Shown in pieces: positions 1 through 64,000 of a stretch of DNA of 64,000 nt. Location of the stretch: the NCBI GenBank assembly GCA_017744365.1, contig JAGIBL010000001.1, forward strand, positions 248,001 to 312,000. Reading direction: 5' to 3'. Position numbers and translations under genes: made by a program. The notes below the pieces were generated by a model. The model was not told where the DNA came from. It worked only from the letters and a program-made list of their open reading frames with translations, and ran no database searches. Every line of letters starts with the position of its first letter. Position 1 is the stretch's first letter. The stretch is from Nocardioidaceae bacterium (GTDB lineage Bacteria; Actinomycetota; Actinomycetes; Propionibacteriales; Nocardioidaceae).

Positions 1-1062
1 ACCATGCAGGAGACGTTCACGGTCAGCAACCAGAAGTCGCTCAAGGACGGCGTCAAGGCCAAGCGCCTCTCCGCCGGGCTGGAGCGCAAGACCGACGTGC
101 TGGTCGGGATCGCGACCTCGGTGGTGCTCTTCGCCGGCGCCCAGCGCGTGCTCGCCGGCGCGATGACCCCCGGTGAGCTCGTCGTCTTCCTGACCTACCT
201 CAAGGCCGCCTTCAAGCCGCTGCGCGACGTCGCGAAGTACGTCGGGCGGATTGCCCAGGCGGCCGCCTCCTCCGAGCGCATCGTCGACGTCCTCGAGGAG
301 GTCCCGACCGTCGTCGACACCGAGGGTGCGATGCCGGCGCCGCGACTGTCCGGCGACATCGAGCTGCGCAACGTATGGCTCGAGCACACCCCCGGGCACC
401 CGGCGCTGCGGGGAGTGGACCTGAAGATCCCCGCGGGCCAGCGGATCGCGGTCGTCGGGCCTTCGGGCGCCGGGAAGTCGAGCCTGGCGATGCTGCTGTC
501 GCGGCTGTGCGACCCGGTACGCGGCCAGGTCTACCTCGACGGCATCGACCTACGGAACCTGACCGTGCGCTCGGTGCGCGACCAGACCGCGGTCGTGCTG
601 CAGGAGAGCGTGCTGTTCGCGACGACGGTCGCGGAGAACATCGGCTACGGCACCACCGACCCGACGCCCGACCAGGTCCGTGCCGCTGCCGTGCTGGCCG
701 GGGCCGACGGCTTCATCTCCCGGTTGCCGGAGGGCTACGACACCGTGGTCGGGGAGCGCGGCGCGACCCTCTCAGGAGGCGAGCGCCAGCGGATCGCGAT
801 CGCCCGCGCCGCGATGCGGCGGGCTCCGATCGTCGTCCTCGACGAGGCGATGACCGGGCTGGACCCGCGCACCGAGACCGAGGTGCACGCGGCGCTGCAC
901 CGGCTGACCGAGGGCTGCACCACCGTGGTCATCAGCCACGAGCCCGCCGCCGCGCTCGCCTGCGACCGGGCCGTGTGGATCGAGGACGGCCGGATCGTCG
1001 ACGACGGCCACCCGCGGATGGTGCTCGCGCGGCGGGTCGGGGGCACCCATGCCGCGGGCTGA
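1..1062 (+). CDS. ABC exporter, fused membrane-ATPase subunit (5' end outside window)
   Basis: This is the C-terminal part of a type I ABC exporter half-transporter. The reading frame is open at base 1, so the first membrane helices lie upstream; numbering here counts from the ATG at base 4. Residues 1-100 are the end of the transmembrane domain, including the typical 'GELVVFLTYL' segment. The nucleotide-binding domain follows, with Walker A GPSGAGKS (152-159), signature LSGGERQ (256-262), Walker B ending in Asp280-Glu281 and the switch histidine His312. The substrate cannot be told from sequence. It overlaps the next gene by 14 bp, so the exporter and the two phosphotransferases downstream are probably one operon. 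Confidence 0.9.
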   Translation, partial: TMQETFTVSNQKSLKDGVKAKRLSAGLERKTDVLVGIATSVVLFAGAQRVLAGAMTPGELVVFLTYLKAAFKPLRDVAKYVGRIAQAAASSERIVDVLEEVPTVVDTEGAMPAPRLSGDIELRNVWLEHTPGHPALRGVDLKIPAGQRIAVVGPSGAGKSSLAMLLSRLCDPVRGQVYLDGIDLRNLTVRSVRDQTAVVLQESVLFATTVAENIGYGTTDPTPDQVRAAAVLAGADGFISRLPEGYDTVVGERGATLSGGERQRIAIARAAMRRAPIVVLDEAMTGLDPRTETEVHAALHRLTEGCTTVVISHEPAAALACDRAVWIEDGRIVDDGHPRMVLARRVGGTHAAG

Positions 1063-2302
1063 GCCGATCCTCGAGGACGCCCAGGTGCCCGGCGCCGCGG
1101 TCGTCCTCGCGCCCGCCCTGCTCGAGGAGTGGCTCGCCGAGCGGCTGCGGCCTCCGTGCGCCGTCGTGCCGCACCGGCTGCGCTACAAGGCCGGGACCAG
1201 CGTGGTCCTGGGCTTCTCGCTGACCACCGGGCACGACGGGCCCACCGAGCGCTGCGTCGCGCGCGCCTACGCCGCCGAGGCCGCGGCCAAGGCCGCCAAG
1301 GACGTGGCGAAGTCGCCGCCGGGTAGCGTCCTCGCCCACGACGCCGGCCTGCGCCTCGTGGTCACGACCATGGCGGGGGACCGGGCGATCCCCGTGCTGG
1401 GCCGGCTGGCCGAGCCCGAGGACGTCGCGCGCCGGCTGTCTCCGGGAGACCCGCGCGCGGTCCGGCTCCGGACGCTGCGGCACAACCCCGGGCGCCGCTG
1501 GGTGGGTGTCCTCGAGCAGGACGGCGCGGCGCCGCTGCTGGTGCGCGCGTACGACGGGCCGGCGCGGATGCGTGCGGCGGCGGAGTGCTACCGCGCTCTC
1601 GGCGGACGCGACGAGGTCAGCGGCCCTCAGGCCCCGTGGCTCGTCGGCCGGTCCCGCCGGCTGGCCGCGATCGCCGTGACGTGGGCCGAGGGCACCGACC
1701 TCGCGAGCAGCGGCACGGCCGGCGACTGGCGGGCCGCGGGCACGGAGCTCGCTCGCCTGCACGACCGGTCGGGCCGGCGGCTGCGTACCCGGCGGCCCGC
1801 GCTCGCCGCCGAGGCCGTGGCCGCCACGTGCGACCAGATCGCCCTCCTGCTGCCGGGTCTGGCCGCCGACGTGCTCGCGGCGGGGCAGGAGGTCCGGCGG
1901 CTGCTGGAGCGGACCGGCGGCGAGGGCGGGGTCGGCGAGGGTAGGGCCACGCACGGCGACTTCTCCGCCGACCAGGTGGTCGTCGGCGCGCGGGCACGGC
2001 CGGTGATCGTCGACCTCGACGCTGCGCGGCGCGGTGCGGCCGCCTACGACCTGGGCTGCCTGGTCGCGACCACGCCGTCCGGCGACACCCGCCTGCTGGA
2101 CGCGTTCGCCTCGGGCTACGAAGACGTGCGTGCCTACCCCGCCTCGGTCGACGTGGCCGTGCACGCCGTGGCGTTCCGGCTCCGCAAGGCGGTCGAGCCG
2201 TTCCGGGACTGCGCGCCGGACTGGCCCGCGCGGGTGACCGAGCGGGTGCGCGCCGCGTGCGCCGCCCTCGACGACCTGCTCGTCACGGGGGCTCGGCGAT
2301 GA
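1049..2302 (+). CDS. Aminoglycoside-phosphotransferase-like kinase, first of two
   Basis: A 417-residue protein with the C-terminal half of the APH/choline kinase fold. The Brenner-type catalytic motif reads HGDFSADQ at residues 302-309, with the catalytic Asp at 304. The metal-binding aspartate region is IVDLD at 320-324. Glutamine 309 stands where the family normally has the Mg-binding Asn. The N-terminal half is diverged and may set substrate specificity, which is unknown. The start overlaps the ABC exporter by 14 bp and the stop overlaps the next phosphotransferase gene as ATGA. This arrangement suggests a coupled export and small-molecule or lipid phosphorylation function, but that is inference. 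Antibiotic resistance is not implied. Confidence 0.8.
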   Translation: MPRAEPILEDAQVPGAAVVLAPALLEEWLAERLRPPCAVVPHRLRYKAGTSVVLGFSLTTGHDGPTERCVARAYAAEAAAKAAKDVAKSPPGSVLAHDAGLRLVVTTMAGDRAIPVLGRLAEPEDVARRLSPGDPRAVRLRTLRHNPGRRWVGVLEQDGAAPLLVRAYDGPARMRAAAECYRALGGRDEVSGPQAPWLVGRSRRLAAIAVTWAEGTDLASSGTAGDWRAAGTELARLHDRSGRRLRTRRPALAAEAVAATCDQIALLLPGLAADVLAAGQEVRRLLERTGGEGGVGEGRATHGDFSADQVVVGARARPVIVDLDAARRGAAAYDLGCLVATTPSGDTRLLDAFASGYEDVRAYPASVDVAVHAVAFRLRKAVEPFRDCAPDWPARVTERVRAACAALDDLLVTGARR

Positions 2303-3426
2303 CCATGGTCGACGGCCTGGTGGCCGCCCTGGAGCCGGCCGGGCTGCGGCTGCGCACCGTGCACCCCCGCGAGCACGGGCGCCTGACACTGGGCCTGACC
2401 ACGGTCGACGGCCAGGTCTGCGCGGCGCAGTGGCACGCCCATGCGGAGCGGACGGCGGCCATCGCCACCGAGCTGCGCGAGCGGTTCGGCAGCAGGGACG
2501 TGCAGGTCCTCGACGAGGGTCGCCTGGTGGTCCAGCACCGGGGTGCCGACCGGCGTCTCGTGGCCCTGCGCGACGTGCTCGGCAGCCCTGGAGCCGTGCT
2601 CGTCTCGCACCGGCCGGAGCGACGGGCGGTGGTGCGGACCGGCCCCACGCGAACTGGCGCGGACCGCTACGTGAAGGTGGTCCGGCCGGGGCGGATCGCC
2701 GAGGTCGTGCCGCCGCCCGGCCTGCACGCGACCGACCTGCGGATCCCGCAGGTGATCGCGACGGACGACGACCAGGGCACGGTCACGATGACCGCCGTCC
2801 GTGGCCGCACGCTGTACCAGGCGCTCGCCGATCCCCGGATCGGCGACCGGGACATGGCCGTGGCCGGCCGCCTCCTCGGAGCCGCGCTGCGGTCCCTGCA
2901 CGCCGGCGACGCCGCCTCGCCCCGCCCCGTGCACGACCGCGCGGCCGAGCTGGCCGCCGCGCGGCGCACGCTCGCCGCGGCGAGCGGGCACGGCCTGCTG
3001 GACGCCGGCGTGTGGGAGTCGCTGCTCGCTGAGGCCGGGGCCGTTCTCGACGCGCAGCCGCCCGCGCTCGCGCTGCTCCACCGCGACCTGCACGACAAGC
3101 AGGTGATCCTCGAGCCCGGCCGGCCCGTCGGCCTGGTCGACCTCGACCTGGTGGCGCTCGGCGATCCCGCCCTGGACCTGGCCAACCTGGCCGTCCACCT
3201 CGACCTCCGCGCCCGGCAGCACCACTGCTCACCCGCGCGGGCGCGGCACTGCCTTGACGGCGTGCTGGGCGGGTACGGCCCGGACGCCGGTCTGCTGGGA
3301 CGACTGCCGGGATACGCCCGGACCACCCGGCTGCGGCTCGCCGGCGTGTACGCGTTCCGCAGGCCGCCGCCGGGCTTGGTCGGCTACCTCCTGCACGGCG
3401 GCGTGGAGACCGTCCCGTCCTCATGA
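2299..3426 (+). CDS. Aminoglycoside-phosphotransferase-like kinase, second of two
   Basis: A 375-residue kinase-like protein. The start is the ATG at 2299, which overlaps the preceding stop as ATGA; an in-frame ATG two codons later is also possible. The catalytic loop is HRDLHDKQ at residues 261-268 and the metal-binding segment is VDLDLVALGD from about 280. As in its neighbour, Gln replaces the usual Asn of the HxDxxxxN motif. Overall similarity to the neighbour outside these motifs is low, so this looks like an old paralogous or functionally paired duplication. Substrate unknown. Confidence 0.8.
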   Translation: MTMVDGLVAALEPAGLRLRTVHPREHGRLTLGLTTVDGQVCAAQWHAHAERTAAIATELRERFGSRDVQVLDEGRLVVQHRGADRRLVALRDVLGSPGAVLVSHRPERRAVVRTGPTRTGADRYVKVVRPGRIAEVVPPPGLHATDLRIPQVIATDDDQGTVTMTAVRGRTLYQALADPRIGDRDMAVAGRLLGAALRSLHAGDAASPRPVHDRAAELAAARRTLAAASGHGLLDAGVWESLLAEAGAVLDAQPPALALLHRDLHDKQVILEPGRPVGLVDLDLVALGDPALDLANLAVHLDLRARQHHCSPARARHCLDGVLGGYGPDAGLLGRLPGYARTTRLRLAGVYAFRRPPPGLVGYLLHGGVETVPSS

Positions 3427-3472
3427 CCGATTTCCGCTAGAACTGTCGGTGGGTGCGGGTCAGACTCGTGGC

Positions 3473-4948
3473 ATGCACGAGACGGCGATGTACCTCGACA
3501 CGGAGTCCTGCTACCGGGCGGTGAAGAGCAAGGACCGTCGCTTCGACGGGGTCTTCTACACCGCGGTGCGCACCACCGGGATCTACTGCCGTCCGAGCTG
3601 CCCGGCGATCACGCCGAAGTCCGTGAACGTCACCTTCTACCCGAGCGCGGCCGCCGCCCAGCAGGCCGGCTACCGGGCCTGCAAGCGCTGCCTGCCGGAC
3701 GCCACCCCGGGCTCGCCGGACTGGGACGTCGCCGCGGACGTGGCGGGCCGGGCGATGCGGCTGATCGCCGACGGCGTGGTCGAGCGCGACGGCGTCGGCG
3801 GCCTCGCCGACCGGCTCGGCTACTCCGCTCGCCAGCTCAACCGCCTGGTCACCGGCGCGTTCGGGGCGGGCCCGCTGGCGCTCGCCCGGGCACGGCGGGC
3901 GCAGACCGCACGGGTGCTCATCGAGACCTCGGCGCTCTCGTTCGCCGACATCGCCTTCGCCTCGGGCTTCGCCAGCATCCGGCAGTTCAACGACACCGTC
4001 CGGGAGGTCTACGGCGCGACGCCGACCGAGCTGCGGGGCCGCCGCGGTCACGCCACGACCTCCGGGGTGCTGGAGACCCGGGTCGGGGTCCGGGAGCCGT
4101 TCGCCGGGGAGGAGCTGCTGGCCTTCCTGGCGCTCCGCGCGGTTCCGGGCATCGAGGTCGTCGGCCCGGACGGTGACCCCGGCTGGTACGAGCGTTCCCT
4201 GGCGCTGCCGCACGGCCCGGGCGTGGTCCGGGTCCAGCTGATCGGCCGGCCGGCGGGGTACGTGCCGTGCTCGGTCGCCCTGGCCGATGCCCGCGACCTG
4301 GCGCCGGCGCTGGAGCGGACCCGGCGGCTGCTCGACGCGGACTGCGACCCGGTCGCGGTCGACGAGCAGCTCGCCGACGATCCCGTGCTGGCGCCGCTGG
4401 TCCGTGCCCGCCCCGGCCTGCGCGTCCCCGGTCACGTCGACGGCGTCGAGCTCGCCGCGCGGGCAGTGCTCGGTCAGCAGGTCAGCGTCGCCGGCGCCCG
4501 GACCCTGGCCGGCCGGCTGGTGGCGTCGTACGGGAAGCCGCTGGAGCTGGCCGGAGACCACCTGGTCACCCACCTGTTCCCCGATGCGGCAACCCTCGCG
4601 TCCATCGACCCGGCGGAGATCGCGATGCCGCGGGCTCGCGGCCGGGCGCTCAACGCGGTCGCCGCCGCGCTGGCCGACGGGACCGTGGCGCTGGACCGCA
4701 GTGCCGACCGCGCCGAGGTCCGGGCCGCGCTGCTCGCCGTCCCCGGCATCGGACCGTGGACCGCGGACTACGTCGCGCTGCGTGCGCTCGGCGACCCGGA
4801 CGTGTTCCTGCCGACCGACGTCGGGGTGCGCCACGCCGCCGAGCGGCTCGGCCTCGACGACCCGACCACCCGGAGCGCGGCCTGGACGCCGTGGCGCTCG
4901 TACGCGCTCCTGCACCTGTGGACCATGCTCAGCGAAAGGGAGAACTAA
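3473..4948 (+). CDS. alkA: AdaA-AlkA fusion: methylphosphotriester sensor and 3-methyladenine DNA glycosylase
   Basis: A 491-residue three-part adaptive-response protein. Residues 13-80 form the Ada N-terminal zinc module with Cys39, Cys43, Cys70 and Cys73; one of these normally accepts methyl from DNA methylphosphotriesters. An AraC-type helix-turn-helix follows at about 90-180. The rest is an AlkA N-terminal domain and an HhH-GPD glycosylase, with the hairpin 'VPGIGPWTADY' and catalytic Asp449 in FLPTD. It therefore probably senses alkylation, activates transcription and excises alkylated bases. A similar fusion is known in mycobacteria. The ATG at 3473 is chosen; ATG 3488 is an alternative. 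It sits one base upstream of the ogt start codon, implying co-expression. Confidence 0.92.
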   Translation: MHETAMYLDTESCYRAVKSKDRRFDGVFYTAVRTTGIYCRPSCPAITPKSVNVTFYPSAAAAQQAGYRACKRCLPDATPGSPDWDVAADVAGRAMRLIADGVVERDGVGGLADRLGYSARQLNRLVTGAFGAGPLALARARRAQTARVLIETSALSFADIAFASGFASIRQFNDTVREVYGATPTELRGRRGHATTSGVLETRVGVREPFAGEELLAFLALRAVPGIEVVGPDGDPGWYERSLALPHGPGVVRVQLIGRPAGYVPCSVALADARDLAPALERTRRLLDADCDPVAVDEQLADDPVLAPLVRARPGLRVPGHVDGVELAARAVLGQQVSVAGARTLAGRLVASYGKPLELAGDHLVTHLFPDAATLASIDPAEIAMPRARGRALNAVAAALADGTVALDRSADRAEVRAALLAVPGIGPWTADYVALRALGDPDVFLPTDVGVRHAAERLGLDDPTTRSAAWTPWRSYALLHLWTMLSEREN

Positions 4949-4949
4949 G

Positions 4950-5471
4950 GTGACCACGACAACCCGTCCCACGACCTCTGGAACCACCGTGCACACCGTG
5001 ATGGACTCGCCGATCGGCGACCTGCGCATCATCGCCAGCGACGAGGCGATCCTCGCGATCGAGTTCTCGCCGTTCCGCGGGCTCGCCGACGGCCGGCCGA
5101 TCGGAGCGCGCGCCGACGACGACCTGCTGCTGCGGCGCGCGGTCGAGCAGCTGCAGGCCTACTTCGCCCGCGAGCTGCGCGAGTTCGACCTGCCGCTGGA
5201 CCCGCGGGGCAGCGCCTTCCAGAAGTCGGTCTGGCGCGAGCTGGTCGCGATTCCGTGGGGCGAGACCGCCTCGTACGGCGAGATCGCGCACCGCCTCGGG
5301 CACACCAACGCCGCCTCCCGCGCCGTCGGGCTGGCCAACGGCCGCAACCCGATCCCGATCGTCATCCCGTGCCACCGGGTGATCGGCGCCAACGGGTCGC
5401 TGACCGGGTACGCCGGCGGGATCGGGCGCAAGCAGACGCTGCTCGAGCTGGAGCAGGACGCCCTGTTCTGA
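4950..5471 (+). CDS. ogt: Methylated-DNA–protein-cysteine methyltransferase
   Basis: Suicide repair enzyme that transfers methyl from O6-methylguanine to its own cysteine. The protein has 173 residues. The active-site PCHRV is present with acceptor Cys141, followed by the Asn/Gly loop 'IGANGSLTGYAGG'. It starts at GTG 4950, one base after the alkA stop, with AGGGAG about 9 bases upstream inside alkA. The tight coupling with the AdaA-AlkA fusion makes a two-gene alkylation-damage operon. Confidence 0.95.
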   Translation: MTTTTRPTTSGTTVHTVMDSPIGDLRIIASDEAILAIEFSPFRGLADGRPIGARADDDLLLRRAVEQLQAYFARELREFDLPLDPRGSAFQKSVWRELVAIPWGETASYGEIAHRLGHTNAASRAVGLANGRNPIPIVIPCHRVIGANGSLTGYAGGIGRKQTLLELEQDALF

Positions 5472-5528
5472 CCCGCGCCACCTGACCTTTGCGTCCGCGC
5501 CCCGGGCCACTGCGCGTGCGTACCGGGA

Positions 5529-5591
5529 CCTGCGAATGTTGCTGGTGGGACTGCCGGGCCGTCCCTCGGTCACACCAGCAACATTCGCAGG
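5529..5591. repeat. Perfect 19-bp inverted repeat between convergent genes, probable bidirectional terminator
   Basis: Left arm 5529-5547 and right arm 5573-5591 are exact reverse complements (core TGCGAATGTTGCTGG), separated by 25 bases. The flanks continue as partial pairing. It lies between the ends of ogt (+) and the merR-type gene (-). There is no U-tract, as is common for actinobacterial terminators. Confidence 0.7.
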
Positions 5592-5637
5592 CCCGGGTGC
5601 GCGTCAGGAGGCACGGCACCAGGTGCGCGTCCAGGGT

Positions 5638-6279
5638 TCAAGAGGACCGCTCGGCGGCGTCGTACCGCCGGGAGAGGTCCTCCTGGGCCATCCGGCGCAG
5701 GGCCAGCAGCACGGGCTCCTGGAGCAGGGTGCCGATGACGACGGCCTCGACGGAGAGGTCCCGGCTGCCGCCCCAGTCCGGGTGCCGCAAGGAGAGCACC
5801 TCGTTCTCGGCGATCGGCCGGATCGAGTGCGCGTACACGTTCAGCATCGGGTCGCTCATCGGGTGACCGAGCTCGTCGAGGGTGTCCAGGGCCCTGGCCA
5901 GCACGAGAACCTGCGGGTGTCCCTCGGCCAGCTGCCAGTCCTGGATCTCCAGCAGCCGTCGTACCCGGGCCAGCGAGGCCTCGGTCGGGGGAGGGGCGTC
6001 GGGGTCCGGGCTGCCCAGGCGGGTGTGCGCGCTGCCGACCGCCTCGTGCCAGGTCGGTGCGGCGTCGATGCCGGCGAGCACGTCGCGGACCGTGTCCAGC
6101 CGCAGCCGGGCCACGTCGGTCAGCGCTCGGATCAGGCGCAGCCGTCGTACGTGGCTCTCGTCGTACGACGCCCGGGTCCGGCCGACGGCCTCGCCGGCCG
6201 GCAGCAGGCCCTCGCGCAGGTAGTACTTGATTGTCGCGACGCTCAGCCCGGAGCGCTGCGCGAGCTCGGCCATCCACAT
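5638..6279 (-). CDS. MerR-family transcriptional regulator
   Basis: A 213-residue DNA-binding regulator. Residues 1-70 form a MerR-type winged helix ('MAELAQRSGLSVATIKYYLREG'). The remainder is a longer effector domain with no cysteine cluster, so it is unlikely to be a metal-thiol sensor. The start is ATG 6279, with ATG 6273 two codons in as an alternative. It is divergent from the membrane-protein gene at 6350, and the 70 bp between them holds a strong palindrome. It probably controls itself and that gene. The ligand is unknown. Confidence 0.85.
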   Translation of the reverse strand: MWMAELAQRSGLSVATIKYYLREGLLPAGEAVGRTRASYDESHVRRLRLIRALTDVARLRLDTVRDVLAGIDAAPTWHEAVGSAHTRLGSPDPDAPPPTEASLARVRRLLEIQDWQLAEGHPQVLVLARALDTLDELGHPMSDPMLNVYAHSIRPIAENEVLSLRHPDWGGSRDLSVEAVVIGTLLQEPVLLALRRMAQEDLSRRYDAAERSS

Positions 6280-6294
6280 GGAATCCAGGGTGAC

Positions 6295-6340
6295 ATTGGA
6301 TAGTTACACTGTCCAATATTGGGGAGTTGAACTATCCAAA
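6295..6340. promoter_or_regulatory. Probable MerR operator with three half-sites
   Basis: Arms ATTGGATAGT (6295-6304) and ACTGTCCAAT (6308-6317) form a 9-of-10 palindrome around a 3-base centre. A third half-site, ACTATCCAA (6331-6339), is the exact complement of the left arm. It sits directly before the AAAGGAG ribosome-binding site of the divergent membrane-protein gene. Assignment to the adjacent MerR protein is by position. Confidence 0.6.
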
Positions 6341-6349
6341 GGAGCTGTC

Positions 6350-6751
6350 ATGTCGGACGAGTCCCGGATCCTGGCGGGGATCCTCTTCCTCTCCCTGGTC
6401 ACCGTCGAGACCGGCGGCCTCTACCTGGTCAAGCTCTGGAAGGACGCAGCGGGCGCCACCCCGTTCCAGATCGGGTTCGCCCGAGCCGGGCACGCGCACG
6501 CCGGGGTGCTGCTGGTCCTGGGGCTGCTCTGCCAGCCGTACGTCGACCAGGCCGGCCTCTCCGGGGGCTGGGAGTGGATCGCGCGCAGCGGCGTGCCGAT
6601 CGCCGCGCTCCTGATGCCGGGCGGTTTCTTCGCTGCCTCGGCCGGCGCGGGCCGGACGAAGCCGAACGGGTTCATCGCGATGGTGTTCGCCGGCGGCGCG
6701 GTCATGGCCGTCGGACTTGCCACCTTGGGGATCGGGCTGCTGACCGTCTAG
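6350..6751 (+). CDS. Four-helix integral membrane protein, divergent from MerR regulator
   Basis: A 133-residue hydrophobic protein with about four predicted membrane helices (near residues 8-27, 45-63, 80-98 and 108-132). It carries a conserved-looking 'RAGHAHAGVLL' segment whose two histidines lie at the start of helix 2. The start is ATG 6350 with AAAGGAG 6-7 bases upstream. I do not recognise the family. The operator just upstream suggests it is the target of the adjacent MerR regulator, perhaps a stress- or effector-induced membrane protein. Its last four bases overlap the end of the convergent coiled-coil gene. Confidence 0.75.
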   Translation: MSDESRILAGILFLSLVTVETGGLYLVKLWKDAAGATPFQIGFARAGHAHAGVLLVLGLLCQPYVDQAGLSGGWEWIARSGVPIAALLMPGGFFAASAGAGRTKPNGFIAMVFAGGAVMAVGLATLGIGLLTV

Positions 6752-6981
6752 TTCGGCAGGTTCTCGGTGCGGAACTTGGCGAGCAGCTCGGCCAGGCGCT
6801 CCTCGTCGCGCTGGGCGGCCGGGAGCAGCAGCTCGGCGATGATGTCGGTGAGCTCGGCGACCCGGCGGTTGAGCTGGCGGTTCTCCTGGACCGCGTTCTC
6901 GAGGTCGCGGATCCGGCGCGGCAGGTTGGCCACCTCGCGGACGTAGCGGCGGGCCGGGTAGCGCTGCTTCTCGGTGCTCAT
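6748..6981 (-). CDS. Small coiled-coil protein paired with LicD-methyltransferase
   Basis: A 77-residue, highly charged protein. Residues 15-55 carry a heptad-like pattern (RRIRDLENAVQENRQL…), which predicts a coiled coil. The ATG at 6981 overlaps the stop of the upstream LicD-methyltransferase gene as ATGA, so the two are translationally coupled. It may be an assembly or scaffold partner of that enzyme. No catalytic motif is visible. Confidence 0.7.
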   Translation of the reverse strand: MSTEKQRYPARRYVREVANLPRRIRDLENAVQENRQLNRRVAELTDIIAELLLPAAQRDEERLAELLAKFRTENLPN

Positions 6982-8534
6982 CGGATTCCTCTCTCGGAGC
7001 CGGAGGTGCCGCCCCAGCGCGCCACCAGGCGGGCGACGCGCGGGTCGGGCTGGTCGAAGAAGTCCTGGCCGGGGGTGACCTCGAGCAGCTCGACGGTGCC
7101 GCCGCGCTGCTCGACCAGAGCGGCGATCTCGTCCGGGTCGACCCGCTGGACCAGGTCGGCCGGCTCGGCCGGGACGTCCACGCCGGTGGCCGCGAACTCC
7201 AGCATCATCACGCCGCCGCGGCGCAGCGCCATCGAGCCGAGCAGCACCAGCAGGTCGCGGGCCTCGGCGTTCAGGCAGCCGACCAGGCCGCGGGCGTAGA
7301 GGTTGACCGGCTCCGGCGCGCGGGCGAGCTCGGCCCCGGTGACCAGCACCGAGCGGCGGTCGTTGAGGGAGAGCGTGGCCACCTCGACGTCGGTGATCCC
7401 GGCCCGGTCCAGCCGCCGCCGGGTCTGCCGCAGGGCGGTGCCGGCGAAGTCGTAGGCGCGCACCGGGTGGCCGACGTTGGCCAGCCAGACGGTGTCGCGG
7501 CCGTTGCCGCAACCGAGGTCGGCCAGCGGAGCGCCCTCGCCCAGGTACTGGTGCGCCCACCGGGCCGCCTCCGAGGGGCGCCACGGCACCTCGCTGCTGC
7601 GGTAGCGGAGCAGCTCGTTCCAGGCGATCACGTCGCTGCGGAAGCCGCGCAGCCAGCCGTCCAGCCGGCGGATGCCCTCGGGCGGGTCGACCGCCTGGAA
7701 CGCCGGGTCCGGCACCCGCCAGCTCGGCCCGTAGAGGAACTCGAGCACTGCCTCGGGGTCGGCCGGCGCGGCCAGCTCGACGCCCTCGAGCACGACGCTG
7801 GAGGCGGGCGTCACGGCCGCGCGCGGCAGTCGTCCGCTGCGGGCGCCGAGCTCGTAGAAGACGCCGCTGACGTGGAACGCGCCGAAGATGTCGATCTGCA
7901 CGTCGCGGCCGTCGTCGAGCTTGTGGAAGAGCTTGAGGTCGGCGCCGGACATCCGCACCAGCCGCCAGCCGCGGCGACGCATCGCGCGCTCCATCGCGTA
8001 GGACTCGCGGATGATGTCGGCCGGGGTGGTGTGCTCGCTGTAGTAGGCGAGGTCGGCGTCGGAGTCGTGGCCGATCATCTTGCCGTTCCGTACGGCGCCG
8101 AGCAGGCAGCCGTAGCTCAGGTGCGCGTCGAACCCGTCCTCGCGCAGGTCGGCCAGCGCCCGGCGGGTGCCCTCGACGACCTGGGCCCGGGTGTGGTCGT
8201 CGGTCTCGGAGAAGACCCGGGTGAGGTGGCCCATCTTGTCGATGGCCAGCGGGTGCCCGTGCTGGTCGCGCAGCTGCAGCGGGGCACCCTCGCCGCGGAA
8301 GGTGACGGACTCGTCGTACAGGGTGGTGCCGTCACGCTCCAGCCGCACCTGCGTGGTGCCGGACAGGCGCTTCTCCAGCAGCTCGGGCCAGCGCACCCGC
8401 CAGCCGCCACGCGAGCGAGAGCCGTCGCGCTCGGGCACGAACGACCAGATGTAGGCGTCGTCGAAGGAGACGACCACCGGGCCGCGGATGCGGCGGGGGA
8501 CGACGACGTACTCGTCGGTGACGGCTGCTGCCAT
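6978..8534 (-). CDS. LicD-like nucleotidyltransferase fused to SAM-dependent methyltransferase
   Basis: A 518-residue two-domain protein. Residues about 136-230 resemble the LicD/fukutin nucleotidyltransferase fold: '[20 protein letters not shown]' (142-161) has the expected LLGAVR and aspartates 157, 159 and 161, followed by DVQIDIFG. Residues 325-510 are a class I methyltransferase with motif [10 protein letters not shown] (339-347). LicD proteins normally decorate cell-wall polymers with phospho-substituents, so the fusion may modify and methylate an envelope glycan. That role is inference. The start ATG 8534 is preceded by a G-rich site, and TATACT on the minus strand (8585-8580) is a plausible -10. 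Confidence 0.8.
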
Positions 8535-8579
8535 CGAGCTCGCACCCCCTTCGCGACGACTCCTCCATTGTCGAGCGCG

Positions 8580-8585
8580 AGTATA
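8580..8585 (-). promoter_or_regulatory. Candidate -10 element for the LicD-methyltransferase operon
   Basis: TATACT on the minus strand, 46 bases upstream of the ATG at 8534 and just beyond the end of ndgR. No clear -35 is visible, so this rests on one hexamer. Confidence 0.35.
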
Positions 8586-8599
8586 GGTTTACCCGCCGT

Positions 8600-9322
8600 T
8601 CACTCCGCGGCAGCCCGGCGCAGCGACTCCGAGAGCCGGTCGGCCGCGGCCAGCACGGCAGGCGCGTGCATCCGGCCCGGCTGGCGGGAGAGCCGCTCGA
8701 GCGGCCCGGAGACGGAGACCGCGGCGATGATCTTGCCGCTGGGAGAGCGGACCGGTGCGGAGACCGAGGCGACGCCCTGCTCGCGCTCGCCGATGGACTG
8801 CGCCCAGCCGCGGCGGCGGATGCCGGCCAGCGCGGTCGCGGAGAAGGCGGCGTTCTGCAGGCCGCGGTGGATCCGCTCCGGGTCCTCCCAGGCGAGCAGG
8901 ATCTGCGCGGCCGAGCCGGCGCGCATGGTCAGCTGCGAGCCGACCGGGATGGTGTCGCGCAGGCCGCTGGGCCGCTCGGCGGCGGCGACGCAGACGCGGT
9001 ACTCGCCCTGGCGGCGCCACAGCTGGGCGGACTCGCCGGTGATGTCGCGCAGCCGGGCCAGCACCGGGCCGGCTGCGGCCAGCAGCCGGTCCTCGCCGGC
9101 GGCCGCGGAGAGCTCGGCCAGCCGGGGCCCGAGGACGAAGCGGCCCTGCATGTCGCGAGCGACCAGCCGGTGGTGCTCCAGCGCGACCGCCAGCCGGTGC
9201 GCGGTCGGACGGGCCAGCCCGGTGCCGGCGACGAGACCGGCCAGGGTCGCCGGGCCGGACTCCAGGGCAGAGAGCACCAGGGCGGCTTTGTCGAGAACGC
9301 CGACTCCGCTAGAGTTGTCCAT
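8600..9322 (-). CDS. ndgR: IclR-family regulator of leucine/amino-acid biosynthesis (NdgR-type)
   Basis: A 240-residue IclR regulator. The N-terminal winged helix (residues 1-65) includes '[14 protein letters not shown]', and the C-terminal effector domain spans about 75-235. The start '[13 protein letters not shown]' at 9322 is the one I recall for Streptomyces NdgR; a longer in-frame form beginning upstream is possible but less likely. It is divergent from leuCD, which is the known arrangement for NdgR/LtbR regulators of leuCD and other amino-acid genes. An imperfect palindrome in the 96-bp intergenic region is a likely operator. Confidence 0.88.
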
Positions 9323-9336
9323 ATTCCAATACTGCC

Positions 9337-9353
9337 GTCTCAAAAGACGAGAT
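9337..9353. promoter_or_regulatory. Candidate NdgR operator between ndgR and leuC
   Basis: GTCTC (9337-9341) and GAGAT (9349-9353) flank a 7-base centre, giving a short inverted repeat in the divergent promoter region. Assignment to NdgR is by position and by the known NdgR/LtbR control of leuCD. Confidence 0.45.
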
Positions 9354-9418
9354 GCAAGAGTAGGCTCGGTCACAGCCCGAGCAGCACTGGTTCAACGAGG
9401 ACTCAACGAGGAGGGGCC

Positions 9419-10822
9419 ATGGGGAAGACCCTGGCGCAGAAGGTCTGGGACGAGCACGTCGTGAGGTCGGCCGAGGGCGAGCCGGACCTGTTGTTCATCG
9501 ACCTCCACCTCATTCACGAGGTCACCTCCCCGCAGGCGTTCGACGGCCTGCGGCTGGCCGGTCGCACCGTCCGCCGTCCCGACCTCACCCTGGCCACCGA
9601 GGACCACAACGTCCCGACGATCGACTGGGACAAGCCGATCGCGGACCCGGTCTCGGCCACCCAGGTGGAGACGCTGCGCAAGAACGCCGCCGAGTTCGGC
9701 GTCCGGCTGCACCCGCTCGGTGACCTCGACCAGGGCATCGTGCACGTGGTCGGCCCGCAGCTCGGCCTGACCCAGCCGGGCATGACCATCGTCTGCGGCG
9801 ACAGCCACACCAGCACCCACGGTGCCTTCGGCGCGATCGCCTTCGGCATCGGCACCTCCGAGGTCGAGCACGTGCTGGCCACCCAGACGCTGCCGCAGGC
9901 GAAGCCCAAGACCATGGCCGTCACCGTCAACGGCTCACTGCCCGCCGGCGTGACCGCCAAGGACCTGATCCTCTACCTGATCGCGCAGACCGGCACCGGC
10001 GGCGGCCAGGGCTACATCGTCGAGTACCGCGGCCAGGCCATCGAGGAGCTCTCCATGGAGGGCCGGATGACCGTGTGCAACATGAGCATCGAGTGGGGTG
10101 CGAAGGCCGGCCTGATCGCGCCCGACCAGACCACCTTCGACTACATCGAGGGCAAGCCCGAGGCGCCGACCGGTGCCGACTGGGACGCCGCGGTCGCGCA
10201 CTGGCGGACGCTGGTCACCGACGCCGACGCGAGCTTCGACAAGGAGATCGTGATCGACGCGGCCGACGTCACGCCCTTCGTCACCTGGGGCACCAACCCG
10301 GGTCAGGGCGTGCCGCTGGGCGGGAACGTGCCGACGCCGGCCGACTTCGAGGAGGAGCAGGACCGGGTCGCCGCCGAGAAGGCCCTGGAGTACATGGGTC
10401 TCGAGGCGGGCACCCCGATGCGCGACATCAAGGTCGACACCGTCTTCGTCGGCTCCTGCACCAACGGCCGCATCGAGGACCTGCGGCTGGCCGCGTCCAT
10501 CCTGCAGGGCCACCAGGTCGCCGAGGGCACCCGGCTGCTCGTCGTCCCGGGCTCGGTGCGGGTGCGCAACCAGGCGATCGAGGAGGGTCTCGACAAGATC
10601 TTCACCGCGGCCGGCGCCGAGTGGCGTGGTGCGGGCTGCTCGATGTGCCTGGGCATGAACCCCGACCAGCTCGCGCCGCAGGAGCGCAGCGCGTCCACCT
10701 CGAACCGCAACTTCGAGGGCCGGCAGGGCAAGGGGGGCCGCACCCACCTCGTCTCCGTCCCGGTCGCGGCCGCCACCGCGGTCCGCGGCACCCTGTCGTC
10801 CCCCGCCGACCTGGAGGCCTGA
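9419..10822 (+). CDS. leuC: 3-isopropylmalate dehydratase large subunit
   Basis: Aconitase-family subunit that isomerises 2- to 3-isopropylmalate in leucine synthesis, acting with LeuD in the cytoplasm. The protein has 467 residues, normal for the family. The three [4Fe-4S] ligands are Cys347 (GSCTNGR), Cys407 and Cys410 ([10 protein letters not shown]). The '[13 protein letters not shown]' motif is also present. ATG 9419 has a strong GAGGAGG site just upstream. leuD follows after three bases. Regulation by the divergent NdgR is likely. Confidence 0.97.
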
Positions 10823-10825
10823 GCC

Positions 10826-11428
10826 ATGGAGAAGTTCACCAGTCACACCGGAGTCGCCGTGCCGCTCAAGCGCAGCAACGTCGACACCGACCAGATCATC
10901 CCGGCCGTCTACCTCAAGCGGGTCACCCGGACCGGCTTCGAGGACGGCCTGTTCGCGGCCTGGCGCAGCGACCCGTCGTTCGTCCTCAACCGGCCCGAGT
11001 ACGCGAGCGCGTCGGTGCTGGTCGCCGGTCCCGACTTCGGCACTGGCTCCTCGCGCGAGCACGCCGTCTGGGCGCTGCAGAACTACGGCTTCAAGGTCGT
11101 GATCTCGCCGCGCTTCGCCGACATCTTCCGCGGCAACGCGGGCAAGGCCGGGCTGCTTGCCGCGCAGGTCGACGAGAAGGTCGTGCAGAAGATCTGGGAC
11201 CACCTCGAGGACCACCCGGGTGCGACCGTGACCGTCGACCTGGAGACCCGCACCGTCAAGGCCGGCGAGGGTGTCGACGCCATCGAGGACTCCTTCGACA
11301 TCGACGACTACACCCGCTGGCGGCTGCTCGAAGGACTCGACGACATCGGCATCACCCTCGGACACGAGGACGCGATCTCGTCGTACGAGTCGACGCGGCC
11401 GTCGTGGAAGCCGGTCACCCTGCACTGA
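10826..11428 (+). CDS. leuD: 3-isopropylmalate dehydratase small subunit
   Basis: A 200-residue swivel-domain partner of LeuC. Diagnostic segments are '[17 protein letters not shown]' near residue 14 and '[14 protein letters not shown]' near residue 72. The ATG lies three bases after the leuC stop, so the two subunits are co-translated in equal amounts. A strong hairpin 29 bases past the stop probably ends the leuCD transcript. Confidence 0.97.
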
Positions 11429-11456
11429 CGCATTTCGCGTCGTTCTCGACCACGAG

Positions 11457-11498
11457 CGCGTCGAGTTTTCCCAAGCCTGCAAGGGAAAACTCGACGCG
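11457..11498 (+). terminator. Perfect 16-bp hairpin after leuD
   Basis: Arms 11457-11472 and 11483-11498 are exact reverse complements with a 10-base loop. There is no T-tract beyond TTCG. Its position between leuD and hup on the same strand fits a terminator. The loop and right arm (TGCAAGGGAAAACTCGA) recur in near-identical form at 11621, next to the hup promoter. Confidence 0.65.
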
Positions 11499-11592
11499 TT
11501 CGCAATTCCCCGAGGCAATGCACGGCGCCTGTGCCGTGATGTCGCATTGGGAATGACGATGAATTTGGTCCGACGACACGCCTCGTCGTGCA

Positions 11593-11621
11593 TTGTGGCG
11601 AGAGTCGGATTTGCCTAGCGT
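11593..11621 (+). promoter_or_regulatory. Candidate hup promoter
   Basis: TTGTGG (11593-11598) and TAGCGT (11616-11621) are separated by 17 bases, a good match to an actinobacterial vegetative promoter. The predicted start near 11628 gives a leader of about 50 bases before hup. A copy of the upstream hairpin arm begins at 11621, at the initial transcribed region. Confidence 0.5.
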
Positions 11622-11677
11622 GCAAGGGGAAAGTCGAGCACGGAGCTCGATACCAGACGTTCACGAAAGGGAAGCTT

Positions 11678-12346
11678 GTGAACAAGAGTCAGTTGATCGA
11701 CGCTCTTGCCGCCCGTTACGAGGGCAACAAGAAGGCGGCGGCGCACGCCCTGGAGTCGGTGCTCGACACCATCACGCGTGAGGTGGCGAAGGGCGAGAAG
11801 GTCGCCATCACCGGTTTCGGCTCGTTCGAGAAGCGCGTCCGCGAGGCCCGCTGGGTGCGCAACCCGGCCACCGGCGAGCGGATCAAGGCCAAGAAGACCT
11901 CGGTGCCGAAGTTCAGCGCCGGCGCCGACCTGAAGGCCATCGTCTCGGGTGCCAAGAAGCTGCCCGCCGTGGCTGCCGCCAAGCCGGCCGCCGCCGCGAG
12001 CCGGACCGCGGCCGCCGCGAAGAAGACCGCCACCAAGTCGGCATCGGCGGCGAAGAAGACCGTGGCCAAGAAGGCCCCGGCCAAGAAGGCGCCCGCGAAG
12101 AAGGCTGCGGCGAAGAAGACCGTCGCCAAGAAGGCTCCTGCCAAGAAGACGGTGGCGAAGAAGGCTCCGGCCAAGAAGGCCCCCGCCAAGAAGGCGCCCG
12201 CCAAGAAGGCTCCGGCGAAGAAGACCGTCGCCAAGAAGGCTCCTGCCAAGAAGACGGTGGCGAAGAAGGCTCCGGCCAAGAAGGCCCCCGCCAAGAAGGC
12301 CCCCGCCAAGAAGGCGCCCGCGAAGAAGGCCGCCAAGAAGGCCTGA
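11678..12346 (+). CDS. hup: HU-type nucleoid protein with long lysine/alanine tail
   Basis: A 222-residue histone-like protein. Residues 1-95 are a canonical HU domain ('[16 protein letters not shown]', '[24 protein letters not shown]'). From about residue 100 to the end the protein is a low-complexity tail of [10 protein letters not shown] and KKAA repeats, as in mycobacterial HupB and Streptomyces HupS. The tail gives linker-histone-like DNA binding. It starts at GTG 11678 after an AAAGGGAAG site. Part of the tail is a recent 105-bp tandem duplication in the DNA. A classic terminator follows. Confidence 0.95.
12108..12300 (+). repeat. 105-bp-period direct repeat inside hup tail
   Basis: About 88 bases starting at 12108 (through 12195) recur identically, synonymous codons included, 105 bases downstream. 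This encodes a 35-residue duplicated block of the Lys/Ala tail. Identity at the DNA level points to recent slippage or unequal exchange rather than selection on protein alone. Confidence 0.75.
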
Positions 12347-12364
12347 CCGCACGTAGCACCGCAC

Positions 12365-12405
12365 GGGCGGCGACATCCTCAGCGATGTCGCCGCCCTTGC
12401 TTTTC
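12365..12405 (+). terminator. Intrinsic terminator after hup
   Basis: A perfect 13-bp stem (12365-12377 with 12384-12396, core GGGCGGCGACATC) with a six-base loop, followed by TTGCTTTT. This is the most classical rho-independent terminator in the window. It lies between convergent hup and cofC and may serve both. Confidence 0.9.
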
Positions 12406-12437
12406 CGGATGCTCCCGGTGTCGTGTTCCCGGGGTTC

Positions 12438-13043
12438 TCAGGCCAGGTCGGCGGTCGCGATCGCGGTGCTGCGCCCGACGCCGAGACGCAGCGCGGCAGC
12501 CAGGTCGGCGGTGGTGTCGACGTCCAGGCGCAGCGACTCCAGCCGGTCCTCGATCGCGACCGCGCCGGAGGCCGTGTGCGCGGTGGCCGAGCCCGGGCCG
12601 AAGCGCGGGTCCAGGGCGGTCCCGGCCGGTGCCAGCAGCAAGGTGGTTCCCGTGCCGGCGGCGTCGGCCACGAACGCACGGCGACCCGCGGCGGTCTTGA
12701 TCGCGTCGTCCAGGTCCTCGGTGCGCAGGCAGGGCAGGTCGGCCAGCAGCACCGCGACGCCGCGGTCCGGACGGGTCAGGGTCTCCGCGGCCCGTGCCAG
12801 TGCGCGGTTGAGGTCGCCGGCGCCCTGGTCGGGCAGCACGGTGACCGGCAGGCCGGCGGCGGAGGCCGGGTCGCCCACGACGTACACCTCGACCAGGTCC
12901 GAGGCCGACGCGGCCACCAGGGCGTCGCGCGCGAACGCCGCCATCAACGCCGTACGGCGGGAGGCGTCGCCGACCCCCAGCCGCGACTTCGCGCCGCGAC
13001 CGTCCTTGACCGGCACCAGCAGGGCGTACGGACGTGTCGTCAC
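12438..13043 (-). CDS. cofC: Phospholactate/phosphoenolpyruvate guanylyltransferase of coenzyme F420 synthesis
   Basis: A 201-residue nucleotidyltransferase that activates 2-phospholactate or, in the actinobacterial FbiD version, phosphoenolpyruvate with GTP for F420 biosynthesis. The N-terminal 'VPVKDGRGAKSRLG' is the family's nucleotide-binding motif, and 'LLADLPCLRTEDL' holds the metal-binding aspartate. It starts at GTG 13043, with GGGAGG eight bases upstream; longer frames have no such site. It is divergent from plsC by 82 bp. The organism is therefore likely to make F420. Confidence 0.9.
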   Translation of the reverse strand: MTTRPYALLVPVKDGRGAKSRLGVGDASRRTALMAAFARDALVAASASDLVEVYVVGDPASAAGLPVTVLPDQGAGDLNRALARAAETLTRPDRGVAVLLADLPCLRTEDLDDAIKTAAGRRAFVADAAGTGTTLLLAPAGTALDPRFGPGSATAHTASGAVAIEDRLESLRLDVDTTADLAAALRLGVGRSTAIATADLA

Positions 13044-13125
13044 GCACGAATCCTCCCAGGAGCCTGAGTAGTCTCTTCCCTTGCGGGTCGGATCGGCCCG
13101 GCGCGAGGCCGGAGAAGGAGGTCCC

Positions 13126-13917
13126 ATGGTCAAGGTCCGCAAGCTCTCCGAACGCCGGGGATGGGCTTGGACCACGGCGGCCTCGATCATCAAGCCGCTG
13201 CTGATGACCACCACCAAGCACGAGTGGATCGACGGCGAGAAGATCCCTGCGCAGGGTGGCTGCGTCATCGCCATGAACCACGTCTCGCACATCGACCCGC
13301 TGACGCTGGCCTGGCTGCTCTACGAGCACGGCCGGCTGGTGCGTTACCTCACCAAGGACGGCCTGTTCCGCACGCCCGTGGTCAAGTACGTCGTCAAGGA
13401 CACCGGGATGATCCCGGTCTCGCGGCTGACCACGGATGCGGCGAAGGCGTTCGAGGCCGCGGTCGAGGCGGTGCGCGAGGGCAAGTGCGTCGGCGTCTAC
13501 CCCGAGGGCACGATCACCAAGGACCCGAACGGCTGGCCGATGCGCGGCAAGACCGGCGCCGCTCGGATCGCCCTGGCCACCGGCTGCCCGGTGATCCCGA
13601 TCGGCCAGTGGGGTGCGCAGGACATCCTGCCGGCGTACTCCGCGAAGCCGCACCTGGTGCCGCGGCGGACCGCGCGCTACAAGGTCGGCGACCCGGTGGA
13701 CCTCAGCGACCTGATGGACAAGCCACTGACCAACGACGTCCTGCACGAGGCCACCGACCGGATCATGGACGCGATCACCGCCCTGGTCGCCGAGCTGCGC
13801 GGCGAGGAGCCGCCGGCCGTGCGCTTCGACCCGAAGGCGGCCGGGGTGCAGCAGATCGGCAACCCGAACAAGGGCAAGACGACGCAGCAGCAGTCGGCGA
13901 AGAAGGGGGATGCCTGA
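13126..13917 (+). CDS. plsC: 1-acyl-sn-glycerol-3-phosphate acyltransferase
   Basis: Membrane-associated enzyme that makes phosphatidic acid from lysophosphatidic acid. The protein has 263 residues. The catalytic HxxxxD motif is His52-Asp57 (NHVSHIDP) and the phosphate-binding block is PEGT at 126-129. ATG 13126 follows a GAAGGAGG site. The C-terminus is Lys/Gln-rich. It overlaps gpsA by one base, joining two successive steps of glycerophospholipid synthesis in one operon. Confidence 0.93.
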   Translation: MVKVRKLSERRGWAWTTAASIIKPLLMTTTKHEWIDGEKIPAQGGCVIAMNHVSHIDPLTLAWLLYEHGRLVRYLTKDGLFRTPVVKYVVKDTGMIPVSRLTTDAAKAFEAAVEAVREGKCVGVYPEGTITKDPNGWPMRGKTGAARIALATGCPVIPIGQWGAQDILPAYSAKPHLVPRRTARYKVGDPVDLSDLMDKPLTNDVLHEATDRIMDAITALVAELRGEEPPAVRFDPKAAGVQQIGNPNKGKTTQQQSAKKGDA

Positions 13918-14915
13918 TGAAGGTGGCGGTGTTCGGTGCGGGCTCGTGGGGGACCGCGTTCAGCCTGGTGCTCGCCGACGCGGGCAACGAGGTGACCATC
14001 TGGGCGCGCCGCGAGGACGTGTGCGAGGCCATCAACGGCCGTCACGAGAACACCGAGTACCACCCCGGCGTCGAGCTGCCACCGGCCATCGGCGCGACCC
14101 ACGACCCGGAGAAGGCGATCGCCGGGGCCGAGGCGATCGTGCTCGCGGTGCCGTCGCAGAAGCTGCGCGAGAACCTCACCGCGTGGAAGGACGTGCTCCC
14201 GGCGGACGTCCCGTTCGTCTCGCTGATGAAGGGCGTCGAGCTCGGCAGCTTGAAGCGGGTCACCGAGGTGATCGCGGAGGTGACCGGCGCCGGCCCGTCC
14301 CGGCTGGCCGTGGTCAGCGGCCCGAACCTGTCGCCCGAGATCATCCGTCGTGAGCCGGCCGCCTCGGTGGTGGCCTGCGCGGACGAGGACGTCGCGCACC
14401 GGCTGCAGGCGATGTGCCACTCACCGGCCTTCCGTCCCTACCGCAGCACCGACGTGCTCGGCTGCGAGCTCGGCGGTGCCTACAAGAACGTGGTCGGCCT
14501 CGCGGTCGGGATGGCGGCCGGACTCGGCTTCGGGGACAACACCACCGCCTCGGTCATCACTCGCGGTCTCGCCGAGACGACGCGTCTCGCGATGAAGCTC
14601 GGCGCCGATCCGCTGACCCTGATGGGCCTGGCGGGGCTCGGCGACCTGGTGGCGACCTGCTCCTCGCCGCTTTCGCGCAACCGCTCGTTCGGCGAGAAGC
14701 TCGGCCGGGGGATGACCACCGAGGAGATCGTCGCCTCGACCCGTCAGGTCGCCGAGGGCGCCAAGTCGTGCTCGTCGATCTTCGCGCTGGCCCGCAACAA
14801 CGGCGTGGACGCGCCTATCGCCGAGCACGTCGACGCGGTGGTCCGCGGCGAGATCAGCGCCCGGGACATGATGGATGCGTTTATTGCCCGCGACACCAAG
14901 GCGGAAATCGACTGA
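13917..14915 (+). CDS. gpsA: Glycerol-3-phosphate dehydrogenase [NAD(P)+]
   Basis: A 332-residue enzyme that reduces dihydroxyacetone phosphate to sn-glycerol 3-phosphate for phospholipid synthesis. The N-terminal Rossmann motif GAGSWGTA is at residues 7-14. The catalytic lysine lies in 'GGAYKNVVGLAVG', and 'GLAGLGDLVATC' and the C-terminal substrate-binding region are intact. The ATG at 13917 overlaps the plsC stop (TGATGA). It is convergent with the GNAT gene, separated by 120 bp. Confidence 0.96.
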   Translation: MKVAVFGAGSWGTAFSLVLADAGNEVTIWARREDVCEAINGRHENTEYHPGVELPPAIGATHDPEKAIAGAEAIVLAVPSQKLRENLTAWKDVLPADVPFVSLMKGVELGSLKRVTEVIAEVTGAGPSRLAVVSGPNLSPEIIRREPAASVVACADEDVAHRLQAMCHSPAFRPYRSTDVLGCELGGAYKNVVGLAVGMAAGLGFGDNTTASVITRGLAETTRLAMKLGADPLTLMGLAGLGDLVATCSSPLSRNRSFGEKLGRGMTTEEIVASTRQVAEGAKSCSSIFALARNNGVDAPIAEHVDAVVRGEISARDMMDAFIARDTKAEID

Positions 14916-14916
14916 C

Positions 14917-14933
14917 GCCGCCATACGCGGCGC
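14917..14933 (+). terminator. Short hairpin immediately after gpsA
   Basis: CGCCGC (14917-14922) pairs with GCGGCG (14928-14933) over a five-base loop, two bases after the stop codon. The stem is short and lacks a T-tract. The remaining bases up to 15035 show no gene or strong structure. Confidence 0.35.
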
Positions 14934-15035
14934 CTGGCCGCGTTGGCGTCGGTCGACGGCCGCTCCGCAAGCTCCGCAGAAGGCCGCCTTCCCTCCTTCG
15001 CCTTGCCATGCACCACGTCTGACGACGTCAGCAAG

Positions 15036-15938
15036 CTAGAGGGTGACTCCGTAGTTCACCCACGTCGAGTCGATCTCCATCCCCAGGCCGAGGTAGAGGT
15101 CGAGCGCGCCGGTGCGCGAGTCGGTGGCCAGCTCCGAGCGGGTGGCGCCGTGCTCGCGGGCGGAGGTGAACGCCGCGGCGAGCAGGCCGCGTGCCAGGCC
15201 GCGGCCACGCTGGTCCTTCCGTACGGCGACCTTGGCGACGTACCCGGTGTCCCCGCCGAGCGTGGTGTGCGTGGCGCCGACGACGGTGCCGTCGGGGTCG
15301 GTGACGACCTGCAGGTTCCACGGCTCGTAGCCCGGCCGGTCCTGGACGCCGGCGACCCAGTCCTCGAGCGAGGCCTTGTCGCGCACCGACCACTCCAGGA
15401 ACGCGTCCTCGACGACGTGGTAGGCAGGCTCGACGTCGGCCTCGCCCGCGATCCGGATCGCGTAGCCCTCCGGCAGCGGCTGCTCCTCGATGGCGCGGCC
15501 TTCGGGGAAGACCAGCACCCAGGACTCCCAGCGCTTGCGGTAGTCCAGCGAGAGCAGCAACTTCTCGCCGGGCGAGCCGGCCGGGACCGGCATGCCGATC
15601 TCGGACTGGCCCTGCTCGCGGGCCTTCTGCTGCATCCAGCGCGCCAGCGCGGTGCCGATGCCGCGGCCGAGGTGGTCGGGGTGCACGGCGGCGTCGCCGC
15701 GACCCGGGCCGCTGACCTCGGCGTAGCCGAGCAGGGTGTCGCCCTCGAAGACGCCGACGGTGGACGCGGCCACGTCGAAGGAGGGCCGGCTCCAGTCGCC
15801 GACGATGTCGGCCTCCTCGATGGCCACGGTGCCGAGCACGGCCAGCTCGGAGGCGGCCATCACCTCGAAGACGCCGCGGGCGTCGTCGATCGTGAGCGGC
15901 CGAGAGGTCAGCGAGTCAGGAAGATCCGAGAGAGTCAC
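15036..15938 (-). CDS. Tandem-GNAT acetyltransferase
   Basis: A 300-residue protein built from two GNAT folds. The acetyl-CoA-binding motif A appears twice: 'AAVHPDHLGRGIGTALARW' in the first half and 'VAVRKDQRGRGLARGLL' in the second. The architecture resembles mycothiol synthase, but I see nothing that fixes that substrate and would call only an N-acetyltransferase. The GTG at 15938 overlaps the stop of the upstream PLP-enzyme gene as GTGA, so the two are co-translated. Confidence 0.85.
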   Translation of the reverse strand: MTLSDLPDSLTSRPLTIDDARGVFEVMAASELAVLGTVAIEEADIVGDWSRPSFDVAASTVGVFEGDTLLGYAEVSGPGRGDAAVHPDHLGRGIGTALARWMQQKAREQGQSEIGMPVPAGSPGEKLLLSLDYRKRWESWVLVFPEGRAIEEQPLPEGYAIRIAGEADVEPAYHVVEDAFLEWSVRDKASLEDWVAGVQDRPGYEPWNLQVVTDPDGTVVGATHTTLGGDTGYVAKVAVRKDQRGRGLARGLLAAAFTSAREHGATRSELATDSRTGALDLYLGLGMEIDSTWVNYGVTL

Positions 15939-16990
15939 GCGCCGAACTGTAGAGCCTGCTCGAGGTCCGTCCAGAGGTCTTCGACATTTTCGATGCCGAC
16001 CGAGAGCCGGACCAGGCCCTCGGGGATCGTGACCGGTTCGGAGGCCCACCGGCGGCGACGCTCCAGCGACGACTCCACACCACCGAGCGAGGTCGCGTTG
16101 ACCCAGAGCCTGGTGCTCGCGGTCATCCGGTCCGCGGCCTCGGCGGAGCCGAGCACGACCGAGACCATCCCGCCGAAGCCGGGGTAGCGGACCTCCGTGA
16201 CGGCCGGGTGCGCGGCCAGCCTCGCGGCCAGCTCGGTCGCGTTCTCCTGGGCCTTCTCGACCCGCAGCGCCAGCGTCCTCATCCCGCGCAGCGCCAGCCA
16301 CGCCTCGACCGTGCCGGGGATGGCGCCGAGCAGGTCGCGCCGCCCCTTCAGCACGCCGTGCAGCTGCTCGTCCTGGGTGACCAGCGCGCCCAGCAGCAGG
16401 TCGGAGTGCCCCGAGAGGTACTTGGTCGCCGAGTGCACCACGATGTCCGCGCCGAGCTCGAGCGGCCGCTGCAGGATCGGCGTCGCGAAGGTGTTGTCGA
16501 CCGCGACCCGGGCGCCGGCCTCGTGCGCGGCCGCGATGATCGCGGGCAGGTCGGCGACCTCCATGGCCGGGTTGGTCGGCGACTCCAGCCAGACCAGCGC
16601 GGCGTCGTCGCAGGCCGCGATCACCGCGGCGGTGTCGGTGATGTCGACGAGCCGGGTGCGGACCCGGCCGCGGGCCTCCAGGTCGGCGAGCTGGCCGATG
16701 CTGCCGTTGTAGGCGTGCCGGGGCGCGACCACGACCTGGTCGGCACCGACGAGGTCGAGGACTGTCGCCACCGCGGCCAGCCCGCTCGCGAAGGAGAGGC
16801 AGCGCGCACCGTCGCCCTCCAGCGCCGCCAGGGTCTCCTCGAACGCCTCCCAGGTCGGGTTCGCGTACCGGCCGTACTCGCGGTCCCCGCCGGCGACGTA
16901 CGTCGAGGCCATCGTGATCGGGGCGTTGAAGGGCGCGTCCGGCTCGCGGTCGGGCCGGCCGGCGTGCACGGCACGGGTGGAGGGATGCAT
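15935..16990 (-). CDS. Trans-sulfuration PLP enzyme (cystathionine gamma-synthase/lyase family)
   Basis: A 351-residue Cys/Met-metabolism PLP enzyme. The PLP lysine is Lys190 in 'HSATKYLSGHSDLLLGA', and the tetramer-contact 'YGRYANPT' begins at residue 39. Family members interconvert homoserine esters, cystathionine, cysteine and homocysteine; sequence alone does not separate synthase from lyase. TACTCT on the minus strand lies six bases before the ATG, so the mRNA is probably leaderless. It heads a two-gene operon with the GNAT and is divergent from ddl by 43 bp. Confidence 0.88.
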   Translation of the reverse strand: MHPSTRAVHAGRPDREPDAPFNAPITMASTYVAGGDREYGRYANPTWEAFEETLAALEGDGARCLSFASGLAAVATVLDLVGADQVVVAPRHAYNGSIGQLADLEARGRVRTRLVDITDTAAVIAACDDAALVWLESPTNPAMEVADLPAIIAAAHEAGARVAVDNTFATPILQRPLELGADIVVHSATKYLSGHSDLLLGALVTQDEQLHGVLKGRRDLLGAIPGTVEAWLALRGMRTLALRVEKAQENATELAARLAAHPAVTEVRYPGFGGMVSVVLGSAEAADRMTASTRLWVNATSLGGVESSLERRRRWASEPVTIPEGLVRLSVGIENVEDLWTDLEQALQFGA

Positions 16991-16996
16991 GCGCCG

Positions 16997-17026
16997 AGAG
17001 TAGCCAGCAGGGGCCGCCGGTAGGGT
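16997..17026. promoter_or_regulatory. Back-to-back leaderless promoters of the PLP enzyme and ddl
   Basis: On the minus strand TACTCT (17002-16997) stands six bases before the ATG at 16990. On the plus strand TAGGGT (17021-17026) stands seven bases before the GTG at 17034. Both match TANNNT at the distance that places transcription start on the start codon. No ribosome-binding site is visible for either gene. Confidence 0.6.
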
Positions 17027-17033
17027 CTTCCGC

Positions 17034-18161
17034 GTGCCTCCTTCGACCGACGCGGCTCAGCCGCCTGACCGGATCCGGGTCGCCGTCGTCTTCGGCGGCC
17101 GGTCGAGCGAGCACCAGATCTCCTGCGTCTCCGCGGGCAGCGTCATCAACGCGCTTGACCCGGCGAAGTACGAGGTGGTCCCGATCGGCATCACCACCGA
17201 GGGCCGCTGGGTGCTGGAGTCCAACGAGTCGGGCCGTCTCGCGCTCGGTCCGGCCGGCGAGCTGCCCGAGGTGACCGGCACCCGCGAGGTCGCGCTCAGC
17301 CCGAGCGACGGGCTGGTCGTCCAGGAGGCCGGCGAGGTGCCCACGCACCTGGGCCAGGTGGACGTGGTCTTCCCGGTGATGCACGGCCCGTGGGGCCAGG
17401 ACGGCACCCTGCAGGGGCTGCTGGAGCTGGCCGGGGTCCGGTACGTCGGCGCCGGGGTGCTCTCCTCGGCGGTCGGCACCGACAAGGCCTACATGAAGCT
17501 GATCTTCCAGGCGCAGGGGATGCCGGTGCAGCCGTGGGTGCTGGTCCGGCCGGGGGAGTGGGAGAGGGACGCGGCCACGGTCGGCGAGGCGGTCGCCGCG
17601 CTCGGCTACCCGGTCTTCGTCAAGCCCGCCCGGGCCGGCTCCTCGTTCGGGATCAGCCGCGTCGACGAGCCCGGCCAGCTCGAGGACGCCATCGTGGAGG
17701 CGCAGCGGTTCGACCCCAAGGTGCTCGTCGAGGCCGGCGCGATCGGCGCGCGCGAGGTGGAGATCGGCGTGCTCGACGGGCTCGACGGCGCCCGGCCCGA
17801 GACGAGCGCGATCGCCGAGATCCGCGTCTCCGGCCACGAGTTCTACGACTTCGAGGCCAAGTACCTACCCGGCCAGGACACCGCGCTCGACGTGCCGGCC
17901 GACCTGGACGAGGACACCGCCGCGCGGGTCCGCGAGCTGGCGGTGGCGGCGTTCGAGGCGCTCGACGTCGAGGGCCTGGCCCGGGTCGACTTCTTCGTCA
18001 TGCCCGACGGCCGGGTCGTGCTCAACGAGGTGGAGACGATGCCGGGCTTCACCGCGACCTCGATGTTCCCGCGGATGTGGGCGGCCAGCGGGCTGGAGTA
18101 CCCGGACCTCGTGGACCGCCTGGTCGCCCTCGCGCTGCAGCGCGACACCGGCCTGCGCTGA
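17034..18161 (+). CDS. ddl: D-alanine–D-alanine ligase
   Basis: Cytoplasmic ATP-grasp ligase that makes the D-Ala-D-Ala dipeptide for peptidoglycan. The protein has 375 residues. Signatures are 'VFGGRSSEHQIS' at the N-terminus, 'HGPWGQDGTLQG', the ATP-grasp segment 'KPARAGSSFGISRV' and the metal-binding 'NEVETMPGFT'. It starts at GTG 17034 and is probably leaderless. It ends 16 bp before the convergent DUF3515 gene. Confidence 0.96.
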   Translation: MPPSTDAAQPPDRIRVAVVFGGRSSEHQISCVSAGSVINALDPAKYEVVPIGITTEGRWVLESNESGRLALGPAGELPEVTGTREVALSPSDGLVVQEAGEVPTHLGQVDVVFPVMHGPWGQDGTLQGLLELAGVRYVGAGVLSSAVGTDKAYMKLIFQAQGMPVQPWVLVRPGEWERDAATVGEAVAALGYPVFVKPARAGSSFGISRVDEPGQLEDAIVEAQRFDPKVLVEAGAIGAREVEIGVLDGLDGARPETSAIAEIRVSGHEFYDFEAKYLPGQDTALDVPADLDEDTAARVRELAVAAFEALDVEGLARVDFFVMPDGRVVLNEVETMPGFTATSMFPRMWAASGLEYPDLVDRLVALALQRDTGLR

Positions 18162-18177
18162 CTGCTGGCAGGCCTGA

Positions 18178-18678
18178 CTACTGGCAGGCCTTCACCACGG
18201 TCGTGCTCGCCGTGAGGGCGGGGGCGAGGTCGGTCATCGGGGCGAGGCTGGGGCGGTACTTCGCCGGCACCCGCACCTCGACGTTCACGCTGCGACCCAC
18301 GGTGGTCATCACCACGTCGGCGCGCTGGTCCTCGATGATCCGGTCCGGCACGAACCAGTCCACGCCGTTGGCGCGCTGGCACGAGGACAGCGGACCGAAC
18401 TCCTCGGGGAGGCCGACCCCGCAGCGCAGCACGATCGCCGGGTCGCCCCAGGCGGTGGCGAGGTCGCTGCCCTCGGTGGTCCGGCGCTTCTGGTCTGCGA
18501 CCTCGTCGGGCAGCGCGGCGAGCAGCTTCTGGCAGGCGGTGCGCACCGACGGCGCGACGTCGTACGACGGGACGTCGACCTCGTTGCCACCGCAGGCGGC
18601 CAGCGTCGCGCCCAGGACCGCGCACACGACGACGCCCGCCACCAGGGGCAGCGGGCGTCGGCGCGTGCGTGCGCTCAA
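18178..18678 (-). CDS. DUF3515 lipoprotein
   Basis: A 166-residue exported protein of the actinobacterial DUF3515 family. It has a basic N-terminus, a hydrophobic stretch and a lipobox LAAC with lipidated Cys29, so it is anchored to the outer face of the membrane. The core 'GDPAIVLRCGVGLPEEF' is typical of the family. The function is unknown. TTG 18678 lies two bases after the stop of the Lrp-like gene, which supports that start and makes an operon. Its position between ddl and thiL is conserved in actinobacteria. Confidence 0.85.
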   Translation of the reverse strand: MSARTRRRPLPLVAGVVVCAVLGATLAACGGNEVDVPSYDVAPSVRTACQKLLAALPDEVADQKRRTTEGSDLATAWGDPAIVLRCGVGLPEEFGPLSSCQRANGVDWFVPDRIIEDQRADVVMTTVGRSVNVEVRVPAKYRPSLAPMTDLAPALTASTTVVKACQ

Positions 18679-18680
18679 GC

Positions 18681-18917
18681 TCAGATGTGCACGACCGGGC
18701 AGGTCAGCGTGCGGGTGATGCCCTCCAGGGTCTGCACCTTGGCGACGACGAGCTTGCCCAGCTCGTCGACGTTCCGGGCCTCCGCACGGACGATCACGTC
18801 GTACGGGCCGGTGACGTCCTCGGCGAGGATGACGCCCTTGATGTCGGTGATCTTCGCGGCCACCTCGGCGGCCTTGCCGACGTCGGTCTGGATCAGGATG
18901 TAGGCCTGGACGACCAT
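18681..18917 (-). CDS. Stand-alone Lrp/AsnC ligand-binding (RAM) domain protein
   Basis: A 78-residue protein consisting only of the RAM domain of Lrp/AsnC regulators, with no helix-turn-helix ('MVVQAYILIQTDVGKAAEVAAKITDIKGV'). Such proteins form rings and bind amino acids; they may co-assemble with full-length Lrp proteins. The ATG start has no strong upstream site. It is the first gene of the pair with the DUF3515 lipoprotein and diverges from thiL. Confidence 0.88.
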   Translation of the reverse strand: MVVQAYILIQTDVGKAAEVAAKITDIKGVILAEDVTGPYDVIVRAEARNVDELGKLVVAKVQTLEGITRTLTCPVVHI

Positions 18918-19036
18918 CTGCGTCTCCCTCGTCTCGTCGGTGAGTGGACCGAGTGAAACCTACCCGACCCGGGGAGCCGCTGTAACCAGACGACCTCCCC
19001 ACGGACAACTGGGTGCCTGATGGGAGAGTGAGCGCC

Positions 19037-19999
19037 ATGACGCCCTCCTCCCCGTTCCAGCCCGGCGCGACCGTGGCCGACGTCGGCGAGTTCGGCCTCA
19101 TCGCCGAGTTCGGCGGGCGCTTCGAGCAGGGGCCGCGGGTCTTCCTCGGACCGGGCGACGACGCCGCGCTGGTGCGCACGCCCAAGGGCCACGTGGTGGT
19201 CTCCACCGACCTGCTCGTCGAGGGCCGTCACTTCCGCCGCGACTGGGCGGGCGCGTACGACGTGGGCCGCCGTGCCGCCGCGCAGAACCTCTCCGACGTC
19301 AACGCGATGGGCGGCCGGGCGACCGCGCTGACCGTGGGCCTCACGCTGCCGGCCGACCTGCCCGCGCAGTGGGTCCTGGACCTGGCCGACGGGATCGCCG
19401 CCGAAGCCGCGCTGGTCGGGGCCAGCATCGTCGGCGGGGACATCACCCGGGGGAGCGAGGTGGTCATCGCGGTCACGGTGCTCGGCGAGTGCGAGGTGGC
19501 GCCGGTGCTGCGCTCGGGCGCGAAGCCGGGGGACGTGCTCGCGCTGTGCGGGCGGCAGGGCTGGGCCGCCGCGGGCCTGGCCGTGCTCGGACGCGGGTTC
19601 CGCTCGCCGCGGGTCCTGGTCGAGGCCTACCAGCGCCCGCAGCCGCCGTACGACGCCGGGCTGGCCGCCGCGAAGGCGGGCGCCACGGCCATGATCGACG
19701 TCTCCGACGGCCTGGTCGCCGATGTGGGCCACATCGCCGTGGCCTCCGGGGTGGCGGTCGACGTCTGGCGCTCGGCGTTCACGCTCGACGAGCCGCTGCA
19801 GGCCGTCGGCTCGGCGCTGGGGGCGGATCCGATGGAGTTCGTGCTCGGCGGCGGCGAGGACCACCCGCTCGTGGCCACGTTCCCGGCCGGGACGGCACTG
19901 CCGGCGGGGTTCCGGGCCATCGGCGCGGTCAGCGCCGGCGAGGGCGTCACGGTCGACGGAGAGGTCTACGAGGGCCCCTCAGGCTGGAAGCACTTCTAG
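19037..19999 (+). CDS. thiL: Thiamine-monophosphate kinase
   Basis: Last step of thiamine pyrophosphate synthesis: ATP-dependent phosphorylation of thiamine monophosphate. The protein has 320 residues. Motifs include 'LGPGDDAALV', 'STDLLVEGRHF', 'NLSDVNAMGG' and 'MIDVSDGLVADVGH', which bind Mg and nucleotide. ATG 19037 is preferred because GGGAGAG lies eight bases upstream; GTG 19013 and GTG 19028 are in-frame alternatives. Confidence 0.94.
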   Translation: MTPSSPFQPGATVADVGEFGLIAEFGGRFEQGPRVFLGPGDDAALVRTPKGHVVVSTDLLVEGRHFRRDWAGAYDVGRRAAAQNLSDVNAMGGRATALTVGLTLPADLPAQWVLDLADGIAAEAALVGASIVGGDITRGSEVVIAVTVLGECEVAPVLRSGAKPGDVLALCGRQGWAAAGLAVLGRGFRSPRVLVEAYQRPQPPYDAGLAAAKAGATAMIDVSDGLVADVGHIAVASGVAVDVWRSAFTLDEPLQAVGSALGADPMEFVLGGGEDHPLVATFPAGTALPAGFRAIGAVSAGEGVTVDGEVYEGPSGWKHF

Positions 20000-20020
20000 C
20001 GCCCGGCGACGGAAAGAAGA

Positions 20021-20049
20021 ACGGCGCGTGTGCCGAGCACACGCGCCGT
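20021..20049. terminator. Bidirectional terminator between thiL and rpmB
   Basis: A perfect 12-bp stem (20021-20032 with 20038-20049, core ACGGCGCGTGTG) with a five-base loop. On the minus strand it is followed by the pyrimidine-rich TTCTTCTTT, so it is a good intrinsic terminator for rpmB and may also stop thiL transcripts. Confidence 0.8.
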
Positions 20050-20066
20050 CCGGCAGAAACCTGGGG

Positions 20067-20252
20067 TCAGCGGCTGACCTTGCCGGCCTTGAGGCAGCCG
20101 GTGCAGACGTGCAGGCGCTTCGGGGTGCCGTTCACCACCGCGCGGACGCGCTGGATGTTCGGGTTGAAGCGGCGCTTGGTGATCTTGCGCGACCACGGAC
20201 GGTTGTTCCCGAAGCCGGGCTTCTTGGCGCAGATGTCGCAGACGGCAGCCAC
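20067..20252 (-). CDS. rpmB: 50S ribosomal protein L28, zinc-binding form
   Basis: A 61-residue large-subunit protein. It has the 'KKPGFGNNRPWSRKITKRRFNPNIQ' type core and four zinc-ligand cysteines: CDIC near the N-terminus and CTGC near the end. This is the 'C+' version; genomes that also carry a cysteine-free paralogue often switch between them under zinc limitation, but none is seen here. It starts at GTG 20252 with AAGGAG seven bases upstream. Confidence 0.95.
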   Translation of the reverse strand: MAAVCDICAKKPGFGNNRPWSRKITKRRFNPNIQRVRAVVNGTPKRLHVCTGCLKAGKVSR

Positions 20253-20397
20253 CGTGTACTCCTTGGGTGTTCCTGACAAGTCGGTTGGGCCCGGCACGCG
20301 TGCGCGGGCAACCGAAGAAGGATAAACGACGGGGGGCCTTCGACGCGAATCGAGTGCGTGACGGCTCCTGGGGGACCGACGCTATAAGTTGACGCGC

Positions 20398-22053
20398 ATG
20401 GCGGACGAAGCGGCGGGCGAGCAGATCGCCACCTTCGACCTGGGGGCGGTGCGGCGGTTCGCGGACCTGTCGGTCTCCGGCCTGGCCTCCGCCCGCGACG
20501 AGATCGACGCGCTCAACGTCTACCCGGTGCCGGACGGCGACACCGGCACCAACATGTACCTGACCATGGAGGCCGCCCGGGAGGCGCTGCGCGACCGGCT
20601 CGCCGAGGGAGCCGACCTGCGCACCGCGCTGGCGGCGTACGCCCGCGGGGCCCTGCTCGGCGCTCGGGGCAACTCCGGCGTCATCCTCAGCCAGCTGCTC
20701 GGTGCGCTGCTGCGCCGGATGGGCCAGGGTGGTCCGGGAGACCGGTCCGCCTCGCTGGTCGCCGAGGGCCTGGCGCAGGCGGCCGAGGCCGCGTACGCCG
20801 CCGTGGGCACCCCCGTCGAGGGCACCATCCTCACCGTCGCGCGGGCCGCCGCCGAGGCCGGCGCCCGGGCCGCGGAGGACCCCGAGCACCACCTCGGCGA
20901 CGTCCTCCGCGCCGCCGCGGTCGAGGCCCGGGAGGCGCTGGCCCGTACGCCGGACCAGCTGCCGCTGCTCCGCGACGCAGGCGTGGTGGACGCCGGTGGC
21001 GCCGGGCTGTGCGTGATCCTCGACGCCGCCGTGACCGCGGTGACCGGCCAGCGGTCGGTCGCCGAGCCGCTGCCGATGTCCGCGCGGACGGTGCACGCGC
21101 TGCCGACCGGGGACCTGACCGAGGACGGCCCGGCGTACGAGGTGATGTACCTGCTCGACGCCGCGGACGCCGCGATCCCGGTGCTGCGCGACCAGCTCCA
21201 GGCGCTCGGCGACTCCCTGGTGGTCGTCGGGGGCGACGGGCTCTGGAACGTCCACGTGCACGTCGACGACGTCGGCGCCGCGGTCGAGGCCGGGATCGAG
21301 GCCGGCATCCCGCGCCGGATCCGGGTCACCCACTTCGCCGAGCAGCTGGGCCGGGTCCGGGACCGGCGCTCGGCGCAAGGCTCGGGGCGCCGCGGTCGTG
21401 CCGTGGTCGCCGTGGTGGCCGGCCCCGGGCTCGCCGCCGTCTTCGGCGAGGCCGGTGCGCACGTCGTCGAGGGCGGGCCGGGTCGCCGACCCAGCACCGG
21501 GCAGGTCCTGGACGCGGTGCTGGCCACCGGTGCCGAGGAGGTGGTGGTGCTGCCCAACGACGCCGACAGCGTGCGGGTCGCGGAGGCGGCCGCGGTCACC
21601 GCCGAGGAGGACGAGGGCATCCGCGTCGTGGTCATCCCGACCCGGGCCCAGGTGCAGGGCATCGCCGCGATGGCGGTCCACGAGCCCGGGCGCGGCTTCG
21701 ACGCCGACGTGGTGCAGATGACCGCCGCCGCCCAGGGCGCCCGGCACGGCGCCGTCACGGTCGCGGTCAAGCAGGCGATGACCTCGGCCGGGCCCTGCGA
21801 GCCCGGTGACGTGCTCGGCGTGGTCGGCGGCGACTTCGCGGTCGTCGGCGCGGACCTGGCCGAGGTCGCGGTGACGGTCCTGGAACGGCTGCTCACCGGC
21901 GGCGGCGAGCTGGTCACGCTGGTGGCCGGCCAGGACGGAGCCGCGCTCGTGGAGCCCTGTCGCGCCTGGGTCGAGTGCGAGCACCCGGGCGTCGACGTGC
22001 TGGTCTACGAGGGCGGCCAGGAGCGGTACCCGTTGCTGCTGGCGGTGGAGTAG
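20398..22053 (+). CDS. DAK2 (DhaL) domain protein, FakA/YloV-like
   Basis: A 551-residue protein with an N-terminal DhaL nucleotide-binding domain ('LNVYPVPDGDTGTNMYLT', 'LLGARGNSGVILSQL') and a C-terminal DegV-like/YloV domain. Firmicute homologues (FakA) phosphorylate fatty acids bound to FakB; no FakB is encoded nearby, so the substrate is uncertain. ATG 20398 is chosen: TAAGTT (20385-20390) stands seven bases before it, a leaderless arrangement. It begins a long co-directional run that includes recG and rsmD, and recG starts three bases after its stop. Confidence 0.85.
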   Translation: MADEAAGEQIATFDLGAVRRFADLSVSGLASARDEIDALNVYPVPDGDTGTNMYLTMEAAREALRDRLAEGADLRTALAAYARGALLGARGNSGVILSQLLGALLRRMGQGGPGDRSASLVAEGLAQAAEAAYAAVGTPVEGTILTVARAAAEAGARAAEDPEHHLGDVLRAAAVEAREALARTPDQLPLLRDAGVVDAGGAGLCVILDAAVTAVTGQRSVAEPLPMSARTVHALPTGDLTEDGPAYEVMYLLDAADAAIPVLRDQLQALGDSLVVVGGDGLWNVHVHVDDVGAAVEAGIEAGIPRRIRVTHFAEQLGRVRDRRSAQGSGRRGRAVVAVVAGPGLAAVFGEAGAHVVEGGPGRRPSTGQVLDAVLATGAEEVVVLPNDADSVRVAEAAAVTAEEDEGIRVVVIPTRAQVQGIAAMAVHEPGRGFDADVVQMTAAAQGARHGAVTVAVKQAMTSAGPCEPGDVLGVVGGDFAVVGADLAEVAVTVLERLLTGGGELVTLVAGQDGAALVEPCRAWVECEHPGVDVLVYEGGQERYPLLLAVE

Positions 22054-22055
22054 CC

Positions 22056-24221
22056 GTGAAGATCACCTGGGACTCACCGTTGAGCGCGCTCGGCGGCAAG
22101 AAGGCGCCGGAGATCGTCAAGGCGACCGGCTACACCACGGTCGGCGAGCTGCTCGGCCACTACCCGCGCACCTACGTCGACAAGGGCCGGCTCAGCGACC
22201 TGGGCGAGCTGCAGGAGGGCGACGTGCTCTCCCTGGTCGGCGAGATCGTGTACTCCGAGCAACGGCCCTACCGGGACAAGCGCACCGGCCGGACGGCGTA
22301 CCGGCAGGCGGTCACGGTCAAGGCCGAGGGCGGCCAGCTGGCGCTCACCTTCTTCGACCGCGACCACAAGACCGCGCAGTGGCGGACGAAGTCGCTCGCG
22401 GTCGGCCGGATCGGGATGTTCTCCGGCAAGCTCAAGTGGTTCAACGGGCACTGGGAGCTGACCAACCCCAACTCGCGGATGTACGGCGCCGAGGGCTCCG
22501 CGGACGCCTACGAGAACATGCCCGAGCTGATCCCCGTCTACCCGGTGACCGGCAAGGTCGACTCCTGGCAGCTCGAGGAGCTGATCGGGTTCGCGCTGAG
22601 CGTGGTGGAGCCGGTGCCCGAGGTCCTCCCCGACGCCGTACGACGAGAGCGCGAGCTGCTCGGCATCGACCAGGCGCTGCGGTGGATCCACCGGCCCGAC
22701 TCGCACGCCGAGCTGGGGGCGGCCCGCAAGCGGCTCAAGTTCGACGAGGCGTTCGTGACCCAGGCGGTGCTGGCCCGCCGGCGCGCCGAGCACGTGGCGG
22801 ACCCGGCGACGCCACGGCCGGGGACGAAGGGCGGTCTGCTGGACCGGTTCGACGAGCGGCTGCCGTTCACGCTGACCGACGGGCAGCGCCGGGTCGGGGA
22901 GGAGATCGCCGCCGAGATCGCCGGCGAGCACCCGATGCACCGGCTGCTGCAGGGCGAGGTCGGCTCGGGCAAGACGCTGGTCGCCCTGCGGGCGATGCTG
23001 CAGGTGGTCGACTCCGGTGCCCAGGCGGCCCTGCTCGCGCCGACCGAGGTACTCGCCCAGCAGCACGCACGCTCGATGGCCGCGATGCTCGGCGACCTGG
23101 CCGAGGGTGGCCGGCTCGGCGGTGCCGAGGGCGCCACCCGGATCGCGCTGCTGACCGGCTCGCTGGGCACGGCCGCCCGCAAGGAGGCGATGCTGGACGC
23201 CGCCAGCGGGGAGGCCGGCATCGTCGTCGGCACCCATGCCCTGCTGGAGGAGAAGGTGCAGTTCTTCGACCTGGGGCTGGTGGTCGTCGACGAGCAGCAT
23301 CGCTTCGGCGTCGAGCAGCGGGCCGCGCTGACCAGCAAGGCGGGCAGCCCGCCGCACGTGCTGGTGATGACCGCGACGCCGATCCCGCGCACGGTCGCGA
23401 TGACCGTCTTCGGCGACCTGGACACCTCGACGCTCGCCGAGCTGCCCGCCGGTCGCGGCGAGGTGCAGACCACCGTGGTGCCGACCCGCGCGCAGCCGGC
23501 GTGGCTCGACCGCGCCTGGGCGCGCATCCGCGAGGAAGTGCAGAAGGGGCGCCAGGCCTACGTGGTCGCCTCGCGCATCGGGGACGAACCGCCACCGGAG
23601 GAAGGGCCCGAGCTCTTCGCCGTCGAGGAGGTCGCACCCGAGCTGGCCGCGGACGCGCTGCAGGGCCTGCGCGTCGAGATGCTGCACGGCCGGATGACGC
23701 CGGAGGAGAAGGACCGGGTGATGCGGGCCTTCGCCGGGGGCGAGGTCGACGTGCTGGTCTCGACGACGGTGATCGAGGTCGGCGTGGACGTGCCGAACGC
23801 GACCGTGATGGTGATCCTGGACGCGGACCGGTTCGGCGTCTCCCAGCTGCACCAGCTGCGCGGCCGGATCGGCCGGGGCGGACACAGCGGGCTCTGCCTG
23901 CTGGTCAGCAACGCCGCCCCGGACTCGGAGTCGATGGAACGCCTGGCCGCGGTCGCATCGACGCGTGACGGCTTCGAGCTCTCCCGGATCGACCTGGAGC
24001 AGCGCCGCGAGGGCAACGTGCTCGGCGTCGAGCAGAGTGGCCGGCGCTCGGCGCTGCGGCTGCTCTCGGTGCTCACCGACGAGGACGTGATCGTCGCCGC
24101 GCGCGAGGCGGCCGGCGCCTACCTCGAGGCCGATCCGACCTTCGAGCGGACGCCCGGGCTCAAGGCGATGGTGGAGGCGCTGGAGGAGTCCGAGCGCGCC
24201 GCCTACCTGGAGAAGGGCTGA
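22056..24221 (+). CDS. recG: ATP-dependent DNA helicase RecG
   Basis: A 721-residue branch-migration helicase that regresses stalled forks and resolves recombination intermediates. An N-terminal OB-fold wedge domain (about 60-150) is followed by two RecA-like domains. Walker A is 'GEVGSGKT', the Walker B is DEQH ('VVDEQHRFGVEQR') and 'TATPIPRT' is motif III. The C-terminal 'LRGRIGRGGHSG' region is intact. It starts at GTG 22056, two bases after the upstream stop, with GGTGGAG just before. Confidence 0.96.
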   Translation: MKITWDSPLSALGGKKAPEIVKATGYTTVGELLGHYPRTYVDKGRLSDLGELQEGDVLSLVGEIVYSEQRPYRDKRTGRTAYRQAVTVKAEGGQLALTFFDRDHKTAQWRTKSLAVGRIGMFSGKLKWFNGHWELTNPNSRMYGAEGSADAYENMPELIPVYPVTGKVDSWQLEELIGFALSVVEPVPEVLPDAVRRERELLGIDQALRWIHRPDSHAELGAARKRLKFDEAFVTQAVLARRRAEHVADPATPRPGTKGGLLDRFDERLPFTLTDGQRRVGEEIAAEIAGEHPMHRLLQGEVGSGKTLVALRAMLQVVDSGAQAALLAPTEVLAQQHARSMAAMLGDLAEGGRLGGAEGATRIALLTGSLGTAARKEAMLDAASGEAGIVVGTHALLEEKVQFFDLGLVVVDEQHRFGVEQRAALTSKAGSPPHVLVMTATPIPRTVAMTVFGDLDTSTLAELPAGRGEVQTTVVPTRAQPAWLDRAWARIREEVQKGRQAYVVASRIGDEPPPEEGPELFAVEEVAPELAADALQGLRVEMLHGRMTPEEKDRVMRAFAGGEVDVLVSTTVIEVGVDVPNATVMVILDADRFGVSQLHQLRGRIGRGGHSGLCLLVSNAAPDSESMERLAAVASTRDGFELSRIDLEQRREGNVLGVEQSGRRSALRLLSVLTDEDVIVAAREAAGAYLEADPTFERTPGLKAMVEALEESERAAYLEKG

Positions 24222-24226
24222 GGGCC

Positions 24227-24853
24227 ATGACCCGCATCATCGGGGGCTCCGCCGGCGGCAGGAAGCTCCAGACCCCCACCGGCGACGCCACCCGGCCCAC
24301 CTCGGACCGCGTCCGCGAAGCGCTGTTCTCGACGCTGGAGTCGCAGCTCGGCTCGCTGCACGGTCTGCGCTTCCTCGACCTGTACGCCGGCAGCGGCGCG
24401 GTCGGGCTGGAGGCCGGATCGCGCGGTGCCGTCGCGGTGACCCTGGTCGAGTCCGACCGGCGGACCGCCCGGATCGCGCAGGCCAACGCGACCTCGCTCG
24501 GCATCCCCGCGGACGTGCTCGCCCAGCCGGTGGCCCGGGTGCTCGCACGGACGACCACGAGCGGGGCGCCGCGGACGCCGTACGACGTGGTCTTCGCCGA
24601 CCCGCCGTACCCGCTCTCCGACGACGACCTCGCCGAGGCGCTCGCCCTGCTCGTCCGCGAGGAGTGGCTCTCGCCGGGCGCCACTGTCGTGGTGGAGCGC
24701 TCGGCGCGTAGCGTGGAGCCACGCTGGCCCGTGGGCCTGGAACCTCTGGCCGGGGGCAAGGCCACCAAGCGCTACGGCGAGACGATGCTCTGGTACGTTC
24801 GCCGCGCCGGTTCGACCGAGGCCGAACACGCCGAGTCGACTGACGAGATCTGA
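24227..24853 (+). CDS. rsmD: 16S rRNA (guanine966-N2)-methyltransferase
   Basis: A 208-residue SAM-dependent enzyme that methylates G966 in the small-subunit rRNA. It shows the N-terminal 'IIGGSAGGRKLQTP', 'RPTSDRVREALFS', motif I 'LDLYAGSGAVGLEA' and catalytic DPPY ('VVFADPPYPLS'). ATG 24227 is five bases after recG. coaD follows, the order seen in most bacteria. Confidence 0.95.
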   Translation: MTRIIGGSAGGRKLQTPTGDATRPTSDRVREALFSTLESQLGSLHGLRFLDLYAGSGAVGLEAGSRGAVAVTLVESDRRTARIAQANATSLGIPADVLAQPVARVLARTTTSGAPRTPYDVVFADPPYPLSDDDLAEALALLVREEWLSPGATVVVERSARSVEPRWPVGLEPLAGGKATKRYGETMLWYVRRAGSTEAEHAESTDEI

Positions 24854-24875
24854 CAGATCTGACAAGGAGAGCGCA

Positions 24876-25376
24876 GTGCGCAGAGCCGTCTGCCCGGGTT
24901 CGTTCGACCCGGTCACCAACGGGCACCTGGACATCGTGGCCCGGGCGTCCCAGCTCTTCGACGAGGTCGTCGTCGCGATCGGGGTCAACAAGACGAAGGC
25001 GTCCTCGCGGCTGTTCAGCGCCGAGGAGCGGATGGACATGCTCAAGGAGGCCGTCTCCGGCTTCGGCAACGTGACCGTGGCCGGCTTCGAGGGCCTGCTC
25101 ACCACCTTCTGCGAGCAGAACGACATCCACGCCATCGTCAAGGGCCTGCGCGCGGTCAGCGACTTCGACTACGAGCTGCAGATGGCCCAGATGAACTCCT
25201 CCCTCGCCGAGGTCGAGACGGTCTTCATCCCGACCAGCCCGGAGTACTCGTTCCTGGCCTCCTCGCTGGTCAAGGAGGTCGCCATGTTCGGCGGCGACGT
25301 GTCCGCCCTGGTGCCGCCGTTCGTGCTGGAGCGCCTCGGCGCCCGGCTCGCCGAGCGCCGAGCAGCGGACTCCTAG
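24876..25376 (+). CDS. coaD: Phosphopantetheine adenylyltransferase
   Basis: A 166-residue enzyme that adds AMP to 4'-phosphopantetheine in coenzyme A synthesis. The nucleotidyltransferase signature is 'GSFDPVTNGHLDI' with the TNGH form of (T/H)xGH. 'KGLRAVSDFDYELQMAQMN' and the C-terminal 'SPEYSFLASSLVKEVA' complete the active site. It starts at GTG 24876 with AAGGAG upstream. Confidence 0.95.
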   Translation: MRRAVCPGSFDPVTNGHLDIVARASQLFDEVVVAIGVNKTKASSRLFSAEERMDMLKEAVSGFGNVTVAGFEGLLTTFCEQNDIHAIVKGLRAVSDFDYELQMAQMNSSLAEVETVFIPTSPEYSFLASSLVKEVAMFGGDVSALVPPFVLERLGARLAERRAADS

Positions 25377-25389
25377 GAAGGAAGCACAG

Positions 25390-25905
25390 ATGGTGGGGGA
25401 CATCGACGCACGACTGGCGCAGTTGCGCGCAGCCGTCGACGCGGCCCGATCGGTGCCGATGTCGGCCTCGGTGATGATCAACAAGTCCGAGTTCACCGAC
25501 CTGCTCAACCTGCTCGAGGACGCCATCAACGCGACCCTGCAGGACGCCTCCACGGTGATGGGGGAGCGCGACGCGGTGGTCGCCTCGGGGCAGACCGCGG
25601 CCGAGGAGATCCTGCGCGCCGCCGAGGCCGAGCGGGACAAGCTGGTCTCCGACACCGACGTCTACCGGCTTGCCCAGGCGCGCGCCGCCGAGATCGAGGA
25701 CGAGGCCCGCCGCGAGGCGGAGGGGCTCAAGGCCGAGACCGACGAGTACGTCGAGGCCAAGCTGGCGAACTTCGAGCTCACCCTCGAGAAGACCCTCGAC
25801 CTGGTCCGCAAGGGCCGGGCCCGGCTCACCGGAGGGCACTCGCACGCGCTGGGCGACGACTCGGACGTCGACGGAATCGACCTCCCGGACCATCTCGAGC
25901 GCTGA
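25390..25905 (+). CDS. DivIVA-like coiled-coil protein (Rv2927c-type)
   Basis: A 171-residue, mostly helical, charged protein with coiled-coil character from about residue 30 to 145. Its position between coaD and yceD and its sequence resemble mycobacterial Rv2927c, a conserved DivIVA-like protein thought to act in growth or division. That role is inferred. ATG 25390 is preceded by AGGAAGGAAG. The stop codon lies inside the first copy of the palindromic repeat array that follows. Confidence 0.8.
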   Translation: MVGDIDARLAQLRAAVDAARSVPMSASVMINKSEFTDLLNLLEDAINATLQDASTVMGERDAVVASGQTAAEEILRAAEAERDKLVSDTDVYRLAQARAAEIEDEARREAEGLKAETDEYVEAKLANFELTLEKTLDLVRKGRARLTGGHSHALGDDSDVDGIDLPDHLER

Positions 25906-26015
25906 CCCGGCGCAAAGGCGCGCGTAATTTGCGCTGACCTGGTGCAAAGGTGCGAGTGCACGTGCACTTTTGCGCCAGGTCAGCGCCCCACACGTGCACT
26001 TTTGAGCCGGGTCGC
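25901..26015. repeat. Nested four-copy palindromic repeat
   Basis: Four related modules of about 24 bp (consensus near GACCYGGCGCAAAAGTGCAC) are arranged forward-forward-reverse-reverse: 25901-25924, 25932-25956, 25961-25985 and 25993-26015. The inner pair can form a stem of about 25 bp with three mismatches and a four-base loop. The outer pair can extend it. The array separates the DivIVA-like gene from a promoter for yceD-rpmF. Confidence 0.75.
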
Positions 26016-26023
26016 GGTCCGAT

Positions 26024-26052
26024 TGGCCCCGCGAGGCTCGCGCAGATAGACT
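26024..26052 (+). promoter_or_regulatory. Candidate promoter for yceD-rpmF-rnc-mutM
   Basis: TTGGCC (26024-26029) and TAGACT (26047-26052) are spaced 17 bases apart. Predicted initiation near 26059 leaves about 32 bases before the TTG start. The palindromic array just upstream would insulate it from the preceding operon. Confidence 0.5.
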
Positions 26053-26090
26053 CCCGTAGGTTCTGCAGAGCCTCATCAGAAAGTGACACC

Positions 26091-26645
26091 TTGCGCCATC
26101 TCGACCCGAGAGCGCCGCTCGTGCTCGACACCCGCGAGCTCGGCCGCCGCCCGGGGTCCCAGCGCAGGGTGTCGTTCACTGCCGAGGCCCCTGCGGAGCT
26201 GGGCATCGAGATCCTGGGCGTCCCCACGGGCTCGCCGGTCACCTTCGACCTGCGGCTCGAGGCGGTCATGGAGGGTGTGCTGGTCAGCGGCACGGCGTCA
26301 GCCGCGCTCGCCGGCGAGTGCGCGCGGTGCCTGGAGCCGATCGCGGACGAGATCACGGTCGACCTCCAGGAGCTGTACCTCTACGACGACGGCCGCGACA
26401 CCGCGGGCGACGACGAGGACGACGATGTCAGCCGGACCGAGGGCGACCTGGTCGACCTCGAGCCGGTGCTGCGGGACGCGGTGGTGCTGGCGCTGCCGTT
26501 CCAGCCGCTGTGCCAGGACGACTGTCCGGGACTGTGCACCGAGTGCGGTGCGCGCCTGGCGGACGACCCGGACCACCGGCACGACGAGCCCGTCGACCCC
26601 CGGTGGGCGGCGCTCGAGCAGCTCGCCGGGCCCGAAGAGAACTGA
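26091..26645 (+). CDS. YceD/DUF177 protein
   Basis: A 184-residue member of the YceD family, which is almost always encoded before rpmF; plant and bacterial homologues influence 23S rRNA accumulation. The protein has a CARC motif in the middle and a C-terminal 'CQDDCPGLCTECG' cluster likely to bind zinc, plus an acidic stretch between. The TTG at 26091 (LRHLDPRAPLVLDTRELG) gives the expected N-terminus; a frame extending further upstream would read through the palindromic repeats and is rejected. Confidence 0.83.
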   Translation: MRHLDPRAPLVLDTRELGRRPGSQRRVSFTAEAPAELGIEILGVPTGSPVTFDLRLEAVMEGVLVSGTASAALAGECARCLEPIADEITVDLQELYLYDDGRDTAGDDEDDDVSRTEGDLVDLEPVLRDAVVLALPFQPLCQDDCPGLCTECGARLADDPDHRHDEPVDPRWAALEQLAGPEEN

Positions 26646-26693
26646 AGTAGAAGCATCCGGCCGGACCCTCCGGCCGCTGACAAGGAGATCACC

Positions 26694-26879
26694 GTGGCTG
26701 TCCCGAAGCGGAAGATGTCGCGCAGCAACACGCGTCACCGTCGTTCGCAGTGGAAGGCCGTCGCGCCCTCCCTGGTGACCTGCACCAACCCGGCCTGCGG
26801 CGCGAAGCACCTCCCGCACCGCGCGTGCCCGGAGTGCGGCCAGTACGGCGCCAAGGCCGACCGTCGTCAGGTCATCTGA
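26694..26879 (+). CDS. rpmF: 50S ribosomal protein L32
   Basis: A 61-residue large-subunit protein. '[20 protein letters not shown]' is the canonical start. Cys30, Cys35, Cys45 and Cys48 form the zinc knuckle. It starts at GTG 26694 with AAGGAGA seven bases upstream. It lies between yceD and rnc. Confidence 0.97.
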
Positions 26880-26893
26880 GTCCTGCGCCTGCC

Positions 26894-27637
26894 TTGACGC
26901 AGCCGTACGAGGACCTGCGTTCCGCGCTCGGTGACCCCACGCTGGATCCCGAGCTGCTGGAGCTTGCCCTGACGCACCGCTCCTTCGCCTACGAGAACGG
27001 CGGCCTGCCCACCAACGAGCGGCTGGAGTTCCTCGGCGACTCGGTGCTCGGCGTGGTCATCACCGAGACGCTCTACAAGACGCACCCCGAGCTCTCCGAG
27101 GGCCGGCTGGCCAAGCTGCGCGCCGCCGTGGTCAACGCCCGCGCGCTGGCCGAGGTGGCCCGCACCATCGGCCTGGGCCCGCACATCCGCCTCGGCAAGG
27201 GCGAGGAGTCCACCGGGGGCCACGACAAGGCCTCGATCCTCGCCGACACCGTCGAGGCGATCATCGGCGCGACGTACCTGTCCGGCGGGCCGGACGCGCC
27301 TCCGAACAGCGGCTTCGAGAACTCCGCCACGCTCATCCACCGGCTCTTCGACCCGCTGCTGGAAGCCGCCGCCGCGCTCGGAGCCGGCCTGGACTGGAAG
27401 ACCAGCCTGCAGGAGCTGTGCGCCGAGCACGACCTGGGCGTGCCGACGTACGTGATCGAGGACGACGGTCCCGACCACATGAAGACCTTCACCGCGCAGG
27501 TGCGGGTCGGCGAGCGGCTGCACGGCCACGGCGTCGGCCGGTCCAAGAAGGAGGCCGAGCAGCAGGCCGCCGAGACCGCCTACAGCACTCTGGCCGCCGA
27601 GCTGACCACCGCCGGCGCCGACTCCGCGGGTGCCTGA
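26894..27637 (+). CDS. rnc: Ribonuclease III
   Basis: A 247-residue double-stranded RNA endonuclease that processes rRNA precursors. The signature '[13 protein letters not shown]' carries Glu45 and Asp49, and 'DTVEAIIGA' carries Asp118 and Glu121, the metal-binding residues. A dsRNA-binding domain occupies about 168-240. The start is TTG 26894 (LTQPYEDL), 14 bases after rpmF; the longer frame overlaps rpmF and is unlikely. It overlaps mutM by eight bases. Confidence 0.94.
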
Positions 27638-28520
27638 GCTCCCCGAGGTCGAGGTCGTCCGGCGCGGTCTCGAGGCGCACGTCCTGGACCGCCGGATCAC
27701 CGCGGTCGAGGTGCTCCACCCCCGTCCCGTACGACGGCACCTGGCCGGGCCGTCCGACTTCGCCGCGACCCTGACCGGGCGCACCTTCACCGCTGCCCGC
27801 CGCCGCGGCAAGTACCTCTGGCTGCCTCTCGACAATGGCGACGCGCTGCTCGGCCACCTCGGCATGAGCGGCCAGATGCTGGTGCAGGAGCCGGGGGCGG
27901 CCGACGAGAAGCACCTGCGGGTCCGTTTCTCCTTCGCCGGCAGCGGTCCTGCAGGCGAAGCCCCAGGGGAGCGGAGCGACCGACTGGAGCTGCGCTTCGT
28001 GGACCAGCGGATGTTCGGCGGGCTCTCGCTGGCGCCCGGGGGAGCCGAGCTGCCGGCCGAGCTGACGCACATCGCCCGCGACCCGCTCGATCCGGCGTTC
28101 GACGACGCCGCCTTCCCCCGGCGGGTGCGCCGCAGCGAGTCCGGGATCAAGCGGATCCTGCTCAACCAGTCGATGATCTCCGGGGTCGGGAACATCTACG
28201 CCGACGAGGCGCTCTGGCTCGCCGAGCTGCACGGGGACCGGCCCGGACGGATGCTGCGCCCGGCGGACGTCGAGCGGGTGCTGACCGGGGTGCGCGCCGT
28301 GATGACCGCCGCGCTGGCCCAGGGCGGCACCTCGTTCGACGCGCTGTACGTGAACGTCAACGGGGAGAGCGGCTACTTCGACCGCTCCCTGGAGGTGTAC
28401 GGCCAGGAGGGGCAGCCCTGCTCGCGCTGCGGCACCCCGATCCGACGGGTGGCCTTCATGAACCGCTCCTCGTACTTCTGCCCGACGTGCCAGAAGGCTC
28501 CCCGCGCACGCCGGAACTGA
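27630..28520 (+). CDS. mutM: Formamidopyrimidine-DNA glycosylase
   Basis: Base-excision enzyme for 8-oxoguanine and formamidopyrimidines. The protein has 296 residues. Pro2 and Glu3 are the catalytic N-terminus once the initiator is removed, and Lys61 is the conserved lysine. The helix-two-turn-helix segment is '[17 protein letters not shown]', and the C-terminal zinc finger has CSRC and CPTC pairs. An insertion of about 16 residues near 105-120 ([15 protein letters not shown]) is unlike the rest. It starts at GTG 27630, overlapping rnc. Confidence 0.95.
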
Positions 28521-28620
28521 ACCGGTGACCTTGCTCTCGGAGCGGCGCCATGAGAACCTTGTAGACGGCCCGTTCGTGGCCGGACAACAACATCTCTTCC
28601 ATCCCCCGGAGGAAAACTCG

Positions 28621-28815
28621 ATGGCCAAGGCCCTCGTCGGCTACCTCGGCGGCACCGACCCCCGTGTCACCGCCCGCCTCACCCGTGAGAACAACCTCCT
28701 CCGCCAGCGGATCGCAGACCTCGAAGCAGTCGCCGTACGTCTCCAGAAGGAGAACGACGCACTTGCCGCGATGGTGAGCGAGTCCGCCGCGGACGAGGTT
28801 CTCGAACTGGCCTGA
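28621..28815 (+). CDS. Small conserved actinobacterial coiled-coil protein
   Basis: A 64-residue protein. After 'MAKALVGYLGGTDPR' it is a single predicted coiled coil (RENNLLRQRIADLEAVAVRLQKEN) with an acidic end. ATG 28621 has GGAGG nine bases upstream, a good site. It is 100 bp after mutM, so it may have its own promoter. I recall similar small proteins in other actinobacteria, without known function. Confidence 0.8.
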   Translation: MAKALVGYLGGTDPRVTARLTRENNLLRQRIADLEAVAVRLQKENDALAAMVSESAADEVLELA

Positions 28816-28834
28816 TCCCGCCGGATCTCGCCAC

Positions 28835-28909
28835 CGGGCGCACCTGGTGCGCCCGTCCGACGACCCTCGAAGGTCACGAAGGCCGGTGCCCCGCAGGGAC
28901 ACCGGCCTT
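28835..28909. terminator. Two consecutive hairpins between convergent genes
   Basis: The first is CGGGCGCACC with GGTGCGCCCG around a single base (28835-28855). The second is AAGGCCGGTG (28879-28888) with CACCGGCCTT (28900-28909) and an 11-base loop. They separate the small coiled-coil gene from the convergent MFS gene and probably stop transcription from both sides. Confidence 0.65.
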
Positions 28910-28939
28910 CTGCACGCCCGGGACGACCCCCGGGCGATC

Positions 28940-30370
28940 TCAGTGCAACGCCTCGGCACGCGCCTTCCTCGGCAGCAGGAACGCCGCAGCGAAGCTGACC
29001 GCGTAGCAGCCCAGCCCGATCCAGATCAGGGTCCGCAGCGAGTCCACGAACCCGTGCCCGGGCAGCAGCTCGAAGAACACCGAGCCGAGCACCGCGACCC
29101 CGAGCGCCCCGCAGAACTGCTGGACCGCGTTGAGCACGCCGCTGCCGGTGCCGACCTCGTGGTCGCCGAGGGCGGCCAGGATGATGTCGAACAGCGGCGC
29201 GAAGATCGCCCCGGTGCCCAGTCCGGTGACGAACAGCCCGGGCGCGAGCTCCCAGCCGCTGGTGCCCATGCCCTGGGCGCCCAGCGTGGCCCAGACCAGC
29301 GCCAGACCGGCCCCGACCACGAGCAGCCCGCCGTGCAGCACCCGGCGGCCGAACTTGGGGCCGAGCGCGGCACCGGAGAGCGCGGCGCCGACCGCCATCC
29401 CGAACGCCCACGGCGCCATCGCGAGACCGGTGTCCTTCGGTGAGTAGTGCAGGCCGTACTGCAGGAACAGGTTCACGGTCAGCATGAACCCGGACATCGC
29501 GGTGAAGAACGTGCCCAGGAAGACCAGCCCGCCGAGGAACGAGCGGTGCCCGAACAGCGAGCGCTCGATCACGGGGTGCGTCGTACGGCGCTCGGAGACG
29601 GCGAACGCGAGCCACAGCGCCGCGCTGCCCGCGAGCATCGCGAACATCCAGCCCGGCCAGCCCTGGTCGTGGCCCTGCACCAGCGGGTAGATCAGCGTCA
29701 CCGACGCGGCGGTGAGCAGCACGGTCCCGAGCGGGTCGAGCCGCGCGTCCGGGTCGCGCTCGAGCCCGCGGGGCAGGTAGCGCCAGGACAGGTACGACGC
29801 GACCACGCCGACCGGCACGTTGACCCAGAAGATCGCGCGCCAGTCGCTGCCGAACAGGTTCCAGTCGAGCAGGAAGCCGGCCACGATCGGGCCCATCACC
29901 GCGGCGAGGCCCATCACCGGCCCGAACGGGATGAACGCCTTCTGCAGGTCGGCCTCGGTGAACGAGGCCTTCACCATCGCCAGTCCCTGCGGGATCATCA
30001 CCGCGCCGAACAGCCCCTGCGCCACCCGGGCGGCGATGAGCAGCTCGGGGGAGGGCGCCAGCCCGCAGGCGAGCGAGGCGAGCGTGAATCCGATCATCCC
30101 GACCAGGAACAGCCGCCGGCGGCCGAACAGGTCCCCGGCTCGGGCGGCAGTGATGAGGCCGACCGCGAAGGCGAGCGTGTACGCGGCGAGCACCCACTGC
30201 AGCGTGGTCTCGCTGCCGCCGATGTCGGCGCGGATGGACGGACCCGCGATGTTGGCGATGGTCGCGTCGAGCAGGTCCATCACGTCGGCGATCAGCACGA
30301 CGACGAGGACCATCCAGCGGTAGCGGTACCCGGTCTCGGTGCTCGTCTGGTCCGCGAGGGTGGTGGTCAT
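28940..30370 (-). CDS. MFS multidrug exporter, DHA2 (14-helix) family
   Basis: A 476-residue drug/H+ antiporter-like protein with about 14 predicted helices. Motif A is 'GDLFGRRRLFLVG' after helix 2, and the family motif 'DATIANIAGPSI' lies in helix 1. The likely role is export of toxic compounds; substrate unknown. It diverges from a TetR gene, and four GAACNNNGTTC sites fill the 105 bp between them, so expression is almost certainly controlled by that repressor. Confidence 0.92.
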   Translation of the reverse strand: MTTTLADQTSTETGYRYRWMVLVVVLIADVMDLLDATIANIAGPSIRADIGGSETTLQWVLAAYTLAFAVGLITAARAGDLFGRRRLFLVGMIGFTLASLACGLAPSPELLIAARVAQGLFGAVMIPQGLAMVKASFTEADLQKAFIPFGPVMGLAAVMGPIVAGFLLDWNLFGSDWRAIFWVNVPVGVVASYLSWRYLPRGLERDPDARLDPLGTVLLTAASVTLIYPLVQGHDQGWPGWMFAMLAGSAALWLAFAVSERRTTHPVIERSLFGHRSFLGGLVFLGTFFTAMSGFMLTVNLFLQYGLHYSPKDTGLAMAPWAFGMAVGAALSGAALGPKFGRRVLHGGLLVVGAGLALVWATLGAQGMGTSGWELAPGLFVTGLGTGAIFAPLFDIILAALGDHEVGTGSGVLNAVQQFCGALGVAVLGSVFFELLPGHGFVDSLRTLIWIGLGCYAVSFAAAFLLPRKARAEALH

Positions 30371-30385
30371 GGCAGGACTCCTGGG

Positions 30386-30453
30386 CGAACGATGTTCGAT
30401 TGACGAACAGTGTTCTATATCGAACGCTGTTCGTGTGTCAAGAACAATGTTCG
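30386..30453. promoter_or_regulatory. Four-copy GAACNNNGTTC operator between MFS exporter and TetR
   Basis: Perfect 11-bp palindromes GAAC-N3-GTTC occur at 30387-30397, 30405-30415, 30422-30432 and 30442-30452, spaced 17-20 bp apart. They cover both divergent promoters. This fits TetR-family repression of the exporter and autoregulation. Confidence 0.8.
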
Positions 30454-30475
30454 TCGCGATTGCTATCCTCGGCCC

Positions 30476-31276
30476 ATGAAGCACGTCACGGGGTCCGCTG
30501 CCGAGGCGGCGATGCAGGCGGTCGGCGACCAGGTCGGCCAGGTCTTCGGCGAGCTGTTCGGCTCCCGTCGTACGAAGCCGCGGGCCAGTCGCAGCGGTGA
30601 CCGGCTCTCCGCCGACCGCATCGTCGAGGTGGCCATCGGGCAGATGCGCGACCGCGGGTACGACGCGGTGACGATGCGCTCGATCGCCAAGGAGCTCGGC
30701 ACCGGTCCCGCCTCGCTCTACGCCCACGTCGCGAACCGTGCCGAGCTCGACCAGCTGGTCACCGGGCGGATCTGCGCGCAGATCCGGATCCCCGACCCCG
30801 ACCCCGAGCACTGGGACGCCCAGCTGCGGCAGAGCCTGGTCGACATGCTGGCGCTCTACCGCGAGCACCCGGGCGTCGCGCGCTGCACGATGGGCATGAT
30901 CCCGCTGCAGCCGGGCGTGCTGGTCGTCAGCGAGCGGCTGATCGCGCTGCTCAAGGCCGGCGGGGTGCCGGACCAGCACTGCGCCTGGTTCATCGACGTG
31001 GCCTCGCTCTACGTCGCCGGCGTGGCGATCGAGGAGGACATCTGGCGCGAGCGGCACCTGGGCCAGGACCCCGACGAGGGCGGCACCCTGCAGCACGTCG
31101 AGCAGGAGGTGGTCGTCGAGCAGGTGCGCAACGTGTTCGCGAACCTGCCCGCCGAGCACTTCCCGCTGCTCAGCGCGCTCGCGGTGCCGATGACCAGCGG
31201 GGATGCCGACGACCGGTTCGGGTTCGGCGTCGACCTGCTCGTCGCCGGCCTCAAGGCGCTCGCCGCGCAGGGGTGA
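30476..31276 (+). CDS. TetR-family repressor of the adjacent MFS exporter
   Basis: A 266-residue TetR regulator with an N-terminal extension of about 40 residues before the helix-turn-helix (recognition region 'MRSIAKELGTGPASLYAHV'). The C-terminal part fits the TetR_C ligand-binding type. ATG 30476 stands six bases after TATCCT, so the mRNA is probably leaderless. Four palindromes upstream are its likely binding sites. The inducer is unknown but presumably an exporter substrate. Confidence 0.88.
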   Translation: MKHVTGSAAEAAMQAVGDQVGQVFGELFGSRRTKPRASRSGDRLSADRIVEVAIGQMRDRGYDAVTMRSIAKELGTGPASLYAHVANRAELDQLVTGRICAQIRIPDPDPEHWDAQLRQSLVDMLALYREHPGVARCTMGMIPLQPGVLVVSERLIALLKAGGVPDQHCAWFIDVASLYVAGVAIEEDIWRERHLGQDPDEGGTLQHVEQEVVVEQVRNVFANLPAEHFPLLSALAVPMTSGDADDRFGFGVDLLVAGLKALAAQG

Positions 31277-31323
31277 GCGAAACCCGGGTGCGGGCCGCCC
31301 CGGCCGTTGCCTAGGGTGCCCCG

Positions 31324-32565
31324 GTGATCCGGGTGCTCGAGACGCTCTCGCCGGCGCGCCTGGGGACGGCGTTCCGGTGGCTGCTGGCGTCCTCGTGGGC
31401 CACCAACCTCGGCGACGGGCTCGCGCTCGCGGCCGGCCCGCTGCTGATCGCCTCGCAGACCCACGACCCGCGGCTGGTCTCGCTGGCGGCGCTGCTGCAG
31501 TGGTTGCCGCAGATGCTCTTCGGCCTGTACGCCGGCGTGCTGGCCGACCGGCTCGACCGGCGGCTGATCGTGGTCACGGTCAACCTGGTCCGGGCCGTCG
31601 TGCTGTCGCTGCTGTGCGCCGCGATCCTGACCGACGTGGTCTCTGCCGGGGTGGTGCTGGCCGCGCTGTTCCTGCTCGGCTCGGCGGAGGTGTTCGCGGA
31701 CAACACCACGAGCACGCTGCTCCCGATGCTGGTCGGTCGCCAGGACCTGGCCATCGCCAACGCCCGGCTGATGGGCGGCTTCATCGTGCTCAACCAGCTC
31801 GCCGGCCCGGCCCTCGGCGCCGCGCTCTTCGCCGCCGGGGCCGCCTCGCCGTTCGCCGCCGAGGTCGTGCTGGTGCTGGCCGGCGCCGGGCTGGTCTCGC
31901 GGGTCGCGCTGCCGCCGCACGGGCGACCGCCCGAGGAGCGCGGCCACCTGCGCGCCGACGTCGCCGAGGCCGTCCGCTGGGTGTGGCGGCACCCGGCCGT
32001 GCGGACCCTGGTGGTGACGATCTTCTCCTTCAACATCACCTACGGCGCGGCCTGGTCGGTGATGGTCCTGTACGCCGGCGAGCGGCTGGGCCTGGGCCCG
32101 GTCGGGTTCGGCCTCATCACCACGACCTCGGCCATCGGCGGGATCGCCGGCACCACGTCGTACGGGTGGATCACCCGGCGGGTCAGCCTCGGTGACCTGA
32201 TGCGGATCGGCCTGGTCGTGGAGACGCTGACCCACCTCGCCCTGGCGCTGGCCACCTCGCCGGTGGTGGCGCTGCCGGTCTTCTTCGTCTTCGGGGCGCA
32301 CGCGTTCATCTGGGGGACCACCTCGACCACGGTCCGCCAGCGCGCGGTTCCCCAGGAGCTGCAGGGCCGGGTCGGCAGCGTGAACATGCTCGGCGTCTGC
32401 GGCGGCCTGGTGATCGGCGCCGGCCTCGGTGGCCTGCTGGCCCGGGAGGGCGGGGTGACCGCGCCGTTCTGGTTCGCCTTCGCCGGTTCGGCGGTGCTGG
32501 TGGTGCTGCTGTGGCGCCAGCTCACCCACATCGCGCACGCCGACCAGCAGGCCGAGGTTCCCTGA
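31324..32565 (+). CDS. MFS transporter (EntS/MFS_3-like)
   Basis: A 413-residue, 12-helix major facilitator. 'GVLADRLDRRLIVV' is the motif A loop. The overall layout resembles EntS-type exporters used for siderophores and drugs; the substrate cannot be told. The start is GTG 31324 with TAGGGT six bases before it and no ribosome-binding site, so it is probably leaderless and transcribed separately from the TetR gene 47 bp upstream. Confidence 0.87.
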   Translation: MIRVLETLSPARLGTAFRWLLASSWATNLGDGLALAAGPLLIASQTHDPRLVSLAALLQWLPQMLFGLYAGVLADRLDRRLIVVTVNLVRAVVLSLLCAAILTDVVSAGVVLAALFLLGSAEVFADNTTSTLLPMLVGRQDLAIANARLMGGFIVLNQLAGPALGAALFAAGAASPFAAEVVLVLAGAGLVSRVALPPHGRPPEERGHLRADVAEAVRWVWRHPAVRTLVVTIFSFNITYGAAWSVMVLYAGERLGLGPVGFGLITTTSAIGGIAGTTSYGWITRRVSLGDLMRIGLVVETLTHLALALATSPVVALPVFFVFGAHAFIWGTTSTTVRQRAVPQELQGRVGSVNMLGVCGGLVIGAGLGGLLAREGGVTAPFWFAFAGSAVLVVLLWRQLTHIAHADQQAEVP

Positions 32566-32604
32566 CCCGACACGCGGGCCCGACACGCGGGCCCGACACG
32601 CGGG
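32566..32604 (+). repeat. Three perfect 13-bp direct repeats after the MFS gene
   Basis: CCCGACACGCGGG occurs three times head to tail, beginning right after the stop codon. Each unit contains a CCCG…CGGG dyad, so the array can form small hairpins and may help terminate transcription before smc. Confidence 0.7.
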
Positions 32605-32727
32605 CGCCGTCGCCGCCGCGGCAGTCCGGCCACGTAGGCTCGACGGTGCCGCTTCCCCCGGCAGGCTTTCCGCTTAGGATGCCTGTTCGCGTGCCCGCAG
32701 GACTGGACGAGAACGCCGGAGGATGCC

Positions 32728-35700
32728 TTGTACCTGAAGAGCCTGACCCTGAAGGGGTTCAAGTCCTTCGCCTCGGCCACCACGCTCCAGCTCGAGCCCG
32801 GGATCACCTGCATCGTCGGCCCGAACGGCTCCGGCAAGTCCAACGTCGTCGACGCGCTCGCCTGGGTGATGGGCGAGGCCAGCGCGAAGAGCCTGCGCGG
32901 CGGCAAGATGGACGACGTCATCTTCGCCGGGACGGCGGGCCGCCCGCCGCTGGGCCGGGCCGAGGTCGTGCTCACCATCGACAACTCCGACGGCGCGCTG
33001 CCGATCGAGTACTCCGAGGTGACGATCAGCCGGACCATGTTCCGCACCGGCGGCTCCGAGTACGCGATCAACGGCACCCCCTGCCGGCTGCTCGACGTGC
33101 AGGAGCTGCTCTCGGACTCCGGCATCGGCCGCGAGATGCACGTCATCGTCGGGCAGGGCCAGCTCGACACGATCCTGCGTGCCACCCCCGAGGAGCGGCG
33201 CGGCTTCATCGAGGAGGCCGCCGGCGTCCTCAAGCACCGCAAGCGCAAGGAGAAGGCGCTGCGGAAGCTGGAGTCCACCGAGGGCAACCTGACCCGGCTC
33301 TCCGACCTGCTCTCCGAGATCCGCCGCCAGCTCAAGCCGCTGGGCCGCCAGGCCGAGGTGGCTCGTCGCGCCCAGACCGTGCAGGCCGACCTGCGCGACG
33401 CCCGGGCCCGGCTGCTCGCCGACGACCTGGCCGCCGCGCGCGAGTCGCTGGAGCAGGAGCTCGCCGACGAGACCGTGCTGATCTCCCGTCGTACCGAGGT
33501 CGAGGCCGCCATCGCCGAGGCCCGTGAGGCGGAGGCCGCGCTGGAGGCGGCGCTGCGCGAGGACCTGCCGGCGCTCGCGCGGGCGCAGGAGACCTGGTTC
33601 GGCCTGTCCGGGCTGCGCGAGCGCCTGCGCGGCACCGCCAGCCTGGCCGCCGAGCGGGTCCGCAACGCCCAGCAGGTCGCCGAGGAGCGCCCGCCGACCG
33701 GCCGCGACCCCGAGGAGCTGGAGGCCGAGGCCGAGCGGGTCGCCACCGAGGAGGCCGGCATCCTCGCCGAGGTCGAGCAGAACCGGACGGCGCTGGAGGA
33801 GGCCGTCACCGCCCGCCAGGGCAGCGAGCAGGCCTTCGGGGACGAGGAGCGCCGGATCGCCGGCCTGCAGCGCGCCGCCGCCGACCGCCGCGAAGGCCTG
33901 GCCCGGCTGCACGGCCAGGTCAACGGCCTGCGCAGCCGCGCGGCCGCCGCCGAGGACGAGGTCGCCCGGCTGGAGTCCGCCCGGGTCGAGGCCGTCGCCC
34001 GTGCCGACAAGGCCGAGCACAGCTTCACCGCGCTGGAGACCCGGATCGCCGGGCTCGACGCGGGCGAGGAGGGCCTGGACGCCGAGCACGAGGCCGCCAG
34101 CAGCCTGCTCGCCGACCTGGAGGAGCGGCTGGCCAAGGTGCGCGAGGAGGTGCAGGCCGCCGAGCGCGAGCGCGGCGCCCTGGCCGCCCGCAAGGAGGCG
34201 CTCGAGCTCGGCCTGAACCGCAAGGACGGTGCCGGCGCGCTGCTGGCTGCCACCGGCTCGGTCTCCGGCCTGCTCGGCTCGGTGGCTGCCCTGCTCAACG
34301 TGCGCACCGGCTACGAGTCGGCGGTCGCGGCCGCCCTGGGCAGCGCGGCCGACGCCGTCGCCGTCCGGGACGTCGACGCCGCGATCACCGCGATCGGCCA
34401 CCTCAAGGCCGACGACCTCGGCCGCGCCGGCATCCTGCTCGGCGGCGCCGCGGTCGACGACAGCACCTGGCCGGGCCTGCCGGCCGGCGCGGTCTACGCC
34501 ACCGACGTCGTCGAGTGCCCCGACGACCTGCGTGCGGCGCTGGCGCGACTGCTGTTCAAGGTCGCCGTCGTCGAGGACCTGGCCGCCGCCAAGGCGCTGG
34601 TCGCCGACGCCCCCGACGTCACCGCGGTCACCCTGGACGGTGACCTGCTCGGTGCCCACTTCGCCTCGGGCGGCTCGACCAGCGCGCCGAGCCTGATCGA
34701 GGTGCAGGCGGCGTACGACGAGGCCGCGGAGCTGCACACCCGGGCCGGCCACGAGCTGGAGCGGCTCACCTTCACGCTCTCCACGCTGGAGACCGAGCGT
34801 GAGGACGCCGCTCGCCGGGTGGACGTGGCGCTGGCCAAGCTGCACGAGTCCGACGCCGCGCTGGCCGCGGTCGCCGAGGAGCTGGGCCAGTACGGCTCGC
34901 AGGCCCGGGCCGCCAAGGCCGAGGCCTCCAGGCTCGAGCAGGCGATCGCGAACGCCCGCGCCTCGCACGAGAAGGACGCGGCCAACCTGGCCGAGCTGGA
35001 GCAGCGGCTGACCAGCGCCGAGGAGGCCCCCGAGGAGGAGCCGGACACCACCGAGCGGGAGCGGCTGGCCGAGGCCGCCCGTGCCGCTCGCGCCTTCGAG
35101 ATGGAGGCCCGGCTGGCCCTGCGCACGGCGGAGGAGCGGGCGCGCGCGCTGCACGGCCGCGCCGACAGCCTGCGCGCCGCCGCCCAGGCCGAGCGGGACA
35201 GCCGCGCCAAGGCGATCGCCCGCCGCGAGCGGCTGCTGCGCGAGGGCAAGGTCGCCCAGGCGGTCAGCCGCGGCGTCGCGGTCACCCTGGAGCGGCTGGA
35301 GGCCTCCATCGAGCTGGCCACCGCACAGCGATCCGCCGTCGAGCAGGGCCGCTCGGGTCGCGAGCAGGAGCTGGTCGCCACCCGGGAGAAGCTGCGCGGG
35401 CTGGGCAAGACCCTCGACGAGCTGGTCTCCTCGGTGCACCGCGACGAGATGGCCCGCACCCAGCAGCGGATGCGGATCGAGCAGCTGGAGGAGCGGGCGC
35501 TGGAGGAGCTCGGGCTGGACGCCGAGTCGCTCGTCGCCGAGTACGGCCCGGAGCAGCTGGTGCCGTTCACGGGAGAGGTCGCCGAGGGCGAGGAGGCCCC
35601 CGAGCCGGTCGCCTACGACCGCGAGGCCCAGACCAAGCGGCTGCGCGCCGCCGAGCGGGCGCTGGCGCAGCTCGGCCGGATCAACCCGCTGGCGCTCGAG

Positions 35701-36279
35701 GAGTTCTCCGCGCTGGAGGAGAGGCACAAGTTCCTCTCCGAGCAGCTCGAGGACCTGCGTCGGACCCGCCGGGACCTGCTCGACATCGTCAAGGAGGTCG
35801 ACGAGCGGGTCGAGCAGGTCTTCACCGAGGCGTACGCCGACGTGGTCAAGGCCTTCGACGAGACCTTCCCGCGGCTGTTCCCGGGCGGTGAGGGCCGGCT
35901 GGTGCTGACCGACCCCGAGGACATGCTGACCACCGGCATCGAGGTCGAGGCCAAGCCCGCCGGCAAGAAGGTCAAGCGGCTCTCGCTGCTCTCCGGCGGC
36001 GAGCGGTCGCTGGTCGCGGTCGCCTTCCTGGTCTCGCTGTTCAAGGCCCGGCCCTCGCCGTTCTACATCCTCGACGAGGTGGAGGCGGCGCTCGACGACA
36101 CCAACCTCGGCCGGCTGCTGGAGATCTACGAGGAGCTGCGCGCGCACAGCCAGCTGCTCGTCATCACCCACCAGAAGCGGACCATGGAGGTCGGCGACGC
36201 GCTGTACGGCGTGTCCATGCGCGGCGACGGCGTCTCCTCGGTGATCAGCCAGCGGCTGCGCGAGGCAGAGTCCGCGTGA
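32728..36279 (+). CDS. smc: Chromosome segregation SMC ATPase
   Basis: A 1183-residue structural-maintenance-of-chromosomes protein, full length for the family. The N-terminal Walker A is GPNGSGKS (31-38). Long coiled coils flank a hinge at about 505-650. The C-terminal head has LSGGER (1088-1093) and 'YILDEVEAALD'. It loads at ParB sites with ScpAB and compacts the chromosome. It starts at TTG 32728 with GGAGG five bases upstream. The thioesterase gene overlaps its end by four bases. Confidence 0.97.
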   Translation: MYLKSLTLKGFKSFASATTLQLEPGITCIVGPNGSGKSNVVDALAWVMGEASAKSLRGGKMDDVIFAGTAGRPPLGRAEVVLTIDNSDGALPIEYSEVTISRTMFRTGGSEYAINGTPCRLLDVQELLSDSGIGREMHVIVGQGQLDTILRATPEERRGFIEEAAGVLKHRKRKEKALRKLESTEGNLTRLSDLLSEIRRQLKPLGRQAEVARRAQTVQADLRDARARLLADDLAAARESLEQELADETVLISRRTEVEAAIAEAREAEAALEAALREDLPALARAQETWFGLSGLRERLRGTASLAAERVRNAQQVAEERPPTGRDPEELEAEAERVATEEAGILAEVEQNRTALEEAVTARQGSEQAFGDEERRIAGLQRAAADRREGLARLHGQVNGLRSRAAAAEDEVARLESARVEAVARADKAEHSFTALETRIAGLDAGEEGLDAEHEAASSLLADLEERLAKVREEVQAAERERGALAARKEALELGLNRKDGAGALLAATGSVSGLLGSVAALLNVRTGYESAVAAALGSAADAVAVRDVDAAITAIGHLKADDLGRAGILLGGAAVDDSTWPGLPAGAVYATDVVECPDDLRAALARLLFKVAVVEDLAAAKALVADAPDVTAVTLDGDLLGAHFASGGSTSAPSLIEVQAAYDEAAELHTRAGHELERLTFTLSTLETEREDAARRVDVALAKLHESDAALAAVAEELGQYGSQARAAKAEASRLEQAIANARASHEKDAANLAELEQRLTSAEEAPEEEPDTTERERLAEAARAARAFEMEARLALRTAEERARALHGRADSLRAAAQAERDSRAKAIARRERLLREGKVAQAVSRGVAVTLERLEASIELATAQRSAVEQGRSGREQELVATREKLRGLGKTLDELVSSVHRDEMARTQQRMRIEQLEERALEELGLDAESLVAEYGPEQLVPFTGEVAEGEEAPEPVAYDREAQTKRLRAAERALAQLGRINPLALEEFSALEERHKFLSEQLEDLRRTRRDLLDIVKEVDERVEQVFTEAYADVVKAFDETFPRLFPGGEGRLVLTDPEDMLTTGIEVEAKPAGKKVKRLSLLSGGERSLVAVAFLVSLFKARPSPFYILDEVEAALDDTNLGRLLEIYEELRAHSQLLVITHQKRTMEVGDALYGVSMRGDGVSSVISQRLREAESA

Positions 36280-36749
36280 GCGCTGGCCCCGATTCCGGGC
36301 GGCCGACCCGCGCGGACTACGCGCGCTGGCGGGTGGCCACCACCCGGTGGGCCGACGACGACGTCTACGGGCACATGAACAACGCCCGGTACTTCGAGCT
36401 CATCGACACCTGCGTCAACGCGTTCCTGACCGAGAGCACCGGGGTGGACATCCGCGGGCTGCCGGCGGTCGGCGTGGTCGCCGAGGTCTCGTGCCGGTAC
36501 TTTCGCGAGGTCGGCTACCCGGACCCGATCGACCTCGGTCTGGCCGTCGAGCGGATCGGCAGCTCCTCGGTCGTCTACCGGATCGGCATCTTCCAGGGGC
36601 CGGGGGACGAGGCCGCTGCCGAGGGGCGCTTCGTGCACGTCTACGTCGACAACACCGATCCTGCGGGTGGCCGGCCGAGCACGCCGATCCCGGACGTGAT
36701 CCGTGCCGAGCTCGAAAAACTGTCGGCTCAGTCACAGTCGCCCGCGTAG
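36276..36749 (+). CDS. 4HBT-family acyl-CoA thioesterase
   Basis: A 157-residue hotdog-fold protein. 'RWADDDVYGHMNNARYFEL' carries the 4-hydroxybenzoyl-CoA thioesterase-type catalytic Asp/His region. It probably hydrolyses an acyl-CoA; chain length is unknown. The GTG start overlaps the smc stop as GTGA, so it is translationally coupled to smc, a pairing with no obvious biochemical link. Confidence 0.85.
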   Translation: MSAGPDSGRPTRADYARWRVATTRWADDDVYGHMNNARYFELIDTCVNAFLTESTGVDIRGLPAVGVVAEVSCRYFREVGYPDPIDLGLAVERIGSSSVVYRIGIFQGPGDEAAAEGRFVHVYVDNTDPAGGRPSTPIPDVIRAELEKLSAQSQSPA

Positions 36750-36815
36750 ACGGTCAACCCGGCTTGGACCGGGGAGTCAGGATGAGGGGGACCGCTCTCT
36801 CGGAAGGCTCCCTCG

Positions 36816-37064
36816 ATGCTCTGGACGCTCCTGGCCATGCTGCTGATCCTGCTGCTGGCCGCTGCCGTCGTCGTGTACGTCGCCTACCCGCACCGGGGCG
36901 AGGAGGTCCCGCACGCGCCCTGGCTGGGTGAGGCGATCAAGAAGGGCGTCGAGGCACTGCCGACCCTGGGCGACGAGCTCGCCACCCCGCCGGTCCCGGC
37001 GCAGGCCCGCCGTGAGCGGCAGCCCGACCAGCACCCGGAGCAGGCAGGCCACGCCCGTTCGTAG
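36816..37064 (+). CDS. Small single-pass membrane protein
   Basis: An 82-residue protein with one strong N-terminal membrane helix (residues 2-24, LLAMLLILLLAAAVVVYVAY) and a charged C-terminal tail facing the cytoplasm. GAAGG lies about 11 bases before the ATG. It is 32 bp upstream of ftsY, so it may be co-expressed with the membrane-targeting receptor. I do not recognise the family. Confidence 0.65.
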   Translation: MLWTLLAMLLILLLAAAVVVYVAYPHRGEEVPHAPWLGEAIKKGVEALPTLGDELATPPVPAQARRERQPDQHPEQAGHARS

Positions 37065-37096
37065 TCCCCGTCCCCGGCTCTGGTTGGATTGAGCCC

Positions 37097-38215
37097 ATGG
37101 GTGCGACCGAATACCTCGTCCTCGCCGGCGTCCTGCTCCTGGTCCTGATCGGGGGCCTGGTCGGCTTCGTGACGACCCGCGGACGCCGTACGACGTCTCC
37201 CGCGCCCGCCCCGCAGGCACCGGCTCCTGCCGCCCCTGCTCCCGAGGCGGCCGCGCCTGCCCCCGAAGCACCGGTCCTCACCGAGCCCGCTTCGGCGCTG
37301 GAGCGTCCCGAGCCCACCGCAAGCCGGCTGGTCCGGCTCCGGCAGCGGCTCGCCGGCTCCCAGGGCGCGCTCGGACGCGGCCTGCTCGCGCTGCTCTCCC
37401 GGGACCGCCTCGACGAGGACACCTGGGAGGAGCTCGAGGACACCCTCATCACCGCCGACGTCGGCGTCGGCCCGACCACCGAGCTGGTCGAGCGGCTGCG
37501 CACCCGGCTCCGCGTCGAGGGCGAGGGCGACCCGCGGGCGGTGCTGCGCGAGGAGCTGCTCAACCTGGTCGACCCGACCCTGGACCGGACCCTGCACCTG
37601 GACGGCGACGAGCCGGCGGTCGTGCTCGTGGTCGGCGTCAACGGCGCCGGCAAGACCACCTCGGTCGGCAAGATCGCCCGGGTGCTGGTGGCCGAGGACA
37701 AGTCGGTGCTGCTCGGCGCGGCGGACACGTTCCGGGCCGCGGCCACCGAGCAGCTGAGCACCTGGGGGGAGCGGGTCGGCGTCGAGGTCGTCACCGGCCC
37801 CGAGGGCAGCGACCCGGCCAGCGTCGCCTTCGAGTCGGTTCGCGAGGGCGTCGACCGCGGCGTGGACGTCGTCGTGGTCGACACCGCCGGCCGGCTGCAG
37901 AACAAGGCCGGCCTGATGGACGAGCTCGGCAAGGTGAAGCGGGTCATCGAGAAGCAGCTGCCGGTGCGCGAGGTGCTGCTGGTGCTGGACGCGACCACCG
38001 GTCAGAACGGCATGGTCCAGGCTCGGGTGTTCTCCGAGGTCGTGGACGTGACCGGCATCGTGCTCACCAAGCTGGACGGCTCCGCGAAGGGCGGGATCGT
38101 CGTCGCCGTCCAGCGCGAGCTGGGCGTCCCGGTCAAGCTGGTCGGTCTCGGCGAGGGCCCCGACGACCTGGCGCCGTTCGACCCCGACGCCTTCGTGGAC
38201 GCCCTGCTGGGGTGA
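37097..38215 (+). CDS. ftsY: Signal recognition particle receptor FtsY
   Basis: A 372-residue GTPase that receives ribosome–SRP complexes at the membrane. It has an N-terminal membrane helix (residues 5-24), an Ala/Pro/Glu-rich linker (32-75) and an NG domain with 'GVNGAGKTTSVGKIAR', 'DTAGRLQNKAGLMDELGKV' and 'TKLDGSAKGG'. Its partner ffh is about 7 kb downstream. The amtB-glnK-glnD block between them is a known actinobacterial arrangement. Confidence 0.96.
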   Translation: MGATEYLVLAGVLLLVLIGGLVGFVTTRGRRTTSPAPAPQAPAPAAPAPEAAAPAPEAPVLTEPASALERPEPTASRLVRLRQRLAGSQGALGRGLLALLSRDRLDEDTWEELEDTLITADVGVGPTTELVERLRTRLRVEGEGDPRAVLREELLNLVDPTLDRTLHLDGDEPAVVLVVGVNGAGKTTSVGKIARVLVAEDKSVLLGAADTFRAAATEQLSTWGERVGVEVVTGPEGSDPASVAFESVREGVDRGVDVVVVDTAGRLQNKAGLMDELGKVKRVIEKQLPVREVLLVLDATTGQNGMVQARVFSEVVDVTGIVLTKLDGSAKGGIVVAVQRELGVPVKLVGLGEGPDDLAPFDPDAFVDALLG

Positions 38216-38218
38216 CGC

Positions 38219-40839
<2,621 letters not shown>

Positions 40840-40880
40840 CGTACGGCGTCCCGGCAGGAGCCACCAGCAGTGAGCGGCCG

Positions 40881-40943
40881 GTAACACGGCCGTAACACGA
40901 CGGTGGGCGCGTCACACGAACGAAACACGTGACGCGCCCACCG
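40881..40943 (+). promoter_or_regulatory. GlnR-like boxes embedded in a 16-bp palindrome before the second amtB
   Basis: GTAAC-n6-GTAAC lies at 40881-40896 and a perfect GTCAC-n6-GAAAC at 40911-40926. The latter falls within the left arm and loop of a perfect inverted repeat (40900-40915 with 40929-40944) with a 13-base loop. The element can act as terminator for the first amtB-glnK pair and as operator for the second. Confidence 0.65.
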
Positions 40944-40947
40944 TTAA

Positions 40948-42654
<1,707 letters not shown>

Positions 42655-42664
42655 GAAAGACACC

Positions 42665-44890
42665 GTGACCGCTGCCGAGAGAGCCGAGCGCGCCCGCGCC
42701 GCGGATGCCCTGTGCCAGCAGGCGTTCGCGGACGTGGGCTGCCCGGAGACCGGGGTCGCGCTGGTCGCGGTCGGCGGCTACGGGCGCGAGGAGCTCGCGC
42801 CGTACAGCGATCTGGACGTCGTGCTCGTCCACGACGCCGAGGTCGAGGCAGGACCCTGGGCCGGCGACATCTGGTACCCGCTGTGGGACTCCGGCGCCAA
42901 GATCGACCACTCCGTGCGCACGGTCGCCGAGGTGCTCGAGCAGGCCGCCGCCGACCTCAAGGTGGCGCTCGGCCTGCTCGACGTCCGGCACCTGGCCGGC
43001 GACCCGAACCTGACCCTGCGGCTGCGCACCGCGATCCTGGCCGCCTGGCGCCGCGACGCCAAGCGGCGGCTGCCGGAGCTGCGCGAGCTGGGCGTGAGCC
43101 GCGGGCGGCTGCTCGGCGAGCTGGCCCACGACTCGTTGCCGGACCTCAAGGAGTCCGTCGGTGGGCTGCGCGACGCGACCGTGCTCAAGGCCCTGGTGGC
43201 GACCTGGCTGGTCGACGTCCCGCACAGCGAGCTGGAGTCCTGCCGGCTGGCGCTGCTCGACGTCCGCGACGCGCTGCACACGGTCGCCGGGCGCGGCACC
43301 GACCGGGTCACCCCGGAGTACTGGTCCGACATGGCGCCACTGCTCGACCTGCCCGACGCGGCGGCGGTCCAGCTGCACACCCGCAGCCTCGGTCGCCGGC
43401 TGACCCACCTGTCCCGGCTCACCTGGCGGCGGGTGGACGCGCTGCTGCGCCGGCCGCCGAGCGCCGCCGAGGGACGCAGGCCGCGGCTGAGCCCGATCGG
43501 AAACGGTCTCGCGGTGGCCTACGAGGAGGTCGTCCTCGACCGCTACGCCCGTCCCGAGCACGACCCGCTGCTGCTGCTCCGCGCGGCCGCCGAGGCCGCC
43601 GAGCGCGACCTGGTGCTGGAGCCGTCCACCGCGGCGACGCTGGTCGCGAAGGTGCCGCCGCTGCCCGAGCCGTGGCCGGCCGAGGCGCGCGACCTGCTGG
43701 TCCGGCTGCTCGCTGCCGGACGCGGCCTGCTCGGGGTCTGGGAGACGCTGGAGGAGACCGGAGCGCTGGCCGGGTTCCTGCCCGAGTGGGAGCGGGTGCT
43801 GCTGCTGCCGCACGCCTCCGCGGTGCACCGGTTCACCGTCGACCGGCACCTGATCGAGACCTGCATCGAGGCCTCCGCGCTGATCCGCCGGGTGGCCCGG
43901 CCCGACGTGCTGATGGTGGCCGCGCTGCTGCACGACATCGGCAAGGGCGAGCTGACGGAGCACTCCGTGGCAGGCGAGCCGATCGCACGGGGGATCGCGG
44001 TCCGGATGGGCTTCGACGAGCGCCAGACCGAGCTGATCGCCGCCCTGGTGCGCTGGCACCTGCTCCTGCCCGAGACCGCGACCACGCGCGACCTCGACGA
44101 CCCGGCGACCGTCGATCTGGTGACCAGCCGGGTGCACGACCGCGAGGAGCTGCACCTGCTGGCCGCGCTCACCGAGGCCGACGCCCGGGCGACCTCGGAG
44201 AAGGCCTGGACTCGCTGGCGGGCCTCGCTGGTCACCGAGCTGGTCCGGCGCGCCTCGGTCGGGCTGGCCGACAACCTCGTCCTGGAGGTCCCGGCGCACG
44301 CCGTCGACGTCCCCGACTCGGTGCGGAACGACCCGGCCAGCGTGGTGGTCGAGGTCGACGAGGACGCCGACGGAGCCGTGGTGACGGTGATGTCCGGGGA
44401 TCGGGTCGGCCTGCTCGCCGACGCCGCCGCGATGCTCGCCCTGCAGCGGGTCTCGGTGCGCGCGGCCCGGGCCTGGACCGACGAGGGCATCGGCATCTCG
44501 CAGTGGCAGGTGGGCCGGACCGGGCTGGACGAGGCGGTGCTGCGGCAGCGGCTGCAGACCATCGCCGAGGGCGGTGTGGACCCGGCCGCACGCCTCGGGA
44601 CCGCGAACGGCGCCGCGCTCGCGCCCACCGTGACCGTGCGTCCCGAGGCCTCCGACCGAGCCACCGTGCTGGAGGTCAGGGCCACCGACCGGCCGGGTGT
44701 GGTCTACCTGGTGTGCGCCGCGCTGGCCGGGCTCGGCCTCACCGTCGCCTCCGCGCACGTGGACACCCTCGGCCCGCAGGCGGTCGACGTCTTCTACGTC
44801 CAGGAGGCCGGGGCCGGAGCCCTGACCGACGCCCATGCCGCCGAGGCCGCACACGCCGTCCGGCTGGCGCTCACGGCCTCCGGATCCTGA
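42665..44890 (+). CDS. glnD: PII nucleotidyltransferase GlnD
   Basis: A 741-residue bifunctional sensor that modifies and demodifies PII according to nitrogen status. The N-terminal nucleotidyltransferase motif is 'GGYGREELAPYSDLD' (37-51). A central HD domain has His423-Asp424 ('LLHDIGKG'), and two ACT domains occupy the last 170 residues and bind glutamine. In Streptomyces the enzyme adenylylates rather than uridylylates GlnK; which applies here is not visible. The start is GTG 42665. Its 3' end overlaps the convergent membrane-protein gene by 20 bp. Confidence 0.95.
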   Translation: MTAAERAERARAADALCQQAFADVGCPETGVALVAVGGYGREELAPYSDLDVVLVHDAEVEAGPWAGDIWYPLWDSGAKIDHSVRTVAEVLEQAAADLKVALGLLDVRHLAGDPNLTLRLRTAILAAWRRDAKRRLPELRELGVSRGRLLGELAHDSLPDLKESVGGLRDATVLKALVATWLVDVPHSELESCRLALLDVRDALHTVAGRGTDRVTPEYWSDMAPLLDLPDAAAVQLHTRSLGRRLTHLSRLTWRRVDALLRRPPSAAEGRRPRLSPIGNGLAVAYEEVVLDRYARPEHDPLLLLRAAAEAAERDLVLEPSTAATLVAKVPPLPEPWPAEARDLLVRLLAAGRGLLGVWETLEETGALAGFLPEWERVLLLPHASAVHRFTVDRHLIETCIEASALIRRVARPDVLMVAALLHDIGKGELTEHSVAGEPIARGIAVRMGFDERQTELIAALVRWHLLLPETATTRDLDDPATVDLVTSRVHDREELHLLAALTEADARATSEKAWTRWRASLVTELVRRASVGLADNLVLEVPAHAVDVPDSVRNDPASVVVEVDEDADGAVVTVMSGDRVGLLADAAAMLALQRVSVRAARAWTDEGIGISQWQVGRTGLDEAVLRQRLQTIAEGGVDPAARLGTANGAALAPTVTVRPEASDRATVLEVRATDRPGVVYLVCAALAGLGLTVASAHVDTLGPQAVDVFYVQEAGAGALTDAHAAEAAHAVRLALTASGS

Positions 44891-45206
44891 CCCTGGCGGG
44901 CATCCCGTCCGGACCGCGCTCGATGACCACCGGGTCGTCCGGGTCCGGGTCCGGCGTGGGCGTCACCGGGCCGACGTTCTGCTGCTCCTTCAGGTCCTGG
45001 GAAGCACGCGACTGACCGGGGTCGAAGACGTCGATCAGGTTGCCCAGGCCGTCGCCGATGGCGCCCGCGCTCCCGTGCCCGTTCCTGCGCAGGTCGCGCT
45101 GCAGCAGCCAGACCGCGAGCACGGTGAGCAGCACCATCGCGGCGACCACCAGGAGGACCATGCCGGTCAGCCTGACTGGTCGGATCGGTCCCTTCAAGGC
45201 GTTCAA
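44871..45206 (-). CDS. Single-pass membrane protein of unknown function
   Basis: A 111-residue protein with one membrane helix (about 13-36, 'GMVLLVVAAMVLLTVLAVWLL') followed by a polar tail with an acidic Pro/Asp stretch. The start is TTG 45206, with another TTG three codons in. It is the only minus-strand gene between glnD and ffh. Codon use looks genuine, but the weak start lowers confidence. Confidence 0.6.
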   Translation of the reverse strand: MNALKGPIRPVRLTGMVLLVVAAMVLLTVLAVWLLQRDLRRNGHGSAGAIGDGLGNLIDVFDPGQSRASQDLKEQQNVGPVTPTPDPDPDDPVVIERGPDGMPARVRIRRP

Positions 45207-45252
45207 CTAGGCTTGGGCAGCAGATCCACGCCGTACGACGTAGAGGAACGCC

Positions 45253-46797
45253 TTGTTCGCCACCCTTTCCGACCGCCTGTCCGAGACGTTCAAGAACCTC
45301 CGGGGCAAGGGCCGGCTCTCCGAGGCGGACATCGACGCCACCGCGCGGGAGATCCGACTGGCGCTGCTCGAGGCCGACGTCGCACTGCCGGTGGTCAAGG
45401 ACTTCGTGGCCGCGGTCAAGGAGCGGGCCCGGGGCGCCGAGGTCAGCCAGGCGCTGAACCCGGCCCAGCAGGTCGTCAAGATCGTCAACGAGGAGCTCGT
45501 CGCCGTCCTCGGTGGCGAGACGCGGCGTCTCCGGTTCGCGAAGACTCCGCCCACCGTCATCATGCTCGCCGGTCTGCAGGGTGCCGGTAAGACCACGCTG
45601 GCGGCCAAGCTGGCGCTCTGGCTGAAGAACCAGGACAAGGCGCCGATGCTGGTCGCCGCCGACCTGCAGCGCCCGAACGCTGTCCAGCAGCTCCAGGTCA
45701 ACGGCGAGCGCGCCGGCGTCACGGTCTTCGCCCCCGAGCCCGGCAACGGCGTCGGGGACCCGGTCGCGGTCGCGCGGGCCGGCGTCGAGGAGGCCCGCCG
45801 CACCCTGCACGACGTGGTCATCATCGACACCGCCGGTCGCCTCGGCGTCGACGCCGAGCTGATGAAGCAGGCCGCCGACATCCGCGACGCCGTCTCGCCC
45901 GACGAGGTCCTCTTCGTGGTGGACGCGATGATCGGCCAGGACGCGGTCAACACCGCGCAGGCCTTCCTCGACGGCGTCGGGTACGACGGCGTGGTGCTCA
46001 CCAAGCTCGACGGTGACGCCCGCGGTGGTGCGGCGCTCTCGATCGCGCAGATGACCGGCAAGCCGGTGATGTTCGCCTCCGCGGGGGAGAAGCTCACCGA
46101 CTTCGACCTCTTCCACCCCGACCGGATGGCCTCGCGCATCCTGGACATGGGCGACCTGCTCACCCTCATCGAGCAGGCCGAGAAGACCTTCGACGCCGAG
46201 CAGGCCGCGAAGGCTGCCGCCAAGCTGCAGGACGGCGAGTTCACCCTCGACGACTTCCTCGAGCAGATGCAGCAGGTCCGCAAGATGGGCTCGCTGACCA
46301 AGATGCTCGGGATGCTGCCCGGGATGGGTCAGTTCCGCGACCAGCTGGAGAACTTCGACGAGCGCGAGATCGACCGCATCCAGGCGATCATCCAGTCGAT
46401 GACGCCGGGCGAGCGGGCGAACCCGAAGATGATCGACGGCTCGCGGAGGTCCCGGATCGCCAAGGGCTCGGGCCGCAGCGTCGCCGACGTGAACCAGCTC
46501 GTGGACCGGTTCTTCGAGGCCCGCAAGATGATGCAGCAGATGGCCCGCGGCGGGATGCCGGGCATGCCCGGGATGCCGGGGATGGGGCTGGGCAAGAAGG
46601 CCAAGGGCCGTCAGGCCCCGCAGCAGAAGAAGGGCAAGGGCGCCCGCCGCAGCGGCAACCCGGCCAAGGCGGCCCAGCAGGCCGCCGCCACCGACAAGCC
46701 CGCCGCCAACCCCTTCGGGCTGCCCGGCGAAGCCCCCGCCGACTTCAACCCGGACGACTTCCAGCTGCCGGCCGACCTGGACAAGTACCTCAAGTAG
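45253..46797 (+). CDS. ffh: Signal recognition particle protein Ffh
   Basis: A 514-residue SRP54 GTPase that binds signal peptides with 4.5S RNA. The NG domain shows 'GLQGAGKTTLAAKLA', 'DTAGRLGVDAELM' and 'TKLDGDARGG'. The methionine-rich M domain spans about 325-450 and ends in 'MPGMPGMPGMG'. A Lys/Ala/Pro-rich tail follows. It starts at TTG 45253 with GAGGAA upstream. It works with FtsY from the same region. Confidence 0.97.
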   Translation: MFATLSDRLSETFKNLRGKGRLSEADIDATAREIRLALLEADVALPVVKDFVAAVKERARGAEVSQALNPAQQVVKIVNEELVAVLGGETRRLRFAKTPPTVIMLAGLQGAGKTTLAAKLALWLKNQDKAPMLVAADLQRPNAVQQLQVNGERAGVTVFAPEPGNGVGDPVAVARAGVEEARRTLHDVVIIDTAGRLGVDAELMKQAADIRDAVSPDEVLFVVDAMIGQDAVNTAQAFLDGVGYDGVVLTKLDGDARGGAALSIAQMTGKPVMFASAGEKLTDFDLFHPDRMASRILDMGDLLTLIEQAEKTFDAEQAAKAAAKLQDGEFTLDDFLEQMQQVRKMGSLTKMLGMLPGMGQFRDQLENFDEREIDRIQAIIQSMTPGERANPKMIDGSRRSRIAKGSGRSVADVNQLVDRFFEARKMMQQMARGGMPGMPGMPGMGLGKKAKGRQAPQQKKGKGARRSGNPAKAAQQAAATDKPAANPFGLPGEAPADFNPDDFQLPADLDKYLK

Positions 46798-46799
46798 CC

Positions 46800-47876
46800 A
46801 TGCCCGCGCTGCGATTCCGGGGTCCGGTGCTGCCCACCGGCGAGCCGGCGGACCTGTACGTCGTCGACGGCACCGTCACCTACGAGCCCCAGCCGGGTGC
46901 CGAGACGGTGGCCGAGGGCTGGATCGTCCCCGGCCTGGTGGACGCGCACTGCCACATCGGGCTCGACGACCACGGCCCGGTCGACGACCAGGCCGCCGAG
47001 GAGCAGGCGATCCAGGACCGGGACGCCGGCGCCCTGCTGATCCGCGACTGCGGCTCCGCGCTGGACACCTCCTGGATGCACGAGCGCGACGACCTGCCCC
47101 GGCTGATCCGGGCCGGCAGGCACGTGGCCCGCACCAAGCGGTACATCCGCGGCTACGCCGACGAGGTCGAGCCGGACCAGCTGGTCGCCGCGGTGGCGCG
47201 CGAGGCCGGACGCGGGGACGGCTGGGTCAAGCTGGTCGGCGACTGGATCTCCCGCGAGGAGGGCGACCTGGCGCCGTCGTTCCCCGCGGACACGTTCGCG
47301 GCGGCCGTCGCGGAGGCGCACGCGCGCGGTGCCAAGGTGACCGCACACTGCTTCGGGACCGCGGTGCTGCCCGGGCTGATCGAGGCGGGCATCGACTGCA
47401 TCGAGCACGGCACCGGGCTGACCACCGAGCTGATCGACGCGATGGCCGCGCGAGGGACCGCGCTGGTGCCGACCGTCATGCAGACCGACAAGTTCCCCGA
47501 GTACGTCGAGGCGGGGCGCGACCGGTTCCCGGCGTACGCCGGCACGATGAGCGACCTGTACGCCCGGCGCCGGGACGTGCTGATGGCGGCGTACGAGGCC
47601 GGGATCGCGCTGTACGCCGGATCCGACGGCGGCGGCGGGACCCGGCACGGCAACATCGCCGGCGAGGTGCTCGCGATGGCCGAGATGGGCCTGCCGGCGT
47701 CGTACGCGCTCGGGGCCGCCTCCTGGAGGGCCCGCGGCTGGCTGGGCTGGAACGCACTGCTCGACGAGGGCGCGCCGGCCGACTTCGTGGTGTTCCCGCG
47801 CGACCCGCTGTCCGACCTGGGCGTGCTCCGCGAGCCGGCCTGCGTGGTGCTGCGCGGGGTGCCGGTCAGCCGGTGA
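46800..47876 (+). CDS. Amidohydrolase-family metal-dependent hydrolase
   Basis: A 358-residue cytoplasmic hydrolase of the imidazolonepropionase/prolidase-like amidohydrolase group. The metal-binding HxH is His50/His52 ('VDAHCH'). Further ligands appear in 'TAHCFG', 'EHGTG' and 'GSDGGG'. Substrate unknown. ATG 46800 is two bases after the ffh stop; an amidohydrolase behind ffh is common in actinobacteria. Its 3' end overlaps the convergent gene by 11 bp. Confidence 0.88.
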
Positions 47877-48468
47877 TCCTCCGGGAGGGCCGGGTCAGGA
47901 TCAGCACCAGGACGAGGACGGACGCGGCCAGCCCGACGACGCCGAGCCCGAGCGCGCCGACGAACGCGACCCCGATGCGCAGGTACTCGTCCTCGCCGGC
48001 GGGCGCACCGATGCGGACCGAGCCGCTCGCGCCGGCGCACTCCACCTCGACGCGCCTGCCGTCGGTGCTGAACTCGGCGAACGGCCGCCAGTCCTGACCG
48101 TCCGTGGTCACCGTCTCGGTCTCGTCGACCGGGGTGAGGGCCAGCGGGTCGCCGTTCTCGGCCACCCGGCACGGCGGCGGCCCCGGCGCGTGGCTGTCGG
48201 CGAAGAGCATGTGCTTGCCGGCCTTGTCCAGGTCCACCGGCAGGGCGCCGACGCCCACCTCGACGTAGCCGTCGGTGTGCAGCAGCCGTACCAAGGTGAT
48301 CCCGCCGACCGCGCCGGCGACGACGGCCAGCACCAGCGCGACCGCACCCGGGACGAACCACCAGGCGCTCGGCCGGCGCTTCGGCGGGCGCTGCACCTGG
48401 TACGCCGGGTAGGAGCCCGGCGGGAAGCCCGGCGGCCCGTAGCCGGGCGGGGGTGGCGGCATGCTCAT
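47866..48468 (-). CDS. Proline-rich membrane protein with extracellular domain
   Basis: A 200-residue protein. The first 30 residues are Pro/Gly/Tyr-rich (cytoplasmic). A membrane helix (about 38-62) leads into an extracellular segment of about 100 residues with two cysteines (CRV…, VECAG), then a second helix near the C-terminus (about 165-190). I do not recognise a family. ATG 48468 or 48462 could start it. Confidence 0.7.
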
Positions 48469-48539
48469 GCGGGCAGTCTGCCCTTCGCGTGCTTCTCGGG
48501 CACGCAGGAGTGTCGGATGCCGCGGGTAGCGTCTCGCTC

Positions 48540-48995
48540 GTGGGCGAGGACGTGGAGCTCGAGGTCGATCCGGAGGTGGTGGCCCGCCTCGGCGCGATCT
48601 GCGCGGCGCTGCCCGCGGTGGTCGAGGAGGACGCCTGGATCGGCACCCGCTGGCGGGTCCGGGGGCGGACGTTCGCGCACGTGCTGCCCATCCGTGACGG
48701 CCGGCCGCCCAGCTACGCGCAGGCGGCCGGGGTCGAGGGGTCCGCGGTCGTTCTCACCTTCCGGATCACCGAGCAGGAGCGGGACCTGTTCACCCGGCTG
48801 GGGCCGCCGTACTGGGCGATCCGCTGGGGTCGCGACGTCGGCGGGCTCGTCCTGGGGGACGCCCCCGCGGCGGAGCTGGACTGGACGGAGATCGCCGAGC
48901 TGGTCACCGAGAGCTACCGGCTGCTCGCGCCGAAGCGGCTGGCCGCCGCCGTCGATTTCGACCCCGGCGCGATCTCTGGCAGAATGCACCGCTGA
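48540..48995 (+). CDS. MmcQ/YjbR-family protein
   Basis: A 151-residue protein of the YjbR fold ('[36 protein letters not shown]'), a DNA-binding-like fold of uncertain role. GTG 48540 stands seven bases after TAGCGT, so it is likely leaderless; the longer frame to 48453 overlaps the divergent gene and is less likely. Confidence 0.8.
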
Positions 48996-49113
48996 GTCTC
49001 GCCCGTTTCGGACCCTCTCACCCGATCCGGCGCGAGCCCTCCGAGCGGTCCACCCGGTCCCCACCTGGTCAGGGTCGCTCACCCACCACAGAACTCAAGG
49101 AGACACCACAAAC

Positions 49114-49653
49114 GTGGCCGTCAAGATTCGCCTGAAGCGCATGGGCAAGATCCGCCAGCCCTACTACCGCGTGGTCGTCGTCGACTCCCGCAAGAAGCGG
49201 GACGGCAAGGTCATCGAGGAGATCGGGAAGTACCACCCGAAGGAGGAGCCCTCCTTCATCCAGATCACCTCGGACCGCGCCCAGTACTGGCTCGGAGTCG
49301 GCGCGCAGCCGTCCGAGGCCGTCGAGGCCATCCTCAAGGTGACCGGCGACTGGCAGAAGTTCAAGGGCCTGCCGGGCGCCGAGGGCACCCTCAAGGTCGC
49401 CGAGCCCAAGCGCGACAAGACCGAGATCTTCAACGAGGCTCTCAAGGACGCCGCCAACGAGCCCAAGGCCGAGGCAGTCACGAAGAAGGCTGCCGCCAAG
49501 AAGGCCGAGCCCAAGGCCGAGGAGCCGAAGGCTGAGGAGCCGAAGGCCGAGGCGCCCGCCGAGGAGACCCCGGCTGCCGAGGCTCCGGCGGAGGAGGCGC
49601 CCGCCGCCGACGCCCCGGCCGAGGCCGAGGCGACCGAGACCACCGAGGCGTGA
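49114..49653 (+). CDS. rpsP: 30S ribosomal protein S16 with long acidic tail
   Basis: A 179-residue protein. Residues 1-85 are normal S16 ('[29 protein letters not shown]'). The remaining 95 residues are a low-complexity Ala/Glu/Pro/Lys tail (repeats of EEPKAE and APAEE), far longer than in E. coli S16. The GTG start has AAGGAG 11 bases upstream. The KH-domain gene begins at its stop codon. Confidence 0.95.
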
Positions 49654-49655
49654 GC

Positions 49656-49898
49656 ATGCTCGCCGAGGCGCTCGAGCACCTGGTCCGCGGCGTCGTCGAC
49701 CACCCCGACGACGTCACGGTGAAGGACAAGCAGCTGCGGCGCGGCTCCGTCCTCGAGGTGCGGGTACACCCGTCCGACCTGGGCAAGGTGATCGGGCGCG
49801 GCGGCCGGACGGCCACCGCGTTCCGCACCGTCATCTCGGCCCTCGCCGGCCGGGGCGGGGCTCGGGTCGACTTCGTCGATGTCGACCGGAGGCGTTAA
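49656..49898 (+). CDS. khpA: KH-domain RNA-binding protein KhpA
   Basis: An 80-residue single KH-domain protein ('MLAEALEHLVRGVVDHPDDVTV', GxxG loop 'VIGRGGRTA'). It binds RNA, usually with KhpB/Jag. The gene lies between rpsP and rimM in most Gram-positive bacteria; here a foreign minus-strand operon separates it from rimM. ATG 49656 is chosen; GTG 49650 overlaps the rpsP stop and adds two residues. Confidence 0.92.
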   Translation: MLAEALEHLVRGVVDHPDDVTVKDKQLRRGSVLEVRVHPSDLGKVIGRGGRTATAFRTVISALAGRGGARVDFVDVDRRR

Positions 49899-49907
49899 CC
49901 GGAGGCG

Positions 49908-50642
49908 CTAGCCGTCCCGTCGAGCGAACGTCAGCCCACCGAGGCACACCACGATCGCGGCCGTCACGACCATCGTGACGGCCGCGATCGTCGTTCCGGC
50001 CGGGAAGCTCTGGTCGGTGGACAGCTGGGCGCCGTGGACGACCTGGGTCACCACGGTTCCCGGGCTGGCGCCCACCACCCACGGCTGCAGCGACCCGAGC
50101 AGCCCGGCCGCGGCCTTCGGCAGCAGCAGCGCGGCGAGCACGATCGCGGTCGACGCGGTCGCCGACCGGGTGAGCACGCCGACCGCCGCGCCGACCGCCG
50201 CGACCGCGACGGCCGTCAGCGCGGTGCCGGCGAGAGCGACGGGATCGCCGGTCCGGTGTCCCGGCGGCGTGACCGCGGCGACCAGGGCGAACGAGAGGGC
50301 TGCTCCCACCAGTGCGCCCGCGCCGGCGACCGTGGCGGTGGCCGCGATCTTCGCCCCGTAGAGCAGTGGCCGCCGTGGCACGGTCGCGAGGCTGACGATC
50401 AGGGTGCGCTGGGTGTACTCGCTGCTCGCCACCGCCGCCGCCCAGGCACCGAACCCGGCCAGGAGCACCATCGAGCCGCTCGCGGCACCGCTGGTCACCG
50501 TGTCGCGCGCCCCGAGCCCGCCGCCCGAGACGACCAGCAGCGAGGTGAGCGGCAGGGCCAGCGTCGCGGCCACCGTGCCGACCCGGAAGCCGCGCACGGT
50601 GGCGATCTTGACCAGCTCGGCGGTCAGGGCGGCCCGGATCAC
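49908..50642 (-). CDS. ABC-2-type transporter permease (operon A)
   Basis: A 244-residue membrane protein with about six helices, including the typical ABC-2 segments 'ELVKIATVRGFRVG' and 'EYTQRTLIVSLATVPRRPLLYGAKIAA'. It forms the channel of an exporter with the ATPase encoded upstream, whose stop it overlaps as GTGA. Substrate unknown. It is the last gene of the four-gene operon and is convergent with khpA, ten bases away. Confidence 0.88.
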   Translation of the reverse strand: MIRAALTAELVKIATVRGFRVGTVAATLALPLTSLLVVSGGGLGARDTVTSGAASGSMVLLAGFGAWAAAVASSEYTQRTLIVSLATVPRRPLLYGAKIAATATVAGAGALVGAALSFALVAAVTPPGHRTGDPVALAGTALTAVAVAAVGAAVGVLTRSATASTAIVLAALLLPKAAAGLLGSLQPWVVGASPGTVVTQVVHGAQLSTDQSFPAGTTIAAVTMVVTAAIVVCLGGLTFARRDG

Positions 50643-51355
50643 GACCCCACCAGGGCCAGGTAGCGCTTCTCCAGGGCGCCGGGCTCGTCGCTGCCCACGA
50701 ACGCGGCCATCGGCTCCGCCGCGAGGATGCGGCCCTCGTCGATCAGCACCACGTCGTCGGCGACCTGCTCGACCTCGCTCATCAGGTGGCTGGAGACCAG
50801 CACGGTCCGGCCCGCGTCGGCCAACGTGCGCAGCACCGTGCGCAGCCAGCGGATCGTGGCCGCGTCGAGCCCGTTGTGCGGTTCGTCGAGGATCACCACC
50901 GCCGGGTCGCCGAGGAGCGCGGTGGCGAGCCCGAGCCGCTGGCGCATGCCCAGCGACATCTGGCCGAACGGCAGCGTCGCGATGGCGTGGAGGCCGACGG
51001 TCTCGATGGCCGCGCCGACGGACCAGCGAGGCAGGCCGTTGCTCGCCGCGACCACGGCGAGGTGACCCCGGGCGGTCCGGCCCGGGTGGACCGCGTCCGG
51101 CGAGAGCAGCGCGCCCGCGACCCGGATGGGCTGCGGGTGCTCGCGGAACCGACGGCCGCCGATGGTGGCGCGGCCCGAGGTGAGGTGGTCGATGCCCAGG
51201 ATCGCGCGCAGCGTGGTCGACTTGCCGGCGCCGTTCGGTCCCAGGAACGCGGTGACCCGGCCGGGCAGTGCTGTGAAGCTCACGTCCTCGAGCACGGTCA
51301 CGCCGTCGATCACCTTGGACGCCGCCTCGACCTCGATCGCCAGCGGTTCAGGCAT
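50639..51355 (-). CDS. ABC transporter ATPase (operon A)
   Basis: A 238-residue nucleotide-binding protein of the drug/lipid-export type. Walker A is 'GPNGAGKST' near residue 40. The signature is the diverged SLGMRQR, Walker B is 'VVILDEPHNGLD' and the switch histidine is in 'VSSHLMSEVEQ'. It pairs with the downstream ABC-2 permease. It overlaps the upstream lipoprotein gene by eight bases, so all are co-translated. Confidence 0.92.
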   Translation of the reverse strand: MPEPLAIEVEAASKVIDGVTVLEDVSFTALPGRVTAFLGPNGAGKSTTLRAILGIDHLTSGRATIGGRRFREHPQPIRVAGALLSPDAVHPGRTARGHLAVVAASNGLPRWSVGAAIETVGLHAIATLPFGQMSLGMRQRLGLATALLGDPAVVILDEPHNGLDAATIRWLRTVLRTLADAGRTVLVSSHLMSEVEQVADDVVLIDEGRILAAEPMAAFVGSDEPGALEKRYLALVGS

Positions 51356-52145
51356 GCGGTGCCTTCGCGGCCTTCTCGAAGGTCCCTTCCAGGTGCCAGC
51401 GCCCGATGAACCGGTTGAACGGGCCGCCGACGATCAGGCTGGTCCACTCCAGCACGAACCGGCCGGTCTTCTCGTCGTACGTGCCGGTCGCGCCCTTCCC
51501 GGTGATCGTCGGGGCCGGCGCGGACTCCAGGTACGTCCCGGCGACCCAGTCCCAGACCTTCTCGGCCTTCTCCTGGCCGGGCGCCTTGGCGCCGGTGCTG
51601 GAGACCGGCTTGGGCGCGCCCTGGTTGAAGACCTGGTTGTTCCAGGTGACGCCCCACGACGACAGGTCGGCGGTGAGCCTGCCGTCCTTCACATACGCCG
51701 TCGGCGGCGCGACCTTGGTCCGGGTCTGCGGGTCGACCGGGTTGGTCGCGATGCTGAACCGCACGCCGAAGAACTTCGTCGGCCTGGTGATCGCGGCCGC
51801 GAGGGAGTCGCCGTCGGCCGCGAACGCCGGGCGTGGCTGCGACTGGTACCCGCCCAGCCGGATGCCGCCGGAGGTGCCCGGTGCCAGCAGGGTGGCCTCG
51901 CCGCCGTCGGCCGGGGAGTCGGCGTTCCTCATGTACGGGCCCTTCGTCGCGCTGCCGCCGACCTGCACCATCCGGAACCAGGTCCCGGTCACCTTCCCCG
52001 CCTCGACCGATCCCGGGGCGAGCTCGAGCAGGCCGACCAGCTCGGTGCCGCGGTCGTCCCTCGCGGAGCCCTGGTCGGTCGAGCAGGCGGTCGGCCCGAG
52101 CAGGGCCGTGGCGGTCAGGACCGCGATCAGGAAGCGCTTGGTCAT
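51348..52145 (-). CDS. Probable lipoprotein with unassigned exported domain (operon A)
   Basis: A 265-residue exported protein. The N-terminus is a signal peptide ending in 'LLGPTAC' with Cys21 as probable lipid site; proline at -3 is not ideal for a lipobox. Residues 34-257 form one domain with hallmarks 'WFRMV', 'GPYMRNADS', 'LAPGTSGG', 'TNPVDPQT', 'WNNQVFNQGAPKP' and 'IVGGPFNRFIGRWHLEG'. The secreted protein at 55738-56811 has the same blocks in the same order. I cannot name the domain. It starts at ATG 52145, overlapping the upstream membrane-protein gene. It may be the extracellular component of the ABC system. Confidence 0.82.
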   Translation of the reverse strand: MTKRFLIAVLTATALLGPTACSTDQGSARDDRGTELVGLLELAPGSVEAGKVTGTWFRMVQVGGSATKGPYMRNADSPADGGEATLLAPGTSGGIRLGGYQSQPRPAFAADGDSLAAAITRPTKFFGVRFSIATNPVDPQTRTKVAPPTAYVKDGRLTADLSSWGVTWNNQVFNQGAPKPVSSTGAKAPGQEKAEKVWDWVAGTYLESAPAPTITGKGATGTYDEKTGRFVLEWTSLIVGGPFNRFIGRWHLEGTFEKAAKAPHA

Positions 52146-53116
52146 GGTGATTCCTTTCGCCGGCGGGACCCGGACGCCGCCACCGTGAGTGAGCCGAGGA
52201 CGCCGGCGCCGACGAGCAGCCACGGCATCGCGACCAGCCCGGAGATGCCGACCGGGCGGGTCAGGTCGTCGAGGTCGCGCAGGGCCCGGTAGTCGGCGAG
52301 GCTGTCGTTGATGGCGCCGACCAGGCCGGCCAGGTCCGAGGAGACCGCCGGCCAGGCTCGGACCAGGGCGGCGAGGTCGCGCTCGGCCCTGCCGGTGCGC
52401 GAGACCGCCCGGAATGCCGTGTCGAGCTCGCCGACGGCGTGCACCAGGACGACGAAGTCCTCCTGCTGCTGGCGGACGGTCGCCTCCGTCATCACCGGAG
52501 CCAGGGCGTGCTGGAGCCGCTCGCCGGCGCGGGAGCCGTCCGGGAGCCCGCTCACGAACGGGTAGCCGATCAGTGCCGCCGACGCCGCGAGCGCGAGCAG
52601 CCGCGCCCCGGTGGCGCGCTGCCGGGGCCCGCGGAGCAGCGTCGTGCCGGCGTACGCCATCGACAGCCCCGCCACCACGACCAGGAACGGGATCCGGTCG
52701 AACCCGCCGACGCCGGCGACCTGCCGGTAGTCCGGCGCCGCGGCACGCACCCGGCCGAGCAGGTCGGTTCCGCGCGCGTCGATCGCGGGCGCCGTCGCGC
52801 GGTACTCGTCCAGTCCGCGGAAGCGGCCGGCCGGCACCTGGCGCTGCCGGTACACCTCGTCGATCGCGGCCGCCCCGCGGCGCAGCGTGCCGAGATCGGC
52901 GTCGTACCGGTCCAGCGCGTCGGCGGTGAGGTGCGGCGCGAACCCGTCGACGAGCTGCTGGCCCGAGGCGGCCCGGGCGAACAGCCCGCCGGCCACCGGG
53001 ACGACGGCGAGCAGCGCGCCGAGCACGAGCATCGCCAGCGCCGGCAGCCGACGGCGGTGCGCCGGTGCGGCGACCGCGCGGACGACCGGGGGCGCGACGG
53101 GCAGGACGAGGGTCAT
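52142..53116 (-). CDS. Multi-pass membrane protein of unknown family, first gene of operon A
   Basis: A 324-residue protein with a membrane helix near residues 25-48, a long extracytoplasmic helical segment (about 50-140), two central helices (about 145-200), a second extracytoplasmic segment and a final helix near 290-312. I recognise no family. ATG 53116 is preferred; TTG 53149 is in frame but would nearly abut the palindromic operator. No ribosome-binding site is evident at either start. It overlaps the lipoprotein gene as ATGA. Confidence 0.72.
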
Positions 53117-53158
53117 GAGTGCTCGGCTTCGGGGAGGGGTGCCAGCCAATTGGAGTTA

Positions 53159-53177
53159 GTCAATCAAGTGTATCGAC
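53159..53177. promoter_or_regulatory. Palindromic operator upstream of operon A
   Basis: GTCAATCA and GTATCGAC flank a 3-base centre (19 bp in all, imperfect dyad). It begins 43 bp upstream of the ATG at 53116, in an AT-rich patch unusual for this DNA. A related 19-bp dyad precedes operon B at nearly the same distance. Confidence 0.6.
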
Positions 53178-53228
53178 AATATCCTCCGAGGGCACCGGCG
53201 CCCGCAGGGTGGGACCCGATCCACCACA

Positions 53229-53774
53229 ATGGGCGCCGTGAGCGTGGAGGACTATCTCGTCGTGGGCCGGATCGGCAAGCCGCACGGCCTCAAGGGCGAG
53301 GTCTCGGTGGAGCCGCGGACCGACGAGCCCGAGCGCCGTTTCGCTGCCGGCGCCTCCCTGCAGGTGGAGCGGCCCCGGCCCGGCGCCGGCGGGACGCTCA
53401 CCGTCCGCGCCTCGCGCTGGCACTCCGGCCGGCTGCTGGTCACCTTCGAGGAGATCACCGACCGGAACGCGGCCGAGGCGGCACGCGGCACCGTGCTCGT
53501 CGTCCCGGTGGACCCGGACGAGCAGCCCGAGGACCCCGAGGAGTTCTACGACCACCAGCTCGTCGGCCTCGCGGTGGAGAGCCCCGACGGCACCCGGCTC
53601 GCCACGGTCACCCGCGTCGAGCACACCGGGGCGCAGGACCTGCTGGTCCTCGACGTCGACGGTCGCTCGGTGCTGTTCCCCTTCGTGCAGGCGCTGGTCC
53701 CCCTGGTGGACGTGCGCGGCGGCCGGGTCGTCGTCGACGACCGCCCCGGCCTGCTCGCCGAGGAGGCGCCGTGA
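53229..53774 (+). CDS. rimM: Ribosome maturation factor RimM
   Basis: A 181-residue 16S rRNA processing factor. The N-terminal domain begins '[19 protein letters not shown]', and a PRC-barrel C-terminal domain ('[13 protein letters not shown]', '[14 protein letters not shown]') binds S19. ATG 53229 is used; GTG 53238, seven bases after CACAAT, is an alternative leaderless start. trmD overlaps its stop as GTGA. Confidence 0.94.
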
Positions 53775-54937
53775 GGATCGACGTCGTCTCGATCTTCCCC
53801 GGCTACCTGGCCCCGCTGGACCTGTCGCTGCCCGGCAAGGCTCGCGAGTCCGGTCTGGTCGACCTGCACGTGCACGACCTGCGCGGGTGGGCTCACGACC
53901 GTCACCGCACAGTCGATGACACCCCCTACGGCGGCGGCGCCGGGATGGTGATGAAGCCGGAGCCGTGGGGCGAGGCGCTCGACGCGATCGCCCCGGACGG
54001 CGCGACCCTGATCGTGCCCACGCCGGCCGGACGGCCGTTCACGCAGGCCCTGGCGGCCGAGCTGGCCAATCGCGAGCGCCTCATCTTCGCGTGCGGCCGA
54101 TACGAGGGCATCGACCAGCGGGTGCTCGACGACGCCGCTCGTCGGCTCGACGTCGTCGAGGTGTCGCTGGGTGACTACGTGCTCAACGGCGGGGAGGTGG
54201 CCGCGCTGGCGATCACCGAGGCGGTCATCCGGCTGCTGCCCGGGTTCATGGGCAACGCCGCGTCGCTGACCGAGGAGTCCCACGCTCTGTCCGATTCGGG
54301 GGCGAGCCTGCTGGAGTACCCGGTGTACACCAAGCCGGCCTCCTGGCGCGGGCTGGACGTGCCCGAGGTGCTGCTGTCCGGCGACCACGGCCGGATCGAG
54401 GCCTGGCGGCACGACCAGGCTCTGCGCCGTACGGCGGAGCGCCGGCCCGACCTGCGGCATCCGGCCGAGACGCTCGGCGACCTGGAGCTGAGGGCCGCCG
54501 TGCCCGCGGACGCCGGCGAGCTGTTCACCCTGCAGCGGGCCTGCTGGGTGCAGGAGCAGCAGGCGAACCCCGGGGTGGAGATCCCCGCGCTCGGCGAGGA
54601 GCTCGACGACGTTCGGCGCTGGCTGGCCCGCGACACCGTGCTGGTGGCGCGCGCCTCCGGCCGGCTGGTCGGCGCGGTCCGGGCACGGCTGCAGGACCAG
54701 GTGTGGGACATCGGCCGGCTGATGGTCGCCCCGGACCTGCAGGGACGCGGGCTCGGGCAGGCGCTGCTGGAGCGGATCGAGGCCGCCGCCCCCGAGACGG
54801 CCCGGGAGTTCGAGCTCTTCACCGGGGCCGGGAGCACCCGGAACCAGAGGATGTACAAGAAGGCCGGCTACCGGCTGCGCGGCCCGGCCCCCGGGGACCC
54901 GGGCGCGGTCCGGCTGACCAAGCGGCGTCCGTCCTAG
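53771..54937 (+). CDS. trmD: tRNA (guanine37-N1)-methyltransferase fused to GNAT domain
   Basis: A 388-residue fusion. Residues 1-232 are TrmD, a SPOUT methyltransferase that makes m1G37 to prevent frameshifting: '[17 protein letters not shown]', '[10 protein letters not shown]', '[11 protein letters not shown]' and '[13 protein letters not shown]' are present. Residues 235-388 are a GNAT acetyltransferase with motif A '[18 protein letters not shown]' (QGRGLG 324-329). The join is a continuous frame with no stop or ribosome-binding site between. The GNAT substrate is unknown. Confidence 0.93.
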
Positions 54938-54955
54938 GCTCTTCCTAGGCCCTTC

Positions 54956-55738
54956 TTACGCGCTGGTGTCGTGCAGCAGCGCGTTCTGCAGCGCGACGAC
55001 GCACCCGCCCAGCGCTGAGGTCGCCAGCTTCTGCGCGTACGGCGCCAGCGCCGCGGCCAGCCGGGTCTCGGACTCCAGGAACCGCTGCCGGTACGGGCCG
55101 TAGAGCGGTCCCAGCAGCGCGAACCCGGTGTCGAGCAGCCGCTCGAACGGCCTGAGCAGCGGGTCGAGCAGCGGACTCACCGTCGGCGCCAGCGCGGGGT
55201 ACTTCGCCAGGATCGGCCCGATCAGCTGCAGTGCCGGCTGGTAGGCCGAGGCCATCGCGAACGCCTCCGCCGAGAACGGCCCGAACGCCGGGGCGAAGTC
55301 GATGAGCGACTGCAGGCCGCCGTCGCTCTCGGAGGACGCGATGTCGATCGGGCACGGGGTGGTCCGCGCCGATGCCGGGGGCGGAGTCGGCTGCTGGCTC
55401 GGGGTCGCGGCCGGCGCTGTCGGCGCTGTCGGCGCCGCCGCCGGGGCCGCCGGGGCGCTCGGCTCCGTGGCGATCGGCACCGCGACCCCGCCGCTCCCCA
55501 GGGGTACCGAGGCGGGCACCGGGGCCGGGGCGAGCGGCGCCGAGGGCGCGGCCACCTGGGCGGCCACCTGGGCCGGTGCCGTGCCCGCGGGGATGGAGGT
55601 CGTCCTGGTGACCGTGTCGACCCGGACCGAGAACGCGGCCAGGACGAGCAGGTCGATCACGACGAAGCCGAGCACCACGTTGCGCAGGACGGTGTGCGAG
55701 ACGCGGTCGAGCCGGAGCCTGGAGATCGGGTTCGGCAT
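54956..55738 (-). CDS. Membrane-anchored helical extracytoplasmic protein (operon B)
   Basis: A 260-residue protein. A basic N-terminus and one helix (19-37) are followed by an Ala/Pro-rich linker (50-125). The C-terminal domain (140-260) is helical with many Leu/Pro turns ('FAPAFGPFSAEAFAMASAYQPAL…') and two cysteines (129 and about 247) that could form a disulfide. I recognise no family. ATG 55738 overlaps the stop of the upstream secreted-protein gene by one base, so the two are co-translated. Confidence 0.72.
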   Translation of the reverse strand: MPNPISRLRLDRVSHTVLRNVVLGFVVIDLLVLAAFSVRVDTVTRTTSIPAGTAPAQVAAQVAAPSAPLAPAPVPASVPLGSGGVAVPIATEPSAPAAPAAAPTAPTAPAATPSQQPTPPPASARTTPCPIDIASSESDGGLQSLIDFAPAFGPFSAEAFAMASAYQPALQLIGPILAKYPALAPTVSPLLDPLLRPFERLLDTGFALLGPLYGPYRQRFLESETRLAAALAPYAQKLATSALGGCVVALQNALLHDTSA

Positions 55739-56811
55739 CAGGCCACCCCGCGATGCGTGCGCGAATGACCCGCGAGCGCGAGCAGGATCAACGCCCCGAA
55801 GCCGAGCACGGCCAGGCCGCCGGCCAGCCAGATGACCGGCCAGGAGACCCGCCAGTCCTGCGTGGTCACCGTCCGGGAGGTGGCGACCGGCTGGGTGACC
55901 TCGCCGGCGGCGACCGGCAGGCCGTTGGCCGGGCTCGCGAGCGGGGCGCCGGGGGCGGTCGTGGCGGCGCCGCCGGTGGTCGTGCTGGTCCCGCTGCTGC
56001 CGGTTGCCGGGGTGCCGGTGCCGCCGCTCGCAGCGGTGCCCGTGGTCGTCGTACCGGAGGTGGTGGTCGTCCCGGAGCCGGCCGTGGCGGCGGGCGCGGA
56101 CGCCGGCACGAACCGGCCCTCGAAGTGCCACTTGCCGGTGAACTTGTCGAACGGGCCGCCGACGATCTGGCTGGTCCAGTCGAGGGTGAAGGCGCCGGTG
56201 CGGGCGTCGTAGGTCCCGGTGGCGGCCCGGGTGTTGCCGGGCAGCGAGCCGTCGGGCTTCGGCGCGCCCTGGTGGAAGTGCTGGTTGTTCCAGGTGACCG
56301 AGAAGCTGCGCAGGTCGGCGCTCAGGGTGCTGCCGCTGACCGTCACCCGGGGCGCCGGAACGGCCCGCTTCGTCTGCGGGTCGACCGGGTTCGTGGCGGT
56401 GGCGAAGCTGGTGCCGTAGAAGCGCGCGGGGGCGGTCAGCCGGTGCGCCTTGGCATCGCCGTTGGCCGCGAACGCGGGGGAGGGGATCGACTGGTACGAG
56501 CCGACCCGCAGGCCTCCGTCGGTCCCGGGGGCCAGCGGCGTGAGGCTGTGGTCGGAGCAGGTCGAGTCGTTGTTCGACAGGTACGGCCCGTCGGCGCCGC
56601 CGCTGGGCAGGATCATCCGGAAGTAGGTCCCGGTGGCGCGGCCCCCGGAGCAGGTGCCCGCGGTCAGCCGCAGCGTGCCGGTGAGGGGAGTGGCCGCGGT
56701 CCGCGGGGCCTCCGGGCGTGCGGCGGCCGCCGCTGCGGCTGCCGGCGCCACCAGGGCGACCGTGGCGAGGAGGAGGGCGGCGAGGCGCCCAGGGAGGGGG
56801 AGGGGTGACAT
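55738..56811 (-). CDS. Secreted, membrane-anchored protein with the same unassigned domain (operon B)
   Basis: A 357-residue protein. It has a signal peptide (1-31), an exported domain (about 42-235), a Thr/Gly/Ala-rich wall-spanning linker (240-310), a C-terminal membrane helix (about 324-346) and a basic tail. There is no LPxTG sortase motif. Domain blocks 'YFRMI', 'GPYLSNNDS', 'LAPGTDGG', 'TNPVDPQT', 'WNNQHFHQGAPKP' and 'IVGGPFDKFTGKWHFEG' match the lipoprotein of operon A. Cys54 and Cys85 may pair. ATG 56811 is preferred; TTG 56823 is in frame. Confidence 0.8.
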   Translation of the reverse strand: MSPLPLPGRLAALLLATVALVAPAAAAAAAARPEAPRTAATPLTGTLRLTAGTCSGGRATGTYFRMILPSGGADGPYLSNNDSTCSDHSLTPLAPGTDGGLRVGSYQSIPSPAFAANGDAKAHRLTAPARFYGTSFATATNPVDPQTKRAVPAPRVTVSGSTLSADLRSFSVTWNNQHFHQGAPKPDGSLPGNTRAATGTYDARTGAFTLDWTSQIVGGPFDKFTGKWHFEGRFVPASAPAATAGSGTTTTSGTTTTGTAASGGTGTPATGSSGTSTTTGGAATTAPGAPLASPANGLPVAAGEVTQPVATSRTVTTQDWRVSWPVIWLAGGLAVLGFGALILLALAGHSRTHRGVA

Positions 56812-57169
56812 GTCTCGACTCAATTCGGGCTCGGAGATCGGTCGATCTTCATTAAGTCTATCAATATGATTGACTTATCTCATGAGGAGACTTCTGCAGG
56901 GGGCGCCGATCAGCCCGGCGGTGACCTTGATCGTCGTGGTGCTCGCGCTCGCCCGGGTCTGGGGGTAGCCGCCGATTTCCGTCGTGGCGGGGTCGTCTGG
57001 CAGACTTGATCCTCGGCCCAGTCGGCCACGATCGCCCGGAAGATACGTCCCGGGGATCCGCGTGAGCACCTGCCACAGGGGGCGCAGCGCGACGGCCAGC
57101 CAGACCGGACCACTCATACGCAGATCCACCACATCCGCGGCTGACCTGTGGCACTCGTGAGGAGACATC
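56812..57169. other. 358-bp intergenic region between operon B and rplS
   Basis: It contains the operator of operon B (56856-56874) within an AT-rich segment. Reading toward rplS there is a 28-codon open frame (56882-56968, ATG to TAG) encoding a hydrophobic peptide, with no ribosome-binding site; I do not call it a gene. The rplS ribosome-binding site GAGGAGA is at the right end. No clear rplS promoter was found. Confidence 0.5.
56856..56874. promoter_or_regulatory. Palindromic operator upstream of operon B
   Basis: GTCTATCA and TGATTGAC flank the centre ATA, a 19-bp dyad with seven of eight arm positions paired. It begins 45 bp before the ATG at 56811. Its minus strand reads AGTCAATCA, which also occurs in the operon A site. 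Confidence 0.62.
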
Positions 57170-57520
57170 ATGACCAACGTCATCGACGCGCTGTCCGCTG
57201 CCACCCTCCGCGACGACGTCCCCGCCTTCCGCGCGGGCGACACCGTCAAGGTCCACGTCAAGGTCGTCGAGGGCAACCGCTCCCGCATCCAGGTCTTCCA
57301 GGGCGTCGTCATCCGCGTCCAGGGCTCGGGCGTGGGCCGCAGCTTCACCGTCCGCAAGGTCTCCTTCGGCGTCGGTGTCGAGCGCACCTTCCCGATCAAC
57401 TCCCCGATCTTCGAGAAGATCGAGGTCGTCACCCGCGGTGACGTGCGCCGGGCGAAGCTCTACTACCTGCGCAACCTGCGCGGCAAGGCCGCCAAGATCA
57501 AGGAGCGCCGCGAGGCCTGA
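57170..57520 (+). CDS. rplS: 50S ribosomal protein L19
   Basis: A 116-residue large-subunit protein at the 30S-50S interface. '[29 protein letters not shown]' and '[17 protein letters not shown]' are diagnostic. ATG 57170 follows GAGGAGACATC. In related genomes rplS follows trmD directly; here operon B intervenes. Confidence 0.97.
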
Positions 57521-57558
57521 GCGGCCCGGCTTCCGCTGATCGAGTTCCCGGGTCCGGC

Positions 57559-57564
57559 TAGGCT
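57559..57564 (+). promoter_or_regulatory. Leaderless promoter of lepB
   Basis: TAGGCT stands six bases before GTG 57571, matching the TANNNT spacing seen at other leaderless genes here. No ribosome-binding site is present. Confidence 0.5.
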
Positions 57565-57570
57565 CCGTTC

Positions 57571-58293
57571 GTGACCGACTCCTCGACCACGCCGTCCCAC
57601 CGCGCCGGCCCGGATCCTTCCTCGGACAAGGACAAGAAGCCGACGCTGCCGGTCTGGCAGGAGAGCCTGCTGCTGCTGGTGATCGCCCTGGTCCTGGCGA
57701 TCGGGATCAAGTACTTCTTCGTCCAGGCGTTCTACATCCCGTCGGAGTCGATGGAGCCGTTGTTCATCAAGAACGACCGGATCCTGGTGCAGAAGGTCTC
57801 CTACTGGGGCGGCGGCGAGCCCGAGCGCGGCGACATCGTCGTGTTCAAGGATCCCGGGAACTGGCTCAACGGCGAGGGCAACGAGCCCAGCAACCCGATC
57901 ACCAAGGCGCTCGAGGCGATCGGCCTGTACCCGTCCGGGGGTCACCTGGTGAAGCGGGTGATCGGCGTCGGCGGCGACCGGGTCAAGTGCTGCGACCCCC
58001 AGGGCCGGGTCACCGTCAACGGCAAGGCCCTCGAGGAGGAGTCCTACCTGCCGAAGGGCACGCTGCCCTCCGACGACCCGTTCGACGTCCGGGTGCCCGA
58101 AGGGCACCTGTGGGTGATGGGCGACAACCGCAGCAACTCCTCGGACTCGCGGCTGCACATGGGGCAGCCGGGCGGCGGGTACGTCGACGAGGACCTGGTG
58201 GTCGGCAAGGTGTGGGCGCTGATCTGGCCGTGGAAGCGGGCCAAGTGGATCCACACCCCGAAGACGTTCGAGGACATTCCGACGTCGCAATGA
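57571..58293 (+). CDS. lepB: Signal peptidase I
   Basis: A 240-residue membrane protease that removes signal peptides from exported proteins. After a cytoplasmic N-terminus and one helix (33-51), the catalytic Ser60 lies in 'IPSESMEP' and the general base is Lys128 in 'GHLVKRVIGVGGD'. 'VMGDNRSNSSDSR' is the conserved box E. It starts at GTG 57571 and overlaps rnhB as ATGA. Confidence 0.96.
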   Translation: MTDSSTTPSHRAGPDPSSDKDKKPTLPVWQESLLLLVIALVLAIGIKYFFVQAFYIPSESMEPLFIKNDRILVQKVSYWGGGEPERGDIVVFKDPGNWLNGEGNEPSNPITKALEAIGLYPSGGHLVKRVIGVGGDRVKCCDPQGRVTVNGKALEEESYLPKGTLPSDDPFDVRVPEGHLWVMGDNRSNSSDSRLHMGQPGGGYVDEDLVVGKVWALIWPWKRAKWIHTPKTFEDIPTSQ

Positions 58294-59018
58294 CCACGAT
58301 CGAGACCAGCCTTCCGCGCGGGTCCACGATCCGCCGGGATGCGGGCCTGTACGGCTACGAGCGCGCGCTGCGCCGCGCCGGGCTGACCCCGGTCGCCGGG
58401 GTCGACGAGGCCGGCCGCGGCGCCTGTGCCGGCCCGCTGGTGGCCGCCGCGGCGATCCTGCCCGAGGGCAAGCGCGGGCTGGTGCCCGGGCTCAACGACT
58501 CCAAGCTGCTCACCGAGAAGGCCCGCGAGCGGGCCTACGAGCAGATCACCCGGCGTGCACTGGCCTGGTCGGTGGTCGTGGTCGAGTCCGAGGAGTGCGA
58601 CCGGCTCGGCATGCACGTGGCCAACGTCGAGGCGCTGCGGCGGGCCCTGGCCCGGCTCGAGGTGCGCCCGTCGTACGTGCTCACGGACGGGTTCCCGGTC
58701 GACGGCCTGGACGTGCCCGGCCTGGCGATGTGGAAGGGCGACCGGGTCGCCGCCTGCATCTCGGCCGCGTCCGTGATCGCCAAGGTGACGCGCGACCGGA
58801 TCATGATGAGGCTGCACGACCAGTGGCCGGTCTACGATTTCGCCACCCACAAGGGCTACATCACCGCCGAGCACTCCGAGGCGCTCGACGAGCACGGTCC
58901 GTGTCCGATCCACCGGATGCGGTTCGTGAACGTACGACGGGCGGCCGGTGTGCTCGACGAGGAGCCCTTGAGCCTCGAGCCGCAGCTCGAGCTGTTCGAC
59001 CCGGAGGAGACGCGATGA
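58290..59018 (+). CDS. rnhB: Ribonuclease HII
   Basis: A 242-residue enzyme that cuts at ribonucleotides embedded in DNA. The active-site motif 'GVDEAGRGACAGPLVAAA' gives Asp-Glu near residues 35-36. 'NDSKLLTEKARE' and 'VIAKVTRDRIM' are also conserved. The start overlaps the lepB stop, and its own stop overlaps the DUF2469 gene as ATGA. Confidence 0.95.
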   Translation: MTTIETSLPRGSTIRRDAGLYGYERALRRAGLTPVAGVDEAGRGACAGPLVAAAAILPEGKRGLVPGLNDSKLLTEKARERAYEQITRRALAWSVVVVESEECDRLGMHVANVEALRRALARLEVRPSYVLTDGFPVDGLDVPGLAMWKGDRVAACISAASVIAKVTRDRIMMRLHDQWPVYDFATHKGYITAEHSEALDEHGPCPIHRMRFVNVRRAAGVLDEEPLSLEPQLELFDPEETR

Positions 59019-59323
59019 GTGCTGAGGATCTCGAGAAGTACGAGACCGAGATGGAGCTGACGCTCTACCGGGAGTACCGCGACGTGGTCGGGATCTTCAA
59101 GTACGTCGTGGAGACCGACCGGCGCTTCTACCTGTGCAACCAGGTGGACGTGAAGGCGCGCACCGAGGCGGGGGACGTCTTCTTCGAGGTGACCATGACC
59201 GACGCGTGGGTCTGGGACATGTACCGCCCGGCGCGGTTCGCGAAGAACGTGAAGGTGCTGACGTTCAAGGACGTCAACGTCGAGGAGCTGGCGAAGTCGG
59301 ACTTCGAGCCGCCGAAGGTCTGA
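59015..59323 (+). CDS. DUF2469 protein
   Basis: A 102-residue conserved actinobacterial protein ('MSAEDLEKYETEMELTLYREYRDVVGIFKYVVETDRRFYLCNQVDV'). It is nearly always encoded right after rnhB. Function unknown. It overlaps rnhB by four bases. Confidence 0.93.
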   Translation: MSAEDLEKYETEMELTLYREYRDVVGIFKYVVETDRRFYLCNQVDVKARTEAGDVFFEVTMTDAWVWDMYRPARFAKNVKVLTFKDVNVEELAKSDFEPPKV

Positions 59324-59339
59324 GCCGCCAGCCTCAGGG

Positions 59340-60644
59340 CTACCGGTCCAGCGCGGGGTCGCTGGGCGGCAGCGTGACGTTCTGGTCGGTGGAGTAGGTC
59401 AGGCGCAGGCAGGCCTGGGTGCCGTTGGAGTAGACGTCGCCGACGATCACGACCGCGTTGAGTGCGGTGGCGCAGGAGTTGCCGGGGAACCTCAGCAGCG
59501 ATCCCGGGGCGTAGATGGTCCCGGTGACCTGGGCGTTCCCGTTGCCCTGCAGGCTCAGCTCCGCGGTGTTGGTGCGGTCGTAGGCGATCGCGAGCCCGGT
59601 CAGCGGTCCGGACGTCGGCGCGGACAGGTCAGTGTCGCCGTTCTTGACGTCGAGCCAGCCACCGGGCGTGTTCTTGCAGACGACGGGTGCGCTCGGCGAG
59701 CCGCAGGTGAAGTAGAGGGTGACGCCGGCGCCCTGAAGCAGGGAGTTGTTCTTCAGGTCCCACAGGCCGGTGATGACGTAGAGCCCCGCGGTGAGGTGGC
59801 AGGTTGCGTTCGGCACCGAGAACGCGCCGTAGCGGCCGGGGCCCTGCGTGCACGGGTTGGTCTTCGCGGTGGCGGTCGCGGTCCCGGGCAACGGGAACGT
59901 GAGGACGCCGAGCAGCGGGTCGTCGAGGTGCCCGGCACCCGTGGTCGCCGTCGGGGTGCAGCAGCCGCCGGTGGCGGAACCCTCGACCGAGATCGTGTTG
60001 CCCGCCGGGCTGACCGTGGTGGTGCTGGTCGGCTGTGCGCTGAGGTTGCCGTTCATGTGCACCGAGGCGCCGGTGACCGTGATGTCTCCGTTCCCGACCC
60101 CGTGCGTACCCGGTCCGATGACGCACAGGCCGCACGGGTAGGTGCCGGTGGTCTGCAGGGCCGCCCGCGCCCGGGAGGCGACCGGGACCGAGCTGACACC
60201 GGCGAGCGCGCCCAGGCCGGTCTTGACGTCGCGGGTCGGCATCACCACCCACACCTTGCTGGGCTTGGTGAGGCTGTCGAAGGAGATGCAGGCCGGCGAG
60301 CCGGCGTTGGGCTGGAAGCCGGCCGGCGGTGCGGCACACGAGGCCCAGTCGCCCTCCTGGACGCCGAAGTTCACCGCGGCGTAGGACTTGGCCGCGGACA
60401 CCGCGTCCAGCAGGCACGGCGGGACGGCACCGGCCGGGTTGACGCAGGCGGCCGGGTAGAGCGCGTTCGCGGCCGCCAGCGCGGAGGCGTCCGCGGCGTT
60501 CTGGGACTGGCGCCGGGTGTCACGGGCCAGGCCGAGGTCGACGACGATGGCGGCCAGCACGAACAGGCTGAGCGCGCAGATCGCGACGATGACAGCGACC
60601 GCGCCGGTCTCGTCGCGGTGGGCGCGCCGGGTGCGGAGCCTCAC
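59340..60644 (-). CDS. TadG-like surface/pilus-assembly protein
   Basis: A 434-residue protein. The N-terminal 'DETGAVAVIVAICALSLFVLAAIVVDLG' is the TadG/TadE-type membrane segment, followed by 'RRQSQNAADASALAAA' as in Flp-pilus TadG-like proteins. The large exported remainder is Thr/Gly/Asn-rich with many cysteines (including CGLC and GGCC), suggesting disulfides. The GTG overlaps the tadE-like stop as GTGA. A role in surface attachment structures is inferred from the family. Confidence 0.85.
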   Translation of the reverse strand: MRLRTRRAHRDETGAVAVIVAICALSLFVLAAIVVDLGLARDTRRQSQNAADASALAAANALYPAACVNPAGAVPPCLLDAVSAAKSYAAVNFGVQEGDWASCAAPPAGFQPNAGSPACISFDSLTKPSKVWVVMPTRDVKTGLGALAGVSSVPVASRARAALQTTGTYPCGLCVIGPGTHGVGNGDITVTGASVHMNGNLSAQPTSTTTVSPAGNTISVEGSATGGCCTPTATTGAGHLDDPLLGVLTFPLPGTATATAKTNPCTQGPGRYGAFSVPNATCHLTAGLYVITGLWDLKNNSLLQGAGVTLYFTCGSPSAPVVCKNTPGGWLDVKNGDTDLSAPTSGPLTGLAIAYDRTNTAELSLQGNGNAQVTGTIYAPGSLLRFPGNSCATALNAVVIVGDVYSNGTQACLRLTYSTDQNVTLPPSDPALDR

Positions 60645-61135
60645 GAGCACCAGTCCCAGGTGGCGCCGGCGGGCAGGGCGTCGGCGGTGTTGGTCCAGGC
60701 GCCGGCCTGGGTGGCCTGCTCGATGGACATCTGGGTCTTCGAGGTGATCCAGCCGCCGTTCGGCATCGGCAGCAGGCCGAGCGCGCCGTCGGCCTTGACC
60801 ATGGCGCAGACCACGACGGCCTTGCCCTTCTGCCAGTTCGCGGCGTTCACCTTGACGTACGGCGTGCCGGCGATGGCGCCGATGTCCTTGCGGGTCGAGC
60901 AGCGCAGCCGGGCCGAGTTCGTGCCCGTCGTACAGGAGGCGTCGTAGCCGAAGCTCTCGACCACCGCGTGCCGGGCGCCCTCGCGGACACCCTGCCGGGT
61001 GCTCAGCGAGTCGCTGAACCAGAGCCCGTACTGGATCATCCCGAAGAGCACGAGGAAGAGCACGCTGCTCACCAGTGCGAACTCGACGGCCGCGGCGCCC
61101 TCCTCGTGCCGCGAACGTCTCGTCAGCGCATGCAC
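60641..61135 (-). CDS. TadE-like minor pseudopilin
   Basis: A 164-residue protein with the TadE signature 'EEGAAAVEFALVSSVLFLVLFGMIQYGLW'; the Glu within AVEFAL is the conserved residue of pseudopilin-like helices. The C-terminal part is exported and has several cysteines. GTG 61135 is chosen because GGAAGGA lies eight bases upstream; in-frame starts at 61141 and 61171 exist. It is the first gene of the minus-strand tad pair. Confidence 0.85.
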   Translation of the reverse strand: MHALTRRSRHEEGAAAVEFALVSSVLFLVLFGMIQYGLWFSDSLSTRQGVREGARHAVVESFGYDASCTTGTNSARLRCSTRKDIGAIAGTPYVKVNAANWQKGKAVVVCAMVKADGALGLLPMPNGGWITSKTQMSIEQATQAGAWTNTADALPAGATWDWCS

Positions 61136-61289
61136 CCGCACGATCCTTCCGTCGTACGACGACGCGCACATCGGGCGATCGGGTCGGGCCGAGTCGGCCG
61201 ATCGGGGCGGGTGACTACGCGGGAATCGGACCGTTCGGGGGAGGAACCGGGTCTAGACCACTCCTTCCGGCGGCGGGCCAACCGGACAT

Positions 61290-61295
61290 TAGCGT
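61290..61295 (+). promoter_or_regulatory. Candidate -10 element for the plus-strand tad genes
   Basis: TAGCGT seven bases before a GTG (61303) that opens a 33-codon frame ending inside the tadE-like gene. The hexamer spacing matches leaderless promoters elsewhere in the window. Whether the short frame is translated is uncertain. Confidence 0.35.
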
Positions 61296-61381
61296 CGTTA
61301 TCGTGAGTGTTCCGGTCGGATTCGAGGGTTCGCGATGCCGACGCGCCTCAGTCGTCCGGATGGGGCGTTGGGGGCAACAAA

Positions 61382-61834
61382 GTGAGAGCTGTGCGACGGC
61401 GTGACGAGCGGGGCGCGACCGCGGTCGAGTTCGCCCTCATCATGATCCCGCTGCTGGTGGTCGTCTTCGGCCTCGTGCAGTACGGCCTGTACTTCTACTC
61501 CGCGCAAAGTGGATCCAATGCGGTCAACGCGGCCGTCCGCCAGCTCTCGGTCGGCAACTGCCAGAACAGCACCCAGCTGACCAGCTACGTGAAGAACCAG
61601 CTCGGTGCCGCAGCGACCGACGCCCCGGCCGTGACGCAGTCCTGGAAGAAGGTGGACGGCACGAGTGCGGGCAGCCTCCTCTTGGCCGACGTCGGCGGCA
61701 CGGTCCAGCTCAGCATCAGCTTCCACACCATCAACATGCACTTCCCGCTCGTTCCGTTCCTCAGTGACGCGGTCATCAAGCGCCAGGTGACGGCACGGAT
61801 CGAGGACACGAAGGACCAGGGGTGTCCGTCATGA
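61382..61834 (+). CDS. TadE-like minor pseudopilin
   Basis: A 150-residue protein. 'DERGATAVEFALIMIPLLVVVFGLVQYGLYFYS' is the TadE helix with the conserved Glu. The exported part ends in 'FHTINMHFPLVPFLSD'. GTG 61382 is used, since upstream codons add no hydrophobic or signal character; a GTG three codons later is possible. It overlaps the next gene as ATGA. Confidence 0.87.
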   Translation: MRAVRRRDERGATAVEFALIMIPLLVVVFGLVQYGLYFYSAQSGSNAVNAAVRQLSVGNCQNSTQLTSYVKNQLGAAATDAPAVTQSWKKVDGTSAGSLLLADVGGTVQLSISFHTINMHFPLVPFLSDAVIKRQVTARIEDTKDQGCPS

Positions 61835-63549
61835 TGCGGTTCGCCCGACGTGACGAACGAGGCGCGGTCGCGGTCATCTTCGCGATCAGCGCCCTGATGC
61901 TCTTCGGTATCGCCGCCATGGGGGTCGACCTGGGCAACGCCATGAACCGCAGGAAGGAGACGCAGAACTCCGCGGACCTGGCTGCCCTGGCCGGTGCGTC
62001 CGGACTGCCAGCGCAGGACGACACCACGAGGCAGCTGGTGGCCGACTACCTGAACAAGAACGCGGCCGCGACCGACGCCAACGACAAGTGCGACACGTCG
62101 AGCGGGGACGTCACCGTCGCCCAGCTCAAGGACGGTGACAACTCCAACGGTGAGGTGACCTTTCCTGGCGCCAACAGGATCAAGGTGGTCTCCCCGTCGT
62201 CGAAGGTGGCCTTCGGGCTCGGCAACGCCATCGGCTTCAAGGACACCTGCGTGCAGAGCGTCGCGACGGCGGCGATCAAGTCCGGCGGCACGGGCATGGC
62301 GCCGTACTACGCCGCCGCGCCGTGCGACAGCGGCCCGAACGTGCTCAAGAGCGACGCGGGCGGCCCCAGCATCCCGTTCTCACCCCCGCCGCTGTCGCAC
62401 GACGGGGAGACCAACACCTCAGTGCTCGGCGGTGACCTGGCGCCGAACCAGGTCACGCCGGTCGCGACACCAGGGGACCCGGCGCACCTATTCATCACGG
62501 TTTCGGGCACCAACCTGAGCGCCACGGACATCGACTCGGTGGGCTTCTTCAACTCCGATCTCTCCGAGCCGGTCGTCTCCAACGTCTTCCTCAACCAGAA
62601 TGCAACCTCGATCACCGTCCAGCTGCCGAATGCCGTCGAGTCCCGCGGCGACGTGTGGTGGGTGCGGGTGCACCACAAGGTCGTGACCACGGCTCCGGTC
62701 CCCGCCTCCAGCGACAAGTGGTCGGCGCGGGGCGACGCGCGGCCGCTGATCATCGGTGACGCCACGCTGTCCTGCAACCCGGAGTCGGCCTCCGGCAACT
62801 TCGGGTCGATCCAGATCCCGCACGGCTTCAACAACGACAAGGACGACCTCGTCGCCAACATCCAGGACGGCGTGCTGGCGCCGATCAGCCTGGCGCCGTT
62901 CCCGGGCACGTTGCCGGCCGACGGCGACTGCCGCACGATGGGCACGCCGAGCGTCACGAGCGCCGACCCGGCGCCGCACAACCCGGGGACCAACTGCGTG
63001 GACACGCTCACCGGGCTCGGTGCCGGAGACGCCTACGACGGCTACCTGAGGAACCCGAACGGCAAGCTGCTCACTGACACCTCCTCGCGCTGCTCCGCGT
63101 CACCGCAGAACCGGCCCGCCCGGTTCACGCTGTCCACCGGGGAGAGCGTCAACAACGACACGCTCTCGTGCTTCCTGGTGAACGACACCCTGCACCTGTC
63201 GGACCTGATCAGCGTCCCGACGGGTGCCGCCCCGAAGCTCGACCAGTCGATCTGGAGCTCGCCCCGCTTCATGCAGGTGCCGATCCTCGACCACGACCCG
63301 CGTGGCCACACCTGGATGCCGATCCTGCGGTTCAAGGCGGGCTTCGTCACCGACGAGGTCACCGGCTCGAGCCGCAACGCGCCGCTGTTCGCAGGTGACA
63401 CCGAGAACGGCTTCGTGATGCAGAACCCGCACAAGCTGCGCGCCATCCGGATCTTTTTCTTCGACCCTGACTCGCTGCCGGCGCCGCCCGACGGCGGACC
63501 GCTGACCGACTACATCGGCGGTCCCAAGGTGATCACGCTGGAGAACTGA
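61831..63549 (+). CDS. TadG-like secreted protein, large
   Basis: A 572-residue protein. The N-terminal 'DERGAVAVIFAISALMLFGIAAMGVDLGNAMNRRKETQNSADLAALAGA' is the TadG-like membrane anchor. The exported region of about 520 residues is Asp/Asn/Ser/Thr-rich with eight or more cysteines and no repeats. ATG 61831 overlaps the tadE stop; GTG 61822 is an upstream alternative. It probably forms part of a surface appendage or its assembly machinery. Confidence 0.85.
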   Translation: MMRFARRDERGAVAVIFAISALMLFGIAAMGVDLGNAMNRRKETQNSADLAALAGASGLPAQDDTTRQLVADYLNKNAAATDANDKCDTSSGDVTVAQLKDGDNSNGEVTFPGANRIKVVSPSSKVAFGLGNAIGFKDTCVQSVATAAIKSGGTGMAPYYAAAPCDSGPNVLKSDAGGPSIPFSPPPLSHDGETNTSVLGGDLAPNQVTPVATPGDPAHLFITVSGTNLSATDIDSVGFFNSDLSEPVVSNVFLNQNATSITVQLPNAVESRGDVWWVRVHHKVVTTAPVPASSDKWSARGDARPLIIGDATLSCNPESASGNFGSIQIPHGFNNDKDDLVANIQDGVLAPISLAPFPGTLPADGDCRTMGTPSVTSADPAPHNPGTNCVDTLTGLGAGDAYDGYLRNPNGKLLTDTSSRCSASPQNRPARFTLSTGESVNNDTLSCFLVNDTLHLSDLISVPTGAAPKLDQSIWSSPRFMQVPILDHDPRGHTWMPILRFKAGFVTDEVTGSSRNAPLFAGDTENGFVMQNPHKLRAIRIFFFDPDSLPAPPDGGPLTDYIGGPKVITLEN

Positions 63550-63625
63550 ACCCGACTAGACCTTTTTGCCATAATTCGGACAAATCTGCACAAACGCCCT
63601 ACCCTCGATCTCGGGAGGGGTGCAG

Positions 63626-64000
63626 ATGGGTTCTCGCGCGAGAAGGCGCGAGTGCGAACACGGCGCGACGGCGGTCGAGTTCGCACTCGTGATGCTTCCT
63701 GTGCTGATGCTGGTGTTCGGGCTGATCCAGTACGGCCTCTACTTCTGGGCGATGCAGGGCGGCAGTGACATCGCCCGCAGCGCGGCGCGGCTGGCCGCCG
63801 TCGGGAAGCCTGCTGACTGTGCGGCGTTCCGGGCCGACATCCGTAGCCAGGTCAACGACCTCACCGGCAGCGGATCCACCGCGACGGTCACCCGCAGCTA
63901 CGTGCGCACGAAGCCGCCGGCCGTCAGCATCGGCGACACGGTGACGGTGCAGGTCAGCTTCAAGAGCGTCGACCTGCACTTCCCGTTCGTGCCGTTCATC
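63626..64000 (+). CDS. TadE-like minor pseudopilin (3' end outside window)
   Basis: An open frame of 125 codons running off the right edge. It begins 'MGSRARRRECEHGATAVEF', and 'ALVMLPVLMLVFGLIQYGLYFW' completes the TadE helix. Its visible end 'SVDLHFPFVPFI' resembles the end of the TadE-like protein at 61382 ('TINMHFPLVPFL'), so the two are paralogues. ATG 63626 has GGGAGGGG just upstream. Confidence 0.87.
   Translation, partial: MGSRARRRECEHGATAVEFALVMLPVLMLVFGLIQYGLYFWAMQGGSDIARSAARLAAVGKPADCAAFRADIRSQVNDLTGSGSTATVTRSYVRTKPPAVSIGDTVTVQVSFKSVDLHFPFVPFI

Follow-up and report, generated by a model that had tools for sequence, protein, structure and literature searches.

A rare actinobacterial surface cassette in which two homologous exported beta-domain proteins travel with two further unnamed families

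The window, that is, the whole stretch of DNA analysed here, comprises 64,000 nucleotides of a Nocardioidaceae genome (contig JAGIBL010000001.1, positions 248,001 to 312,000) and encodes two exported proteins, denoted A and B, that carry versions of the same domain. These genes and their immediate neighbors are:

49908..50642, minus strand: ABC-2-like permease (weak Pfam score, below the cut-off)
50639..51355, minus strand: ABC transporter ATPase (PF00005), overlapping the end of A
51348..52145, minus strand: A, likely lipoprotein with the shared domain (about 51372-52043) and an insert of ~27 residues
52142..53116, minus strand: X, protein with four transmembrane segments and two similar halves (transmembrane segment, three helices, transmembrane segment), overlapping the start of A
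54956..55738, minus strand: C, one N-terminal transmembrane segment, a Pro/Ala-rich stalk and a conserved C-terminal domain, overlapping the end of B
55738..56811, minus strand: B, exported, with the shared domain (about 56104-56688), a Gly/Thr/Ala-rich stalk and a C-terminal transmembrane segment

A and B are homologous. Both open reading frames lie where a first-pass annotation of this DNA had placed them (51348-52145 and 55738-56811), and the alignment that it had called for (BLASTP, 48% identity across 227 residues, E 3e-66) upholds the homology and contains, in the same order, all six sequence blocks on which the proposal was based. The common domain, put at ~200 residues in that annotation, spans about 195 residues, or 224 with the insert of A that is absent from B, and the Trp, Asn and Gly residues described as invariant are so in an alignment of 28 rows. 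The domain also appears to be as nameless as had been claimed: neither Pfam nor NCBIfam yields a match at the curated cut-offs, and PDB sequences yield none that is convincing. Specifically, Pfam gives no family at E <= 10 for A and B and scattered weak matches (best E 0.017, in 2 members) for the 28 members, A and B included, run singly; a query of NCBIfam with the window's four proteins A, B, C and X, of which A and B are those with the domain, gives no match for A or B; and the 28-row profile finds no PDB sequence at E <= 10. A literature search with three motif strings of the domain returned no match, and one on surface lipoproteins produced nothing relevant by title among the matches listed.

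The AlphaFold model of the A domain (pLDDT 79.9, pTM 0.79) consists of strands throughout, except for the disordered insert and one helical turn, in agreement with the beta-rich fold that had been anticipated. Foldseek comparison of this model gives no match at E <= 0.001 in the PDB (best 0.24) or among the viral models of BFVD (best 0.18); neither a significant lipid-binding fold nor an adhesin- or lectin-like fold was found in the PDB. Likenesses to lipocalin, LpqH and MxiM (E 0.24 to 2, TM-score <= 0.32) were set aside as evidence. A heme-binding domain of the HtaA/CR or NEAT type was also considered and rejected: no Pfam profile matches, and Tyr, the heme ligand conserved in both of these domain types, occupies none of the invariant or 90% columns.

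The proteins that carry the domain are anchored in different ways, by lipobox-like sequences, transmembrane stalks or sortase-like tails. The A protein of the window has a single N-terminal hydrophobic segment followed by GPTAC, which falls outside the lipobox pattern used; this pattern fits 13 of the 26 A-position rows, another 7, including that of the window, contain a Cys behind small residues, and 6 lack the Cys. B has hydrophobic segments at the N-terminus and at residues 326-344 (a computed transmembrane segment), the latter behind the Gly/Thr/Ala-rich stretch, consistent with the stalk assigned to it previously, and an LPxTG-like motif with a hydrophobic stretch and a basic tail is absent. 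By eye, 13 of 20 B tails are plain transmembrane-like stretches, 3 are sortase-like (LANTG, LPNTG and LAFTG, in loci L039, L047 and L048), 3 proteins have no tail and 1 is out of character. Genome G196 encodes two-domain versions with a spacer. The proposed location of one copy, on a likely lipoprotein, beside an ABC transporter is supported as well: the ATPase and permease genes follow A, the gene ends overlapping. The ATPase scores 84.7 bits against PF00005, above the cut-off, and the permease 12.5 and 12.6 bits against ABC-2 models, below theirs; the transporter looks like an exporter rather than a heme importer.

Gene order was compared across 29 loci (window included), for which genes were called by a codon-usage script and all frames were scanned with profiles for X, C, the A/B domain, the ABC genes and another two families; locus L030, the same stretch as L012, was omitted from the counts. 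In 21 of these loci, the gene immediately 5' of an A/B gene, and in the same orientation, is X. Among the others, X, A/B and C are left as short fragments in L083, the A gene is cut at a contig end in L033, L042 and L045, the B genes of L010 and L047 come from genomes whose X is in a different locus, and L044 and L081 are devoid of X. C is present in 16 loci, apart from the L083 fragment. The ABC ATPase is found in 9 of the 29, and in 7 the permease profile picks out a separate gene; in L061 and L082, a single gene of 491-495 aa encodes the ATPase together with a hydrophobic second half, to which the permease profile gives no match. In the majority of loci, 20 of the 29, the ATPase is missing (some of these loci are contig pieces), so the ABC transporter is not essential. 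The complete order B-X-A-C-ABC occurs in a row in Tsukamurella (L061), G1051 (L082) and Gordonia (L031), where C was read in a gap between called genes; Nocardia loci show B-X-A-C where the contig is long enough, and those of Nocardia and Antrihabitans have this order without ABC genes. In L033 and L045, an A-ABC half and a B-C half lie tail to tail. In the window, rimM and trmD (names assigned by eye) part the genes into two operons, so that the earlier description of A and B as residents of separate operons holds for this layout. It does not hold for the relatives, which possess one cassette, several as a single gene run, and given their B-X-A-C-ABC order, the two operons of the window are the halves of a single cassette. 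The case is better stated as a rare surface cassette of several genes, three unnamed families among them, than as two proteins sharing a domain. The linked families X and C had not figured in the first-pass annotation.

The A/B domain is rare. In genome samples that overlap, it was detected in 4 of 196 genomes of the window's order (query B; one match weak and partial), 5 of 394 of the window's class (one a remnant), 3 of 396 of the phylum (two-row profile), 1 of 16 in the order of G196 and 1 of 249 in the class of G295. In a collection of species genomes, two peptide patterns retrieved 17 loci, all from Actinomycetota as judged by their record titles: Nocardioides 1, Gordonia 1, Nocardia 7, Antrihabitans 1, Aeromicrobium 2, Acidimicrobiia 4 and unplaced 1. 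Given that the loci had been fetched by A/B, X and C were searched on their own in the window's order. X was found in G000, G153 and G007, and partially in G097, and C in G000, G153 and G007, the same three genomes as A/B. All three families accordingly coincide in 3 of 196 genomes, leaving out two weak partial matches (A/B in G002, E 7.5e-4, with three internal stops; X in G097, E 5.4e-5). Two sets of three out of 196 would coincide by chance with a probability of 8e-7, a value that ignores kinship, two of the three genomes belonging to one genus. G061, G079 and G122, three listed genomes from the same genus as the window, have none of A/B, X or C. One plasmid-labelled record, Tsukamurella NZ_LR134461.1, carries the domain, but also a gene annotated ftsY and, therefore, may be a piece of a chromosome. 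A phage origin was rejected: phage records gave no match, and the two peptide patterns gave none that was confirmed in viral contigs.

In a maximum-likelihood tree of 42 domains (outside which were left the fragmentary A copies of L041 and L045 as well as L080-L083), the insert-bearing A lipoproteins form one clade (support 100/100, 13 of 42 rows) with representatives from Nocardioides, Gordonia, Nocardia, Antrihabitans, Tsukamurella and Acidimicrobiia. The A-position proteins without the insert (L011, L042, L043, L044 and G295) fall into another group, and that of G196 clusters with B proteins from its own genome, so the A/B paralogy is not one clean split. The best explanation is that A and B are old paralogues belonging to the same rare B-X-A-C cassette at the surface, which an ABC exporter often accompanies. 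The window's A is closer to Acidimicrobiia copies (path lengths 0.52 and 0.53) than to that of Gordonia (0.68), and its ATPase is 67.5-70.5% identical to those of L033, L039 and L045 versus 55.9% to that of Gordonia; together with the patchy occurrence, these values suggest transfer between lineages.

X is internally duplicated in tandem, the profile of one half aligning with that of the other (probability 99.8%, E 1.7e-27), and in the window the protein, with four hydrophobic transmembrane regions, consists of a transmembrane segment, a helical ectodomain of ~95 residues, a transmembrane segment, a short loop, a transmembrane segment, an ectodomain and a transmembrane segment. Its model (pLDDT 90.0) is all helical. 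In a Foldseek search of the PDB, with no control model beside it, TTYH1/2/3 chains take the first seven ranks (best E 0.008, probability 1.00, TM-score 0.31, rmsd 10.9), no match reaches E <= 0.001, and from rank 8 on there follow trypanosome receptors, a chemoreceptor and other unrelated helical proteins. TTYH and prominin are described, in an excerpt of PMC11405016, as having a 2+2+1 pattern of transmembrane segments with outer domains, of ~120 residues in TTYH. The layout of X is that of TTYH minus the first transmembrane segment; unlike TTYH and prominin, the window's X has four such segments rather than five in the 2+2+1 pattern, and Tweety (PF04906) and Prominin (PF05478) are absent among the 11 Pfam families listed for 14 X members. 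In 7 genomes, all matches of the Tweety and Prominin profiles up to E 10 lie elsewhere than X. The likeness of the X model to TTYH is a lead and not family membership. Against PDB sequences, X has 6 matches (best E 0.11). Pfam matches of some X members to SPW, TgpA_N and DUF4131 (best 3.1e-4, no family in more than 4 of the 14 members) were taken as reflecting transmembrane composition. Excerpts of PMC12328215 describe TTYH as a eukaryotic family and TTYH2 as speeding lipid transfer between APOE particles and membranes; in a literature search for bacterial prominin or tweety, the sole 'bacterial' passage in the excerpts of PMC11405016 concerns an expression vector. C has one transmembrane segment at the N-terminus, a helical appearance and two invariant Cys (15 rows). 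It matches three Pfam families, each in 1 of 15 members (best E 0.01), and one PDB sequence (E 1.4).

From the observed gene set and A-B homology, and from the predicted folds, we infer a ligand and a mechanism: the cassette might be a relay for a hydrophobic ligand, with A and B as carriers, X as a membrane hub, C as a scaffold and the ABC transporter where present, a tentative reading toward which we lean with more doubt than confidence. Under this scheme, the shared domain would bind the ligand, in A close to the membrane and in B at a greater distance, within the wall; X would pass it between the outer leaflet and A/B, as proposed for TTYH; C would be an anchored scaffold; and the ABC exporter would supply or extrude the ligand. 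The relay is suggested by the design of Isd and Hta, in which one domain is borne on several anchors, the TTYH lead combined with the lipid transfer by TTYH2, and the exporter-like ABC genes. Counted for it were the X-A/B adjacency, the loci with C and with the ATPase, the complete gene rows, the shared genomes, the A clade, the varied anchors and the TTYH top ranks, and counted against it the weak X-TTYH scores, the lack of a significant lipid-binding fold in the A model, the loci without ABC genes, three loci with copper/thiol neighbors, and the absence of a clean A/B split. The more specific version, in which X would be a bacterial Tweety/prominin counterpart and, with the new beta-domain carriers A and B, would form a transferable lipid-transfer machine across the Gram-positive wall, appears unlikely. 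Should X prove to be genuinely TTYH-like, a fold for lipid transfer that is described as eukaryotic would gain a small bacterial form, with candidate carriers encoded next door.

The strongest rival lead comes from copper/thiol neighbors, which speak against a simple lipid story. In 3 of the 29 loci (L011, L049 and L081), from three genomes (one of the window's family, one of another family of its class and one further off in the phylum), genes for a protein of 743-800 aa and for a CopC-CopD protein (CopD above the cut-off in L011, just below in L049 and L081) adjoin the A/B genes; a Peripla_BP_6 part is also present in L011 and L049. The large protein of L081 matches the NCBIfam model of methanethiol oxidase (E 4.5e-9), and that of L011 is 36% identical to it over 635 columns. 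An adjacent His pair is invariant in all three large proteins and is compatible with His89-His90, an adjacent pair among the copper ligands of methanethiol oxidase (MtoX) according to an excerpt of PMC5739008. L011 also encodes a Dyp-type peroxidase in the vicinity. Further hints of sulfur chemistry come from L043, with a metallo-beta-lactamase/rhodanese protein at 2.6 kb from A, and from the contig of G196, with Fe-S proteins that are TusA- and Hdr-like. The cassette could, then, be an accessory of extracytoplasmic copper/thiol chemistry, with A/B and partners carrying or sensing copper or a thiol for a methanethiol-oxidase-like enzyme that enzyme-less cassettes lost or replaced. We consider this rather unlikely, given that the enzyme is absent from 26 of the 29 loci (several of them short contigs) and from the whole genome of the window, being confined to these three of 11 genomes searched, that the L081 match attains 35.2 bits against a cut-off of 650 while the L049 protein has none, and that the A/B domain contains no invariant Cys, His or Met, with only Met30 and His222 conserved in at least 90% of the 28 rows. 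The MtoX-like profile matches nothing in the PDB at E <= 1. The three loci resemble MtoX/SBP56 clusters in that a distant MtoX-like protein lies beside a copper-handling protein, and differ from them in the score far below the MtoX cut-off and in having CopC-CopD where mtoX clusters, in the same excerpt (PMC5739008), hold the copper chaperone SCO1.

The stalks invite another explanation, raised in the first-pass annotation, namely, that the domain is an adhesion or recognition module, with B reaching out of the wall to bind a surface or glycan. The B copies are indeed stalked, 16 of 20 tails (judged by eye) being transmembrane or sortase-type anchors, and the spaced two-domain versions of G196 fit; yet the most constant part of the cassette is the membrane-bound A with X adjoining it, an adhesin needs neither an ABC transporter nor a four-transmembrane protein, no adhesin- or lectin-like fold was found, and nothing specific favors this explanation, which we regard as improbable. 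More improbable still is self-protection of the LanI-LanFEG kind, whereby lipoprotein A and the exporter would rid the membrane surface of a hydrophobic and toxic peptide or drug. It would account for the overlap of the lipoprotein gene with the ATPase-permease pair in the window and for the ATPase in 9 of 29 loci, but not for B-X-A-C without ABC genes in Nocardia and Antrihabitans, NisI/SpaI structures are not among the 50 PDB matches listed for the A model, and a gene for peptide biosynthesis was not noticed.

Whatever the function, three families that are nameless in the libraries searched, A/B, X and C, occur together in distant actinobacteria and make up a defined, uncharacterised surface system that is testable as a unit. 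In the Isd (NEAT) and Hta (CR) heme relays, one beta domain recurs on several differently anchored surface proteins, in some of them repeated, beside an ABC transporter. The cassette is similar in all these respects, with the same beta domain on differently anchored proteins, repeated in some, and an ABC transporter alongside, and departs from these relays in that the A/B domain has no Pfam match and no near-invariant Tyr, and in that its transporter is exporter-like. In LanI-LanFEG immunity, a lipoprotein and an ABC exporter clear a toxic peptide from the membrane surface; here too, the gene for a likely lipoprotein adjoins genes for an ATPase and an ABC-2-like permease, whereas X, B and C have no counterpart in that system and many cassettes lack ABC genes. 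What is new are the families and the cassette, and the kind of mechanism may prove familiar.

The cassette B-X-A-C is present only as fragments of X (the four-transmembrane tandem-repeat protein), A/B (the exported proteins with the common all-beta domain) and C (the one-transmembrane protein), in cassette order, at L083 8292-9255 of genome G1092; this fragment set is a decayed cassette. A highly divergent A/B pair without X lies at L081 8615-10158, and a second contig of the same genome, G812, holds an X-A-ABC-B set. The Tsukamurella record NZ_LR134461.1 (L061) is labelled a plasmid, yet carries a gene annotated as ftsY, and is possibly a piece of the chromosome under the wrong label.

Within the window, two ammonium-transporter/PII-like gene pairs follow one another (39170-42654), and positions 59340-64000 contain a run of small TadE/TadG-like genes, secreted or pilus-type, all named by eye.

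Additional genes accompany A/B in relatives:

L045 8482-8985, DUF4395 protein between B and C (E 8.4e-34)
L011 11069-16158, 743-800 aa protein and CopC-CopD protein
L049 1921-7199, 743-800 aa protein and CopC-CopD protein
L081 2313-7318, 743-800 aa protein and CopC-CopD protein

Judged by eye, L011 16229-16750 resembles the DUF4395 protein. The 743-800 aa proteins, whose pairing with CopC-CopD is accompanied by a periplasmic-binding domain in two of the three loci, form a single family without a name, distantly similar to methanethiol oxidase.
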